From Comamonas antarctica (GTDB taxonomy: Bacteria > Pseudomonadota > Gammaproteobacteria > Burkholderiales > Burkholderiaceae_C): DNA of 64,000 nucleotides. The notes beneath the pieces are model-generated. The model ran no database searches. It saw only the letters and a program-made list of their open reading frames with translations, and was not told the DNA's origin. The translations under genes and the position numbers were made by a program. Below are positions 1-64,000 of this stretch, piece by piece (position 1 is the first letter of the stretch; each line of letters begins with the position of its first letter). The stretch covers positions 3,589,501 through 3,653,500 of the forward strand of contig NZ_CP054840.1 in assembly GCF_013363755.1 (NCBI RefSeq), written 5' to 3'.

Positions 1-1046
1 TGTCGCTGCTGGTGCTGCTGGCCCCGGAGAGGCATTTGCAGGGCGCTGTGATGGCGTCCGACATCGTCCACTACCTGGTGTTTGTCGCGGCCTGCATCGT
101 GCCGCTGTACCATGCCTGGCGCCGCCGCAATCCGCAGGATCTGCTCTATGCCTTGCTGGGCCTGGCATCCATTTCCATCGCGGTGCATGATTTGTATGGC
201 TATCTCAGCAACAACTCCCAAGCCTTTGCGCTGACACCCTATGCCAATCTGATCACCATGATCGTGATCACCGCCGTGCTGGGCTCGCGCATTGCAGCCA
301 GCATGCGCCGTACCGAACGCTTCAATGTGGAACTCACGCAGGCCGTCGAGGACGCCTGCCGGGAACTCGAATCCACGCTGGAAAAGGAACACCGGCTGGA
401 GCTGTCGAATTCCCGGCTGCAGGAGCGGCTGGGGTTCATCCACGATCTGCATGACGGCTTCGGCAGCGCGCTGGTGCGCGCCATTGTCCAGGCCGAGCGC
501 CAGGCCGATGGGCATGCGCAGGCAAACCGCCATATCTCCACGCTCAAATCGCTGCGCGACGACCTGCGCAACGTGATGGACAGCGGCCGCGGCGTCGAGG
601 CCGATACGCCGGCGACCCCGGCCGACTGGCTGGCGCCGACACGCCACCGCTTCTCGACGCTGTTCGATGAGCTGGAAATGGATAGCCATTGGTCCTGCCC
701 GCCCGCATGGCCCATGCCGCCCAGCGTCGCGCTGTGCCTGGAACTGACCCGGTTGCTGGAAGAAGCCCTGTCCAATGTGCTCAAGCACAGCCGCGCAACG
801 GAAGTCGACATCACGCTGGCGGCCAATGCGCAAGGCGCGTTGACGCTGGAAGTGCGTGACAACGGCGTCGGCTTCGAGATGGTTTCGGCCAGCGACGACG
901 CCGGCGGGATTGGCCTGCATTCGATGCGGGCCCGGGTACGCAGGCTGGGCGGCAACCTGCACATCGAATCGCGGCCGGGGCACTCCCTGGTAAGCGCCAG
1001 CCTTTCCCGGCCTGGCGCGGCCCCGCCTGAGGCGGCCCCGCCCTGA
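1..1046 (+). CDS. Sensor histidine kinase, NarL/HisKA_3 type (5' end cut by window)
   Basis: The frame is open to the left edge, so the real start lies outside the window; the GTG at 12 is probably internal. The visible part has about three hydrophobic segments in its first 95 residues, a short coiled-coil-like linker, then a HisKA_3 phosphoacceptor region with the motif FIHDLHDGFGSAL. The ATPase domain follows, with an N-box (EEALSNVLKHS), a G1 box (DNGVGF) and a G2 box (GGIGLHSMRARV). Kinases of this family autophosphorylate the histidine in HDLHDG and pass the phosphate to a LuxR-type response regulator, which would be expected to the left of this window. The stimulus cannot be inferred. 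The gene converges on glmS with only 25 bases between stop codons. Confidence 0.85.
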   Translation, partial: SLLVLLAPERHLQGAVMASDIVHYLVFVAACIVPLYHAWRRRNPQDLLYALLGLASISIAVHDLYGYLSNNSQAFALTPYANLITMIVITAVLGSRIAASMRRTERFNVELTQAVEDACRELESTLEKEHRLELSNSRLQERLGFIHDLHDGFGSALVRAIVQAERQADGHAQANRHISTLKSLRDDLRNVMDSGRGVEADTPATPADWLAPTRHRFSTLFDELEMDSHWSCPPAWPMPPSVALCLELTRLLEEALSNVLKHSRATEVDITLAANAQGALTLEVRDNGVGFEMVSASDDAGGIGLHSMRARVRRLGGNLHIESRPGHSLVSASLSRPGAAPPEAAPP

Positions 1047-1071
1047 TTGGGCTACTGGCCGGTCCCGCAGC

Positions 1072-2979
<1,908 letters not shown>

Positions 2980-3060
2980 GGAATGCTCCTGAAAATTAAG
3001 CCGCAATGCTATGCTGGCCGGAAGGAAATTTCTGATCGTTATCCAACTGAAAATGAACTT

Positions 3061-3096
3061 TAATTTCTCAAAATGCATTCGAAGAAATTAAATTTC
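3061..3096. promoter_or_regulatory. Inverted repeat in the glmS / Lrp-family divergent promoter region
   Basis: The 136-base gap is strikingly AT-rich for this genome. It holds a perfect 8-bp inverted repeat, TAATTTCT (3061-3068) and AGAAATTA (3083-3090), plus a near-palindrome GAAATTAAATTTC at 3084-3096. Lrp/AsnC proteins usually bind AT-rich imperfect palindromes in their own promoters, so this is a reasonable autoregulatory site that might also touch glmS. The role is inferred. Confidence 0.4.
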
Positions 3097-3115
3097 ATTA
3101 ACATCGCTGAAATCA

Positions 3116-3610
3116 ATGATTGACGATACCGATTTGCAACTGCTGGATTTGTTGCAGCGCGACGCCAGCCTGAGTAACCAGGCGCTGGCCGAGCGTGTGA
3201 ACGTTTCGCCGCCCACCTGCCTGCGGCGCGTGCGGCGCCTGCAGGAGGAAGGGATCATCGAGCGCCAGGTAGCGTTCCTGCAGCCCGAGCGGCTTGCCGC
3301 ACTGGTCGGCCATGGTCTCACCGCCTGGGTCGAAGTCACGCTGGACCGACAGGATGCGCAGGCGCTCGAGCGCTTCGAAACGCGCGCCGTGGCCGAGGAT
3401 GCAGTGCAGCAATGCTGGCGCGTCTCACCCGGCCCCGACTTCATGCTGGCCACCTACACCCGCGACATGCCCGAGTATCTGGCGCTGAGCCAGCGGCTGT
3501 TCACTCAGGACAGCAATGTGCGCAACGTGCGCGCCTTCTTCGCCACCAAGCGGGCGAAGTTCGAAACCAGGATCCCGCTGGCGCCCCTGCGCGGGGCGCC
3601 CGGACGCTGA
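3116..3610 (+). CDS. Lrp/AsnC family transcriptional regulator
   Basis: A 164-residue protein with an N-terminal AsnC-type helix-turn-helix (about residues 5-60, including SNQALAERVNVSPPTCLRRV) and a C-terminal RAM/ligand-binding domain (about 70-150). The family acts as dimers or octamers that respond to amino acids. It is transcribed away from glmS. The AT-rich intergenic inverted repeat suggests autoregulation, and control of glmS is possible but unproven. The effector cannot be read from the sequence. Confidence 0.9.
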   Translation: MIDDTDLQLLDLLQRDASLSNQALAERVNVSPPTCLRRVRRLQEEGIIERQVAFLQPERLAALVGHGLTAWVEVTLDRQDAQALERFETRAVAEDAVQQCWRVSPGPDFMLATYTRDMPEYLALSQRLFTQDSNVRNVRAFFATKRAKFETRIPLAPLRGAPGR

Positions 3611-3612
3611 TC

Positions 3613-4404
3613 CTAGGGCGCCGGCGCGGCAGGCCAGTCCACGGCCACCGTGCAACCCTGGCCCGGGGCACTGTGCAGCGAGAGCTGCGCGCCGTGCTGG
3701 CGCGCCACGGTCCGCGCCAGCGCCAGGCCGACGCCGAAACCTTCGAATTCGCTGTCGCGGTGCAAGCGCTGGAACAGCCCGAACGCCTGGGCCGCGCGCG
3801 TGCCGTCGCAGCCCACGCCGTTGTCCTCCACCCGCCAGCGCAGCCCGCCATCGGGCAAGGCCTGGGCCAGCAGGCGGATCTGCGGCGCTGCCTGGCCGCG
3901 GGAAAACTTGAAGGCGTTGTCGAACAGCGCCGCCAGCAGGATGCGCAGCATTTCGCGGTCGGCCTGCAGCATCAGCGGCGCCACGGGCAGCTGCCACTGC
4001 GCCTGCGCCGCCGCAGGTTCGGCGGCCAGCAGCGCGCAGCGTACCTCGCCGGCCAGCTGCGCCAGGTCCAGCGCCTGCACGCGCGCAGGCGTGCGCATCA
4101 GCCGCGCCATCTGCAATACGCCGTCCAGCATGCCGTTCAGCCGGCGCGCGGCCTGGTCCATGACGCCGAGGAATTGCTCGGCATCCTGCGCATCCGCGCC
4201 CTGCAGCCCCGCTCCATGCAGGGTTTCGCGCAGCAGCGGCGAATACGACGTGATGTGGCGCAGCGGCGCACGCAGGTCGTGCGAGAGTGCGCGCAGCCAG
4301 TCCTCCTGGCTGGCGCGCAGCACCGCAAGCTCGCGCTCGCGCTCGGCGAGCAGGGCCAGCGCCTGCGGCAGATCGGCCGGCAGCGGATGCGGCTCGGATG
4401 TCAT
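3613..4404 (-). CDS. Cytosolic sensor-less histidine kinase coupled to glmU
   Basis: The 263-residue product has no membrane segment and no PAS or GAF domain. A short N-terminal heptad-like stretch runs straight into an H-box (ALSHDLRAPLRHI), followed by an N-box (LFDNAFKFS), a G1 box (DNGVGCDG), an F-box (FGLFQRLH) and a G2 box (GFGVGLALARTV). All catalytic motifs are intact, so it should autophosphorylate. Its ATG (4404-4402) overlaps the glmU TGA (4403-4401) as ATGA, which implies translational coupling. The stop lies 2 bases from the stop of the converging Lrp-family gene. No response regulator is adjacent. A start further upstream inside glmU is open but lacks family-like sequence. Confidence 0.85.
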   Translation of the reverse strand: MTSEPHPLPADLPQALALLAERERELAVLRASQEDWLRALSHDLRAPLRHITSYSPLLRETLHGAGLQGADAQDAEQFLGVMDQAARRLNGMLDGVLQMARLMRTPARVQALDLAQLAGEVRCALLAAEPAAAQAQWQLPVAPLMLQADREMLRILLAALFDNAFKFSRGQAAPQIRLLAQALPDGGLRWRVEDNGVGCDGTRAAQAFGLFQRLHRDSEFEGFGVGLALARTVARQHGAQLSLHSAPGQGCTVAVDWPAAPAP

Positions 4405-5837
4405 GATTTCGGAAGCTTGCTCGGCCGCTTCCAGTGGGCGAGGATGGCCTGGCGGCCACGCGCCACTCCCAGCGTGCCTGCGGGCACATCCTTGGCAATG
4501 GTCGACCCGCCACCCACGGTCGCGCCCGCACCCACGGTGACCGGCGCCACCAGCACGCAATTGCTGCCGATGTGCGCATCTGCCTCGATGACCGTGCGGT
4601 GCTTGTTCACGCCGTCATAGTTGGCCGTGATGCTGCCGGCGCCGTAATTCACGCGCTCGCCCACCGTGGCGTCGCCCAGGTAGGCGAGATGGTTGGCCTT
4701 GGCGCCGTCGGCCAGCGTGCTGTTCTTGACCTCGACGAAGTTGCCGATATGCACTTCGCGGCCGAGCCGGGCACCCGGGCGCAGGCGCGCAAACGGCCCG
4801 ATCAGCGCGCCCTCGCCCACCGACACGCCCAGCTTGTCGCCATCGATGTGGGTGTAGGGATGGATGACCGCGCCCGCATCGATGGCGGCATTGGAAATGC
4901 AGCAGTACGCGCCGATCGAGGCGCCGGCGCCAATCGCCACCGTGCCGCTGAAGATGCAGCCGACGTCGATCTCCACGTCCTGTCCGCAGGCCAGCGCGGC
5001 GCGCGCCCCGCTGCGCGCATCGTCGCGCAGGTCGAAACGCGCGGGATCGGCCAGTCGCACGCCCTGCTCCATCAGCGCGTCGGCCTGGCGCAGCTGGTGC
5101 GCGCGCTCGAGCTGCGCCAGCTGCACCGGGCTGTTGACGCCCGCCACCTGCAGCGCGTCTTCGATGCAGTGCGCGACCACGGGCACGCCGTCGGCGACGG
5201 CCATGGCAACGATGTCGGTGAGGTAGTACTCGCCCTGGGCATTGTCATTGGTCAGGCGCGCCAGCCAGCCACGCAGCAGCCGCGCGGGCACGGCCATGAT
5301 GCCGCTGTAGATCTCGTTGATGCGCCGCTGCGCGTCGCTCGCATCCTTGTGCTCGACGATCGCCTGCACCGCGCCATCGGCAGCGCGCACGATGCGGCCG
5401 TAGCCGCTCGGGTCGGGCAGAGCCACGGTCAGCAGCGCCAGCCGCTCGCTGCCCGCAGCGGCCACCAGGTCATGCAAGGTCTGCGCCTGGGTCAGCGGCA
5501 CATCGCCCGAAAGCACCACGGCCACGCCATCGTCCGGCAACAGCGGCGCCGCCTGCTGCACCGCGTGCCCCGTGCCCAGTTGCGGCTCCTGGCGCACGAA
5601 CTTCAGCGCATAGCCTGCGGGTGCGGCCTGCGCCGCGGCCGTGATCGCCTCCTCGACCTGTTGCGCACCATGGCCGGTCACCACCACCGCGCTGCGCGCG
5701 CCCAGTTGCGCGGCCTGGTCGAGCACGTGCTGCAGCAGCGGCCGTCCCGCCAGGCGCTGCAATACCTTGGGAAGGCGGCTTTTCATGCGCGTGCCTTTGC
5801 CCGCGGCCATGATGATGAGGTCCAGTGCTGCTGTCAT
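4401..5837 (-). CDS. glmU: Bifunctional UDP-N-acetylglucosamine pyrophosphorylase / glucosamine-1-phosphate N-acetyltransferase
   Basis: Performs the last two steps to UDP-GlcNAc: acetylation of glucosamine-1-phosphate and uridylyl transfer. The 478-residue protein has an N-terminal nucleotidyltransferase domain with the signature AAGKGTRMKSRLPKVL and the GDVPL metal/nucleotide motif. The C-terminal left-handed beta helix of hexapeptide repeats (from about residue 265) contains the acetyl-CoA site region NYDGVNKHRT. It belongs to the same pathway as glmS, 1.4 kb away. Its stop overlaps the start of a histidine kinase by 4 bases, an unusual partnership. Confidence 0.97.
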   Translation of the reverse strand: MTAALDLIIMAAGKGTRMKSRLPKVLQRLAGRPLLQHVLDQAAQLGARSAVVVTGHGAQQVEEAITAAAQAAPAGYALKFVRQEPQLGTGHAVQQAAPLLPDDGVAVVLSGDVPLTQAQTLHDLVAAAGSERLALLTVALPDPSGYGRIVRAADGAVQAIVEHKDASDAQRRINEIYSGIMAVPARLLRGWLARLTNDNAQGEYYLTDIVAMAVADGVPVVAHCIEDALQVAGVNSPVQLAQLERAHQLRQADALMEQGVRLADPARFDLRDDARSGARAALACGQDVEIDVGCIFSGTVAIGAGASIGAYCCISNAAIDAGAVIHPYTHIDGDKLGVSVGEGALIGPFARLRPGARLGREVHIGNFVEVKNSTLADGAKANHLAYLGDATVGERVNYGAGSITANYDGVNKHRTVIEADAHIGSNCVLVAPVTVGAGATVGGGSTIAKDVPAGTLGVARGRQAILAHWKRPSKLPKS

Positions 5838-6000
5838 TTGATTGCCTGTCGTATATCGGAAGACTGCGCTTTGGAGGCACAGACACAGGGCGAATTATCG
5901 TGCCCCGGCCTTGTGGCGCCCACCACGTTTGCCTCATGCCGGCTGCACGCGGATATCTTTTACATTTCAGCACTACCCATTTGCTGCCTGGAAGCTGCCC

Positions 6001-6975
6001 ATGCCCGCCTCGCCTCCTCCCCCCTCGCCGCCGCTGCGCACGCGCGCCGTGGCTGCGGGCCATCTGCGCGCATTCGTGGCCGCGGCCGAACACCTGAACT
6101 TCCGCGCCGCGGCCGATACGCTGGCGCTCACGCCCTCGGCCGTGAGCCGGCAGATCCAGGCACTCGAAGATGAAGTGGGCGTGGCGCTGTTCCTGCGCCA
6201 CACGCGCGCCGTGGAGCTGACCAGCGCCGGCGTGCATCTGCTGCGCGCCGTGGCGCCCGGGCTCGAGCGCATCGATGCCGCCGTGCGCCAGCTGCGCCAG
6301 ACCGCGGGGCGCAAGAGCGTGGCCATCACCACCTGGGCGAGTTTTGCCGCGATGTGGCTGATTCCGCGGCTCGAAGCCTTTCAGCGCGAGTTTCCCGACA
6401 TCGACATCCGCATCGACACTTCGGACACGGTGATGGACATGGAGACCACCGATGTCGACCTGGCGCTGCGCTACAGCCGCGCGCCCGAGTCGCCTGCGGC
6501 CGAGCGCCTGTTCGGCGAGCAGCTGGCCGTCGTGGCCAGCCCCTGGCTGCTGCGCAGCCAGCCGGCGATCCGCACGCCGGCCGATGCCGCGCGCTTCACG
6601 CTCATCGAAACCGGCGACGCGCAGCGCCTGCCGCAGCTGGCCTGGCTCGGCTGGCAGCGCTGGTTCCATGCGCATGGCTGCGCGCCGCTGCAGCCGCCGC
6701 GCTGGCTCTATTTCAATTACGCCCACCAGATGGCGCAGGCCGCGCTCGCCGGCCAGGGCCTGGCCATTGCGCGCCTGCCCCTGGTGGCCGATGCACTGGC
6801 CAGCGGCGACCTGGTCGAGGTGCTGCCCGCCCACCGCCTCGACTCGCCCCTGGCCTACTGGCTGCTGCCCGGCCCGCGCAGCGCCCCGCGCCCCGAGGTG
6901 CAGGCATTTTGCGAGTGGCTGCGCACCCAGGCGGCGCTGACGCGCGAGGCCATGGGGCTGCCGGAACTCAGCTGA
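6001..6975 (+). CDS. LysR-family transcriptional regulator (GcvA-like)
   Basis: A 324-residue regulator with the winged helix-turn-helix at about residues 20-80 ([23 protein letters not shown]) and a type 2 periplasmic-binding-like effector domain after residue 110. The start at 6001 begins MPASPPPP and gives a normal LysR length; the frame is open upstream, but that part looks non-coding. It is divergent from glmU across about 160 bases. Its stop overlaps the converging tyrS stop by 8 bases. The GcvA-like features are the W..L...Q.F..E.P arrangement and the SDTVMD-type pocket. The target genes are unknown. Confidence 0.88.
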
Positions 6976-8200
6976 GCGTCACCCGCGCGAATTTGCGCTT
7001 GCCCACCTGCACCACCCAGGTGCCGGCGTCGATCTTCAAGCCGCGGTCGCTGACCACCGCACCATCGATGCGCACGCCGCCGCCATCGATCAGGCGGTTG
7101 GCTTCGCTGGTCGAGGGCGCCAGGTTGGCCTGCTTGAGCAGCGCGCCAATGCCCAGCGGCGCGCCGGACAGCTGGACTTCGGGAATCTCGTCGGGCACGC
7201 CGCCCTTGCTGCGGTTGATGAAATCCTGCTCGGCGGCATCGGCCGCGGCGGCCGAGTGGAAGCGCGCGGTGATTTCCTTGGCCAGCATGACCTTCGCGTC
7301 CTTGGGATTGCGCCCGCCCGCGACTTCGGCCTTGAGCGCGGCAATCTCGGCCAGGCTCTTGAACGACAGCAGCGTGTACCAGTCCCACATCAGCGTGTCC
7401 GAGATCGACAGCACCTTGGCGAACATGGTGTTGGCGTCTTCGGTGATGCCGATGTAATTGTTCTTCGACTTCGACATCTTCTCGACGCCGTCGAGGCCCA
7501 CCAGCAGCGGCATGGTGAGCACGCACTGCGGCTCCTGGCCGTATTCCTGCTGCAGGTGGCGGCCCATCAGCAGGTTGAATTTCTGGTCGGTGCCGCCGAG
7601 TTCGAGGTCGGCCTTGAGCGCCACCGAGTCATAGCCCTGCAGCAGCGGGTAGAGGAATTCATGCAGCGAGATCGACTGGCCGCCATGGAAGCGCTTGTGG
7701 AAGTCGTCGCGCTCCATCATGCGCGCCACGGTGTACTTGGCCGACAGCTCGATCATGCCGCGCGCGCCCAGCTGGTCGCACCATTCGCTGTTGTAGCGCA
7801 CCTCGGTGCGTGCCGGGTCGAGCACCATGGCCGCCTGGCGGTAGTAGGTTTCGGCGTTGACCTTGATCTGCTCGGCGGTCAGCGGCGGGCGTGTCGAGTT
7901 GCGTCCCGACGGGTCGCCGATCAGCGTGGTGAAATCGCCGATCAGGAAAATCACCTGGTGGCCCAGATCTTGCAACTGGCGCATCTTGTTGAGGACCACC
8001 GTATGACCGATATGAATATCCGGCGCCGTAGGATCGAGACCGAGCTTCACCCGCAGGGGCACGCCCGTGGCTTCGGAGCGCGCCAGCTTGCGTGTCCACT
8101 CTTCCTGCGGCAGCAGCTCATCGACTCCGCGCAACGTGGTTTCGAGCGCTTGTCCTACGCCATCAGTGACCGGATATGTTGTAACAACAGGTTGATTCAT
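6968..8200 (-). CDS. tyrS: Tyrosyl-tRNA synthetase
   Basis: Class I aminoacyl-tRNA synthetase that charges tRNA-Tyr. The 410-residue protein shows HIGHT (the HIGH motif, about residue 57), KMSKSKN (the KMSKS loop), a Tyr-binding Rossmann core, and a C-terminal S4 RNA-binding domain with GGGVRIDG. The length fits the TyrS2/TyrZ subgroup. The ATG at 8200 begins MNQPVV. The same frame stays open far upstream, but that part lies antisense to the M23 peptidase gene and is not homologous. It is divergent from the peptidase gene. Confidence 0.96.
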
Positions 8201-8236
8201 AAGGGTTTTTTTCGATGCCCGGGGAGTGACCCCCGC

Positions 8237-8242
8237 TATAAT
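8237..8242 (+). promoter_or_regulatory. Candidate -10 box between tyrS and the M23 peptidase gene
   Basis: A perfect TATAAT sits in the divergent gap 145 bases before the peptidase start. No good -35 element is found at 16-18 bases, so this is only a candidate; the complementary strand offers a weaker element for tyrS. Confidence 0.3.
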
Positions 8243-8386
8243 TCGTCGCTTATCGCTGTGGCGAATTCTAGTAGGGTCCCCGTATCGGCATGTGCCGAAT
8301 GGCTTCCACCCCCTGGACCGCGCGTCCTGCCACATCTTCTCATGACCGCCCGCCTGACTTGACGCGCACCGACACGGGAACTCATT

Positions 8387-9745
8387 TTGAAATCTGGCCT
8401 GATCCTCGCTGGCACTTCGGTGCTCGCCCAGCTTCGCAATACCCTGCAACGCCACCCCAAGCGTGTCACTGCCGCAGTGGCCGCCGTGCTGCTTTCCGGC
8501 GGTGGCGGCGCCTTTGCCGTGGCCTCGCTCGGTCCTGATCCAGCCGACCTGCCGGTGCGCACCCTGACCCAACAGGTCGCTTCGCTGGCCGACGACACCC
8601 CCCTGGTCGAGCTGACCGAACTGCAGGATTTCGCGCTCTATCGCTCCGACCTGTCGCGCGCCAATGACAGCGCCGAAGCCCTGCTGCAGCGCCTGGGCGT
8701 TGCCGACCCCGAAGCTTCGGCCTACCTGCGCAGCAACGAGCAGGTGCGTCAGAACCTGCTGGCCCGCGGCGGCCGCCTGATCTCTGCCGAAGCCACCAAC
8801 GACCACCAGCTGACGCGACTGACGGCGCGCTGGGCGCCCGACGAAGAAAGCAGCAAGTTCCAGCGCCTGGTCGTCGAGCGCCAGGGCAAGGGTTTCGTGA
8901 CGCGCCTGGAAACCGGCGACCTGGTGGCCAACCAGCGCCTCGCCGGCGGCACCATCCAGAGTTCGCTGTTTGCCGCCACCGATGCGTCCAACATTCCCGA
9001 CTCCGTGGCATCGCAACTGGCCGAGGTGTTCAACGGCAAGATCGATTTCCGCCGCTCGCTGCGCAAGAACGACCGCTTCACGCTGGTCTATGAAACGCTC
9101 GAAGCCGATGGCGAACCGCTGCGCAGCGGCCGCCTGCTGAGCGCCGAATTCAACAACAACGGCAGCATTCACCAGGCCATGTGGTTCCAGGAACCCGGCA
9201 CCAAGGGCGCGTACTACGGCCTCGACGGCTCAAGCCTGGAGCGCTCCTACCTGTCGGCACCGCTCGCGTTCTCGCGCGTCAGCAGCGGTTTTGCCATGCG
9301 CTTCCACCCGATCCAGAAGACCTGGCGCGCGCATGCGGGCACCGACTTCGCCGCGCCCACGGGCACGGCAGTGCGCACCGTGGCCGATGGCGTCGTCGAA
9401 TTCGCCGGCGTGCAAAACGGCTATGGCAACGTGATCTTCGTCAAGCACCCCGACAACAACGTCACGGTCTACGCCCACCTGAGCCGCATCGATGTGCGCC
9501 GCGGTGCCAGCGTCGCGCAGGGCACAACCCTGGGCGCCGTGGGCTCGACCGGCTGGGCGACCGGCCCGCACCTGCACTTCGAAGTGCGCGTCAACGGCAA
9601 GGCCCAGGACCCCATGACCGTCATCGGCCAGGCCCAAGCGGCCCGCCCGGTTTCGGCTGCAGCCCGCGCCAGCTTCAACCGCCAGGCCGCGCAGATGCGC
9701 CTTGCGCTCGAATCCGCCCAGCAGACCCTGGCCAGCGCCGAATAA
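8387..9745 (+). CDS. M23 family metallopeptidase (LytM/MepM-like, peptidoglycan)
   Basis: The 452-residue protein has one N-terminal membrane/signal segment (about residues 27-47), an opacity-associated/LysM-like middle region, and a C-terminal LytM zinc-peptidase domain. The first zinc ligand motif is HAGTDFAAP and the HLHFE motif supplies the last histidine. It should act in the periplasm, cutting peptide crosslinks or activating amidases during cell elongation or division. The start is a TTG at 8387; no in-frame ATG precedes it near a ribosome site. A strong terminator follows, and anmK, another cell-wall gene, comes next. Confidence 0.9.
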
Positions 9746-9766
9746 ACTGCCGCCCGCTTCTGCCCG

Positions 9767-9792
9767 AAAAGCCGCTGCCCAGCGGCTTTTTT
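9767..9792 (+). terminator. Rho-independent terminator after the M23 peptidase gene
   Basis: The stem AAAAGCCGCT/AGCGGCTTTT with loop GCCC is followed by a run of six T, starting 22 bases after the stop codon. Confidence 0.85.
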
Positions 9793-9830
9793 CATGCCTG
9801 TCCCGATGTCCTGCCGCTACCATTGCCTGC

Positions 9831-10958
9831 ATGCCTGCTGCCTCCACCACTCCTGATCTGTATATCGGCCTGATGTCGGGCACCTCGCTGGATGGCGTCG
9901 ACGGGGTGCTGGTTGATTTCCAGGGCCGCTTGAAGGTATTGCAGCATGCGAGCTGCGGCTTCGATGTCGGACTGCGCGCCGAGCTCCTGGCACTCAATGC
10001 GCCGTGCGACAACGAGTTGCACCGCGCAGCGCTGGCCGCCAACGCGCTCGTGGGCTGCTATGCGCAGGTCGTGCAACGGCTGCTCGAGCGCTCGGGTCTG
10101 CCGGCCAGCGCGGTGCGTGCCGTGGGCGCGCATGGACAAACCGTGCGCCACCGCCCGCAGATGTTCGGCGGCACCGGCTACACGCTGCAGCTCAACAACC
10201 CGGCGCTGCTGGCCGAACGCTGCGGCATCTGCGTCGTTGCCGATTTCCGCAGCCGCGACGTGGCCGCGGGCGGCCAGGGCGCGCCGCTGGTACCGGCCTT
10301 CCACCAGAGCGTGTTCGGCCATACCGGACAGACGCTGCTGGTGCTCAATATCGGCGGCATCTCCAACCTGAGCGTGCTGGCGGCCGATGGCGCCGTGGGC
10401 GGCTTCGACTGCGGCCCGGGCAATGCGCTGATGGATGCCTGGTGCCAGCGCCACACGGGCCAGGCCTATGACGACAACGGCGCCTGGGCCGCGAGCGGCA
10501 AGGTGCTGCCGGCGCTGCTGCAGCGGCTGCTGGACGAACCCTTCCTGCAGCAGTTGCCGCCCAAGAGCACGGGCCGCGATCTTTTCAGCGCGCGCTGGCT
10601 GCAGGAGCAGCTGGCCGGCCTGCCATCCGGCACGCGCGCCGAGGACGTACAGGCCACGCTGACCGAGTTCACGGCGCGCGCCTGCGCCGACGCTGCCGGG
10701 CGCTGGGGCATGGGCGCGCAGCAACTGCTGGTCTGCGGCGGCGGCGCGCTCAACGGATACCTGCTGTCACGGCTTGCGGCGCTGCTGCCCGGGGTCGACG
10801 TGCAGACGACCAGCGCGGCCGGCCTGCCGCCACTGCAGGTCGAAGCCGCGGCCTTTGCCTGGCTTGCGCGCCAGACCCTGCTGGGCCTGCCCGGCAACCT
10901 GGCCCGCGTGACCGGTGCCCACGGACCGCGCGTGCTGGGCGCGATTTACCCCGCCTGA
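9831..10958 (+). CDS. anmK: Anhydro-N-acetylmuramic acid kinase
   Basis: Phosphorylates and opens 1,6-anhydro-MurNAc to MurNAc-6-phosphate in peptidoglycan recycling. The 375-residue product begins with a phosphate-binding motif typical of the family (LYIGLMSGTSLDGVDGVL). It also shows GAHGQTVRHRP, NIGGISNLSVL, and GGGALNGYLL near the C terminus (ASKHA fold). The ATG at 9831 directly precedes this motif; the frame upstream is the terminator region. The end abuts the convergent DHA2 transporter gene by 3 bases. Its position beside an M23 peptidase fits a cell-wall turnover context. Confidence 0.96.
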   Translation: MPAASTTPDLYIGLMSGTSLDGVDGVLVDFQGRLKVLQHASCGFDVGLRAELLALNAPCDNELHRAALAANALVGCYAQVVQRLLERSGLPASAVRAVGAHGQTVRHRPQMFGGTGYTLQLNNPALLAERCGICVVADFRSRDVAAGGQGAPLVPAFHQSVFGHTGQTLLVLNIGGISNLSVLAADGAVGGFDCGPGNALMDAWCQRHTGQAYDDNGAWAASGKVLPALLQRLLDEPFLQQLPPKSTGRDLFSARWLQEQLAGLPSGTRAEDVQATLTEFTARACADAAGRWGMGAQQLLVCGGGALNGYLLSRLAALLPGVDVQTTSAAGLPPLQVEAAAFAWLARQTLLGLPGNLARVTGAHGPRVLGAIYPA

Positions 10959-10961
10959 GGC

Positions 10962-12329
10962 TCAACTGCCCCGTTCGAGCCGGGCAAAGACCGTGGCCGA
11001 GAACAGCGTCAGCACGCCCATGCAGACAAAGGTTGCCTGGAAGGCATGCAGCACGTCTTCGGGCCGCGCCTGGCCCCACAGGCCGTGGAATCCCGCCAGC
11101 ACGGCCCCGGCGATGCCCACGCCCAGGCCCATGGCCAGCATCTGCACCATCGACAGCAGGCTGGTGCCGCTGCTCGCATGGTGGGCTTCAAGGTCTTTGA
11201 GCGTGACGGTGTTCATGGCCGTGAACTGCATGGAGTTGGTGGCGCCAAACACCAGCAGCTGCAGGATGCGCAGCCACTGCGGCTGATCGGGCGATACCAG
11301 CGCGAAACTGGCGATCATCAGCGCCAGCAGCAGCGTGTTGCCCACCAGCGTGCGCCGGTAGCCCCAGCGGCCGATCAGCGCCGATGCCACGCGCTTGACG
11401 GTCATGCTGGCAATGACCGTGGGCAGCATCATCATGCCGGCCTGCATGGGCGAAAAGCCCAGGCAGACCTGCAGCACCAGCGGAATCAGGAACGGGATGC
11501 AGGATCCGCCCAGGCGTGAGAACAGGTTGCCCAGCAAGCCGATGCGCAGGCTGCGCACCGCGAACAGCGTGGGCGCAAACAGCGGATCGGGCCGGCGCGG
11601 CGCATGCCACCAGTAGGCGAGCAGGCTGGCCACGCCCGCGCCCAGCAAGGCGGCCGACCCGATCGCGCCCAGCAGCGCATGGCCTTCGAGCGCCATCGAT
11701 ACCGCGACCATGGCGAACGCCAGCATGCCATAGCCCAGGCCGTCGAAGCGCCGGCTCGGGATGGGTTCGGCATCGCGCATATGGCGCAGCGTGGCCAGCA
11801 GGCCGAGCACGCCCACCGGCACATTGACCAGGAAGATCCAGTGCCATGAGGCGTATTCGACCATCCAGCCCCCCAGCGTCGGCCCGATCAACGGACCCAC
11901 CAGGCCCGGCAGCGTGACGAAGCTCATCGCCTTGAGGAACTGCTCGCGCGGAAACGCGCGCAGCACCGCCAGCCGCCCCACGGGCAGCAGCAGCGCGCCG
12001 CCGCAGCCCTGCACGATGCGCGCCAGCACCAGCTGGTTCAGGCTCGCGGCAATCGCGCACAACAGCGAACCGAGCACGAACAGCGTGATCGCCGTCAGAT
12101 ACACGCGGCGCGTGCCGAAGCGGTCCGCGACCCAGCCCGAGGCCGGAATGACCAGCGCCATGGTCAATGAATAGGACACGATCACCGACTGCATGCGCAG
12201 CGGGCTTTCGCCCAGCGCCAGCGCCATGGCCGGCAGCGCGGTGTTGACGATGGTGGCATCCAGCGTCTGCATGAAGAAGCCCAGCGCCACCAGCCACAGC
12301 AGCACCGAATTCGAGCGAACAAGCGTCAT
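10962..12329 (-). CDS. MFS multidrug transporter, DHA2 (EmrB/MdtD-like)
   Basis: A 455-residue polytopic protein with about 13-14 hydrophobic segments. Motif D1-like LDATIVNTALPAM lies in the first helix, motif A-type DRFGTRR after TM2, and motif C-like GLVGPLIGPTLGGWM in TM5. This pattern marks drug:H+ antiporters of the DHA2 type, probably MdtD-like, in the inner membrane. The substrate is unknown, and no regulator or membrane-fusion partner is next to it, so it is a stand-alone pump. Confidence 0.88.
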   Translation of the reverse strand: MTLVRSNSVLLWLVALGFFMQTLDATIVNTALPAMALALGESPLRMQSVIVSYSLTMALVIPASGWVADRFGTRRVYLTAITLFVLGSLLCAIAASLNQLVLARIVQGCGGALLLPVGRLAVLRAFPREQFLKAMSFVTLPGLVGPLIGPTLGGWMVEYASWHWIFLVNVPVGVLGLLATLRHMRDAEPIPSRRFDGLGYGMLAFAMVAVSMALEGHALLGAIGSAALLGAGVASLLAYWWHAPRRPDPLFAPTLFAVRSLRIGLLGNLFSRLGGSCIPFLIPLVLQVCLGFSPMQAGMMMLPTVIASMTVKRVASALIGRWGYRRTLVGNTLLLALMIASFALVSPDQPQWLRILQLLVFGATNSMQFTAMNTVTLKDLEAHHASSGTSLLSMVQMLAMGLGVGIAGAVLAGFHGLWGQARPEDVLHAFQATFVCMGVLTLFSATVFARLERGS

Positions 12330-12356
12330 GGGAAAGGGTCGGACTCGCCTACCGAC

Positions 12357-12384
12357 GTAAAAAAACCGCCTGAAACAGGCGGTT
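12357..12384 (-). terminator. Rho-independent terminator after erpA
   Basis: The stem AACCGCCTG/CAGGCGGTT with loop AAA is followed on the minus strand by a T run. A second GC hairpin (GGCCCTGC/GCAGGGCC, about 12393-12412) lies between it and the erpA stop. Confidence 0.85.
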
Positions 12385-12432
12385 GGGCAGAGGGCCCTGC
12401 AGCATGCAGGGCCAGCTGGAGTGTTGTGGGGC

Positions 12433-12798
12433 TCAAGCCGAGAAGCTCGAGCCGCAGCCGCAAGTGGTGGTCGCGTTCGGATTCTTGATCACGAACTGCG
12501 CGCCCTGCAGGTCTTCCTTGTAGTCGATCTCGGCGCCGACCAGGTACTGGTAGCTCATCGCGTCGATCAGCAGCGACACGCCGTTCTTGGTCATGGTGGT
12601 GTCGTCTTCATTGGTGATTTCATCGAATGTGAAACCATACTGGAAGCCCGAGCAGCCGCCGCCTTGCACGAACACGCGCAGCTTCAGCTCGGGGTTGCCC
12701 TCTTCGGCAATCAGGTCTGCCACCTTGGCCGCAGCGCTGTCGGTGAAGATGATGGGAGAGGGCATTTCGCTCTGGATGTTTTCTGCAACGGCGCTCAT
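12433..12798 (-). CDS. erpA: A-type iron-sulfur cluster insertion protein ErpA
   Basis: The 121-residue product delivers [Fe-S] clusters to apo-enzymes. The three conserved cysteines are present as [11 protein letters not shown] and the C-terminal CGCGSSFS. The N-terminal extension ([15 protein letters not shown]) is typical of betaproteobacterial ErpA. The start at 12798 is chosen because longer versions read through a stem-loop region. It is flanked by terminators on both sides, so it is monocistronic. Confidence 0.95.
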
Positions 12799-12866
12799 GT
12801 GGGTACTCCGGTATTCAGGTTTGAGGGGAATGGTAATGCAAACCGCTCGGGAATTCCGGCCGCCGC

Positions 12867-12887
12867 CACTTGCCTCCAAGGCAAGTG
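12867..12887. repeat. Hairpin in the erpA upstream region
   Basis: Perfect 8-bp inverted repeat CACTTGCC-TCCAA-GGCAAGTG, 69 bases upstream of the erpA start. It has no T run on either strand, so it is not a classic terminator; it may be a leader structure or an operator. Function unknown. Confidence 0.35.
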
Positions 12888-12916
12888 GGGCCTTTATCCC
12901 GCGGCTGCCGCCCAAA

Positions 12917-12944
12917 AGCAAAAAGCCACCCGAAGGTGGCTTTT
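12917..12944 (-). terminator. Rho-independent terminator of the rplM-rpsI operon
   Basis: The stem AAAAGCCACC/GGTGGCTTTT with loop CGAA is followed on the minus strand by TTTTTGCTTTT, 47 bases beyond the rpsI stop. Confidence 0.88.
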
Positions 12945-12990
12945 CTTGCGCCTGCCGCAAAGGCTGCGGCAGACTGCAGGACTTGTCGGC

Positions 12991-13383
12991 TTAACGCTTC
13001 GAGAACTGCTTGGCGCGGCGAGCAGAGCGCAGGCCGACCTTCTTACGTTCGACTTCACGGGCATCGCGCGTCACGAAGCCGGCTTGGCTCAGGACGGGCT
13101 TCAGGCCTGCGTCATAGTCGATCAGGGCACGGGTGATGCCGTGACGGGCAGCACCGGCCTGGCCGGATTCGCCGCCGCCGTGCACATTGATCTGCACGTC
13201 GAAGGCTTCGAGGTTTTCCGTGAGTGCCAGCGGTTGCTTAGCAATCATGATGGAAGTTTCGCGGCCGAAGTACTGCTGAATGTCTTTGCCATTCACAGTG
13301 ATCTTGCCGGAACCCTTCTTCAGAAACACGCGGGCGACGCTGGACTTGCGACGGCCGGTGCCATTGTTCCAATCACCAATCAT
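12991..13383 (-). CDS. rpsI: 30S ribosomal protein S9
   Basis: The 130-residue protein ends in the family-specific basic tail RRAKQFSKR, which reaches the P-site tRNA. It shows [13 protein letters not shown] near the N terminus and [15 protein letters not shown] in the middle. It lies 11 bases downstream of rplM, the universal L13-S9 pair. Confidence 0.98.
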
Positions 13384-13394
13384 CTCAAGGCTCC

Positions 13395-13823
13395 TTAGAT
13401 TTCCAGCGCTTTGGGCTGCTGTGCGGTGTGGGGATGCTCAGCACCGCCATACACCTTGAGTTTCTTGATCATGGCATAGCCCAGGGGACCCTTGGGCAGC
13501 ATGCCCTTGACGGCCTTTTCCAGGGCGCGACCGGGGTGCTTCGACTGCATGTCACGGAAGTTCGTGGCAGTGATGCCGCCGGGGAAGCCGGAATGACGGT
13601 AGTACACCTTGTCCAGGGACTTGGTGCCGGTCACTTTGAGCTGGGCAGCGTTGATGATGACGATGAAGTCGCCGGTATCAACGTGAGGTGTGTAAATGGC
13701 TTTGTGTTTGCCGCGCAGACGGAGGGCAACTTCGCTGGCTACCCGGCCGAGCACCTTGTCGGTGGCGTCAATCACAAACCACTCGTGTTGCACCTCAGCG
13801 GGTTTTGCGCTGAATGTAGACAT
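13395..13823 (-). CDS. rplM: 50S ribosomal protein L13
   Basis: The 142-residue length is exactly that of the family. It starts [11 protein letters not shown] and contains [14 protein letters not shown] and [20 protein letters not shown]. It is the first gene of the L13-S9 operon. A clear sigma-70 promoter lies about 150 bases upstream, leaving a leader of roughly 140 nt. The same frame is open much further upstream, but that part is antisense to rlmJ. Confidence 0.98.
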
Positions 13824-13971
13824 GAGATTTCTCTTTTCGATAAGAGGGTTTGACGGTCCTTTTCCACGGTCGGCGCTTCTCTGAAGGAAGCCTCTTAGGT
13901 GGCGATGCACCCGGCATTGCATGCCCGATTGCACTCCGCCGCGGGACCTGAAAATCGCTGCGAAGCCCGCC

Positions 13972-14000
13972 ATTATACGAAATGCCGCAACCCTTGTCCT
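13972..14000 (-). promoter_or_regulatory. Sigma-70 promoter for rplM-rpsI
   Basis: On the minus strand, a perfect -10 box TATAAT (13977-13972) lies 17 bases from a -35 box AGGACA (14000-13995; 4 of 6 match TTGACA). Predicted transcription start is near 13965. Confidence 0.7.
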
Positions 14001-14090
14001 GCATGTCCCTCGGCCGGCATGTAAAAATACCCGCCCATTCCCAAAGACCTGCGCGCTTGCCTCCTGGCGGCGGCTGGTTACCATTGCTCC

Positions 14091-14957
14091 ATGTTCAGTT
14101 ACCGCCACGCCTTCCATGCGGGCAACCACGCCGACGTGCTCAAGCACGCGGTGCTGATTGCCACCTTGCAATACCTCACGCAGAAAGACGCGGCGCTGAC
14201 CGTTCTGGACACGCACGCCGGCGCCGGCCTGTACCGCCTCGACGGCGACTACGCCAGCAAGAGCGGCGAAGCCAGCGAAGGCGTGCTCAAGCTCGCAGCC
14301 ACGCCGGCTGAAGAACTCGCGCCCATCCTGCAGGAATACCTGGCGATGGTGCGCTCCTTCAACCAGGGCGCCAACATCCGCAACTACCCGGGCTCGCCCT
14401 TCATCAGCCAGGCCCTGCTGCGCCCGCACGACAAGCTCAAGCTGTTCGAGCTGCACCCGACCGACATGCGCTCGCTGGCCGGCAACGTGACCCAGCTCGA
14501 AGCCGGCCGCCAGTTGGCGGTGCTGCACGAGGATGGTTTCGAAGGCGTGAAGAAGTTCCTGCCGCCGGTGTCGCGCCGCGCGCTGCTGCTGTGCGACCCG
14601 AGCTATGAATTGAAGACCGACTACGGCCGCGTGCTCGACATGGTGGCCGACAGCCTCAAGCGCTTCCCCACCGGCACCTACGCCGTGTGGTACCCGATCA
14701 TTCCGCGCCCCGAAGCGCACGACCTTCCGCGCCGCCTCAAGACCATGGCCGTCAAGGCCGGCAAGAGCTGGCTGCATGTCACGCTCACCGTGAAGAGCAA
14801 CAAGACCTCGGAGCGCGGCGGCCTCCCGGCCAGCGGCATGTTCATCATCAGCCCGCCGTTCCAGCTCAAGGAACAGCTCAAGCCCGCCATGCCGCAGCTG
14901 GTCAAGCTGCTGGGCCAGGACGGCAACGCCACCTTCTCGCTCGAGTCGGGCGGCTGA
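14091..14957 (+). CDS. rlmJ: 23S rRNA (adenine(2030)-N6)-methyltransferase
   Basis: The 288-residue protein begins [19 protein letters not shown], the diagnostic RlmJ N terminus, with a SAM-binding segment [11 protein letters not shown] and the catalytic DPSY motif (LLCDPSYE). It methylates A2030 of 23S rRNA. It is divergent from the L13-S9 operon, so translation-related genes face each other. A Comamonadaceae-type dispersed repeat follows the stop. Confidence 0.95.
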
Positions 14958-14991
14958 CCCACCGGCGTACCGGTCGAAGGGCTGCCGAGCA

Positions 14992-15047
14992 CCCTGAGCC
15001 TGTCGAAGGGCCTGAGCTTGGCGAAGGGCACGCTGTCGAAGGATGAC
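14992..15047. repeat. Dispersed intergenic repeat (CTGAGCcTGTCGAAGG family), tandem partial copies
   Basis: CCTGAGCCTGTCGAAGGG is followed by CCTGAGCTTGGCGAAGGG and a third partial CTGTCGAAGGATGA. The same core recurs at 47757-47788, 47833-47862 and 59108-59140. From memory, this core is widespread between genes in betaproteobacteria. Confidence 0.75.
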
Positions 15048-15084
15048 GGGCCTGCCGTCAAGCGACAGATGGCATGCCGCCCGT

Positions 15085-15873
15085 TCAGCGCCGGCGCACC
15101 GGCTTCTTCGCCGGCGCCTTCCTGCTCGCCAGCGCGCGCGCGGCCTGCGGCGCCGGTTGGTCCTCGGCGGCCACGCGCGTATCGTCGCCTTCGTCGAACA
15201 TTTCCGGGCACTCCTCCTCGTCCTTGTCGAGCTGCCACAGCTCGACCGGCTTGATGCCCAGGCCCACCATGCCCAGCGCCTCGGCCGCGCCCTGGCTCAG
15301 GTCGATCACCCGGTTGTGGGAAAACGGGCCACGGTCGTTGATGCGCACCACCACCGCCTTGCCCGTGACGGAGCTGCGCACGCATACGCGCGTGCCGAAC
15401 GCCAGCGTGCGGTGCGCGGCCGTGAGGTCCTGGCTGTCGAAACGCTCGCCGCTGGCGGTACGCCGGCCATGGAAGCGCGGGCCGTACCAGGAGGCAAGTC
15501 CTTGCTGGTCGCTTTCGCGCGGCGGCGACAGTTCGTAGGGCGAGGAAGCTGCCGGCTCTGCGGGCACTGCGGGCTCGGCCACGGGCGACGGGATGGCGCG
15601 GGGCAGGCGCGGCTTGCGCGGCGGGGGCGGCGCGGGTTGCTCGAAAGGCTCCAGCGGCTGGAGCGAAGTGGAAGCCTCCGGGCAGGGCTGGGTCGTGGTG
15701 TCGCCCTCGCCACCGCCCACGGGCACGCGGCAGGTGGCCAGCGCGTCCTCGACTTCATTGGCCACGGGCAAGGGCGCACAGGCCGCGAGCCACATCGACA
15801 TGCCGATCAGCCCGCACCAGCGGCGCCATCGCCCCGGTTCACGCCGCATCAAGCGGCTCTTGCTTTCATCCAT
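15085..15873 (-). CDS. rlpA: RlpA-like septal ring lipoprotein / lytic transglycosylase
   Basis: The 262-residue product has a lipoprotein signal ending in LAAC (Cys at about residue 32) and a Pro/Ala-rich linker. A double-psi beta-barrel domain (about residues 125-215) follows with [19 protein letters not shown], the hallmark of RlpA, and VRINDRGPF. RlpA proteins cleave denuded glycan strands at septa. There is no SPOR domain here; the C terminus is acidic then basic (AKKPVRRR), unlike E. coli RlpA. The ATG at 15873 has an AGGAAG ribosome site; an ATG 8 codons downstream is an alternative. Confidence 0.88.
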
Positions 15874-15922
15874 TGGTCTTCCTGGAGAAGCGGCCCAGCG
15901 CCGCAACGCCCGACCGCAATGG

Positions 15923-16762
15923 TCATAACCCCAGCCGCTCGCTGATGGCCAGCACGGCCGCGCTCTGGTTCATGGTGTAGAAGTGCAGGCTCGGCGCGCC
16001 CTGACGGCGCAGACGCTCGCACAACTCGGTCACGACATCGAGGCCGAAAGCCTTGATGGAGGCAGTGTCGTCGCCATAGCCTTGCAGCTGCAGGCGGATC
16101 CAGCGCGGGATCTCGGCGCCGCAGGCATCCGAAAAACGCAGCAGCTGGGTCGAACTCGTGATCGGCATGATGCCAGGGACCACGGGAACATCCAACCCCA
16201 TCGCGCGCACGCTGTCGACAAAGCGGAAGTAGGCATCGGCATTGTAGAAATACTGCGTGATGGCCGAGTCGGCGCCGGCCTGCACCTTGGCGGCAAACGC
16301 CTGCAGGTCGGCCTGGGGCGAGCGCGCCTGGGGGTGCATCTCGGGGTAGGCGGCCACTTCGATATGGAAGGCGTCGCCGAATTCCGCACGGATGAAGGCC
16401 ACCAGATCGCTCGCGTACTGGAACTCGCCGCCCAGGCCGTAGCCGCTGGGCAGGTCGCCACGCAGCGCGACCAGGCGCGAAATGCCCATCGCCTGCAATT
16501 GGCGCAGCTCGGCGCGCACGCTTTCGCGCGTCGCGCCGACGCACGAGAAGTGCGAGGCCGCGCTCATGCCTTCCTGCTGGATTTCCTGTACCAGGCTGAA
16601 GGTGCCCGACTGGGTCGAGCCGCCTGCGCCGTAGGTCACCGAGCAGAACTCGGCGCGGCGCACGGCCAGTTGCCGGCGCACGGCGCGCAGCTTTTCCGCG
16701 CCTTCGGGGGTCTTGGGCGGGAAGAATTCGTAGCTGATGGGTAATGCGTTGCCGTGGATCAT
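15923..16762 (-). CDS. metF: Methylenetetrahydrofolate reductase
   Basis: Reduces 5,10-methylene-THF to 5-methyl-THF with FAD, supplying the methyl group for methionine synthesis. The 279-residue product starts MIHGNALPISYEFFPPKTPEG and contains CSVTYGAGGS and LRGDLP, typical of the MetF TIM barrel. Its ATG overlaps the tlyA stop by 4 bases (ATGA), so it is part of the ahcY-tlyA-metF run, which fits control of methyl-cycle genes together. Confidence 0.95.
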   Translation of the reverse strand: MIHGNALPISYEFFPPKTPEGAEKLRAVRRQLAVRRAEFCSVTYGAGGSTQSGTFSLVQEIQQEGMSAASHFSCVGATRESVRAELRQLQAMGISRLVALRGDLPSGYGLGGEFQYASDLVAFIRAEFGDAFHIEVAAYPEMHPQARSPQADLQAFAAKVQAGADSAITQYFYNADAYFRFVDSVRAMGLDVPVVPGIMPITSSTQLLRFSDACGAEIPRWIRLQLQGYGDDTASIKAFGLDVVTELCERLRRQGAPSLHFYTMNQSAAVLAISERLGL

Positions 16763-17541
16763 GCGCCCCTCCGCGCGTGCACGAAGAATTCGCGGTTGCC
16801 GTCGCCGCCGGTGATCGGGCTGTCGATCCAGCCGCGCACTGCGAGGCCGAGTTCGGCCAGGCACTCGCGGATGCGCTTCTCGACCACGGCATACGAGGCC
16901 GGATCACGCACCAGGCCGCCCTTGCCGATGTGCTCGGGCTGCAGCTCGAACTGCGGCTTGACCAGCATCAGCAGGTCGCCTTCGGGCGCGAGAAACGGCA
17001 CCACGGCCGGCAGCACCAGCGTCTGCGAAATGAAAGACAGGTCGCCGACAATCAGCCCGAACTGCTGGCTGTCGTCGGGCGCGCCCTCGAAGGCGCCGGC
17101 GTCCAGCAGCGTGTCGATGTCGAGCGTGCGCGCATTGACGCGCTCGACGCAGACGATCTTCTCGTGGCCGCGCAATGCCAGGTTCAGCTGGTCATGGCCC
17201 ACATCCACGCCAACCACGCGCTCGGCCCCCTGCTGCAGCAGGCAATCGGTGAAGCCGCCGGTCGATTGGCCGACATCGAGGCACCACTTGCCCTGCGCCG
17301 ACACCTTGAACGACGCCAGCGCGGCTTCGAGCTTGAGGCCGCCGCGCGACACGTAGCGCGCCTCGGCCACATCCAGCAGCCGCAGCTCGGCATCGCCGGC
17401 GAGGTCTTCGCTGTTCTTCTTGATGCCCTGCCATACGCCGGTGGCCGCGGTGCGCCATTCGACGCCCGAGGCAATCAGGCGCTGGGCCTGTGCACGCGAA
17501 GCGGCAAGGCCCTGGTCTACTAGCAATTGATCGGCACGCAT
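16759..17541 (-). CDS. tlyA: TlyA family rRNA (cytidine-2'-O)-methyltransferase / hemolysin-like protein
   Basis: The 260-residue protein has an N-terminal S4 RNA-binding domain (MRADQLLVDQGLAASRAQAQ) and a FtsJ-like Rossmann methyltransferase domain with CLDVGQSTGGFTDCLLQQGA as SAM motif I. It also carries the VKPQFE motif. Family members methylate rRNA; the hemolysin name is historical. The start at 17541 (MRADQ) is chosen over one six codons upstream. It sits between ahcY and metF, where it consumes SAM and yields SAH. Confidence 0.9.
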   Translation of the reverse strand: MRADQLLVDQGLAASRAQAQRLIASGVEWRTAATGVWQGIKKNSEDLAGDAELRLLDVAEARYVSRGGLKLEAALASFKVSAQGKWCLDVGQSTGGFTDCLLQQGAERVVGVDVGHDQLNLALRGHEKIVCVERVNARTLDIDTLLDAGAFEGAPDDSQQFGLIVGDLSFISQTLVLPAVVPFLAPEGDLLMLVKPQFELQPEHIGKGGLVRDPASYAVVEKRIRECLAELGLAVRGWIDSPITGGDGNREFFVHARRGA

Positions 17542-17655
17542 GGAGAAAATCCGTCTCAAAAAAGAAATCGCCGCCGAGGGTCACCGACCACCGGCAAAGC
17601 CGCCCCCTAGGACGCGAAAACTTTCATAGAGCTTGCAAGACGCATGGCCTATGAA

Positions 17656-17766
17656 CTGGCGCGGCCCAGCATGGAGGCAGCGAGGAAGGGCCGCCCCGCA
17701 CCGAGGCTGCCGTCCCCCTCCACCGAAGGATGAGAGGGGGAAGCGACGTAAGTCGCTCAGGGGGTG
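17656..17766 (-). repeat. Dispersed Comamonadaceae-type intergenic repeat after ahcY
   Basis: Two hairpins stand side by side: CCCCCTC (17714-17720)/GAGGGGG (17734-17740) and AGCGAC (17742-17747)/GTCGCT (17752-17757), followed by CAGGGGG. I recall elements of this form (CCCCCTGAGCG..CGCTTCCCCCTCTC..GAGGGGGACGGC) in many intergenic regions of Acidovorax, Comamonas and relatives. It occupies most of the ahcY-tlyA gap, about 230 bases with no other gene seen. It could also terminate ahcY transcripts. Confidence 0.6.
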
Positions 17767-17768
17767 CA

Positions 17769-19199
<1,431 letters not shown>

Positions 19200-19263
19200 G
19201 GTTTTCTCCGTTACGGATGGCAAAACCACGCTCTGGGGGGAAGGCACTCACCGCACAGACGAC

Positions 19264-19372
19264 GTGGGTGAGCGTCGTTGCGAACGCCGGGCCGGGGGCC
19301 GCTGGCGGGTTCCGAGCCTCACGCACCGCCGGGCACCGGATGGTGCGGGGGTGCGCTGCAACGCTCCTCGGA
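19264..19372 (-). promoter_or_regulatory. S-adenosylhomocysteine (SAH) riboswitch upstream of ahcY
   Basis: On the minus strand three blocks match what I recall of the ahcY/SAH motif in the expected order: CCGAGGAGCGTTGC (19371-19358), GAGGCTCGG (19320-19312) and CAACGACGCTCACCCA (19280-19265). The first CCGAG pairs with the CTCGG of the second (P1/P2 stem), and AGCGTTG can pair with CAACGACGCT in the pseudoknot region. SAH binding turns on ahcY in known cases. Between the aptamer and the start, a CTCACC/GGTGAG hairpin may form the expression platform. Confidence 0.88.
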
Positions 19373-19380
19373 AAACCGCC

Positions 19381-19386
19381 ATTCTA
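19381..19386 (-). promoter_or_regulatory. Candidate -10 box for the ahcY transcript
   Basis: TAGAAT on the minus strand ends about 10 bases before the first riboswitch block, so transcription would start almost exactly at the aptamer. The -35 region is weak. Confidence 0.45.
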
Positions 19387-19421
19387 CAAAATTTCCCAAT
19401 CCCGCGAAGCGCGGGCGGAAG

Positions 19422-20648
19422 TTAGGCCCCGGCCTTCGCGAGCTGGCGCACCCGCAATGCCATTGCCAGCACCGCCGCCAGCAACACCAGCATGAAGGCC
19501 ACCAGCCCGGACCAGCCGGTGTTCTGCATGAACCAGCCGCTGCCCGCGCCCAGCAGGCTCGAGCCCAGGTAATAGCCCAGCAGATAAAGCGACGACGCAT
19601 GGCCCTTGGCTTCGCGCGCGATCCGCCCGACCCAGCCGCTGGCCACCGAATGCGCAGTGAAGAAGCCGATGGTCATCAGCACGATGCCGGCAACGATCGC
19701 GGCCAGCGCCGGCGCGAGGGTCAGCAGCACGCCCAGCGCCATCAGCGCCACGCCGGCCAGCAGCACCGGCGCGCGCCCGAAGCGGTCGGCCAGCGCACCG
19801 GCGACCGGCGAGGCAATGGCGCCGAACAGATAGGCATAGAACACATGGCTGACCTGCAGCGGGCTCAGCGAATAGGGCGTGCCGGCGAGCAGAAAACCCA
19901 GGTAGTTGTACATGCCGACGAACACGCCCATCAGCCCGAACGCAATCACGAACAGGCCCAGCAGCCCGGGCTGCGCCAGGTGCCGGCCCCAGGCGCGCAG
20001 GTGATAGGCCGCACCCAGGCCGGTCTTGCGCACGAAGTTGCGCGAGACCGGCAGCAACAGGTAGAAGCCGATGGCCGCCAGCAGGTTGACCAGGCTCAGC
20101 GCGGCCAGCGCAATGTGCCAGTCGACATATTCGCTCATCACGCCCATGGCCACGCGCCCCAGCATGCCGCCCAGCGCCGAGCCGCCGACATAGAGGCCCA
20201 TCGCGAAACCCAGGCCGCGCGGCTCGATCTCCTCGGACAGGTAAGCCATCGCCACGGCCGGCACGCCGCCCAGCAGCAGGCCTTCGAGCGCACGCGCCGC
20301 GAGCAGCGTCTCCCAGCTGGGCGCGAGGCTGGCGGCGAGATTGCACAGCGCGGCCAGCAGCATCGAGACGAACATCAAGCCGCGCCGCCCCAGTCCCTCG
20401 GACAGCGCACCCGCCAGCACGATGGCCACCGCCAGGCAGCCCGTGGTCAGCGACAGCGACAGCGCGCTGCTGGCCGGCGTCACGCCGAAATGCGCCACGA
20501 ATGCCGGCAGCAGCGGCTGCACGCAATACAGCAGCGAGAACGTCGCGAACCCGGCAAGGAACAGCGCCAGGCTGATGCGGCGGTAGGCCGGCGTTCCGCG
20601 CGCGACCCAGGAGGCTTGCGGCGCGGCGCCGCTGGAAGGGGAAGACAT
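19422..20648 (-). CDS. MFS transporter, AraJ/YnfM-like (DHA1)
   Basis: A 408-residue protein with 12 predicted hydrophobic segments, motif A in LSEGLGRRGLM and its second-half counterpart in LADRFGRAP. The N terminus (about 25 residues) is polar. Family members export drugs or small metabolites. It lies 92 bases downstream of the cytochrome P450 gene on the same strand and may form a transcription unit with it and the duplicated-domain protein. That would make it a candidate exporter of their product. The next gene on this strand, ahcY, has its own promoter and riboswitch. Confidence 0.85.
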   Translation of the reverse strand: MSSPSSGAAPQASWVARGTPAYRRISLALFLAGFATFSLLYCVQPLLPAFVAHFGVTPASSALSLSLTTGCLAVAIVLAGALSEGLGRRGLMFVSMLLAALCNLAASLAPSWETLLAARALEGLLLGGVPAVAMAYLSEEIEPRGLGFAMGLYVGGSALGGMLGRVAMGVMSEYVDWHIALAALSLVNLLAAIGFYLLLPVSRNFVRKTGLGAAYHLRAWGRHLAQPGLLGLFVIAFGLMGVFVGMYNYLGFLLAGTPYSLSPLQVSHVFYAYLFGAIASPVAGALADRFGRAPVLLAGVALMALGVLLTLAPALAAIVAGIVLMTIGFFTAHSVASGWVGRIAREAKGHASSLYLLGYYLGSSLLGAGSGWFMQNTGWSGLVAFMLVLLAAVLAMALRVRQLAKAGA

Positions 20649-20740
20649 GGCCAGAGCAGAGAAAAAAAGCAGACCCCGCGATTGTGCGGTGCAACGCAGC
20701 TTGCGCCGCAGCGCGGCTGCCCGCCTCCCCGCCGCAGGCG

Positions 20741-22084
20741 CTATCGGTGCGGCAGCGACCGCCGCTCCTGCACGACCATGGGCACGCCGCCGCGTGGCCC
20801 CAGGCTCAGCGCACGGCGCTCATGCACCGGGGGCTGCTTGTCCAGCAGGCGCAGCCGGTGGCCGCGCACGATGCTGGCCACCACCACCTTCAGCTCATAC
20901 ATCGCAAAGGCCGCGCCCAGGCAGCGGCGCGCACCGCCGCCAAAGGGAATGTATTCAAACGACGAATATTTGCGCTCGGCAAAGCGTTCGGGCCGGAAGC
21001 GCTCGGGTTCGGGATAGAGCGCAGGCCGGGCATGCAGCAGCGCGCTCGAAGCGCGCAGCACTTCGCCCGCCGGGATCGTGTAGCCCAGCAAGGCAAATGG
21101 CTTGCGCACGACCCGTGCCGAATCGACCACCGGCGGGTACAGGCGCAGGCACTCCTTGCAGACCATTTCAAGATACGGCAGCGCCGCCAGCGCGTCAGGC
21201 GCGGGCGCCGGGCCCAGGTCCTTGATTTCCTGCGCGACCCGCGCCAGCACCGCCGGCTCGCGCCCCAGCCAGTGGAAGATCCAGGCCAGCACGGTGGCCG
21301 TCGCCTCGTGCCCGGCAAACAGCAGCCCGCGCAGCTGGTCGAGGATTTGCGCGTCGTCCATGCCCGAGCCATCGTCGTAGCGCGCGGCCAGCATGCGGCC
21401 CAGCAGATCGGCGCCCGACGCCGCGCCAAGGCGGCGTTCGCGCATCTGCTCGCGCAGCAGCGCACCCAATGCCTCCACCGCGCGCTGGTTCCTGGCCCAG
21501 GGCCCCCAGCCGCTCAGCACGCGGCGCGCGGAGGGAAACAGGAAAAGAATGACATGCAGGGACTCGATGAGTTCGAGCACCGCCGCGCGGGTGCGCGCGA
21601 TCCGCGTCTCGTCCTGCATGCCGAACACCACCCGGATCATGATGTCCAGCGTGATGCGCTGGGTCACGTCGAGCATGCGAAACGGCTGCCCCACCGCGAT
21701 CTGCGCCATCTTTTCTTCGGCAACAGCCGCCATCACCGCGCCATCGGCGCGCATCGCGGGCCCGCTGAACGCGGGCGCCAGGAGGTTGCGGTCCTGCCGA
21801 TGCCGGTCGCCTGAGGTCACCACGACCGAAGCCGGGCCGAACACCGGCTCGATGAAGCTCCCGTCCCACACCTCGAAGCAGTCGGGACTGGCGGTGTAGA
21901 TCGCCCGCAGCGCGTCCGGGTGGCCGGTGAAGGTGACGGGCCGCGAGAGATACGACACCCGGAACGGGTCGCCATGGCGTGCCGCCAGGCGCGCGAGCAC
22001 CGGCGCCGGGGGCGTCAGCCCGGCCTGGAAGAAACTCAGCGGCCGCAGCCATTGCGGTCCGGGCGGCAGCGGCCCGCGTTTCAT
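20741..22084 (-). CDS. Cytochrome P450
   Basis: The 447-residue heme monooxygenase has an N-terminal proline-rich PPGP, an I-helix oxygen-activation motif (LFAGHEATATVL), a K-helix ExxR (KECLR), the PERF meander region (EPERFRPERF), and a heme-thiolate loop FGGGARRCLGAAFA with the proximal Cys. There is no membrane anchor, so it is probably soluble and needs a separate ferredoxin and reductase, neither of which is adjacent. The pattern resembles fatty-acid or terpenoid hydroxylases (CYP110/CYP4-like), but the substrate is unknown. Its ATG overlaps the stop of the upstream gene by 4 bases (ATGA), so the two are translationally coupled. Confidence 0.95.
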   Translation of the reverse strand: MKRGPLPPGPQWLRPLSFFQAGLTPPAPVLARLAARHGDPFRVSYLSRPVTFTGHPDALRAIYTASPDCFEVWDGSFIEPVFGPASVVVTSGDRHRQDRNLLAPAFSGPAMRADGAVMAAVAEEKMAQIAVGQPFRMLDVTQRITLDIMIRVVFGMQDETRIARTRAAVLELIESLHVILFLFPSARRVLSGWGPWARNQRAVEALGALLREQMRERRLGAASGADLLGRMLAARYDDGSGMDDAQILDQLRGLLFAGHEATATVLAWIFHWLGREPAVLARVAQEIKDLGPAPAPDALAALPYLEMVCKECLRLYPPVVDSARVVRKPFALLGYTIPAGEVLRASSALLHARPALYPEPERFRPERFAERKYSSFEYIPFGGGARRCLGAAFAMYELKVVVASIVRGHRLRLLDKQPPVHERRALSLGPRGGVPMVVQERRSLPHR

Positions 22085-23637
22085 GCCGGCCCCAATGCCG
22101 CCGTGTCGCGCGTGATGCCGTGGCTGGCGCTGTCGATGCCGAAGAAATCCTGCGTGGCCACGGCGTGCGACAGCGTCAACTGCCGGTCGACGGCGTCAAA
22201 GACGGTGTGCACCATGGCGATGGCGATCTGCGTTTCTTCCTCGCCAAGCGGCAGGCTCTTGAACGGATGGCCGCGGGCGGGATGGTCCTCGCCTTCGGGA
22301 TGCGCCAGGTAATGCCGGTCGGCCAGGTAATCGAGGCGCATGGCCGTGGTGCGCTCGATGGACTGCGCCAGCGCGCGGGTATTGGCAAAGAAGGCCTCGC
22401 CGCTGGCTTCGAGCGCCTCGAGCAGCCAGAAACGCAAGGCCGGCGATTCATGTGCAATGGCCAGCTTGGTGAAGCGGGCGATATTGCTGCGGTGCACGTC
22501 GGTGCCCGGGTCGAGGAACAGGAATTCCAGCGTGCTGCTGGCGCTCCAGCCCAGCGCGTCGTCCATGCCGAGGGCATCCCAATCGTTGAGAAACAACGCG
22601 CTGTGCGTCTCCAGCGCCTGTACCCAGCGGTTGAAGGCCCGCTCGGCGGGGCTGGCCGGCGACTTGAAACGCAGCGCGTAGCGGTTCAGGTCGCGGTAGC
22701 CCATGATGTCCATCACCCACATTGGAATGAAGCGCTGCAGGCGGTGCAACGGGGACAGCGGGCCGCTGGCCTGCAGCCACGCATAGAAGGGGTGGCGCGC
22801 CGCGCGGGCCTTGCGGCCTTCCAATACGCGTTGCACCTGGATGTTGCGGCCCGTGGCGGCAAGCTCCTGCGCCGGCGCTCCTGCCGGCTTGTGGCGCATC
22901 GGCGGCAGCGGCGCGCGCGTGCGCTGCGGCACGATTCCACGCTCGACGTAGTTGCGCGCATAGCCGTGGAAGCAGTCATGCATGCCGAAGAAGATATCGA
23001 ACATCGCATTGGCCAGCGCCAGGCCTTTCTCGCGCCGCACCGGGTCGAGTTCCTGGCGGTCGAAGATGCCTTCGGACGCAATCACATGTCCGCGTTCACG
23101 CTGCAGGTGGTAATCGCCAAAATAGCGGTATTCGACCTGTGTCTGCTGGCGCAGCGCGGCCGTGATCGGGCAGATGGCGCTGAAGAAGGCGTTGCCGCAG
23201 GCTTCGCCGGCCTCCGAGTGGGCGAACCTGAGCAAGGGATCACCAGTGTCGTCCATGGCCAGGCGCGCAAAGTCGAACGCATAGCCCCGGAACGGCTCGG
23301 TTTCGGCGGCTTGGAACAGCCACCACAGCGTGTCGGATGCGCGCCAGCCCAGCTTCTCGTCGAGATGCAGCTTGCGCCAATCCTCGATGAAAAGCCGCGA
23401 GTGGGTTTCATCCTCTTCGGTATTGCCGTTGATCACTTCCTCGAACTGGTTGGATACCCCGGCAAAGCGGATGAACCACAGGTTCATGTCGCGGAAGTTC
23501 ATGACGAAGTTCGCCATGATCGGCGCAATGTCGAGCTTGATGTGCGCAGGCACGCGGGGGTCGCGGATCCAGCTGAAGAACGGGTGGGCAGCGAGACGCT
23601 CCTTGCGTTGCGCGGCCAGCGCCAGAATGGTTTTCAT
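22081..23637 (-). CDS. Tandem-duplicated heme-oxygenase-fold-like protein, putative diiron/iron-redox enzyme
   Basis: The 518-residue protein is an internal duplication. Residues about 10-190 and 276-456 align with an almost constant offset of 266: R-x-x-x-x-HPF near each start, RD-x-N (49/315), ETHS (77/343), LGW-x-AS (96/362), and EA-x-EA-x-G-x-AFF (142/407). The first unit carries H177-x3-E181-x2-H184, the pattern of the last ligand group in heme-oxygenase-like diiron oxidases, and a later HDCFH. The second unit has a disrupted version (H442..H446..H452). No signal peptide was found. The start at 23637 has an AGGAGG site 8 bases upstream; the frame upstream is antisense to prfC's leader. 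It is coupled to the P450. The exact family is inferred, not certain. Confidence 0.7.
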   Translation of the reverse strand: MKTILALAAQRKERLAAHPFFSWIRDPRVPAHIKLDIAPIMANFVMNFRDMNLWFIRFAGVSNQFEEVINGNTEEDETHSRLFIEDWRKLHLDEKLGWRASDTLWWLFQAAETEPFRGYAFDFARLAMDDTGDPLLRFAHSEAGEACGNAFFSAICPITAALRQQTQVEYRYFGDYHLQRERGHVIASEGIFDRQELDPVRREKGLALANAMFDIFFGMHDCFHGYARNYVERGIVPQRTRAPLPPMRHKPAGAPAQELAATGRNIQVQRVLEGRKARAARHPFYAWLQASGPLSPLHRLQRFIPMWVMDIMGYRDLNRYALRFKSPASPAERAFNRWVQALETHSALFLNDWDALGMDDALGWSASSTLEFLFLDPGTDVHRSNIARFTKLAIAHESPALRFWLLEALEASGEAFFANTRALAQSIERTTAMRLDYLADRHYLAHPEGEDHPARGHPFKSLPLGEEETQIAIAMVHTVFDAVDRQLTLSHAVATQDFFGIDSASHGITRDTAALGPA

Positions 23638-23950
23638 CGCACAGCCTCCTCGTTGGCGGCAGCGCGCGTCGATGGTTCCGCGTTGCATGCCGCCGACTCG
23701 ATGGTCCCAGAAGCCGGAGCCCGGCCATGCCATCCATGCAGATGTCGGCATGCCATCAACGCCGCATCGCGCATGCCCCATGGCGGCCGCGTTTATTCCC
23801 GCCGCGCCCCATTGCTGCGCTGTGGTCGCTAAAATCCTGGTCTTCCCCGGGCCCCGTCTGCCGGCGCTGTACCAGCGCCCCGCACGTATGCGCGCCTGTC
23901 CGCCTCCCTGCCGCACGCTTTGCCGCGAGCGGCCACGCACCCGTACCAAA
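23638..23950. other. Divergent intergenic region (313 bases)
   Basis: Holds the strong AGGAGG ribosome site (23646-23651) of the duplicated-domain gene and presumably the promoters of that gene and prfC. No convincing -35/-10 pair, terminator or gene was seen. The end nearest prfC is open in the prfC frame but shows no family-like sequence. Confidence 0.6.
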
Positions 23951-25576
23951 GTGTCCTACGCTTCTGAAACCCGGCGCCGCCGCACGTTCGCCATCATTTC
24001 CCACCCGGACGCGGGCAAGACCACGCTGACCGAAAAGCTGTTGCTGTTCTCGGGCGCGATCCAGATCGCGGGCGCCGTCAAGGGCCGCAAGGCCAGCCGC
24101 CATGCCACGTCCGACTGGATGGAAATCGAAAAGCAGCGCGGCATCTCGGTGGCCTCGTCGGTCATGCAGATGTCGTACCGCGACCATGTCGTGAACCTGC
24201 TCGACACCCCGGGCCACAAGGACTTCTCCGAAGACACCTACCGCGTGCTGACGGCCGTCGACTCGGCACTGATGGTCATCGATGCGGCCAACGGCGTCGA
24301 AGCCCAGACGCGCCGGCTGATCGAGGTCTGCCGCCAGCGCGACACGCCCATCATCACCTTCGTCAACAAGATGGACCGCGAAGTGCGCGACCCGCTGGAC
24401 ATCATGGACGAGGTCGAGCGCGAACTCGGCATGCCCTGCTGCCCCATGACCTGGCCCGTGGGCCAGGGCAAGAGCTTCGGCGGCATCATCAACCTGCGCA
24501 CGCGCACCATGACGGTGTTCGAATCGGGCAGCGAGCGCCGTCCGCAGGATTTCGAGACCATTCCACTGAGCGATGTCGACAAGCTGCGCGCGCGCTTCGG
24601 CGACACCTTCGACACCGCGATGGAAAGCATGGAACTGGCCGTGGGCGCATCGCCGGAATGGGACCATGAGGCATTCCTCGCCGGCAAGCTGACGCCGGTG
24701 TTCTTCGGCTCCGGCGTGAACAACTTCGGCGTGATGGAAGTGCTCGATGCACTGGTCGACATGTCGCCCCCGCCGGGTCCGCGCACCAGCACGCTGGTGG
24801 TCAACAAGCAGCCCGTGGTCAAGACCATCGAGCCCGACGACAAGGGCTTCTCGGGCGTGGTGTTCAAGGTCCAGGCCAACATGGACGCCAACCACCGCGA
24901 CCGCATCGCGTTCGTGCGCGTGGCCTCGGGCCGCTATGTGCCGGGCATGAAGCTGCGCGTGCAGCGCACCGGCAAGGACATGCGCCCGACCTCGGTCGTG
25001 ACCTTCATGAGCCAGCGCCGCGAAGCCGTCGAGGAAGCCTATGCGGGCGACATCATCGGCTTCACCATCCATGGCGGCGTGCAGCTCGGCGACACCATCA
25101 CCGATGGCGCGGCGCTGCAGTTCACCGGCCTGCCGTTCTTCGCACCCGAAATGTTCATGACCGTGGTGCTGAAGAACCCGCTGCGCACCAAGCAGCTGCA
25201 GCAGGGCCTGGCCCAGCTCGGCGAGGAAGGCGCGATCCAGGTGTTCAAGCCCGATGCCGGCGGCAACATGCTGCTGGGCGCGATCGGCCAGCTGCAGTTC
25301 GAAGTCGTGCAGCACCGCCTCAAGGCCGAGTACGACGCCGACATCCGCCTCGAAGCCTGCCAGTACACGGGCGCGCGCTGGATCACCGCCGACACCCCGG
25401 CCGAGCTGCGCGAATTCGAGAACGCCTATGTGCTACGCATGGCGCACGACGCTGCCGGCACCCTGGCCTACCTGTGCACCTCGCCCTACGACGTGCGCCT
25501 GGCCCAGGAGCGTTTCCCCAAGATCCACTTCCATCCGCTGCGCGAGCACGCGGGCTTGTCGCTGAGCAACAGCTGA
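23951..25576 (+). CDS. prfC: Peptide chain release factor 3
   Basis: GTPase that recycles RF1/RF2 from the ribosome after termination. The 541-residue protein has G1 SHPDAGKTTLTEK, G2 region RGISVASSV, G3 DTPGHKDFSEDTYR and G4 NKMDRE, followed by EF-G-like domains II and III. The start is assigned to the GTG at 23951 (MSYASETRRRRTFAI), where the family similarity begins; an ATG 21 codons upstream would add arginine/cysteine-rich sequence with no family match. There is no obvious Shine-Dalgarno sequence. Confidence 0.95.
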   Translation: MSYASETRRRRTFAIISHPDAGKTTLTEKLLLFSGAIQIAGAVKGRKASRHATSDWMEIEKQRGISVASSVMQMSYRDHVVNLLDTPGHKDFSEDTYRVLTAVDSALMVIDAANGVEAQTRRLIEVCRQRDTPIITFVNKMDREVRDPLDIMDEVERELGMPCCPMTWPVGQGKSFGGIINLRTRTMTVFESGSERRPQDFETIPLSDVDKLRARFGDTFDTAMESMELAVGASPEWDHEAFLAGKLTPVFFGSGVNNFGVMEVLDALVDMSPPPGPRTSTLVVNKQPVVKTIEPDDKGFSGVVFKVQANMDANHRDRIAFVRVASGRYVPGMKLRVQRTGKDMRPTSVVTFMSQRREAVEEAYAGDIIGFTIHGGVQLGDTITDGAALQFTGLPFFAPEMFMTVVLKNPLRTKQLQQGLAQLGEEGAIQVFKPDAGGNMLLGAIGQLQFEVVQHRLKAEYDADIRLEACQYTGARWITADTPAELREFENAYVLRMAHDAAGTLAYLCTSPYDVRLAQERFPKIHFHPLREHAGLSLSNS

Positions 25577-25593
25577 TTGAGATTGCCGTTTTG

Positions 25594-26403
25594 ATGTCCC
25601 AGGAAAATTTGCTGCCTTTGGCGCAGTGGCCCCGCCCTGCTGCGGGCCAGTTGCTCGGTGTGCTCACCGATATCGACGACACGCTGACCACCGAGGGCGA
25701 AGTGCCCGAACATGTGGTCGCATCGATGGCCGCGCTGCACGCCGCCGGCCTGAAGATCGTGCCCATCACCGGCCGCCCGGTGGGCTGGAGCGAGCCGTTC
25801 GCGCGCGTCTGGCCGGTCGATGCGATCGTGGCCGAAAACGGTGCCGTGGCGCTGCGCCGCAACGCGCAAGGCGGCCTCGACAAGCTGTACCAACAGGATG
25901 AAGCCACGCGCCGCGCGAACTACGCGCGCATGCAGCAGGTGCTCGAACAGATCGAGGCTCAGGTACCCGGTGCGCGCCGCGCCACCGACTCGGCCGGCCG
26001 CGAATGCGACATTGCCGTCGACCACAGCGAGTTCACCCATCTGCCCCAGGCACAGATCGACGAATGCGTGGCCATCATGCGCGCCGCCGGCATGAATGCC
26101 ACCGTGAGCTCGATCCACATCAACGGCTGGTTTGGCGCGCACAACAAGTGGGAAGGCGCGCAGTGGATCGTGCGCACGCTGTTCGGCCGCGACCTGGCCG
26201 GCGAACTCGACCGCTGGGTCTACATCGGGGACTCCACCAATGACCAGCTGATGTTCGAGCGTTTCGGCCACAGCTTTGGCGTGGCGAACATCGCACGCTT
26301 CGTGCCCCAGCTCACCCACCTGCCGCGCTACGTAACGCCCAGCGAGCGCGGCGACGGTTTCGTCGAACTCTCCAGGGCGATCCTGGCCACCGCCAACGCT
26401 TGA
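25594..26403 (+). CDS. HAD-IIB family hydrolase (sugar-phosphatase-like)
   Basis: The 269-residue protein has HAD motif I TDIDDTLTTEG, motif II (VPITGRPVG, with Thr), motif III lysine in the HNKWEG region, and motif IV YIGDSTNDQLMF. A type IIB cap is inserted in the middle. Relatives include mannosyl-3-phosphoglycerate and sucrose-6-phosphate phosphatases, but the substrate is open. It starts 17 bases after prfC and is probably co-transcribed. A strong 15-bp hairpin follows its stop. Confidence 0.85.
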   Translation: MSQENLLPLAQWPRPAAGQLLGVLTDIDDTLTTEGEVPEHVVASMAALHAAGLKIVPITGRPVGWSEPFARVWPVDAIVAENGAVALRRNAQGGLDKLYQQDEATRRANYARMQQVLEQIEAQVPGARRATDSAGRECDIAVDHSEFTHLPQAQIDECVAIMRAAGMNATVSSIHINGWFGAHNKWEGAQWIVRTLFGRDLAGELDRWVYIGDSTNDQLMFERFGHSFGVANIARFVPQLTHLPRYVTPSERGDGFVELSRAILATANA

Positions 26404-26419
26404 CGCAGACCATAGCCCG

Positions 26420-26452
26420 CGCCATTGGCGATGGCATCCATCGCCAATGGCG
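26420..26452. repeat. Perfect 15-bp inverted repeat after the HAD gene
   Basis: CGCCATTGGCGATGG-CAT-CCATCGCCAATGGCG lies 17 bases after the HAD stop. A smaller TGTCGG/CCGACA hairpin follows at 26471-26488. There is no T run, so it is either a Rho-independent-like stop without a tail, an mRNA 3'-end stabiliser, or an operator for the TRAP operon that begins 130 bases later. Confidence 0.55.
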
Positions 26453-26580
26453 CATGGGCTGTCGCACGAATGTCGGCAATGTCCGACAACGCCCGTGCAA
26501 TGGCCTCTTGTTCCAAGGCAACAGCACCTAAAATGCGCCAGCATTCCCGTTCCTATTCCTTACCCACAAGAGACAATGCC

Positions 26581-27567
26581 ATGCGCCTGATTCGCCGTTC
26601 CTTTGTTGCCACCTGCGTTGCGGCCGCCGCTGCTGCCGCTGCCATGCCGGCCCTTGCCCAGTCCAAGGAAGTCAAGATCGGTTACGCGCTGGCAATCAAC
26701 TCGCACTATGGCGCGGCCGCCCAGGCCTGGGCCGACTCGGTGGAAAAGAGCACCAGCAACGCGTTCAAGTTCAAGCAGTTCCCGGCCTCGGCCCTGGGCG
26801 GCGAGCGCGAGCTGATCGAAGGCCTGCAGCTGGGCACGGTCGAGGCGGTGATCGTCTCCACCGGCGCGCTGAGCAACTTCGTGCCCGACGTCGGCGTGGT
26901 CGACATCCCCTTCCTGTTCCGCGACACCGCCCATGCGCGTGCCGTGCTGGACGGCGCCTTCGGCCAGGACCTGCTGGGCAAGTTCCACAAGCGCGGCCTG
27001 ATCGCGCTGGCCTGGGGCGAACAGGGCTTTCGCCACCTGACCAACAACAAGCACGCGGTGCAGAACGTGGCCGACCTCAAGGGCCTGAAGATCCGCGTGA
27101 CGGAAAACCCGGTGCACATCACCGCCTTCCGCACCCTGGGCGCTTCGCCCACGCCCATGTCCTGGCCCGAAGTGATCGGCGCGCTGCAGCAGGGCACCAT
27201 CGACGGCCAGGAAAACCCGATCTCGGTGCTGTCGTCGGCCAAGCTGTGGCAAGTGCAAAAGCACCTGACGCTGAGCGCGCATGTCTACGCGCCCGTGGCG
27301 CTGATCGTCTCGCCCAGCTTCTGGGGCAGCCTGAACGACGCGCAGAAGGCCGCGTTCACGCAAGGCGCCAAGAGCGGTGCGATGGCCTCGCGCGCGTTTG
27401 TCGACGCCGTCGAGAAGAAGGGTGTCGAGGAAGCCAAGTCGCACGGCATGCAGGTCGTGGAAAAAGTCGACCAGGCCGCATTCCGCAAGGCCCTCGAGCC
27501 GGCCTACAAGCAATACGCCACCAAGTTCGGCCAGAAGACCCTGGACGCGATCTCGAATACCAAGTGA
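26581..27567 (+). CDS. TRAP transporter substrate-binding protein (DctP family)
   Basis: The 328-residue periplasmic receptor has a signal peptide cleaved after MPALA, then QSKEVKIGYALA. It carries the DctP core, including an arginine in LKIRVTENP that pairs with substrate carboxylates, and IDGQENP. It captures an organic acid for the membrane components encoded downstream. The ligand is unknown; C4-dicarboxylates or aromatic/keto acids are possible. A hairpin in the 131-base gap before the next gene fits higher expression of the receptor than of the membrane parts. Confidence 0.92.
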   Translation: MRLIRRSFVATCVAAAAAAAAMPALAQSKEVKIGYALAINSHYGAAAQAWADSVEKSTSNAFKFKQFPASALGGERELIEGLQLGTVEAVIVSTGALSNFVPDVGVVDIPFLFRDTAHARAVLDGAFGQDLLGKFHKRGLIALAWGEQGFRHLTNNKHAVQNVADLKGLKIRVTENPVHITAFRTLGASPTPMSWPEVIGALQQGTIDGQENPISVLSSAKLWQVQKHLTLSAHVYAPVALIVSPSFWGSLNDAQKAAFTQGAKSGAMASRAFVDAVEKKGVEEAKSHGMQVVEKVDQAAFRKALEPAYKQYATKFGQKTLDAISNTK

Positions 27568-27612
27568 GCCTCGGCGCAGCCGGGCCCGCCGCGGCCCGCG
27601 CTGTGCATCGCA

Positions 27613-27634
27613 CCTGCCGGAGCGTTCCGGCGGG
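27613..27634 (+). promoter_or_regulatory. Intra-operon hairpin between TRAP receptor and membrane genes
   Basis: A 9-bp stem CCTGCCGGA/TCCGGCGGG with loop GCGT (one G-T pair) and no T run. Such structures often protect the upstream receptor mRNA from decay and lower expression of downstream genes. Role inferred. Confidence 0.45.
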
Positions 27635-27698
27635 CGCGCACCCCCAGGGGTGATTCCTTTTCAGAAAGCGGCTGCGCCTGTGCCTCCCGGCACGCGCC

Positions 27699-28232
27699 AT
27701 GACAGCCGATATGCCTATGCTTGAACGAATCGAACGCGCTCTGGTCGCCTGCAACCGCTGGCTGCTCATCGTGCTGCTGCTGGCCATGGCCTGCATTGTC
27801 TTTGCCAACGTGGTGCTGCGCTACACCACCGGCGACTCCATCGTCTGGGCCGAAGAAGTCGCGCGCCACATGATGATCTGGGTCACCTTCCTGGGCTCGG
27901 GCCTGGTGCTGCGCTTTGGCGGCCATGTCGCCATCGACAACCTGCACCGCGCCGTGAGCACCCGCAGCGCGCGCTTCCTGCGCGCCGTCGTGGTGCTTGG
28001 CATTGCGGGCTTCTGCGTGTTCATGACCTATTTCTCGGTGCTCTACGTCTGGGCCACACGCTTCCAGACCACGGCCGCCACCGACATCCCGATTTCCTAT
28101 ATCTATCTCGCGATGCCCGTGGGCTTCGTGCTGATGCTGGTGCACCTGCTGTTTGTCGCCCGCAACTACATCACGGCCGGCGATTACGCCCAGTCCGACG
28201 AGATGAATGCGGACGCTGCCGCGTCCATCTGA
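27699..28232 (+). CDS. TRAP transporter small permease (DctQ family)
   Basis: The 177-residue protein has four hydrophobic segments (about residues 20-40, 55-75, 95-115 and 130-155) and the DctQ signature region VVLRYTTGDSIVWAEEVARHMMIW. It associates with DctM to form the inner-membrane transporter. ATGs 4 and 6 codons downstream are alternative starts, as no clear ribosome site precedes 27699. Confidence 0.92.
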   Translation: MTADMPMLERIERALVACNRWLLIVLLLAMACIVFANVVLRYTTGDSIVWAEEVARHMMIWVTFLGSGLVLRFGGHVAIDNLHRAVSTRSARFLRAVVVLGIAGFCVFMTYFSVLYVWATRFQTTAATDIPISYIYLAMPVGFVLMLVHLLFVARNYITAGDYAQSDEMNADAAASI

Positions 28233-28259
28233 AGACCCATCAAAAGAGGTTCAAGCACC

Positions 28260-29546
28260 ATGGGTATCACCCTTTTCATTGCCATCATCGTCCTGCTCGT
28301 GCTGGGCTTTCCGGTGGCCTTCGCGCTGGCCATCTCGGCCGCGCTGGCCGTGCTGGTCGGCGGCCGCTATCCGCAGCTGGTCGTGTTCAAGGAAATGTTC
28401 ACCGGCATCGACAGCTTTCCGCTGATGGCCGTGCCGTTCTTCATCCTCTCGGCAGAACTGATGTCGGGTGGCGCGCTGACGCATGTGCTGCTGCGCTTCG
28501 CGGCGCAGTTCGTCGGCCACCTGCGCGGCGGCCTGGGCTATGCCAACGTGCTGTCGCTGACCTTGTTCTCGGGCATTTCCGGCTCGGCCCTGGCCGATGC
28601 CGCGGGCCCGGGCTCGATGATGGTCAAGATGATGGACAAGGCCGGCTATGCGCGCCCCTACTCGGCCGCGCTCACCGCCAGCACGGCGGTGGTCGGGCCC
28701 ATCATTCCTCCTTCGGTGAGCATGATCATCTATGCGATGCAGGACGAGAATGTCTCGGTTGGCGGGCTGTTCATGGCCGGCTTCATTCCCGGCATCCTGA
28801 TCGCGCTGGCCATGGCCGGCGTCAACTGGTGGGTCTGCAAGAAGCGCAATTACCATTCGTCCGAACCGCGCCCCTCGGCGCGCGAGATGTGGGTCACCAG
28901 CTTCAAGGCGATTCCTGCGCTGATGCTCATCGTGCTGATCGTGGTCGGTATCCGCTTCGGCATCTTCACGCCGACGGAAGCCTCGGTGGTCGCGGTGTTC
29001 TATGCGCTGGTCTGCGGCAAGTGGATCTACCGCACGCTTGAATGGAAGGCGATTCCCGGCATCACCGCACGCTCGGCGATGCTCACGGCTTCGGTGCTGC
29101 TGGTCATGGCCACCTCGGCCGCGTTTGCGTGGGTGCTCACCGTGGAAGGCATACCGCAGTACCTGTCGCAGCTGATCATCAGCTGGGAGCTGTCGCCGGC
29201 GCTGTTCCTGGTGGCGGTCAATATCCTGCTGCTGGTGTTCGGCATCTTCATGGAGCCGCTGCCCGGCGTGATGATCCTGGTGCCCATCCTGGCGCCGATT
29301 GCCTTCAGCCTGGGCATCGATCCGACGCACTTCGCCATGGTCGTGATCGTCAACCTGACGCTGGGCATGATCACGCCGCCCGTGGGCGGCCTGCTGTTCG
29401 TGACCGCGGTCGCGACGCGCGTGTCGATCACCGACCTGACGCGCGAGATGCCGCTGTTCCTGCTGGCCCATCTCGCCGTGCTGATCCTGCTGACGTTCAT
29501 TCCCGAACTGTCCACCTGGCTGCCGCATTCGCTGGGCTTCCAGTAA
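28260..29546 (+). CDS. TRAP transporter large permease (DctM family)
   Basis: The 428-residue protein has about 12 membrane segments and carries the DctM blocks SGSALADAAGPGSMM and ASTAVVGPIIPPSV, plus the C-terminal LGMITPPVGGLLF. It drives sodium-coupled uptake of the receptor's ligand. It begins 27 bases after dctQ, is the last gene of the TRAP operon, and is followed by a strong terminator. Confidence 0.94.
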   Translation: MGITLFIAIIVLLVLGFPVAFALAISAALAVLVGGRYPQLVVFKEMFTGIDSFPLMAVPFFILSAELMSGGALTHVLLRFAAQFVGHLRGGLGYANVLSLTLFSGISGSALADAAGPGSMMVKMMDKAGYARPYSAALTASTAVVGPIIPPSVSMIIYAMQDENVSVGGLFMAGFIPGILIALAMAGVNWWVCKKRNYHSSEPRPSAREMWVTSFKAIPALMLIVLIVVGIRFGIFTPTEASVVAVFYALVCGKWIYRTLEWKAIPGITARSAMLTASVLLVMATSAAFAWVLTVEGIPQYLSQLIISWELSPALFLVAVNILLLVFGIFMEPLPGVMILVPILAPIAFSLGIDPTHFAMVVIVNLTLGMITPPVGGLLFVTAVATRVSITDLTREMPLFLLAHLAVLILLTFIPELSTWLPHSLGFQ

Positions 29547-29569
29547 GCCGCACGCAAAGCTCGCCCTGC

Positions 29570-29595
29570 AAGGCCCCGCATGTCGGGGCCTTTTT
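29570..29595 (+). terminator. Rho-independent terminator of the TRAP operon
   Basis: The stem AAGGCCCCG/CGGGGCCTT with loop CATGT is followed by a T run, 23 bases after the dctM stop. Confidence 0.88.
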
Positions 29596-29751
29596 CATGC
29601 CGCATCGCCAGGCGCGAGTGAGCTTGCTTCCGTCTCTGAAATATGGACTTCGGGAGTTGGATTGGCAGTTTCACAATCGCGTCAGGGACACGGCCATTGC
29701 GCGCATTGCTGCTGCCCCACCCTCGGCATTTCCTCACGCAGGGAGATGAAC

Positions 29752-30294
29752 ATGAAGCAACTTTGGAAATGGGGATGGCCCGGCGTGCTGGTGGTCGCCA
29801 TGATCTCGGCCTGTAGCGGAGATGGCAAAGGCTCGGACCGCGTTGCCGGCGGCGCGCCAGCGCCTGCCAACTTCAAAGAAGCCTTTACCAAGCTCGAGAA
29901 TGCGGGGAAATTGCCCATCCTCGACCGCAGCGACAGCCTCGCAGGTCCTGACATCAACGCCAATGGCGTGCGCGACGATATAGACCGCTATATCGACAGC
30001 AAGCCCGGCACCCAGGCGCAGAAAAACAGCCTCAAGGCCTTGAGCCGGGTCTTGAACCAGGCCATGACGGTAGATACCAAGGACCCGAACGCGCTGCGAA
30101 GTGTGGCCAACAGCCTCAACACTTCGGTAGGTTGCATGTGGAAGGCTTATCCCGCCGGCGCGGCCTCACCCCTAGGGGACGAAATCGAAAAGCTGACGGT
30201 AAACACGCGGGCTCGCTATGACGCCTATATGAGATTCAACTCTGCGATGAACGGCTCGGTGATCAGCGAAGACAAGGAGTTGCACTGTGACTAA
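29752..30294 (+). CDS. Cassette 1: small lipoprotein with EF-hand-like loop
   Basis: The 180-residue product has a lipoprotein signal ending in ISAC (Cys21) and a short flexible stretch. A helical domain carries DINANGVRDDID (about residues 64-75), which resembles a dockerin or thrombospondin-type calcium loop (D-x-N-x-N-G-x-x-D-D). The rest is helical with a conserved Cys near position 125 and a Cys in the final LHCD. It does not match a family I know. Its paralogue lies at 32107. The ATG at 29752 is preferred for its GGGAG site and its match to the paralogue; an ATG two codons upstream is possible. Its last 8 bases overlap the hydrolase start. Confidence 0.85.
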   Translation: MKQLWKWGWPGVLVVAMISACSGDGKGSDRVAGGAPAPANFKEAFTKLENAGKLPILDRSDSLAGPDINANGVRDDIDRYIDSKPGTQAQKNSLKALSRVLNQAMTVDTKDPNALRSVANSLNTSVGCMWKAYPAGAASPLGDEIEKLTVNTRARYDAYMRFNSAMNGSVISEDKELHCD

Positions 30295-31612
30295 ACACAT
30301 TTGCGCACGGTCGGTCGCCACCTGTCTTTGGGCCGCCCTGCTGCTGGCCACGACGTTACCTGTTCAGGCTGTCGAAGGCAATATCTGTGAAGCTCGCGGT
30401 TATACGGTGGGCTTCTTCAACGGTGTATGGAATACCACTCGGAAGGCCATCAATGGGCGATATTTCCTGAAGGAGTTGCTGGGGAACGATTACAACGGCG
30501 AGCACGTTGAATACAAGAACTTCTACAACACCACCGGCACGGAAAACGGCGCCACCATGGCGCAGGACATTGCCGAGGTATTCATCCAGCGCGCCAATGA
30601 AATCGACACCAGCGGCGAGCTGGCGCGGCGCTTCGAGTATCTCTGGGATGCCGCCACCGACCCGAAGCGCCCCTTGATGACGCAGCTGCGCGATGCACTG
30701 AGCATTCCCGTCGCGCTTCTGGAAAATATCTATACCGCGATTTCCACCAAGCTGGTTGCGGGCCTTGCCACGCTGCTGAGCCACCCGCCGACGGCGCTGG
30801 ACCAGGCCCAGCACCGCCTGACCGTCGACACGCTGGTCACCGAAGGCCAGAAGATGCTGTTTGTCGCGCATTCGCAAGGCAATCTGTTCCTGAACCCGGC
30901 CTACGACTATGCCAAGACCCGGCTTGGCACCAACAGCATCGCCGCCACGCATATCGCGCCAGCCTCGCTCACGCTGCGCGGCCCGCACCTGCTGGCCGAT
31001 ATCGACCTGGTGATCAACGGCCTGCGCCTCTTCGGCTGGAACAGCGTGCCGGAAATCAACCTGGTGCTGCCGACGTCCGATACGGACCCCAGCGGCCACA
31101 CGCTGTTCAACACCTATCTCGACGCAAGCCGTCCGGGCCGCGAGCGTGTCAAGCAAATGGCCGAACAGGGCCTGGCCTCGCTGGTGACGCCCAACGCGGC
31201 GGGCAGCCGCGGATTCTTCACGACGATGCTGACCTGGGATGGTTCCGGCGATGTCGACCTGCACACCTTCGAGCCTGGCGGCGCCCATGTCTACTTTTCG
31301 CACCCGGGCGGCCAGGTCGGTGCACTGGACCTCGACAACACCGTCGCCAACGGACCCGAGCATTACTACGCTTCCTGCAACACGGCCCAGCTGCAGGAAG
31401 GCAGCTACCGCTTCGGCATCAACAACTACCTTGGCGCCACCGGGCGCACGGCCACGGTGCAGGTCACGTTCGCACAGGGCGGCCAGCCCGTGACTCGGGA
31501 GCTCGCGGTCGGCGCGGAACGCGCCACCGGCGGCAACCATGACCCGCTCCCGGTGCTGACGGTGAGCGTCGCCAGGGACGCCAACGGCAAGTTCCAGGCC
31601 ACGGCGCATTGA
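30287..31612 (+). CDS. Cassette 1: secreted alpha/beta hydrolase with C-terminal beta-sandwich-like domain
   Basis: The 441-residue protein has a Sec signal (cleavage after VQA, about residue 28). A hydrolase domain follows with nucleophile motif FVAHSQGN (Ser196), a probable acid at DIDLV (Asp238/240) and a probable His271 in SGHTLFNTYLD, the order expected for a lipase/esterase triad. Residues about 315-395 form a second domain (DVDLHTFEPGG, GPEHYYASC) resembling the YfaP/DUF2135 type. The start is a GTG within GTGACTAA, overlapping the lipoprotein stop by 8 bases. Cys residues at 34 and 364 could form disulfides. The substrate is unknown. The paralogue is at 32678. Confidence 0.85.
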   Translation: MTKHICARSVATCLWAALLLATTLPVQAVEGNICEARGYTVGFFNGVWNTTRKAINGRYFLKELLGNDYNGEHVEYKNFYNTTGTENGATMAQDIAEVFIQRANEIDTSGELARRFEYLWDAATDPKRPLMTQLRDALSIPVALLENIYTAISTKLVAGLATLLSHPPTALDQAQHRLTVDTLVTEGQKMLFVAHSQGNLFLNPAYDYAKTRLGTNSIAATHIAPASLTLRGPHLLADIDLVINGLRLFGWNSVPEINLVLPTSDTDPSGHTLFNTYLDASRPGRERVKQMAEQGLASLVTPNAAGSRGFFTTMLTWDGSGDVDLHTFEPGGAHVYFSHPGGQVGALDLDNTVANGPEHYYASCNTAQLQEGSYRFGINNYLGATGRTATVQVTFAQGGQPVTRELAVGAERATGGNHDPLPVLTVSVARDANGKFQATAH

Positions 31613-31644
31613 ACCAGGTCACGGCGGCGACCCAGCAACAGGAA

Positions 31645-31666
31645 GCTGCCTGCGGGCAGCTTTTTT
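31645..31666 (+). terminator. Rho-independent terminator of cassette 1
   Basis: The stem GCTGCC/GGGCAGC with loop TGC is followed by six T, about 33 bases after the hydrolase stop. Confidence 0.85.
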
Positions 31667-31677
31667 GCGCGCGCCGG

Positions 31678-31875
31678 TCATGAAAGATGCTTTTCCATGG
31701 CCTCGACAATCAGGTCGGTCACGGTCATGTGGCGGTGCAACGCCGCCTGCTTCCAGTGCTGGCGCGTGGACTTGGGGACATTGAAGGTCAGTTTCACGAT
31801 GTCGCCTGTGGAGACGCTGTCAGTCTCCGGAGTCTGCGGTGCGGCTGACTCCCGTGGTTTGTCTTTCAGAGCCAT
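31678..31875 (-). CDS. Small ribbon-helix-helix-like DNA-binding protein
   Basis: The 65-residue protein has an acidic/polar N-terminal tail (about 25 residues), then VKLTFNVPKSTRQHWKQAALHRHMTVTDLIVEAMEKHLS, read here as one beta strand and two helices, the MetJ/Arc fold also used by ParG-type proteins. The ATG at 31875 (MALKDK) is preferred over an upstream one that adds 35 atypical residues. It lies between the two paralogous cassettes on the opposite strand, and a 12-bp perfect direct repeat stands in the gap to cassette 2. It may repress its own and the second cassette's promoter. No toxin or ParA partner is adjacent. Confidence 0.65.
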   Translation of the reverse strand: MALKDKPRESAAPQTPETDSVSTGDIVKLTFNVPKSTRQHWKQAALHRHMTVTDLIVEAMEKHLS

Positions 31876-31991
31876 TGCATTTCCATTTGATGAGGCCCAG
31901 GGGGCGGCTGCGCCGTGCCGGCCGGAACACCGTTCCGCGCTGTCGATGAGTTGGACACGGCTCGAACCAAGTGGTTCCACTCTGAAAAAAT

Positions 31992-32015
31992 GAAATGGGA
32001 ATGGAAATGGGAATG
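31992..32015. repeat. Two perfect 12-bp direct repeats upstream of cassette 2
   Basis: GAAATGGGAATG occurs twice in direct tandem, between the ribbon-helix-helix-like gene and cassette 2. Ribbon-helix-helix proteins commonly bind tandem short repeats, so this is a candidate operator. An AT-rich stretch with TATATATG at about 32063-32070 follows, where a promoter may lie. Confidence 0.5.
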
Positions 32016-32106
32016 CAGTTCTTTACATTTCCATGCGCCCCTGCGACACATCCTTACATCTGTATATATGTACCTCGTTAGCATTTCCGGACGTAAGGAG
32101 ATCGAC

Positions 32107-32685
32107 ATGAAGCAACTAAGGAAATGGGGATTGCCAATCCTGGCAGCCGCCATGGTCTCGGCCTGTGGCGGGGATGGCGGGAACAATGACGGCACTGCCG
32201 GAGGCGGCGGTGGCGACAACGGCGGTGGCGGTGGCGGTGGCGGTTCCACGGCACCGCTCACGGTCAGCCAGGCCTTTGCCAAGCTCGAGGCATCGGGCGA
32301 ACTGCCGGTGCTCGACCGCAGTGCCAGCCTGACCGGCACCGACGCGAATGCCGATGGCGTGCGCGACGATATCGAACGCCACATCGACAGCAAGTCGGAT
32401 ACCCAGCCGCAGAAGAACAGCCTCAAGTCCTTCAGCCGCTCGCTGAGCACAGCCATGACGGTCGACACGCAGGACCAGAACGCGCTGCGCAGCGTGGCCA
32501 ACAGCATGAACACATCGGTGACCTGCATCTGGAAGACCTACCCGTCCGGGTCCGCATCGCCCATGGTGCGCGAGATCGAGAAGCTGACCGTCAATACGCG
32601 GGCCCGCTACGAGGCCTACATGAAATTCAACTCTGCCATGGACGGCAGCGTGCTGAAGAACGAAAGGACGGTGAACTGTGATTGA
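32107..32685 (+). CDS. Cassette 2: small lipoprotein with EF-hand-like loop
   Basis: The 192-residue product has a signal peptide ending in VSAC (Cys20), then a glycine-rich spacer (about residues 21-48, with a run of eight Gly). The same helical domain as its paralogue at 29752 follows: the loop TDANADGVRDDIERHID, QKNSLKSFSRSLSTAMTVDT, and a final VNCD. The glycine linker is the main difference from cassette 1. A strong AAGGAG site precedes the ATG at 32107. The last 8 bases overlap the hydrolase GTG. Confidence 0.85.
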   Translation: MKQLRKWGLPILAAAMVSACGGDGGNNDGTAGGGGGDNGGGGGGGGSTAPLTVSQAFAKLEASGELPVLDRSASLTGTDANADGVRDDIERHIDSKSDTQPQKNSLKSFSRSLSTAMTVDTQDQNALRSVANSMNTSVTCIWKTYPSGSASPMVREIEKLTVNTRARYEAYMKFNSAMDGSVLKNERTVNCD

Positions 32686-34003
32686 ACGCACTTATGCGCG
32701 GCTGCGCGCCGCCTGCCTGCCGGCCGTCCTGCTGCTGGCCGCGGCATTCCCGGCGCATGCCGCCAATGAGAACATCTGCGCGGCACGCGGCTATACCGTC
32801 GGTTTCTTCAACGGGGTCTGGAACACCTTGCCGCAGGCCATTGACGGCCGCATGGCGCTGCAGGAACTGCTGGACGAGGAGTACAACGGCGAACCCGTGG
32901 AGTTCGAGAACTTCTACAACACCACCGGCGCGAGCAACGATGCCACCATGGCCCAGGACATTGCCGAGGTGTTCATGCAGCGCGCCAACGAGTTCGATGC
33001 CAGCGGCGAACTGGCCCAGCGCTTCGAGTACCTGTGGGATGCCGCCAGCGACACCCAGCGTCCGCTGCTGACCCGGCTGCGCGACGTCATGAGCGCGCCC
33101 GCGGTGCTCGTCGAAGGCATCTACTCGGCGATCTCGCTGAAGGTGGCCGCGACCTGGGCCAGCCTGCTGAGCAACCCGCCCACCGCGCTGAACTACGCCC
33201 AGCACCGCCTCACCATCGACACGCTGGCCACCGAAGGCCAGAAGCTGCTGTTTGTCGCGCACTCGCAAGGCAATCTGTTCGTGAACCCGGCCTACGATTA
33301 CGCCAAGTCGAAGTACGCGACGGACAGCGTCGCGGTCACGCATATCGCACCGGCGTCGCTCACGCTGCGCGGCCCGCACGTGCTCGCGGACATCGACCTG
33401 GTGATCAACGGCCTGCGTGCGTTCGGCTGGAGCAGCGTGCCCGAGATCAATCTGACGCTGCCCGCGGCCGACAAGGACCTGAGCGGCCACACGCTGATCG
33501 ACACCTACCTCGACGCACGTCGCGCCGGCCGTGCGCGCGTGAAGCAGATGGCCGAGCAAAGCCTGTATGCACTGGCCACGCCCACGGCGCTGGGCAGCCG
33601 CGGCTTCTTCACGACCATGCTGACCTGGGATGGCGAAGGTGATGTCGACCTGCATACCTTCGAGCCCGGCGGCGCGCATGTCTACTACTCGAACATGCGC
33701 GGCCAGGTCGGCATGCTCGATGTCGACAACGTCGTCGCCAATGGTCCGGAGCACTACTATGCGTCCTGCGATCCTGCGGTGCTGCAGGAAGGCACCTACC
33801 GCATCGGCATCAACAACTATGCGCGCGCCACCGGCCGCACGGCCACGGTGCAGGTGACCTTTGCGCAGGGCGGCCAGCCCGTGACCCGGGTGCTGGGCGT
33901 GGGCGCGGAGCGCGGCAACGGCGGCAACAGCACGCCGATCCCGGTGCTGACCGTGAATGTGGCCAAGGACGCCAACGGCAAGCTCGTCGCGACGGCGCAG
34001 TAA
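32678..34003 (+). CDS. Cassette 2: secreted alpha/beta hydrolase with C-terminal beta-sandwich-like domain
   Basis: The 441-residue paralogue of the 30287 gene is identical in length. It has a Sec signal ending in PAHA, the nucleophile motif FVAHSQGN, DIDLVINGLRAFG, SGHTLIDTYLD, and the C-terminal DVDLHTFEPGGAHVYYS domain. The start is a GTG in GTGATTGA, again overlapping the lipoprotein stop by 8 bases. Divergence is concentrated in a few blocks, while the catalytic parts are conserved in both, so both copies look functional. The substrate and the role of the partner lipoprotein are unknown. Confidence 0.85.
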   Translation: MIERTYARLRAACLPAVLLLAAAFPAHAANENICAARGYTVGFFNGVWNTLPQAIDGRMALQELLDEEYNGEPVEFENFYNTTGASNDATMAQDIAEVFMQRANEFDASGELAQRFEYLWDAASDTQRPLLTRLRDVMSAPAVLVEGIYSAISLKVAATWASLLSNPPTALNYAQHRLTIDTLATEGQKLLFVAHSQGNLFVNPAYDYAKSKYATDSVAVTHIAPASLTLRGPHVLADIDLVINGLRAFGWSSVPEINLTLPAADKDLSGHTLIDTYLDARRAGRARVKQMAEQSLYALATPTALGSRGFFTTMLTWDGEGDVDLHTFEPGGAHVYYSNMRGQVGMLDVDNVVANGPEHYYASCDPAVLQEGTYRIGINNYARATGRTATVQVTFAQGGQPVTRVLGVGAERGNGGNSTPIPVLTVNVAKDANGKLVATAQ

Positions 34004-34017
34004 GCGCTGCCGGCACG

Positions 34018-34050
34018 CAAAAAGGCGGTCCCGAGGGACCGCCTTTTTTT
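34018..34050. terminator. Bidirectional terminator between cassette 2 and the beta-propeller gene
   Basis: The stem AAAAAGGCGGTCC/GGGACCGCCTTTTT with loop CGA has a T run on the plus strand and a matching A run on the left side, so it serves both converging genes. Confidence 0.88.
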
Positions 34051-34060
34051 CGTTTCAGGC

Positions 34061-35344
34061 TCAGGCGCCGACGATCGCCGACACATCCAGCACATACATC
34101 TGGCGCTGCCCCTCATGCACCGAGTCGATGCAGACCTGGCGCCCGTCGCGGCTCCAGCGCGGGTGCAGGTCGCAGCGGTTTTCCTTGCTCAGGTCGGGCG
34201 TGGCGTAGAAGCTGCCCAGGTTGCGGCGCGCGCCGGTGTGCATGTCGAACAGGAACAGGAAGCGCTCGTGCGTCTGGTCGTCAGGGTAGGTGTCGCTGAG
34301 CAGCCAGCGCGTGCTCACCGGCGAGAAGCTCATATGGCCGTTCTCGACCAGCACCTCGCGCCCGATGACCTCGACCGCGCCGCCCTCGATGTCATGGTAG
34401 AGGTGGTAGTGGATCTCGCCCGCATGCGGGCCCCAGACGATGATGTGGCTGTCGTCCTGCCACAGCGGGTGCGAGATCTGATATTCGGATTTCTCGTAGT
34501 CGAACGTACCCACGGCGCCCGGGTCGAAGTCGGCGGCAAGCTGCGGCAGCGGGTGGTCCGAGCATTCGAGCAGGCGCATTTCCGAGCCGTCGGGGTTCAT
34601 GGTGATCAGGCGGTGCAGGAAGCAGGTTTCATCCTTCACGCGCTCGGTCCAGCGGTGCAGGAACAGGATGCGCGACGAAGCCGGATTGACTTCGATGTGG
34701 CTGACCCAGTGGATGGCTTTCTCCATCGACTTCCGGGGGTGGAAGGCTTTCAGGCCCGCATAGCTGACCAGCAGCGCGGCCGCGCCCGTGGCCAGGTCCA
34801 TGCGCCAGATGCCGTCGTCCGCGGGCGCGAGCGGCAGCGCGAACGGGCCGCCGGTTTCGCTGTAGCCAATCGTCTCGTGCGTCACATACAGGCGCCGGTA
34901 GTCGACCGACAGCGCCCACTGGCTGCTGGGCGCGGCCACGTAGACCGGCATGGGCAGCACGCGGCGCGCGAGCGTGTCGACATCGACCACCACGGCGCCA
35001 AAGCCCGGGTAGCGCGCCGCGCTGTCGCCCGTCCGGTCGTTGTAGACCAGTTGCCGCCCCGGAGCGCCGTCGAGCCACTGCAGCTGGCTACCCATCTGCC
35101 AGTTCCAGGCGCCGGTCTCGCCCAAGGCATGGAAGCGGTCGCCGTCCAGCGTGTCGAAATAGCCTACGGTCGCCTTGGCGTCGGGCGTGAGGTACTGGTC
35201 CATGGCCGGGGTGCGCTGGCCTGCGATCAGGCGGTTGGTCCGGTCCCAGTTCGACTTGTTGTAGTAGCCAAAGAAATGGTGCTGGTGGCCGTCGCCCACG
35301 CGGCGGCAGGAGACATAGGAAGCGGGATTGGCGGACTCGGTCAT
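34061..35344 (-). CDS. Beta-propeller protein, oligogalacturonate-lyase-like
   Basis: The 427-residue soluble protein has no signal peptide and is rich in repeated W/D and H motifs. It has TolB/WD40-like blades (HHFFGYYNKSNWDR at the N terminus, HPRWSRDGRQVCIDS near the end) similar in layout to oligogalacturonide lyases (Pel22). Several His residues (HHFF, HHPLW-type segments, HMSFSP) could bind a metal. The activity is not established. It lies 75 bases downstream of a Bug receptor gene on the same strand and may act on the ligand of that receptor. Confidence 0.65.
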   Translation of the reverse strand: MTESANPASYVSCRRVGDGHQHHFFGYYNKSNWDRTNRLIAGQRTPAMDQYLTPDAKATVGYFDTLDGDRFHALGETGAWNWQMGSQLQWLDGAPGRQLVYNDRTGDSAARYPGFGAVVVDVDTLARRVLPMPVYVAAPSSQWALSVDYRRLYVTHETIGYSETGGPFALPLAPADDGIWRMDLATGAAALLVSYAGLKAFHPRKSMEKAIHWVSHIEVNPASSRILFLHRWTERVKDETCFLHRLITMNPDGSEMRLLECSDHPLPQLAADFDPGAVGTFDYEKSEYQISHPLWQDDSHIIVWGPHAGEIHYHLYHDIEGGAVEVIGREVLVENGHMSFSPVSTRWLLSDTYPDDQTHERFLFLFDMHTGARRNLGSFYATPDLSKENRCDLHPRWSRDGRQVCIDSVHEGQRQMYVLDVSAIVGA

Positions 35345-35418
35345 GCGGGAAGTGGAAGGCTGGAAGGAAGCGGGCCGGGGGCCCGGACAGGGAAATGCAG
35401 GCGTGCGCCGGTCCGGCC

Positions 35419-36411
35419 TCAGTCGGCCGAGACCTTGCCCTCGAGAATCACGCGGTCCCAGCGGACTTTCTCCTGGGCCACGAAGCGCTGTGCATCGGGC
35501 AGGCTGTTGGCCACGGCCGTCATGCCCTGCTCCTCAAGACCCTTGCGGAACTCGGGCGTGTTGATGACCTTGCGCACGTCGGCGCTGATCTTCTCGACAA
35601 TCGCTGGCGGCACTTTGGCCGATACCGCCACCGTGGTCCACGACGTGGCTTCGAAGCCCTGGATGCCGGCTTCGGCAGCGGTGGGCACATCGGGCAGTGC
35701 CGCCAGCCGCTGCTTGCCGGTCACGGCCAGCGCCTTCATCTTGCCGGCGCGGATGTGGCCCAGCACCGTCGGCGGGTTCTCGAACATCAGCTGGATCTGG
35801 TTGCCCAGCAGGTCATTGAGCGCGGCCGAGCTGCCGCGGTAAGGCACATGCACGATGGGCGCGCCCGACTGCAGCTTGTAGAGTTCGCCCATCATGTGCA
35901 CCGACGAGCCCACGCCGGCGGAACCGAAGTTCACCGTGCCCGGCGCCTTCTTGGCCAATGCCGTCAATTGCTGCATGTCGCTGGCCGGCAGCGCTGGCGC
36001 GGCAACGACCACATGCGGCATTTCGGCCAGCACCGTCACCACCCGCAGATCGGTGGCCGGGTTGTACGGCAGTTTCTTGTAGATGCCATAGGCCGCGTGC
36101 AGGCCGATCGAGCCGACCATCAGCGTATAGCCGTCGGCGGGCTGGTCCGCGACATAGCGTCCGCCCAGGTGGCCGCCCGCGCCGGGCTTGTTTTCGACCA
36201 CGACCGGCTGGTCCCAGAGACGGCCGAGCTTGTCGGCGAGCATGCGCGCCTGCACATCCGAGCTGCCGCCCGCGGTGAACGGCACGATGATGCGCACCTG
36301 GCGCGCGGGATTCGGATAGGCCGCGTCGCTGGACCAGGCGCTGGCCGAGCAGCCGATGAGGGTGGCGGCAAGTGCCGTCAGGCCGAAGTGGCGGCGCGCG
36401 ATGTGTGTCAT
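35419..36411 (-). CDS. Bug family tripartite tricarboxylate receptor-like substrate-binding protein
   Basis: The 330-residue periplasmic binding protein begins with a signal peptide (MTHIARRHFGLTALAATLIGC, possible lipobox or standard cleavage after WSS). The mature part has IRIIVPF-type VRIIVPFTAGGSSDVQARM and ENKPGAGGHLGGRYVA, the family ligand-binding loops. The large Bug family in Comamonadaceae binds carboxylates, and most members lack their own permease, as here. It is divergent from a LysR regulator. Confidence 0.92.
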   Translation of the reverse strand: MTHIARRHFGLTALAATLIGCSASAWSSDAAYPNPARQVRIIVPFTAGGSSDVQARMLADKLGRLWDQPVVVENKPGAGGHLGGRYVADQPADGYTLMVGSIGLHAAYGIYKKLPYNPATDLRVVTVLAEMPHVVVAAPALPASDMQQLTALAKKAPGTVNFGSAGVGSSVHMMGELYKLQSGAPIVHVPYRGSSAALNDLLGNQIQLMFENPPTVLGHIRAGKMKALAVTGKQRLAALPDVPTAAEAGIQGFEATSWTTVAVSAKVPPAIVEKISADVRKVINTPEFRKGLEEQGMTAVANSLPDAQRFVAQEKVRWDRVILEGKVSAD

Positions 36412-36516
36412 GTGCAGGTCCTTGGAAAATGCTGTGGCCTGGGGCGGCCTTGTCTCGTATGAAGCGAGTGTAGGGAGCTCAACCTACGCAGCAAAATGCA
36501 TTTTTCCGCTCTGTCC

Positions 36517-36531
36517 ATACAGGATTGGTAT
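36517..36531. promoter_or_regulatory. Putative LysR-type operator (ATAC-N7-GTAT)
   Basis: ATAC-AGGATTG-GTAT is a T-N11-A palindrome of the kind LysR proteins bind. It lies in the 132-base gap between the Bug gene and its divergent LysR regulator, 13 bases before the regulator's ATG. Confidence 0.5.
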
Positions 36532-36543
36532 ACCCTTCGCGCC

Positions 36544-37437
36544 ATGCCCCGCCCTCTGAGTTTTCGCGAAATCGAAGCCTTCCGTGCCGTGATGCAGGCC
36601 GGAACCACCACTGCCGCGGCGCAACTGCTGCATACCACCCAGCCTTCGGTGAGTCGCCTGCTATCGCAGATGCAGGCCGGTGCCGGACTCAAGCTTTTCG
36701 ACATGCACAAGGGCCGGCTGCGCCCCACGCCCGAAGCACTGGACCTGCATGCCACGGTGCAACAGCATTTCGTCGGCCTGGAGCGCATCGAGCGCGAGCT
36801 GCAGGGCCTGCGGATGTCGGGCGCGGGCACGCTGCGCATCGGCTGCACGCCCGCGCTGGGCCTGTCGGTGCTGCCGGCCGTGGTGCATGCATTCGTGCAG
36901 CAGCACCCGGGCACGCCCATCAGCCTGCAAACCCTGGGCACCGCGCATCTGCGCGAAGGCCTGCAGCTGGGACAATTCGATCTCGTGGTCAGCACCATGG
37001 CCATCGATGCGCCCGACCTGAGCGCCAGCGTGCTGCACCATAGCCAGGCGGTCTGCGTCATGCATCCCGCCCACCCGCTGGCGCAGCGCGGGCAATTGCA
37101 TGTGAGCGATCTCGCCGATCAGTTGCTGCTCACGCTCAACGCCGACGACGACATCTGCCGGCAACTGCAGCAGACCATGCAGCGCCATGGCGTACAGGCG
37201 CGCTCGACCATCGAGACCACCTATTCATCGACGATTTGCTGTCTCGCCGCGGAAGGCACGGGCATAGGCGTGGTCAATCCCTACGTGGCCCACAAGTTCG
37301 CCGCGGAGCTGGCAGTGCGGCCGCTGCTGCCGCAATGCCCGGTCGAGATCGCGCTGGCCCTGCCGCTGCACCGTGCGCCCTCGGCGCGCGCCGATTCCTT
37401 CGTGCAACTGCTGCAGCAGCAGTTGCAGGAGCGCTAG
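36544..37437 (+). CDS. LysR-family transcriptional regulator
   Basis: The 297-residue regulator has the helix-turn-helix at about residues 5-62 (FREIEAFRAVMQAG, TTAAAQLLHTTQPSVSRLLSQ) and an effector-binding domain with GTLRIGCTPALGL. The ATG at 36544 gives a standard N terminus (MPRPLSFREIEAFRAV). An earlier in-frame ATG at 36496 would place the operator-like palindrome inside the gene. It probably controls the divergent Bug/beta-propeller pair. Its stop overlaps the stop of the next, convergent gene. Confidence 0.88.
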   Translation: MPRPLSFREIEAFRAVMQAGTTTAAAQLLHTTQPSVSRLLSQMQAGAGLKLFDMHKGRLRPTPEALDLHATVQQHFVGLERIERELQGLRMSGAGTLRIGCTPALGLSVLPAVVHAFVQQHPGTPISLQTLGTAHLREGLQLGQFDLVVSTMAIDAPDLSASVLHHSQAVCVMHPAHPLAQRGQLHVSDLADQLLLTLNADDDICRQLQQTMQRHGVQARSTIETTYSSTICCLAAEGTGIGVVNPYVAHKFAAELAVRPLLPQCPVEIALALPLHRAPSARADSFVQLLQQQLQER

Positions 37438-37762
37438 GCTTTCTCCACCTGCAGATCGGCATCGCAGCCCACGCCGGCCGCAATCCAGCGCCTTGCGGCG
37501 CGCAGCCAAAGTCGCCCGCGCCAGCGCTGCCAGCGGCCGGGCGATGCAGCCAGGGCCTTCGCATCCTCGAGCACGCCGCAGCGGTAATGCGCGCCGGTCT
37601 CGTCCCAGCGCAGCGCGCTGCACGCGCCTTGCCGCCGGCGCGAGACCAGCATGCCCATGGGGCAGGGTTCGGCCAGGCAACACAGGCCGCAGCCATTGCA
37701 GGGCGCGCCCAGCGCCGGCTTGGCCGGCGCCTGCGCATGCCAATGGACAGCGTATTCGCGCA

Positions 37763-37763
<1 letters not shown>
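37434..37763 (-). CDS. YkgJ-like small cysteine-rich (metal/iron-sulfur-binding) protein
   Basis: The 109-residue protein has a cysteine cluster CNGCGLCCLAEPCP followed by GACSAL and YRCG, the pattern of the YkgJ/UPF0153 family, thought to bind zinc or an Fe-S cluster. Its ATG overlaps the uvrA stop by 1 base (TGATG), so it is translationally linked to the double UvrA. The link to DNA repair is unproven but notable. Confidence 0.75.
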
Positions 37764-43768
<6,005 letters not shown>

Positions 43769-43854
43769 ACAGGCAGTCTTTCTGAATGGTGGCGGACCAT
43801 TCTAGGACTGGACCCGAGGGGCCTGCTGTCGGACAAAACATTGCCTGGCAATCA

Positions 43855-43870
43855 CTGTGTATTTATTCAG
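43855..43870. promoter_or_regulatory. lexA box: LexA-type SOS box upstream of uvrA
   Basis: CTG-TGTATTTATT-CAG matches CTG-N10-CAG, the LexA consensus used by beta- and gammaproteobacteria, with the wider form A-CTG..CAG-TA and an AT-rich core. It is 87 bases before the uvrA start and just beyond the porin terminator on the other side. A TAGAAT -10-like box for uvrA lies at 43799-43804. SOS control of uvrA is known in enterobacteria and is inferred here. Confidence 0.65.
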
Positions 43871-43888
43871 TAACGGCTGCGCCAAGGC

Positions 43889-43925
43889 AAAAAAAAACCT
43901 CCCGGCACCGAAGCGCAGGGAGGTT
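43889..43925 (-). terminator. Rho-independent terminator of the porin gene
   Basis: The stem AACCTCCC/GGGAGGTT is followed on the minus strand by a run of nine T, 49 bases after the porin stop. Confidence 0.85.
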
Positions 43926-43973
43926 GCAGCTTGCAAGCCCCGACCCGGGGGCCGGGCTCAGGCCGTCAGGCGA

Positions 43974-44987
43974 TCAGAAGTTGTGGCGAACGCCCACAGC
44001 CAGCGAGCTGAAGTCGGCACCGATGGGGCCGCCGACGTAGCTGATGTTCGAACCGTTGTCGATCTTGGTGTAGTAGCCGTAGACCTTGGTGCGCTTGCTC
44101 AGGTTGTAGTTGTAGCCCAGGGTCCACTGGTTGGCAGCGGTGCCGTCCAGGGTGTTGCCACCGACCTTGATCTTTTCGGCACGGCCGAAGTTGGCGTGGA
44201 ATTCCGAAGCGCCCAGGGTGTACATGCCGGCCAGGCGGTAGGCGTGGCGCTTGGCATCGGCGGTCGTGCCGTTGACGTTGTCCAGCGTGGCGTACTGGTA
44301 GTACGCGCCCAGGGTGAAGGCACCCACAGCATAGGAACCGCGCAGGGCGATCTGCTCGGCTTCGCCGGAGAAGGCACCGAACACGCCTTCAACGGCCTTG
44401 TTGCTGGTGTAGCCCAGGCCCAGGCCCAGGGGACCGGCGTTGTAGTTGGCCGACAGGTCGAAAGCGTTCTTCGCGCCGGGCGCCTTTTCGCTCAGCGAGA
44501 CAGCGCCTTCGGCGCTGAAGCCGCCGAACTTGGGCGAGCGGTAGCCGATCTTGTTCACATCGCGCATCACGTAGGCATACAGCGCGTCGGCCGAAGTACC
44601 GGTGTCGTGGTTGTGCATGCTGATGTAGTCAGCGGTGGCGTAGTACGAATCGGAGATGAAGTTACCCAGACGCACGGCACCGAAAGCGCCCGACAGGTTC
44701 ACTTCGCTCTGGCGGCCGAAGAACTGGGGCGAGGTCACACCCGTGTCGGAAGCGAAACCGCTCTCGAGCTGGAAACCGGCCTTGAGACCGCCGCCCAGGT
44801 CTTCCGAACCCACGATGCCCCAACGCGAGGCGTTGTTTTCCATGGCGGAGCGCGTGACGTCGCCGAGCTTTTGGCGTTCGACCGTAGTGTTCACGCGGCC
44901 GTAGATGGTGACGCTGCTTTGGGCCATGGCGGCCGAGGTGCCAGCGATGGCCAGGACGGCCAGCAATGCGCGTTGAGTGTTGTTCAT
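43974..44987 (-). CDS. Gram-negative outer-membrane porin (Omp32-like)
   Basis: The 337-residue trimeric porin has a signal peptide cleaved after SAAMA, and the mature protein starts QSSVTIYGRVNTTVE. Repeated amphipathic strands (GFQLESGF, RQSEVNLSG) and the C-terminal phenylalanine (VGVRHNF) needed for BAM assembly are present. The type matches the anion-selective porins of Comamonas and Delftia. The leader has a strong stem-loop near its predicted 5' end. It should be highly expressed. Confidence 0.95.
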   Translation of the reverse strand: MNNTQRALLAVLAIAGTSAAMAQSSVTIYGRVNTTVERQKLGDVTRSAMENNASRWGIVGSEDLGGGLKAGFQLESGFASDTGVTSPQFFGRQSEVNLSGAFGAVRLGNFISDSYYATADYISMHNHDTGTSADALYAYVMRDVNKIGYRSPKFGGFSAEGAVSLSEKAPGAKNAFDLSANYNAGPLGLGLGYTSNKAVEGVFGAFSGEAEQIALRGSYAVGAFTLGAYYQYATLDNVNGTTADAKRHAYRLAGMYTLGASEFHANFGRAEKIKVGGNTLDGTAANQWTLGYNYNLSKRTKVYGYYTKIDNGSNISYVGGPIGADFSSLAVGVRHNF

Positions 44988-45013
44988 GGGAGTTCCTAGA
45001 TTTTGAATTCAGT

Positions 45014-45056
45014 TCGAAGTAATCAAGCAAGACTCGTAGGAGTCGACCTACTTCGA
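45014..45056 (-). promoter_or_regulatory. Structured 5' leader of the porin mRNA
   Basis: An outer 8-bp stem TCGAAGTA (45014-45021)/TACTTCGA (45049-45056) encloses an inner hairpin GACTC-GTAG-GAGTC (45031-45044). It lies between a -10-like TAGAAT and the porin ribosome site. A 5'-terminal stem-loop of this sort stabilises ompA mRNA in enterobacteria; the same role is inferred here. Confidence 0.55.
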
Positions 45057-45067
45057 CCATAGGCAAA

Positions 45068-45073
45068 ATTCTA
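45068..45073 (-). promoter_or_regulatory. Candidate -10 box for the porin gene
   Basis: TAGAAT on the minus strand predicts a start near 45061, just before the leader stem-loop. The -35 region is T-rich but not a clear match. Confidence 0.45.
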
Positions 45074-45154
45074 GGATGCCCATCTGCGAGAAAAAAGCTT
45101 CAGGCCCATGACAGCCATCATTTGATGCTTTTTTGCAACATATTGGTGCATGTA

Positions 45155-45189
45155 CGGCCCCTGCACCGCAAGAGTGCACAGGGGCCGCG
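45155..45189. repeat. GC-rich hairpin downstream of the MHS transporter
   Basis: CGGCCCCTG/CAGGGGCCG encloses a 15-base loop and starts 11 bases beyond the transporter stop on the minus strand. There is no T run; it could be a weak terminator or an mRNA 3' stabiliser. Confidence 0.45.
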
Positions 45190-45199
45190 ACGCCCAGGG

Positions 45200-46885
45200 T
45201 CAATCGCCGGCGTAGATATCGATGTCCTTGGTCTCACGCACGAACAGCGTGCCGACGATCGCCGTCATGCCGGCAATGATGATCGGATACCAGAGGCCGC
45301 TGTACATGTTGCCGGTCTGCGCCACGATGGCAAACGACATCGTCGGCAGCAGGCCGCCGAACCAGCCGTTGCCGATGTGGTACGGCAGGCTCATCGAGGT
45401 GTAGCGGATGCGCGTCGGGAACAGCTCGACCAGCATCGCGGCAATGGGACCATAGACCATGGTCACCAGCAGAACCAGGTAGGTCAGGATCACGACCATC
45501 ATCACCTTGTTCATCTTCGCCGGGTCCGCCTTGGCCGGATAGCCGTCGGCCTTGAGCACATCGGCGACCGACTTCTTGAACGCCACGTCCTTTGCCTTGG
45601 CTTCCTCCGCTGTCAGACCCTTGGCCGAGAAGCTGGGGATCTCGGTCGTGCCGATCTTGATCACCGCCGGGGTGCCCGCAGGCGCATCGACGGCGTCATA
45701 GCTGACCGAAGCCGAAGCCAGCACCTGCTTGGCCACGTCGCACGAGCTGGTGAACTTGGCGGTACCGGTCGGATTGAACTGGAACGAGCATTCGGCCGGG
45801 TCGGCAACGATCACCACCTTGTTGCGCTCCTGCGCCGCGGCCAGGTCGGGGTTGGCGGCAGCAGTCAGCGCCTTGAACACCGGGAAGTAGGTCAGCACGG
45901 CCAGCACGCAGCCCAGCATGATGATGGGCTTGCGGCCAATCCGGTCCGACAGCGTGCCGAACACCACGAAGAACGGGGTGGCGATCAGCAGCGCAGCGGC
46001 AATCATCAGGTTGGCGGTGACCGCGTCGACCTTGAGTTGCTGCGTCAGGAAGAACAGCGAATAGAACTGGCCCGTGTACCAGACCACGGCCTGGCCGGCG
46101 GTGAGGCCGAACAGCGCCAGCAGCACGATCTTCAGGTTCTTCCACTGGCCAAACGACTCGGCCAGCGGCGCCTTGGAGGTCTTGCCCTCGGCCTTCATCT
46201 TCTGGAACGCCGGCGATTCGGACAGCGTCATGCGGATCCAGACCGAAATGCCCAGCAGCAGGATCGACACCAGGAAGGGAATGCGCCAGCCCCAGTCGAC
46301 GAAGGCGGCCTCGCCCACCGAGGTGCGCACGCCCAGGATCACCAGCAGCGACAGGAACAGGCCCAGCGTCGCCGTGGTCTGGATCCACGAGGTGTAGGCG
46401 CCGCGGCGGCCATGCGGCGCGTGCTCGGCGACATAGGTGGCAGCGCCGCCGTACTCGCCGCCCAGTGCCAGGCCCTGCAGCATGCGCAGGATGATCAGGA
46501 TCACGGGCGCGGCCACGCCAATCGACGCATAGGTCGGCAGGATACCGACGATGAAGGTCGACAGGCCCATGATCAGGATCGTCACCAGGAAGGTGTACTT
46601 GCGTCCGATCATGTCGCCGAGCCGGCCGAACACCAGCGCGCCGAACGGACGCACGATGAAGCCCGCGGCAAACGCCAGCAGCGCGAAGATGAAGGCCGAA
46701 CCTTCGTCGAGGCCGCTGAAGAACTGCTTGGCAATGATGGCCGCCAACGAACCGTAAAGGTAGAAGTCATACCACTCGAAAACCGTGCCGAGGGATGATG
46801 CAAAGATCACTTTGCGCTCTTCGGATGTCATCGGGCGCGGTGCCGCGCCCTTGACACCCGCGCCGGGTGAAGCGTTGATGGCCAT
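45200..46885 (-). CDS. MHS-family MFS transporter with an extended extracytoplasmic loop
   Basis: The 561-residue metabolite:H+ symporter has about 12 hydrophobic segments. It shows the MHS markers GTVFEWYDFYLYGSLA in TM1, RPFGALVFGRLGDMIGRK (motif A) and LQGLALGGEYGGAATYVAEH. A loop of about 120 residues (about 336-457) with two cysteines interrupts the C-terminal half. That makes it longer than E. coli ProP, KgtP or ShiA (about 430-500). It probably takes up a carboxylate or betaine-like compound, but the substrate cannot be read. It is monocistronic. Confidence 0.88.
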   Translation of the reverse strand: MAINASPGAGVKGAAPRPMTSEERKVIFASSLGTVFEWYDFYLYGSLAAIIAKQFFSGLDEGSAFIFALLAFAAGFIVRPFGALVFGRLGDMIGRKYTFLVTILIMGLSTFIVGILPTYASIGVAAPVILIILRMLQGLALGGEYGGAATYVAEHAPHGRRGAYTSWIQTTATLGLFLSLLVILGVRTSVGEAAFVDWGWRIPFLVSILLLGISVWIRMTLSESPAFQKMKAEGKTSKAPLAESFGQWKNLKIVLLALFGLTAGQAVVWYTGQFYSLFFLTQQLKVDAVTANLMIAAALLIATPFFVVFGTLSDRIGRKPIIMLGCVLAVLTYFPVFKALTAAANPDLAAAQERNKVVIVADPAECSFQFNPTGTAKFTSSCDVAKQVLASASVSYDAVDAPAGTPAVIKIGTTEIPSFSAKGLTAEEAKAKDVAFKKSVADVLKADGYPAKADPAKMNKVMMVVILTYLVLLVTMVYGPIAAMLVELFPTRIRYTSMSLPYHIGNGWFGGLLPTMSFAIVAQTGNMYSGLWYPIIIAGMTAIVGTLFVRETKDIDIYAGD

Positions 46886-47071
46886 GCTGTTGTCTCCTGT
46901 TGGTTATGGGTGCCGCCTGCGGCGGTCACCCCCATTCTTGGAGACGCCACTGACCCCTCTCTGACACCAAACCAACAGGAGCTTGCGCCAAACTGACGCA
47001 GCGCTGACATTCTCGGGTCCAACCCTTGGCCCGCGTTTTGGGATATGAAAATTGCGGCGTTGCGGCCCGCC

Positions 47072-47716
47072 TCAGCCTTTGAGCCCTGACGGCGTGCGCG
47101 GCAGTTCCTCCCAATGCGCGGCATCGAACCAGGGCGCCTGCGCCAGGTAGTCGCGCAGCATGGGAAGACCGTCAAGCCCCCAGAAAATCCTGCCATCCAC
47201 CTCCCATGCGGGCACGCCAAACACGCCCGCCGCTGCGGCCGCGTCGGTATTGGCGCGCAGCCAGTCCTTGGCGCGCTGTGCGGCTTGGTCGTCGGTGCGC
47301 AGCTGGCCCTGCAATTGCTGTTGCAACCCCTCGAGGCGCTGTGCGTCGAGCGCCGGCTGCCCGCCCTGCCAGACATGGCGCAGCAGCGTGCCGGCGACAA
47401 AGCGGTTGATGCTGCCGTCATCGCTGCATTGCAGCGCCAGCCGCAGCAGCGGCAGGGGGTTGAACGGATGCTCCGCCGGCATGTCCAGCGGCACGCCCAG
47501 CGACTGGCCAAGCCAATGCACATGGCGATAGGTCCATTCCCGCTTGGCCGCAATGCCCGCCGGCCCGGGATTGCCATCGCGCTGGAGCAGCGCGCCCAGC
47601 AGCACCGGGCGGTATTGCACCGTGTAGCTCAGGCCCTCGAGCACTTCGGGCATGCGCTCGAAGGCCAGCCACGCATAGGGGGAAACGAAATCGAGGTGGA
47701 AGGTGATGTGTTTCAT
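47072..47716 (-). CDS. DsbA-family 2-hydroxychromene-2-carboxylate isomerase-like protein
   Basis: The 214-residue thioredoxin-fold protein has FVSPYAWLAFERM at the N terminus in place of a CxxC, the hallmark of the glutathione-dependent HCCA isomerase/kappa GST branch. It also shows GVFGVPAWEVDGRIFWG. Such enzymes isomerise aromatic-degradation intermediates, but many family members have unknown substrates. The ATG at 47716 starts MKHITFHLDF; the frame upstream runs into a dispersed repeat and is not coding. Confidence 0.85.
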   Translation of the reverse strand: MKHITFHLDFVSPYAWLAFERMPEVLEGLSYTVQYRPVLLGALLQRDGNPGPAGIAAKREWTYRHVHWLGQSLGVPLDMPAEHPFNPLPLLRLALQCSDDGSINRFVAGTLLRHVWQGGQPALDAQRLEGLQQQLQGQLRTDDQAAQRAKDWLRANTDAAAAAGVFGVPAWEVDGRIFWGLDGLPMLRDYLAQAPWFDAAHWEELPRTPSGLKG

Positions 47717-47756
47717 GTTCGGTCCTAATTGCGAGGCCGGCCGTCCATGCTTCGGC

Positions 47757-47788
47757 CCTTCGACAGGCCCAGGGCTCAGCACGAACGG
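47757..47788 (-). repeat. Dispersed repeat (CTGAGC..TGTCGAAGG family), copy a
   Basis: Reads CCGTTCGTGCTGAGCCC..CTGTCGAAGGG on the minus strand. It is inverted relative to the copy at 47833. Confidence 0.75.
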
Positions 47789-47832
47789 TTGAACCCTCGT
47801 GCCAAGGCTGTCGACGGCTCCCATGGCTTTTA

Positions 47833-47862
47833 TCGTTCGTCCTGAGCTTGTCGAAGGATGAA
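47833..47862 (+). repeat. Dispersed repeat (CTGAGC..TGTCGAAGG family), copy b
   Basis: CGTTCGTCCTGAGCTTGTCGAAGGATGAAG, facing copy a across about 45 bases. Together they fill most of the 156-base gap between the isomerase gene and the DUF1289 gene. Confidence 0.75.
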
Positions 47863-47872
47863 GGGCCAATCT

Positions 47873-48202
47873 CTAGCTGGAAACCACCTGCGCCGGATGC
47901 GCCACCCCCGCCCGCTCCAGCAGCTTGACCCAGATCGCCTGCCGCGTCGCCGCATCCGCCTTGCCCCAGGCGCGCAGTTCTTCCAGCGTGCGAAAGCACC
48001 CCTGGCAATGGCTGCGGTCGGCCGTCATGCGGCAGACGCTGATGCAGGGCGAGGTGACCACGCCGTCGAAGTCCGCGGCAAAGCCGCCTTCGGCCGCGAC
48101 CTGCGCCGCGCGCCGTGCCAGCGCGACCGGAATGTCGATCAGCGGCTTGTCCGCCACGGCCGGTGCCGCGACGACCGGAATGTCAGACAGCGTCACAGAC
48201 AC
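47873..48202 (-). CDS. DUF1289 family small cysteine protein
   Basis: The 109-residue protein has SPCISVCRMTADRSHCQGCFRTLEEL, the DUF1289 four-Cys signature (C-x3-C-x8-C-x2-C), which probably binds zinc or an Fe-S cluster. Its first 20 bases overlap the 3' end of the HMG-CoA lyase gene, so it belongs to that operon. The molecular role of the family is not known. Confidence 0.88.
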   Translation of the reverse strand: MSVTLSDIPVVAAPAVADKPLIDIPVALARRAAQVAAEGGFAADFDGVVTSPCISVCRMTADRSHCQGCFRTLEELRAWGKADAATRQAIWVKLLERAGVAHPAQVVSS

Positions 48203-49109
48203 TCGCCTCCCGTTTCGCCAGCAAGGCCTTGGCCACGCGCGACTGCGTCGGGCGGCCCAGGAAATCGCTGATGTACTGGCCCGCGTCGATCAGCGCATCG
48301 AGGTCGATGCCGGTGTCGATGCCCATGCCGTGCAGCATGTAGACCACGTCTTCGGTGGCGACATTGCCGGTCGCACCCTTGGCGTAGGGGCAGCCGCCCA
48401 GGCCGGCCACCGAGGTGTCGTACTGCCACACGCCCATCTCGAGCGAGGCCAGCGTGTTGGCCAATGCCTGGCCGTAGGTGTCGTGGAAATGGCCCGAAAC
48501 ATCGTCCAGCGCGAAATGCGCGAGCGTGGCCTCGAGCGCGCGCTGCACCTTGAGCGGCGTGCCCACGCCAATCGTGTCGGCCACGCCCACATGCTGCACG
48601 CCAATGCCCTTCATCAGCCCCGCGAGGTAAGCGACGCGCTCGGGCGCGATCTCGCCTTCATAGGGGCAGCCCACGGTACAGGACATCGCGCCGCGCACGT
48701 AGATGCCGGCCGCGCGCGCGGCCTCGACCACGGGGGCGAAGCGCTCGATGCTCTCGGCAATGGAGCAGTTGATGTTGCGCTGGCTGAAGGCCTCGCTGGC
48801 CGCGCCGAACACCACGATCTCGTCGGGGCGGCTGGCCAGCGCGGACTCGAAGCCGCGCAGGTTGGGGGTCAGCACCGAATAGCGCACGCCGGGCTGGCGC
48901 TCGATGCCGGCCATGACTTCGGCGTTGTCGCCCATCTGCGGCACCCATTTCGGGCTGACGAAGCTCGTCACCTCGATCTCGCGCAGGCCCGCGGCCTGCA
49001 GCCGGTGCACCAGTTCGATCTTCACGGCCGCGGGCACCGTCTGTTTTTCATTCTGCAGCCCGTCGCGCGGGCCGACATCCACCAGTTTGACGCGGGAGGG
49101 ATAGGGCAT
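48183..49109 (-). CDS. mvaB: Hydroxymethylglutaryl-CoA lyase
   Basis: Cleaves HMG-CoA to acetyl-CoA and acetoacetate, the last step of leucine breakdown. The 308-residue TIM-barrel protein has DVGPRDGLQNE at the N terminus and the active-site signature GLGGCPYAKGATGNVATEDV with the catalytic Cys in GGCP. It belongs with the MCC genes upstream on the same strand (liuE in other nomenclature). Confidence 0.95.
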   Translation of the reverse strand: MPYPSRVKLVDVGPRDGLQNEKQTVPAAVKIELVHRLQAAGLREIEVTSFVSPKWVPQMGDNAEVMAGIERQPGVRYSVLTPNLRGFESALASRPDEIVVFGAASEAFSQRNINCSIAESIERFAPVVEAARAAGIYVRGAMSCTVGCPYEGEIAPERVAYLAGLMKGIGVQHVGVADTIGVGTPLKVQRALEATLAHFALDDVSGHFHDTYGQALANTLASLEMGVWQYDTSVAGLGGCPYAKGATGNVATEDVVYMLHGMGIDTGIDLDALIDAGQYISDFLGRPTQSRVAKALLAKREASVCDAV

Positions 49110-49160
49110 GGTTTTGTTTCCGTAGGTAGTTGTTGTGATGCGGCGGCGAGGCGTCCGGGG

Positions 49161-50081
49161 TCAATAGCCGCGCGTGCCTTCGACCACGCCGGTCAGCGCC
49201 TCGCCGCGCTCGAGCGCGGCGATCTTGCCGACGATCTGCGCCAGGCAGTCCTCGCGCAGCGTGCGCGCCGAGGTGTGCGGCGTGAGCGTGATGCGCGGAT
49301 CGCGCCGGAAGGCGTGGTCGGCCGGCAGCGGCTCGGTGCGGAACACGTCGAGCGTGGCGCCCGCGACATGGCCCGATTCCAGCTGGGCCAGCAGGTCTTC
49401 CTCGACCAGGTGCGCGCCGCGCGCGACGTTGATCACATAGGCGCCGGGCTGCAATCGCGACAGCGTTGCGGCATTGAGGATATCGCGGGTATCGGGGGTC
49501 AGCGGCAGCAGATTGACAAGCACCCGGCTCGCGCCGAGGAATTCCTCCAGGCTCTCGGCGCCGCTGTAGGTCGTGACGCCCGCCAGCTGGCGCGGCGAAC
49601 GGCTCCAGCCGTTGACCGGGAACTCGAAATGCGCAAGCGCCTGCGCCACGCGCTGGCCCAGCACGCCCAGACCCATCACGCCGACCGGAAAGTCGCGCCG
49701 CTGGCGCGGCTTGCGAAAGGTCCATTCGCCACGCGCCATGTCGGCCGCATAGGCATCGAGTTCGCGGAAGTGGCGGATCACCGCATGGCACACATACTCG
49801 GCCATCTGCACCGCCATACCCGCATCCTCGATGCGCACCACCGGCACGCCCGCGGGCAGCTTCAGCCGCAGCAGGCCGTCGACCCCTGCGCCCAGGTTGA
49901 ACATGGCCTGGAGGCCGGGCTGCTCGTCCATGAATTGCTGCGGCGGCGTCCAGACCACGGCGTAGTCGGCCTGCGGGTCGCCGGGCTGCCAGACCGACAG
50001 TTCGGCCAAGGGCAGCGCGGCGCGCAGCCCCTCGATCCAGGCACGGGGATGGGTGTCGGCGCAGCAAAAGGTGATCTTCAT
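49161..50081 (-). CDS. ghrA: 2-hydroxyacid dehydrogenase (GhrA-like glyoxylate/hydroxypyruvate reductase)
   Basis: The 306-residue NAD(P)-dependent D-2-hydroxyacid dehydrogenase has the dinucleotide motif GVMGLGVLGQRVA, then NLLPLTPDTRDIL, INVARGAHLVEEDLL (catalytic Arg) and LTPHTSARTL (catalytic His). It lacks any membrane or signal segment. It sits between mccA and mvaB in the leucine operon. Its role there is unclear; it may reduce a 2-keto acid such as ketoisocaproate, or it may be a passenger. Confidence 0.9.
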   Translation of the reverse strand: MKITFCCADTHPRAWIEGLRAALPLAELSVWQPGDPQADYAVVWTPPQQFMDEQPGLQAMFNLGAGVDGLLRLKLPAGVPVVRIEDAGMAVQMAEYVCHAVIRHFRELDAYAADMARGEWTFRKPRQRRDFPVGVMGLGVLGQRVAQALAHFEFPVNGWSRSPRQLAGVTTYSGAESLEEFLGASRVLVNLLPLTPDTRDILNAATLSRLQPGAYVINVARGAHLVEEDLLAQLESGHVAGATLDVFRTEPLPADHAFRRDPRITLTPHTSARTLREDCLAQIVGKIAALERGEALTGVVEGTRGY

Positions 50082-50140
50082 GGACGTGGAGCGTAACGCG
50101 GCTTGCCGCCGCGCCCGCCAAAAGCCCTGGTTTTGTGCAT

Positions 50141-52153
<2,013 letters not shown>

Positions 52154-52182
52154 TCTGTCTCCCGGAATTTCGTTGTCTGCGC

Positions 52183-52962
52183 TCATGCGAGCCAGGAAGG
52201 CTTGCGCTTGGAGAGAAAGGCCTGCACGCCTTCCTTGCCCTCGGCGCTGGCGCGGATGGTGGCGATGCCCTCCACGGTGGCGGCAATCAGCCCGGGCTCG
52301 ATCTCGCGTTCGGCCACGTCGATCACCAGCTGCTTGCAGGCGCGCACCGCGGCCGGGCCGGCACTCAGCAGCGGCTTGAGCATGGCGTCGACCTTTTCAT
52401 CCAGCGCGCCCGCGCCGGCGACCTCATGCACGAAGCCGATGCGATGCGCCTCGGCCGCGTCGAAGCGCTCGCCGGTGAGGAAGTAGCGGTGCGCGGCGCG
52501 CGCGCCCATCGCGCGGATCACATACGGACTGATGGTCGCGGGGATCAGGCCGATCTTGACTTCGCTGAGGCAAAAGCCCGCGGTGTCGGCCGCCACCGCC
52601 ATGTCGCAGGCCGCCACCAGCCCCATGCCGCCGGCGTAGACATCGCCCTGCACGCGTGCCAGCGTCGGCTTGGGGCATTCGTAGATCACGCGCAGCATCT
52701 CGGCGAGCTTGCCGGCGTCGTCGCGGTTCTCGTCGCGCGTGTAGTCGGCCATGCGGCGCATCCAGTTCAGGTCGGCGCCGGCGCAGAACGCCGGGCCTTC
52801 GGCCGCGAGCACCACGGCCAGCACATCGGCGCGCGCGCCCACCGTCAGGAAGGCCTGGGTGATATCGGCAATCGCGACATCGCTGAAGGCGTTGCGGATC
52901 TCGGGGCGCGCCAGCGTGATGCGCGCCACGCCGGCGTCATAGGTGATGTGAAGCGTAGACAT
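52183..52962 (-). CDS. liuC: Methylglutaconyl-CoA hydratase (enoyl-CoA hydratase family)
   Basis: The 259-residue crotonase-fold protein has GPAFCAGADLNWMRRM (oxyanion hole) and GDVYAGGMGLVAACDMAVAAD. In the MCC gene context it should hydrate 3-methylglutaconyl-CoA to HMG-CoA. The start at 52962 (MSTLHITYD) follows a GGAG site, 10 bases after the liuB stop. The catalytic Glu positions of crotonase are partly replaced (GL-x-PA), as in the LiuC branch. Confidence 0.9.
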   Translation of the reverse strand: MSTLHITYDAGVARITLARPEIRNAFSDVAIADITQAFLTVGARADVLAVVLAAEGPAFCAGADLNWMRRMADYTRDENRDDAGKLAEMLRVIYECPKPTLARVQGDVYAGGMGLVAACDMAVAADTAGFCLSEVKIGLIPATISPYVIRAMGARAAHRYFLTGERFDAAEAHRIGFVHEVAGAGALDEKVDAMLKPLLSAGPAAVRACKQLVIDVAEREIEPGLIAATVEGIATIRASAEGKEGVQAFLSKRKPSWLA

Positions 52963-52972
52963 GGAGGCTCCT

Positions 52973-54580
52973 TTACATGCGGAACACGCCAAAGCGCGTG
53001 TCCTCGATCGGGGCGTTGCGCGCGGCCGAAAGGCCCAGCGCCAGCACGCGGCGCGTGTCGGCCGGGTCGATCACGCCGTCATCCCAGAGGCGGGCGCTGG
53101 CGTAATAGGGGTGGCCCTGGTCTTCGTACTGCTGGCGGATCGGCGCCTTGAACGCTTCTTCCTCCTCGGCGCTCCACTGGCCGCCGCGGCCCTCGATGCC
53201 GTCGCGCTTGACCGTCGCCAGCACGCTCGCCGCCTGCTCGCCGCCCATCACCGAGATGCGCGCGTTGGGCCACATCCACAGGAAGCGCGGCGAGAACGCG
53301 CGCCCGCACATGCCGTAGTTGCCCGCGCCGAAGCTGCCGCCGATGATGATCGTGAACTTGGGCACGGCCGCCGTCGCCACCGCCGTCACCAGCTTGGCGC
53401 CGTGGCGCGCAATGCCTTCGTTCTCGTACTTGCGCCCGACCATGAAGCCGGTGATGTTCTGCAGGAACACCAGCGGGATCTTGCGCTGGCAGCACAGTTC
53501 GATGAAATGCGCGCCCTTGACGGCCGACTCGCTGAACAGGATGCCGTTGTTGGCGATGATGCCCACCTGCATGCCCTCGATGCGCGCGAAGCCGCAGACC
53601 AGGGTGCTGCCGAAGCGCGCCTTGAACTCGTCGAAGCGGCTGTCGTCGACGATGCGCGCAATGATCTCGCGCACATCGAAGGGCTTGCGCGTATCGACCG
53701 GAATCACGCCATACAACTCCTCGGCCGCAAAGCGCGGCGCCACCGGCGCAGCATCGGCGGCGTCGGGCTGCTTGCTGCGGTTGAGGTGCGAGACCGCGGT
53801 GCGCGCCAGCGCCAGCGCATGCAGGTCGTTCTGCGCCAGGTGATCGGCCACGCCCGAGAGCCGGGTATGCACGTCGCCGCCGCCCAGGTCCTCGGCACTG
53901 ACCACCTCGCCGGTGGCCGCCTTGACCAGGGGCGGGCCGCCGAGAAAGATCGTGCCCTGCTCCTTGACGATGATCGACTCGTCGCTCATGGCCGGCACAT
54001 AGGCGCCGCCGGCCGTGCACGAGCCCATCACCACGGCAATCTGCGCAATGCCCTGCGCGCTCAGGTTGGCCTGGTTGTAGAAGATGCGGCCGAAATGCTC
54101 GCGGTCGGGAAACACATCGTCCTGGTTGGGCAGGTTCGCGCCGCCCGAGTCGACGAGGTAGATGCAGGGCAGGCGGTTCTGCGCCGCGATCTCCTGCGCG
54201 CGCAGGTGCTTCTTCACGGTCATCGGGTAGTAGGTGCCGCCCTTCACCGTCGCGTCGTTGCACACGATCATGCAATCGATGCCGCTGACCCGGCCGATGC
54301 CGACGATCAGGCCCGCGCCCGGCGCGGCGTTGTCGTACATGTCGAGCGCGGCCAGCGGCGCGACTTCGAGGAATGGCGTGCCCGGATCGAGCAATTGCTG
54401 CACGCGCTCGCGCGGCAGCAGCTTGCCGCGCGCCAGATGCTTGGCGCGCGCGGCCTCGCCGCCGCCGGCCAGGATCTTGTCGACCTGGCGGCGCAGGTCC
54501 TGCACCACGGCTTGCATGGCGGCCGCATTGGCCAGGAAATCCGCCGAGCGGGAGTTGAGTCGAGATTCGAGAATGCCCAT
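52973..54580 (-). CDS. liuB: 3-methylcrotonyl-CoA carboxylase, carboxyltransferase beta subunit
   Basis: Transfers the carboxyl group from biotin to 3-methylcrotonyl-CoA. The 535-residue protein starts [15 protein letters not shown] with an AGGGCAAG site. It has the tandem crotonase-type carboxyltransferase domains with [27 protein letters not shown] and [27 protein letters not shown]. First gene of the operon here. No isovaleryl-CoA dehydrogenase gene is upstream; a divergent antiporter gene follows instead. Confidence 0.95.
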
Positions 54581-54683
54581 GACTTGCCCTGTTTCTGGTT
54601 GTGTCTGGTTTGCCCTAGCGGCAAACGGGGTTTTTTTGTCCATTCAACCGTCTGCGCCCATGGCCGCTGGGGACAATGCCTGG

Positions 54684-56429
54684 ATGCACACTGTTGAAAC
54701 CGTCTTGCTGGTACTGATGCTCGGGGCCCTGACCGGCATCGCGGCCAGATATGTCCGCGCCATTCCGCTGCCCCTGATTCAAATTGCGCTCGGTGCACTG
54801 ATTGCGTGGCCGCAAAAGGGCTTGCACATTGCGTTCGACCCGGAACTGTTTCTGCTGCTGTTCATTCCGCCGCTGCTGTTTTCCGACGGCGCGCGCATTC
54901 CCAAACGCGAGTTCTTCGCGCTCTACAAGCCTATCCTGAAGCTGGCGCTGGTGCTGGTGCTGTTCACGGTGCTGGGCCTGGGCTATCTGATCCACTGGAT
55001 GATTCCCGTCATGCCGCTCACGGTGGCCTTCGCGCTGGCCGCGGTGATCTCGCCCACCGATGCCGTGGCCGTGTCGGCCATCACGCGCAATCTGGGCATG
55101 CCCGAGAAAACCATGCATGTGCTGGAGGGCGAATCGCTGCTCAACGATGCCTCGGGCCTGGTGGCGCTGAAGTTCGCCGTGGCCGCGACCTTGACCGGGT
55201 TCTTCTCGTGGGGCGACGTCGCCAAGGAATTCACCTGGATGGCCGTCGGCGGCCTGGGCGTGGGCGCGGCGCTGGGCTGGGGCTTCAGCTATGCGCGCAG
55301 CGCCATCACGCGCCGCCTGGGCGACGTGGCCGCCACGCAGATGGTGCTGCTGCTTTTGCTGCTGCCGTTTGCCGCCTACATCGTCGGCGAGCAGATCGGC
55401 GTCTCGGGCATCCTGGCCGCCGTGGCCGCGGGCGTGGCCACCAATTTCGCCGACCTCGACCGCGGCAACTTCATCACCGAGCGCATGCAAAGCAGCGCCA
55501 CCTGGTCGATGGTCGAGGCCGCGTTCAACGGCGCGATCTTCCTGCTGCTGGGCCTGCAGCTGCCGTCCATCATCGGCAGCACGCTGGTGGCAGCGGGTGA
55601 CGAGTGGTGGATTCTGGTCGGCTATGTCGTGGTGATCTCCACGGCGCTGCTGCTGATGCGCTGGGTCTGGCTGATGCTGGGCGTGCAGGGCAGCCTGCGG
55701 CTGGCCCACCACGAGGGCAAGATGGCCGAGAAACCCTCGCGCCTGCTGACGCTGGCCACCACCGTGGCCGGCATCCGCGGCGCGGTGTCGCTGGCCGCCG
55801 CGCTGTCCGTGCCGCTGCTGCTGAAGAACGGCCAGCCGTTCCCGGCGCGCGACCTGCTGATCTTCCTGGCCACGGGCACCATCCTGTTCACGCTGGTGCT
55901 GGCCAGCATCGCGCTTCCCTGGATACTGCGCCACATGCCGCCGGCGCCCGAGCCCGAGACCGTGCGCGAGGAACGCCTGGCGCGCATTGCCGCCAGCCAG
56001 GCCGCCCTGGGCAGCATGATGCTGACCGAGGAACAGGCCGCGCAGCACGACGCCGACTGGCTGGCGCAGCGCCAGGAAGTCGTCGGCCGGCTGGCGCAGG
56101 AATACCGCAACCGGCTGAACCTGCTCGACGACAGCAGCACCTCGGCTTCGTCGGTCGAGGCGCAGAGCGAATCGCCCGAACTGGTGCGCCAGCGCAAGCT
56201 GCGCTACGTCATGGAACTGGACATGCGCATCCACTGCCTGCAGCGCGAGCGCGAGGTGCTCTACGCCGAACGCCAGGCGCACCGCATCAACGACGAGTCG
56301 CTGCGCAGCCTGGTCAATGAAATCGACCTCTCCGAAGTCGCCTTGCGCAAGCGCCTGGCCGTGGCCCGCCGCGCCGCCGGGCTGCCGCTGGCCGACGGCG
56401 AGGCGGTCGCAGGGCATTCCGCGCATTGA
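54684..56429 (+). CDS. Na+/H+ antiporter, CPA1 family
   Basis: The 581-residue inner-membrane protein has about 12-13 hydrophobic segments and the CPA1 core FALAAVISPTDAVAVSAI and EGESLLNDASGLVALKFA, with the ion-binding ND pair. A hydrophilic coiled C-terminal tail of about 150 residues follows, rich in Arg/Gln/Glu. It resembles E. coli YjcE. The start is uncertain: ATG at 54684 (MHTVETVLLV), or 54660 eight codons earlier. It exchanges sodium or potassium for protons in pH and salt control. Divergent from the leucine operon. Confidence 0.9.
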   Translation: MHTVETVLLVLMLGALTGIAARYVRAIPLPLIQIALGALIAWPQKGLHIAFDPELFLLLFIPPLLFSDGARIPKREFFALYKPILKLALVLVLFTVLGLGYLIHWMIPVMPLTVAFALAAVISPTDAVAVSAITRNLGMPEKTMHVLEGESLLNDASGLVALKFAVAATLTGFFSWGDVAKEFTWMAVGGLGVGAALGWGFSYARSAITRRLGDVAATQMVLLLLLLPFAAYIVGEQIGVSGILAAVAAGVATNFADLDRGNFITERMQSSATWSMVEAAFNGAIFLLLGLQLPSIIGSTLVAAGDEWWILVGYVVVISTALLLMRWVWLMLGVQGSLRLAHHEGKMAEKPSRLLTLATTVAGIRGAVSLAAALSVPLLLKNGQPFPARDLLIFLATGTILFTLVLASIALPWILRHMPPAPEPETVREERLARIAASQAALGSMMLTEEQAAQHDADWLAQRQEVVGRLAQEYRNRLNLLDDSSTSASSVEAQSESPELVRQRKLRYVMELDMRIHCLQREREVLYAERQAHRINDESLRSLVNEIDLSEVALRKRLAVARRAAGLPLADGEAVAGHSAH

Positions 56430-56527
56430 GCGGCGCAGGGTGGCGGTCGGTGGGCGGGGCATGATGCCAGCATAAGCTTGCAGCTTGCGCCGATCAGGCC
56501 ACAAAGGTTGCAATAATTGCCAGCACC

Positions 56528-57610
56528 ATGTCCACACCGGCTCTTGTCCGCCCACCCCAGCCCCTGGCCGCCCACGCGGCTGGCGGCCACCCTGCGCTGA
56601 CGCCCATGGCCTTCGTGCAGGCCGTGGTGCAGGCCTATGCCGACCGCGGCATGAGCGCCGACGCGGCACTGCGCAAGGCACAAATTGCGCCACGCTGCGT
56701 TGCCGACCCAGCCGCGCGCATCACCGCCATGCAGATGGAGGCATTGTCGGATGCGGCCATGCGCGAGCTTGACGACGAGGCCCTGGGCTGGTTCAGCCGG
56801 CGCCTGCCCTGGGGCAGCTACGGCATGCTGGCGCGCGCCTCGATCAGCAGCGCCACGCTGGGCCTGGCGCTCGCGCGCTGGTGCCGCCACCACGGCCTGC
56901 TGGCCGACGACATCGCGCTGCGCCTGCAGACCCAGGGCGACACGGCCGAATTGGCGATCACCGAGCAGCGTCCGCTGGGCGCGATGCGCGAGTTCTGCCT
57001 GGTCTCGGTGCTGCGCAACATCCATGGCCTGGCCAGCTGGATGATCGATGCGCGCCTGCCGCTGCTCGAAGCCGGCTTTCCCTTTGCCGCGCCCGCGCAT
57101 GCCGATGTCTACCCGGTACTGTTTCCCGTGGCCGCGCCCGCGGGCGTTCGCTTTGGCGCGGCCCGGGCCTCGCTGCGCTTCGACGCGCGCTGCCTCGCGC
57201 TGCCGCTGGCGCGCGACGAGGCCGCGTTGCAGCAGATGCTGCAGCGCGCGCTGCCGCTCACGGTGCGCCCTTACCGGCGCGAGCGGCGGCTGCTGCAGCG
57301 CGTGCGCCGGCTGCTGATCGCGGATGCGCAATCGCTGCACACGGCCGCGACGCTGGCCGGGGAACTCCACCTGTCGGCCCGCAGCCTGCACCGCCAGCTC
57401 AAGGACGAAGGCACTTCGCTGCAGGCCCTCAAGGACGGCGTGCGGCGCGAACGCGCGCTGGCGCTGCTGCACCGCACCAGCCAGCCCATCAAGCGCGTGG
57501 CGCTGGCCTGCGGCTTTGCCAGCGAGAAAAGCTTCATGCGCGCCTTCCGCCAATGGACCGGGGAGACGCCGGCGCAATACCGGCGCCGCAGCAGCGCCCT
57601 GCCCGGCTGA
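56528..57610 (+). CDS. AraC-family regulator (ArgR/OruR-like)
   Basis: The 360-residue regulator has an N-terminal Arabinose_bd-type effector domain (about residues 30-200) and two helix-turn-helix units in the last 100 residues (LHTAATLAGELHLSARSLHRQL and IKRVALACGFASEKSFMRAFRQWTGETPAQYRR). Similar proteins control ornithine, arginine or fatty-acid catabolism genes. It is not adjacent to an obvious target; the leucine operon (divergent to the antiporter) and the glutathione transferase gene downstream are candidates. Confidence 0.88.
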   Translation: MSTPALVRPPQPLAAHAAGGHPALTPMAFVQAVVQAYADRGMSADAALRKAQIAPRCVADPAARITAMQMEALSDAAMRELDDEALGWFSRRLPWGSYGMLARASISSATLGLALARWCRHHGLLADDIALRLQTQGDTAELAITEQRPLGAMREFCLVSVLRNIHGLASWMIDARLPLLEAGFPFAAPAHADVYPVLFPVAAPAGVRFGAARASLRFDARCLALPLARDEAALQQMLQRALPLTVRPYRRERRLLQRVRRLLIADAQSLHTAATLAGELHLSARSLHRQLKDEGTSLQALKDGVRRERALALLHRTSQPIKRVALACGFASEKSFMRAFRQWTGETPAQYRRRSSALPG

Positions 57611-57675
57611 GCAGGCTGGCGCAATCCGCACCCTTTGCGGCGCGCTGTGTGCCCCGCGGCTTTCTAGACTGGGGC

Positions 57676-58362
57676 ATGCCCGCCACCTCCATCCCCTACC
57701 AGCTGCACCACTGCGTCAGCGCCCGGTCGTTCCGCGCGCTCTGGATGCTGGAAGAGCTTGAGCAAGCCTATGAACTGCATATGCTGCCGTTTCCGCCGCG
57801 CGCGCTGGAACGCAGCTATCTCGCGCTCAATCCCCTGGGCACGGTGCCGCTGCTGCGCCATGGCGCGGCGCAGCTGACCGAATCGGCGGCGATCTGCGAA
57901 TACCTGGCCGCGCGCCACCCGCAGGCGCAGCTGGCGGTGGGCCCGCACGAGGACGGCTTTGCGGACTATCTCAACTGGCTGCACATGAGCGACGCCACGC
58001 TGACCTTCCCGCAGACGCTGGTGCTGCGCTACACCCACTTCGAGCCGCCCGAGCGCCAGCAGCCGCAGGTGGCGCAGGACTATGCACGCTGGTTCCTGGC
58101 GCGGCTGCGCGCCGTGGAAGCCGCGGTGGAGCACCACGACTGGCTGTGCGGCGCACGCTTCACCGCCGCCGATGTGGCCGTGGGCTATGCGCTGATGCTG
58201 GCCGCGCACCTGGAACTCGCAGCCCAATGGGGACCGGCCACCACGGCGTACTGGCAGCGCCTGCAGGCCCGGCCAGCCTTTGCGCGCGCGCTCGCGGCCG
58301 AGCAGGGCGCGGCGCTGGCGCAAGGCGTGCCGGTCACGCCGTCGCCGCTGCTGCGGCCCTGA
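57676..58362 (+). CDS. Glutathione S-transferase family protein
   Basis: The 228-residue protein has an N-terminal thioredoxin-fold domain with HCVSARSFRALWMLEEL, in which Ser is the likely catalytic residue, and PLGTVPLL and ESAAICEYL for glutathione binding. A helical C-terminal domain with FTAADVAVGYAL completes the beta-class-like GST fold. It may detoxify electrophiles. The ATG at 57676 has a GGGG site. 65 bases separate it from the AraC gene; the two may be co-transcribed. Confidence 0.88.
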   Translation: MPATSIPYQLHHCVSARSFRALWMLEELEQAYELHMLPFPPRALERSYLALNPLGTVPLLRHGAAQLTESAAICEYLAARHPQAQLAVGPHEDGFADYLNWLHMSDATLTFPQTLVLRYTHFEPPERQQPQVAQDYARWFLARLRAVEAAVEHHDWLCGARFTAADVAVGYALMLAAHLELAAQWGPATTAYWQRLQARPAFARALAAEQGAALAQGVPVTPSPLLRP

Positions 58363-58368
58363 CGCGCT

Positions 58369-59034
58369 TCAGGCGCCAAGCAAGGCCGGCAACTCGGCCA
58401 TCGAGCGCATGACGCGCGCCACGCCCGCCTCCTGCAGCATCTGCGGCGTCGCATGCAGGATGGGATCGGGACAATAGCCCCAGACCGTGGCCCCCGCGGC
58501 AATGCCGGCCTGGATGCCCGGCATCGAATCCTCGATCACCAGGCAGCGCTCGGGCGCCACGCCCAGCGCCGCGGCCGCGGCCAGGTAGACATCGGGAAAC
58601 GGCTTGGAGCGTGGCGTCTCATGGCCGCTGAACACCCGGCCCGTGAAGTACGGCGCCATGCCCACCTGCGTCAGCTGCATCTCGACCTTGAAACGGTCGG
58701 CGCCCGAAGCCACGGCAATCCGCCCCTGGAGCTGCGCATGCACTGCCTGCACCGCGCCCAGCGCACCGTCGATGGCCACCAGCTGCGCGCGCAGCTGGTC
58801 GTTGCGCCGCGCATAGAACGCGGCCATCCACTCATCGGTCAACGGCCGCCCGGTCGCCGCCTCGATGCGCGCGGCCTCGCTGCGCACCGTGCGGCCGATG
58901 AAGACCCGCATGCACTCCTCGGCCGAAATCGGCCAGCCCGACTCGTTGAGCATGGTGCACAGCACCGTATTGGTAATGGCTTCACTGTCGACGAGCACGC
59001 CGTCGCAGTCAAAAAGAATCGCGTCAAATTGCAT
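58369..59034 (-). CDS. HAD family hydrolase (phosphoglucomutase/YieH-like subgroup)
   Basis: The 221-residue HAD phosphatase has motif I FDCDGVLVDSE, a helical cap (DEWMAAFYARR), motif II VASGADR, a lysine in RSKPFPDVY (motif III) and motif IV VIEDSMPGIQAG. It resembles 6-phosphogluconate phosphatase YieH. The substrate is uncertain. The start at 59034 (MQFDAILF) is placed just before motif I, as in relatives. It converges on the GST gene with a 6-base gap. Confidence 0.87.
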   Translation of the reverse strand: MQFDAILFDCDGVLVDSEAITNTVLCTMLNESGWPISAEECMRVFIGRTVRSEAARIEAATGRPLTDEWMAAFYARRNDQLRAQLVAIDGALGAVQAVHAQLQGRIAVASGADRFKVEMQLTQVGMAPYFTGRVFSGHETPRSKPFPDVYLAAAAALGVAPERCLVIEDSMPGIQAGIAAGATVWGYCPDPILHATPQMLQEAGVARVMRSMAELPALLGA

Positions 59035-59107
59035 TGCTTGCGCCGGCTGAGACCGGCCTTTTCCATGGAGATTCAAAATTCCCAACCGTGCGTGTTGCGC
59101 CCGTATC

Positions 59108-59140
59108 CCGTTCGTCCTGAGCCCGTCGAAGGATGAACGG
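59108..59140 (+). repeat. Dispersed repeat (CTGAGC..GTCGAAGG family), hairpin copy
   Basis: CCGTTCGTCCTGAGCCCGTCGAAGGATGAACGG, whose ends pair (CGTTCGTCCT/AGGATGAACG, one mismatch). It sits between the HAD gene and the YchJ gene. Confidence 0.75.
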
Positions 59141-59169
59141 CCTGTCCTGAAGCAGTCAGCACGGCCCGC

Positions 59170-59580
59170 TCAAAACTGCTCCCCATCCACATAGAACCAG
59201 CGCCCCTGCTCGCGCACGAAACGGCTGCGCTCATGCAGCCGCACCGCCCGCCCGGCCACGCGGTAACGCGCAACGAACTCGACTTCGGCGCGGTCCTCGC
59301 CCGTGACCTGAAAATGCTTCACACTGAGCCCCAGCCAACGCACGCCCGGCTCGAAATCCAGCGTCGCCGGCCGTTCGCTCGCATGCCAGGTGGCCTGCAG
59401 ATAATCCGCCTCCTCCAGCACGAACGCGCTATAGCGCGAACGCATCAGATGCTCGGCATCGGGCGCGGGCGTGGTCTCGAAATGCGCCACAAAGCGCGCG
59501 CAGCAATCCGCATAAGACAACGCACGCTTCTTGCCGTCGAGCCGCCCGCAGGGACAGGCAGCTGCCATCCGCTGGTCCAT
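59170..59580 (-). CDS. ychJ: YchJ family protein (UPF0225, SEC-C-like)
   Basis: The 136-residue protein has a cysteine pair CPCGR, then CCARF, and a YchJ fold core with LMRSRYSAFVLEEADYLQATWH. The SEC-C-type cysteines probably bind zinc. Its ATG (59580) overlaps the DUF4197 stop by 1 base (TGATG). The cellular role is unknown. Confidence 0.9.
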   Translation of the reverse strand: MDQRMAAACPCGRLDGKKRALSYADCCARFVAHFETTPAPDAEHLMRSRYSAFVLEEADYLQATWHASERPATLDFEPGVRWLGLSVKHFQVTGEDRAEVEFVARYRVAGRAVRLHERSRFVREQGRWFYVDGEQF

Positions 59581-60302
59581 CAACGCGCCCCGAACACTTT
59601 CTGCAGCAGCGCGCTGCCCGTGCCCACCGGGTCCCTGCGGATCTTGCGCTCTTCCTCGCCAATCATCAGGAACAGGCCGTCGAGCGTCTTGCCGGTCACA
59701 TACTGCGGCAGATCGGCATCCTGGGCGCTGATCAGGCCGAGGCCCGCGGCCTTGCCCGCGAACTGGTTGTATTGCTGTATCAAGCCCACGTCGTCGGTGG
59801 CCTTTTTCACCACCGGCAGAAAACGCGTGTTCAGCGGCGCCCGGGTCTTTTCGGCAAAGAACGCCGTCACCGAGTTGTCGCCCCCCGCCAGAATTTTCCT
59901 GGCATCGGTGACGCTCATGGACTGCACCGCATTGACCAGCAGGTCCTTGCCCATGGGCACGGCGGCTTCGGCCGCGCGGTTGATGGCCGTCTCGAGTTCG
60001 GTGATGCGCTTGCCCTGGCCAAAGCGCTTCATCAGCTTGGCCGCATCGTCGAGATAGCCGGGCAGCGGAATGCGCACCTGGGGGTTGCCAAGAAAGCCAT
60101 CGGGCCGTCCGAGCAGCGCCACCGCCGTTTCGGCGCCCTTGCTCAGCGCCAGCTTGATGCCATTGTTCGCATCGGTGGTCGACAACTGCGCCAGCGACAG
60201 CGCCTGGGCCTGCTGCCAGCTACCCAGCAGTAGCGCCGCTGTCGCGCCAGCGCTCCAGCGATGGCAGGTGCGGCGCGTCACGAGAACAGGGGAGATATGC
60301 AT
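59580..60302 (-). CDS. DUF4197 family periplasmic protein
   Basis: The 240-residue protein has a signal peptide cleaved after AQA (about residue 34), then SLAQLSTTDANNGIKLAL, and the conserved GNPQVRIPLPGYLDD, the DUF4197 hallmark. The family is exported and of unknown function. It lies upstream of ychJ and downstream of an acyl-CoA dehydrogenase gene, and its own start carries a GAAGG site. Confidence 0.88.
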   Translation of the reverse strand: MHISPVLVTRRTCHRWSAGATAALLLGSWQQAQALSLAQLSTTDANNGIKLALSKGAETAVALLGRPDGFLGNPQVRIPLPGYLDDAAKLMKRFGQGKRITELETAINRAAEAAVPMGKDLLVNAVQSMSVTDARKILAGGDNSVTAFFAEKTRAPLNTRFLPVVKKATDDVGLIQQYNQFAGKAAGLGLISAQDADLPQYVTGKTLDGLFLMIGEEERKIRRDPVGTGSALLQKVFGAR

Positions 60303-60416
60303 GCTGGAACCTTCTTCAAATTGCGGCCTGGCCCGGCCTGGCCGGGCTCTGCCAGTCCAGCCGCCATTTTGCCTGCGCGCATGCGACCCCGTTCGCCAAG
60401 GCGTCACGCCCTGCGC

Positions 60417-61544
60417 TTACAGCGCGCGCTGGATGATGATCTTCTGCACATCGCTCGTGCCTTCATAGATCTGGCACACGCGCACATCGCGGTAGATGCG
60501 CTCGACCGGAAAGTCGCTGACCACGCCATAGCCGCCCAGCGTCTGGATGGCCGCGCTGCACACGCGCTCGGCCATTTCGCTCGCAAACAGCTTGGCCATG
60601 GCCGCCTCCTGCAGGCACGGCCGGCCCGCATCGCGCAGGCTGGCCGCATGCCAGATCAGCTGCCGCGCGGCTTCGAGCTGCGTGGCACAGTCGGCCAGCC
60701 GGAAACCCACGGCCTGGTGCTGCAGGATGGGCTGGCCGAAGCTTTCGCGCTCCTTGGCGTACTGCACCGCCACCTCGAAGGCGCTGCGCGCCATGCCCAG
60801 ACTTTGCGCCGCAATGCCGATGCGCCCGCCTTCGAGCGCCGACAGCGCGATCTTGTAGCCTTCGCCTTCCTCGCCAATCCGGTTGGCAGCGGGAATGCGG
60901 CAGCCCTCGAAGCGGATCTGCGCGGTATCGCTGCTGTGCTGGCCCAGCTTGTCCTCGAGACGTGCCACCACATAGCCCGGCGCGCTGGTCGGCACGAGAA
61001 ACGCGCTCATCCCCTTCTTGCCCGCGGCCTTGTCGGTGACCGCGATCACGATCGCCACCTGGCCGTTCTTGCCGCTGGTGATGAACTGCTTGTCGCCGTC
61101 GATGAGATAGTCGTCGCCGTCGCGGCGCGCCGTGGTGCGCAGCGACGAGGCATCGGAGCCCGCATGCGGCTCGGTCAGGCAGAACGCGCCCAGCATTTCG
61201 CCGCGCGCCAGCGGCACCAGCCACTGCTGCTTCTGCGCTTCGCTGCCGTAGCGCATCAGGATGGCATTGACCGGGCAGTTGGTCACGCTGATCGCCGTGC
61301 TGGTGCCGCCGTCGCCGGCCGCGATTTCCTCGAGCACCAGCGCCAGGCTCAGCGTGTCGAGCCCGGCGCCGCCATAGGCCTCGGGCACGCAGATGCCATA
61401 GGCGCCCAGCGCGGCCAGGCCCTGGTGCATTTCCTTGGGAAAGTGGTGCTCCTTGTCCCAGCGTGCCGCATGCGGCCAGATTTCGGTCTGCGCGAAATCG
61501 CGCACCGCATCGCGGATCATTTCCTGGTCGGGGGTCAGCAGCAT
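60417..61544 (-). CDS. Acyl-CoA dehydrogenase
   Basis: The 375-residue FAD enzyme introduces a trans-2 double bond into acyl-CoA. It shows [18 protein letters not shown] and [18 protein letters not shown], and the C-terminal [16 protein letters not shown], where the Glu is the catalytic base of the short/branched-chain group. Possible substrates include butyryl- or isovaleryl-CoA. It is separated from the MCC operon by 6 kb but could still supply leucine breakdown. The SDR, PPOX and thiolase genes follow on the same strand. Confidence 0.92.
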
Positions 61545-61593
61545 GTCGTTCGTCTCCGTTATGTGTCTTGTGTTGTTTCAGCTCCGCCGTGCT

Positions 61594-62265
61594 TCACCAG
61601 CTGTCGGCGCGCGTTCCGTTGTGGTGCAGCAGCCGGCCCGCATCGGCTGGCTGTGCGCCAGCCAGCGTGGCGCGCAGGCCCTGCACGCTTTCCTCGACCG
61701 ACAGCGGCGCGCTGTCGCCGCCCATCGCGGTGCGCACCCAGCCCGGGTCCAGGGTCAGCAGCAGCGCGCCGGGCCAGCCGTGCTGGGCCGTGGCCACGGC
61801 CATGTTGAGCGCCGCCTTGCTGCAGCGATAAAGCCAGGAATGGTCGTTGTCCACATGGCCGATCTGGGCCATGCTGCTGGAGATGAACGCGAACTTGCCG
61901 CCCGCCGCCTCGACCATGGGCGCGACCTGCGGCAAGGCCTGCATCGCACCCAGCAGATTGGTGTGCATGACGCGGTCGAATTCCTGCTGCGTCGGCGGAT
62001 TGGCCGAGCGCTGATGGTCCAGCACCCCGGCCACATACCAGGCATAGTCGAACTTCTCGCCGTCGAGCAGCCAGGCCAGTCCGCTGACCGACTGCGGCTG
62101 CGCCACATCGACCAGATGCACCGCCGCCGCGCCCAGCGCCAGCAGCCCGTCGCGGTCCTCGGCGCGGCGCACGGTCGCAATCACGCGGTCGCCGTTGTCG
62201 ATGTACTGCCGCGCCAGCTCGTGACCAATGCCGCGCGACGCTCCAATCACCAATACCTGCGCCAT
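61594..62265 (-). CDS. Short-chain dehydrogenase/reductase
   Basis: The 223-residue Rossmann protein has the NAD(P)-binding VIGASRGIGHELARQ, a degenerate NAG-like YVAGVLD, catalytic SSSMAQ (Ser), and WLYRCSKAALNMA, the YxxxK pair with Tyr and Lys. The substrate is unknown. It lies between a PPOX flavoprotein gene and an acyl-CoA dehydrogenase gene. Confidence 0.9.
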   Translation of the reverse strand: MAQVLVIGASRGIGHELARQYIDNGDRVIATVRRAEDRDGLLALGAAAVHLVDVAQPQSVSGLAWLLDGEKFDYAWYVAGVLDHQRSANPPTQQEFDRVMHTNLLGAMQALPQVAPMVEAAGGKFAFISSSMAQIGHVDNDHSWLYRCSKAALNMAVATAQHGWPGALLLTLDPGWVRTAMGGDSAPLSVEESVQGLRATLAGAQPADAGRLLHHNGTRADSW

Positions 62266-62295
62266 GGCGCCCTCCCTGTAAAAAACGCCTGCGCC

Positions 62296-62949
62296 TCAGC
62301 GCGCTTCGCTGGCCTCGCCCAGCTGTGCAGGACCCTGCTCCTGCGCGATCTGATGGGCATAGCGCGCCACCATGACTTCCTGCGCTTCGGCCGGCGCCTG
62401 CAGGCCCACCTGTGCATGCACCATCTGGTTCATGCTGGGCATCGCCGTGCGCGCCACCTGCGCCTGCGGGCTCCACAGGCGCGAGCGCATCAGCGCCTTG
62501 GCACAGTGCAGGTAGGCTTCCTGCACGCTCACTTCGATCACCAGCCGCGTGCGCGCGCTGTCGCTGCGAAACAGCGCCGTGTAATGCGCCTCGTCGCGCA
62601 GCCGCGCCGTGCCGTTGACGCGCAGCGTCTCGTCGAACCCGGGCACCAGAAACAGCAGGCCGATGCGCGGGTCGCGCAGCAGATTGCTCAGGCTGTCGAG
62701 CCGGTTGTTGCCGCCGGCATCGGGCAGCAGCAGCGTGTTCTTGTCCGGCGCCTTGACGAAACCGGGCTTGCCGCCACGCGGCGACGCATCGAGCAGCGCG
62801 CCGTCGCTGCCCGCGGTCGACAAGATGCACAGCGGCGACAGCGCGATGAAACGCAGGCAGTAGCGGTCCAGATCCACCTGCTGCTTGAGCAGGGCCCGCT
62901 CCGTCGGCGCGTCATACAGCGCGCGCAGCTGCTCCTCATTGGTGATCAC
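62296..62949 (-). CDS. MSMEG_1061-type FMN-dependent PPOX flavoprotein
   Basis: The 217-residue split-barrel flavoprotein has LSTAGSDGALLDASPRGG, LLLPDAGGNNRLDSLSNLLRDPRIGLLFLVPG and GTARL, the conserved blocks of this pyridoxamine-phosphate-oxidase-like group. The start is most likely a GTG at 62949 with an AGAGG site 9 bases upstream; the longer frame is arginine-rich and atypical. The physiological role is unknown, probably reduction or monooxygenation using F420-like or flavin chemistry. Confidence 0.85.
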   Translation of the reverse strand: MITNEEQLRALYDAPTERALLKQQVDLDRYCLRFIALSPLCILSTAGSDGALLDASPRGGKPGFVKAPDKNTLLLPDAGGNNRLDSLSNLLRDPRIGLLFLVPGFDETLRVNGTARLRDEAHYTALFRSDSARTRLVIEVSVQEAYLHCAKALMRSRLWSPQAQVARTAMPSMNQMVHAQVGLQAPAEAQEVMVARYAHQIAQEQGPAQLGEASEAR

Positions 62950-62996
62950 GTCGTGTTTCCTCTCTACGGCCCGCGGTGCGCGGGCCCGCGGCCAGC

Positions 62997-64000
62997 TTAA
63001 ACCAGTTCGATGGCCATCGCCGTGGCTTCGCCGCCGCCGATGCACAGCGTGGCCAGGCCACGCTTCTTGCCGCGCGTCTGCAGCGCATGCAGCAGCGTGA
63101 CCAGGATGCGCGCGCCGCTCGCGCCGATCGGGTGGCCCAGCGCGCAGGCGCCGCCATGCACGTTGACGATGTCATGCGGCACGTTCAGCTCGGCCATCAG
63201 CGCCAGCGGCACGACGGCAAACGCCTCGTTGATTTCCCACAGGTCGACATCGGCCACGCTCCAGCCGGCCTTCTTCAGCGCCTTCTGCGTCGCGCCCACG
63301 GGGGCCGTGGTGAACCATTCGGGCGCCTGCGCAAAGCTCGCATGCGACACGATGCGCGCCAGCGGCTTGCAGCCCAGCTCCTTGGCCGTCGATTCGCGCA
63401 TCAGCACAAGCGCCGCGGCACCGTCGTTGATGCTGGAACTCGAGGCCGCGGTGATCGTGCCGTCCTTCTTGAACGCCGGCTTGAGGCTGGCGATCTTGTC
63501 CAGGCGCGCCTTGGCCGGGCCTTCGTCGACGCTCACCACCACCTCGCCCTTGCGCGTGGCGACGGTGACCGGCGTGATCTCGGCATCGAATGCCCCGCTT
63601 TGCGCCGCCGCCTGGGCCCGCTGCACGCTGGCGATGGCAAACGCATCCTGCTGCTCGCGCGTGAACTGGTACTTGGCCGCGCAGTCCTCGCCAAACGTGC
63701 CCATCGAGCGGCCCGGCTCGTAGGCATCCTCGAGGCCGTCGAGCATCATGTGGTCGAAGATCTTGTCATGGCCCATGCGGTAGCCGCCGCGCGCCTTCTT
63801 CAGCAGATAGGGCGCGTTGGTCATGCTTTCCATGCCGCCGGCGACCATCACGTCGCGGCTGCCGGCCACGAGCTGGTCATGCGCCAGGATCGTCGCCTCC
63901 ATGCCCGCGCCGCACATCTTCGACAGCGTCACCGCGCCGGTGCTTTGCGGCAGCCCGCCCTTGAAGCCGGCCTGGCGCGCGGGCGCCTGGCCCTGGCCCG
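62997..64000 (-). CDS. Acetyl-CoA acetyltransferase (thiolase), 5' end cut by window
   Basis: The frame is open to the right edge; the N-terminal part lies outside. The visible 334 codons include KMCGAGMEA (the nucleophilic Cys), MVAGGMESMTNAPYL, EINEAFA, HGGACALGHPIGASGARIL (catalytic His) and the C-terminal CIGGGEATAMAIEL. Thiolases of this group (AtoB/PhaA) condense or cleave acetoacetyl-CoA. Acetoacetate from HMG-CoA lyase could feed it after activation. First gene of the minus-strand lipid run, as far as can be seen. Confidence 0.93.
   Translation of the reverse strand, partial: GQGQAPARQAGFKGGLPQSTGAVTLSKMCGAGMEATILAHDQLVAGSRDVMVAGGMESMTNAPYLLKKARGGYRMGHDKIFDHMMLDGLEDAYEPGRSMGTFGEDCAAKYQFTREQQDAFAIASVQRAQAAAQSGAFDAEITPVTVATRKGEVVVSVDEGPAKARLDKIASLKPAFKKDGTITAASSSSINDGAAALVLMRESTAKELGCKPLARIVSHASFAQAPEWFTTAPVGATQKALKKAGWSVADVDLWEINEAFAVVPLALMAELNVPHDIVNVHGGACALGHPIGASGARILVTLLHALQTRGKKRGLATLCIGGGEATAMAIELV

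Follow-up and report, generated by a model that had tools for sequence, protein, structure and literature searches.

Gene organization of the locus

ORF calling on the window (the whole stretch of 64,000 nucleotides of Comamonas antarctica DNA analysed here; source genome, 5.03 Mb in 3 contigs) identified three consecutive minus-strand genes, in the order given in a preliminary description made from the sequence alone (Table 1). The first encodes a tandem protein that we named AetD2, the second a cytochrome P450 and the third an MFS transporter, and both of the latter identities were supported by Pfam. The ATGA overlap between the AetD2 and P450 genes, which may be co-transcribed, and the 92 bp between the P450 and MFS genes were verified as well. 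The P450 carries the motifs FGGGARRCLG (heme-Cys), ExxR and AGHEAT (I-helix); such heme-Cys, ExxR and I-helix motifs are hallmarks of cytochromes P450. The flanking genes are those that we take to be ahcY and prfC. The promoter scan of the region gave 0 predictions (0.3 expected) and the terminator scan gave 2 (2.2 expected), and no convincing border repeats were found within 20500–24000.

Table 1. Features of the AetD2 locus, in window coordinates
Feature	Position	Strand	Description
AetD2 gene	22081..23637	-	518 aa, ATG start; tandem AetD-like HDO protein (name coined here); ORF calls
AetD2 domain 1 (residues 1-236)	22930..23637	-	Predicted catalytic diiron HDO domain
HLQRERGH motif (residues 177-184)	23086..23109	-	Corresponds to AetD H172-x3-E176-x2-H179
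AetD2 domain 2 (residues 262-503)	22129..22854	-	Paralogue of domain 1 with an incomplete diiron ligand set
Domain 2 D310-Y314	22696..22710	-	AetD F44 and F48 positions; alignment
Cytochrome P450 gene	20741..22084	-	447 aa; Pfam p450, E 1.4e-66
MFS transporter gene	19422..20648	-	408 aa; Pfam E 7.7e-41; resident gene of the prfC-ahcY region, outside the islet
Two-gene islet	20699..23792	.	About 3,094 bp; BLAST alignment ends, approximate; missing from G009
Shine-Dalgarno-like GAGGAGG	23645..23651	-	Upstream of the AetD2 ATG; sequence
prfC, right flank	23999..25576	+	Peptide chain release factor 3 (gene name presumed)
ahcY, left flank	17769..19247	-	Adenosylhomocysteinase (gene name presumed)

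Boundaries of the islet

The tandem protein was detected in 3 of 53 same-genus genomes (G000, G005 and G026), and a fourth match, in G034, covers domain 1 only. The unit of G026 shares its contig position with locus L029, from Acidovorax sp. CCYZU-2555. The MFS gene (E <= 1e-40) was present in 22 of the 53 genomes; G000 has a second MFS copy elsewhere, 60% identical. Among the 19 MFS-bearing genomes without the islet, 17 have the MFS gene 268–395 bp from prfC, the two exceptions showing distances of 2,195 and 8,387 bp. The corresponding gap is 3,351 bp in G000 and 3,369 bp in G026, with the AetD2 and P450 genes inside it, while in G005 prfC and the MFS gene are on separate contigs. An empty site was found in G009, whose prfC–MFS intergenic DNA aligns to the window up to position 20698 and again from 23793; the G038 alignments stop at 20718 and 23786. 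Together with the adjacency of prfC and the MFS gene, these alignments indicate that AetD2 and the P450 form a discrete islet of approximately 3.1 kb, and that the MFS gene is an older neighbour. The inherited unit is thus one of two genes rather than three. The MFS was rejected as a pathway member on the empty-site evidence; it is not co-inherited with AetD2 and the P450. The earlier proposal that it is the pathway's own exporter was not borne out: it adjoins prfC in the 17 genomes without AetD2 or P450, and the plasmid-borne relatives viewed (see below) have neither an annotated MFS nor an annotated P450 beside them.

In a draw of 399 genomes of the family, no tandem match was obtained outside G000 (G005 and G026 were not among the hits of this draw), and single-domain matches were present in seven. 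Similarly, a P450 closely similar to this one (E <= 1e-80) was detected among the 399 genomes in G000 only.

Family membership and predicted fold of AetD2

AetD2 gave no Pfam match above cut-off, two sub-threshold matches (E 0.075 and 0.2) being at chance level, and NCBIfam yielded nothing with an E-value of up to 1. The Pfam model for heme-oxygenase-like diiron oxidases (HDOs), Pfam14518 as named in PMC11363339, was also absent from the matches with E up to 1; that model may not cover AetD-type HDOs. A protein search yielded 208 proteins at E <= 0.001; in the 120 rows listed (P0001 and 119 relatives), none carried a precomputed Pfam domain. The sole PDB sequence match was AetD (E 3e-21; three distinct sequences). 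A single-domain search with a 240-aa query gave 13 proteins of 142–379 aa, most of which appear to be fragments of tandem proteins; relatives with single-domain matches came from the genome searches.

The full-length structure model reached a pLDDT of 91.2 and a pTM of 0.91. Because the list of structure matches for the whole model hardly tested domain 2, a separate model of that domain was made; the two models were built on shallow alignments of 30 and 23 sequences. For both, the top 21 Foldseek rows were all AetD. The two models match HDO structures, pointing to a seven-helix fold of the heme-oxygenase-like type proposed earlier for the protein. Membership of the HDO superfamily was retained, while UndA and SznF, named earlier as the comparison, are not its nearest kin: in sequence and in predicted fold, AetD2 appears closer to AetD than to other HDOs. 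We conclude that AetD2 is probably an iron-dependent protein composed of two fused copies of the fold of the nitrile-forming enzyme AetD, one apparently intact and one altered.

Internal duplication of AetD2

The two halves of AetD2 are true duplicates, as the preliminary description had claimed: they matched each other in BLASTP (E 7e-30, 33% identity over 208 aa) and in profile–profile comparison (probability 100, E 2e-47). The description of a constant offset of 266 residues between them is nearly exact: of ten pairs checked, the five up to residue 99 gave 266 and the five that start at residue 145 gave 265. In a tree, the first and second domains fell into separate groups, each containing all 26 tandem proteins, indicating that the duplication is old. 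In the full-length model, lone bridge residues are predicted at 99 and 365, an exact offset of 266, at equivalent sites of the two domains; the domain-2 model has none at the corresponding position. AetD is described as a dimer in solution, with T95 and M96 forming a sheet between the protomers. As the predicted bridge residues lie near the site of that sheet, AetD2 may reproduce the AetD dimer within one chain.

Predicted metal and substrate site of domain 1

Residue conservation was counted over 120 aligned proteins (P0001 and 119 relatives), with positions mapped via the alignment with AetD. The AetD ligands are described as D76, H79, E140, H172, E176 and H179 (PMC11611611, PMC10654658), and the predicted counterparts in domain 1, namely D76, H79, E145, H177, E181 and H184, make up the full AetD-type set of three His and three carboxylates. 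The H-x3-E-x2-H motif noted earlier in the first unit occurs once in AetD2, at residues 177–184. Conservation of each ligand among homologues was high: D76 and H79 are present in 119 of 120 proteins (one gap each), E145, H177 and E181 in all 120, and H184 in 113, the other seven having Phe (three), Tyr (two) or Arg (two). The ligand residues are also kept in all nine single-domain relatives aligned. The second tandem copies present at L011, L012, L014 and L016 (Amycolatopsis and Actinomadura) have Val at F44 and no aligned residue at the H184 position.

In AetD, the indole of the substrate is described as clamped by F44 and I146, the carboxylate as bound by Y167 and the bromine by S214, with F48 in the place of SznF's extra ligand (PMC11611611, PMC10654658); a hydrophobic residue at the F48 position is given as a mark of substrate-triggered HDOs (PMC11611611). 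The equivalents of the contact residues are conserved in domain 1: Y172 (AetD Y167) in all 120 proteins, and F44 and F48 in 118 each (two gaps each). AetD I146 is replaced by F151 (101 Phe, 18 Met and one Leu among the 120) and S214 by F216 (119 Phe, one Ile), and M139 and A142 by G144 and C147. The predicted ligands and the contacts to the amino-acid head are thus those of AetD, and the side-chain pocket differs. With approximately 26% identity over domain 1 and four pocket substitutions, the substrate and product of AetD cannot be assumed for AetD2.

Altered site of domain 2

The second unit had been described as disrupted. This holds for three of the six ligands: the equivalent of AetD D76 is L342 (Leu in 120 of 120 proteins), that of E176 is H446 (His in 80, the rest variable) and that of H179 is G449 (variable among the 120). 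It does not hold for the other three, with H79 retained as H345 and H172 as H442 (both 120 of 120) and E140 as E410 (118, with two Gln). Y167 is likewise retained as Y437, and the F44 and F48 positions are occupied by D310 and Y314, each in all 120 proteins. The equivalents of H345 and H442 are both missing from the second tandem copies at the four Amycolatopsis and Actinomadura loci named above.

Such invariant or near-invariant positions at a former active site led us to reject plain decay, and we read them as a sign that selection acts on a changed site. In iron-free AetD, the carboxylate and amine of the substrate are described as hydrogen-bonded to H79 and H172 (PMC11611611). Since the equivalents of both His are kept, domain 2 may hold an amino-acid-like ligand or a single metal. 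A site of the FlcD type was considered and rejected, because the defining Glu is missing and F335 stands ten residues before H345; FlcD was not among the best 50 structure matches listed for the domain-2 model and may rank lower.

Association of AetD2 with a P450

The P450 linked to AetD2 is the only P450 match in its genome. P450 matches of any kind occur in 27 same-genus genomes; an approximately 84% identical P450 adjoins the tandem gene in exactly the two other tandem-bearing genomes, and those of the other 24 are more distant (at most 34% identity). We then surveyed 29 loci (28 from the search and the window) for a P450 within 1 kb. Such a neighbour was present at 13 (L004, L005, L010, L011, L012, L014, L016, L019, L025, L026, L029, L031 and the window), recognized by Pfam except at L004 and L029, where BLAST detected a P450 84% identical to that of the window. 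No P450 was detected within 1 kb at the other 16 (L006–L009, L013, L015, L017, L018, L020–L024, L027, L028 and L030), as judged by BLAST clustering of ORF calls and whole-genome P450 counts. At L013, L017 and L018 a P450 lies 2.9–3.4 kb away, and the genomes of three of the 16 loci (G461, G468 and G469) have no P450 match anywhere. When the 29 loci were grouped by eye into 15 lineages, nine included a P450 within 1 kb.

The neighbouring P450 of the Sorangium locus L005 is 56% identical to that of the window, and the actinomycete neighbours aligned by BLAST are 23–29% identical; that of L010 was recognized by clustering and Pfam only. As several of the surveyed genomes hold 30–50 P450s, a single adjacency could be due to chance, and the argument rests on its recurrence. 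The coupling with a P450 suggested earlier was thus recurrent, at 13 of 29 loci (the window included) and in the same 3 of 53 genomes, but was not found at the other 16 loci; in view of these 16 and of the low identity of the actinomycete P450s, the partner is neither universal nor of one family. The closest P450s found elsewhere, with 13 genomes searched, were those of Sorangium and Polyangium (53–56% identity); in Sorangium G466 and Polyangium G448 and G450, the P450s closest to that of the window do not adjoin AetD2. Because AetD2 relatives also occur in these genera, this distribution suggests that the islet was acquired from Myxococcota. Near the actinomycete copy at L016 lie genes for an O-methyltransferase and a DUF6875 protein; BLAST linked these to genes at five and two further loci, respectively.

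Plasmid-borne relatives

Matches to AetD2 were detected in 332 of 72,556 plasmid records, 319 of which span at least 80% of the protein. The hosts were Escherichia (266), Piscirickettsia (36), Salmonella (22) and eight others, and 260 of the 332 plasmids were predicted to be conjugative. The plasmid-type gene was present in 265 of 5,426 complete E. coli genomes (approximately 5%), 264 of its 269 places being on plasmids. No annotated P450 or MFS was found beside the gene in the three stretches viewed, for which the gene table was incomplete, and a fourth stretch carried no annotation; the plasmid relatives seem to stand alone. The lack of an annotated partner suggests, most simply, that an AetD2-type enzyme uses a common metabolite.

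Proposed function and alternative explanations

We consider it rather probable that AetD2 is a fused, asymmetric AetD pseudo-dimer that oxidizes a free amino acid, and that the P450 acts on the product. Domain 1 would be a substrate-triggered diiron HDO with three His and three carboxylate ligands, whose substrate, a free alpha-amino acid that is probably hydrophobic or aromatic, would coordinate Fe1 via its carboxylate and amine. The labile diiron site would then assemble and react with O2 to give a peroxo-diiron(III) species, followed by oxidative cleavage or rearrangement of the substrate. Domain 2, a conserved paralogue that lost most of the Fe2 site, would serve as a permanent dimer partner and may bind one metal or an amino-acid-like ligand. 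The P450, where present, would oxidize the product of domain 1 further, and we infer a small-molecule pathway for the AetD2–P450 pair in which the MFS would be dispensable.

An unlikely alternative is that AetD2 acts as a nitrile synthase on an aromatic amino acid (Trp, Phe or Tyr), and that the P450 then hydroxylates or couples the nitrile. AetD is indeed the closest characterized relative, all its ligands and the equivalents of F44, F48 and Y167 are conserved, unbrominated Trp is described as a substrate of AetD (PMC10654658), and the PDB holds AetD structures with L-Tyr and L-Phe. However, the pocket is changed (I146, S214, M139 and A142 are F151, F216, G144 and C147 in AetD2), only AetD2 and the P450 lie inside the islet, and SktA, with Phe at position 214, is described as yielding skatole instead of a nitrile (PMC13108848). 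The invariance of D310, H345, H442 and Y437 despite the loss of Fe2 ligands could also reflect a mononuclear iron centre in domain 2 (D310, H345, H442 and perhaps E410) that oxidizes the product of domain 1, giving two steps per polypeptide. We regard this as improbable, since F335 occupies the place of FlcD's Glu and both His are gone from all four second copies of Amycolatopsis and Actinomadura.

The occurrence of the gene on plasmids of E. coli and Piscirickettsia without an annotated partner would fit a factor for stress or for handling iron or oxidants, comparable to DtpC, an HDO-type desiccation factor from Acinetobacter; the recurrent P450 pairing and the O-methyltransferase and DUF6875 neighbours at L016 look biosynthetic, however, and the substrate-contact residues are invariant, so that such a role seems unlikely. 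Least probable, and by our estimate very much so, is a three-gene oxidation-and-export pathway with the MFS exporting the product. The three genes share order and strand, and the MFS gene, 92 bp downstream, could be co-transcribed, but in 17 of the 19 islet-free genomes that have it, its orthologue lies 268–395 bp from prfC with neither AetD2 nor the P450 present, and the aligned empty site stops before it. Compared with the pseudo-dimer reading that we prefer, a broader proposal, to which we attach little probability, is that of a widespread unnamed family in which an AetD-type diiron oxidase is fused to a second HDO domain with a conserved non-diiron site of its own, a single chain performing two O2-dependent steps in succession on a common free amino acid. 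Such a family would spread on plasmids as a single gene, carried by approximately 5% of complete E. coli genomes, and in other hosts as a pair of genes that includes a P450.

AetD-type HDO chemistry is already known; in the open-access literature searched, we found no description of a tandem AetD-like protein, nor of such a family with a partly dismantled second site, pairing with P450s and spread on plasmids. The family contains a natural experiment, an intact diiron domain beside a paralogue that keeps part of the site. Its members, spread over many bacteria and over E. coli plasmids, offer targets in which new amino-acid chemistry could be tested for, and may give a lead on an E. coli plasmid gene annotated as hypothetical.

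Comparison with known systems

AetD, the diiron nitrile synthase of aetokthonotoxin biosynthesis (PDB 8ji2–8ji7, 8twn, 8twt, 8tww, 8zvg and 8zvh), is a single-domain homodimer, whereas AetD2 carries two copies fused in one chain, the second of which has lost the equivalents of D76, E176 and H179. The hydrophobic residue at F48 and the contacts F44 and Y167 are present in domain 1 as in AetD, while the pocket residues differ at the four positions given above, at approximately 26% identity. The AetD papers describe very low sequence identity of AetD to characterized proteins. Conversion of unbrominated Trp by AetD is given as about 35% (PMC10654658).

SktA is described as an HDO that turns 5-bromo-Trp into 5-bromoskatole, a skatole, and no nitrile (PMC13108848). 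By that description, it resembles AetD2 in its predicted AetD ligand set and in Phe at 214 (F216 in AetD2), but has Thr at 139 and 142, where AetD2 has Gly and Cys. FlcD, described as a mononuclear-iron HDO (PMC11363339), resembles domain 2 in having lost two core-helix-3 ligands and kept two His, whereas nothing in domain 2 corresponds to its helix-1 Glu, which precedes the first ligand His by ten residues. UndA, BesC, CADD and HrmI are more distant from AetD2 than AetD is, and their Fe1 ligands are described as following the order E-H-H, as opposed to H-H-E in AetD (PMC10654658).

Genomic neighbourhoods of AetD2 relatives

Two tandem copies resembling AetD2, the two-domain AetD-like protein of Comamonas antarctica, lie side by side in five actinomycete loci (L011, L012, L014, L016 and L019). 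The metal sites are altered in the second tandem copies of four of these loci, and the second copy in L019 is broken into two pieces. A P450 was found among the genes near the double copies, together with a DUF6875 protein and an O-methyltransferase in L016. These double-copy loci possibly represent an uncharacterized biosynthetic cluster.

Other neighbourhoods were also observed. In eight Mycobacterium loci (L013, L017, L018, L021–L024 and L030), one gene family adjoins the tandem gene, and this neighbour was identified as a PAS-GGDEF-EAL protein by a domain scan of L013 only. Four ORFs of a single BLAST-linked family surround the relative in Salinisphaera sp. G21_0 (L020), and the one ORF scanned contained Sel1, ankyrin and RING-finger-like domains. 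In Yersinia similis (L027), ABC transporter genes (solute-binding protein and permease) are located 0.8–3.5 kb upstream of the relative.

A two-domain relative with about 40% identity was detected on mostly conjugative plasmids (L048, L049 and plasmid records), where its annotation is hypothetical protein. A search of 5,426 complete genomes from E. coli found the gene of this plasmid type in 265, and no annotated P450 adjoined it in either E. coli stretch inspected, two in all. The single-domain AetD-like gene in genome G074 (L076) belongs to a gene run including a P450.

Features in loci containing AetD2 relatives (positions within each locus)
Locus	Positions	Feature	Note
L027	6518-9183	ABC transporter genes	Strand opposite to AetD2 relative
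L048	7001-8503	Two-domain AetD2 relative	Annotated as hypothetical protein
L076	5476-10488	Single-domain AetD-like, flavin-binding monooxygenase, P450, sodium/hydrogen-exchanger-type transporter
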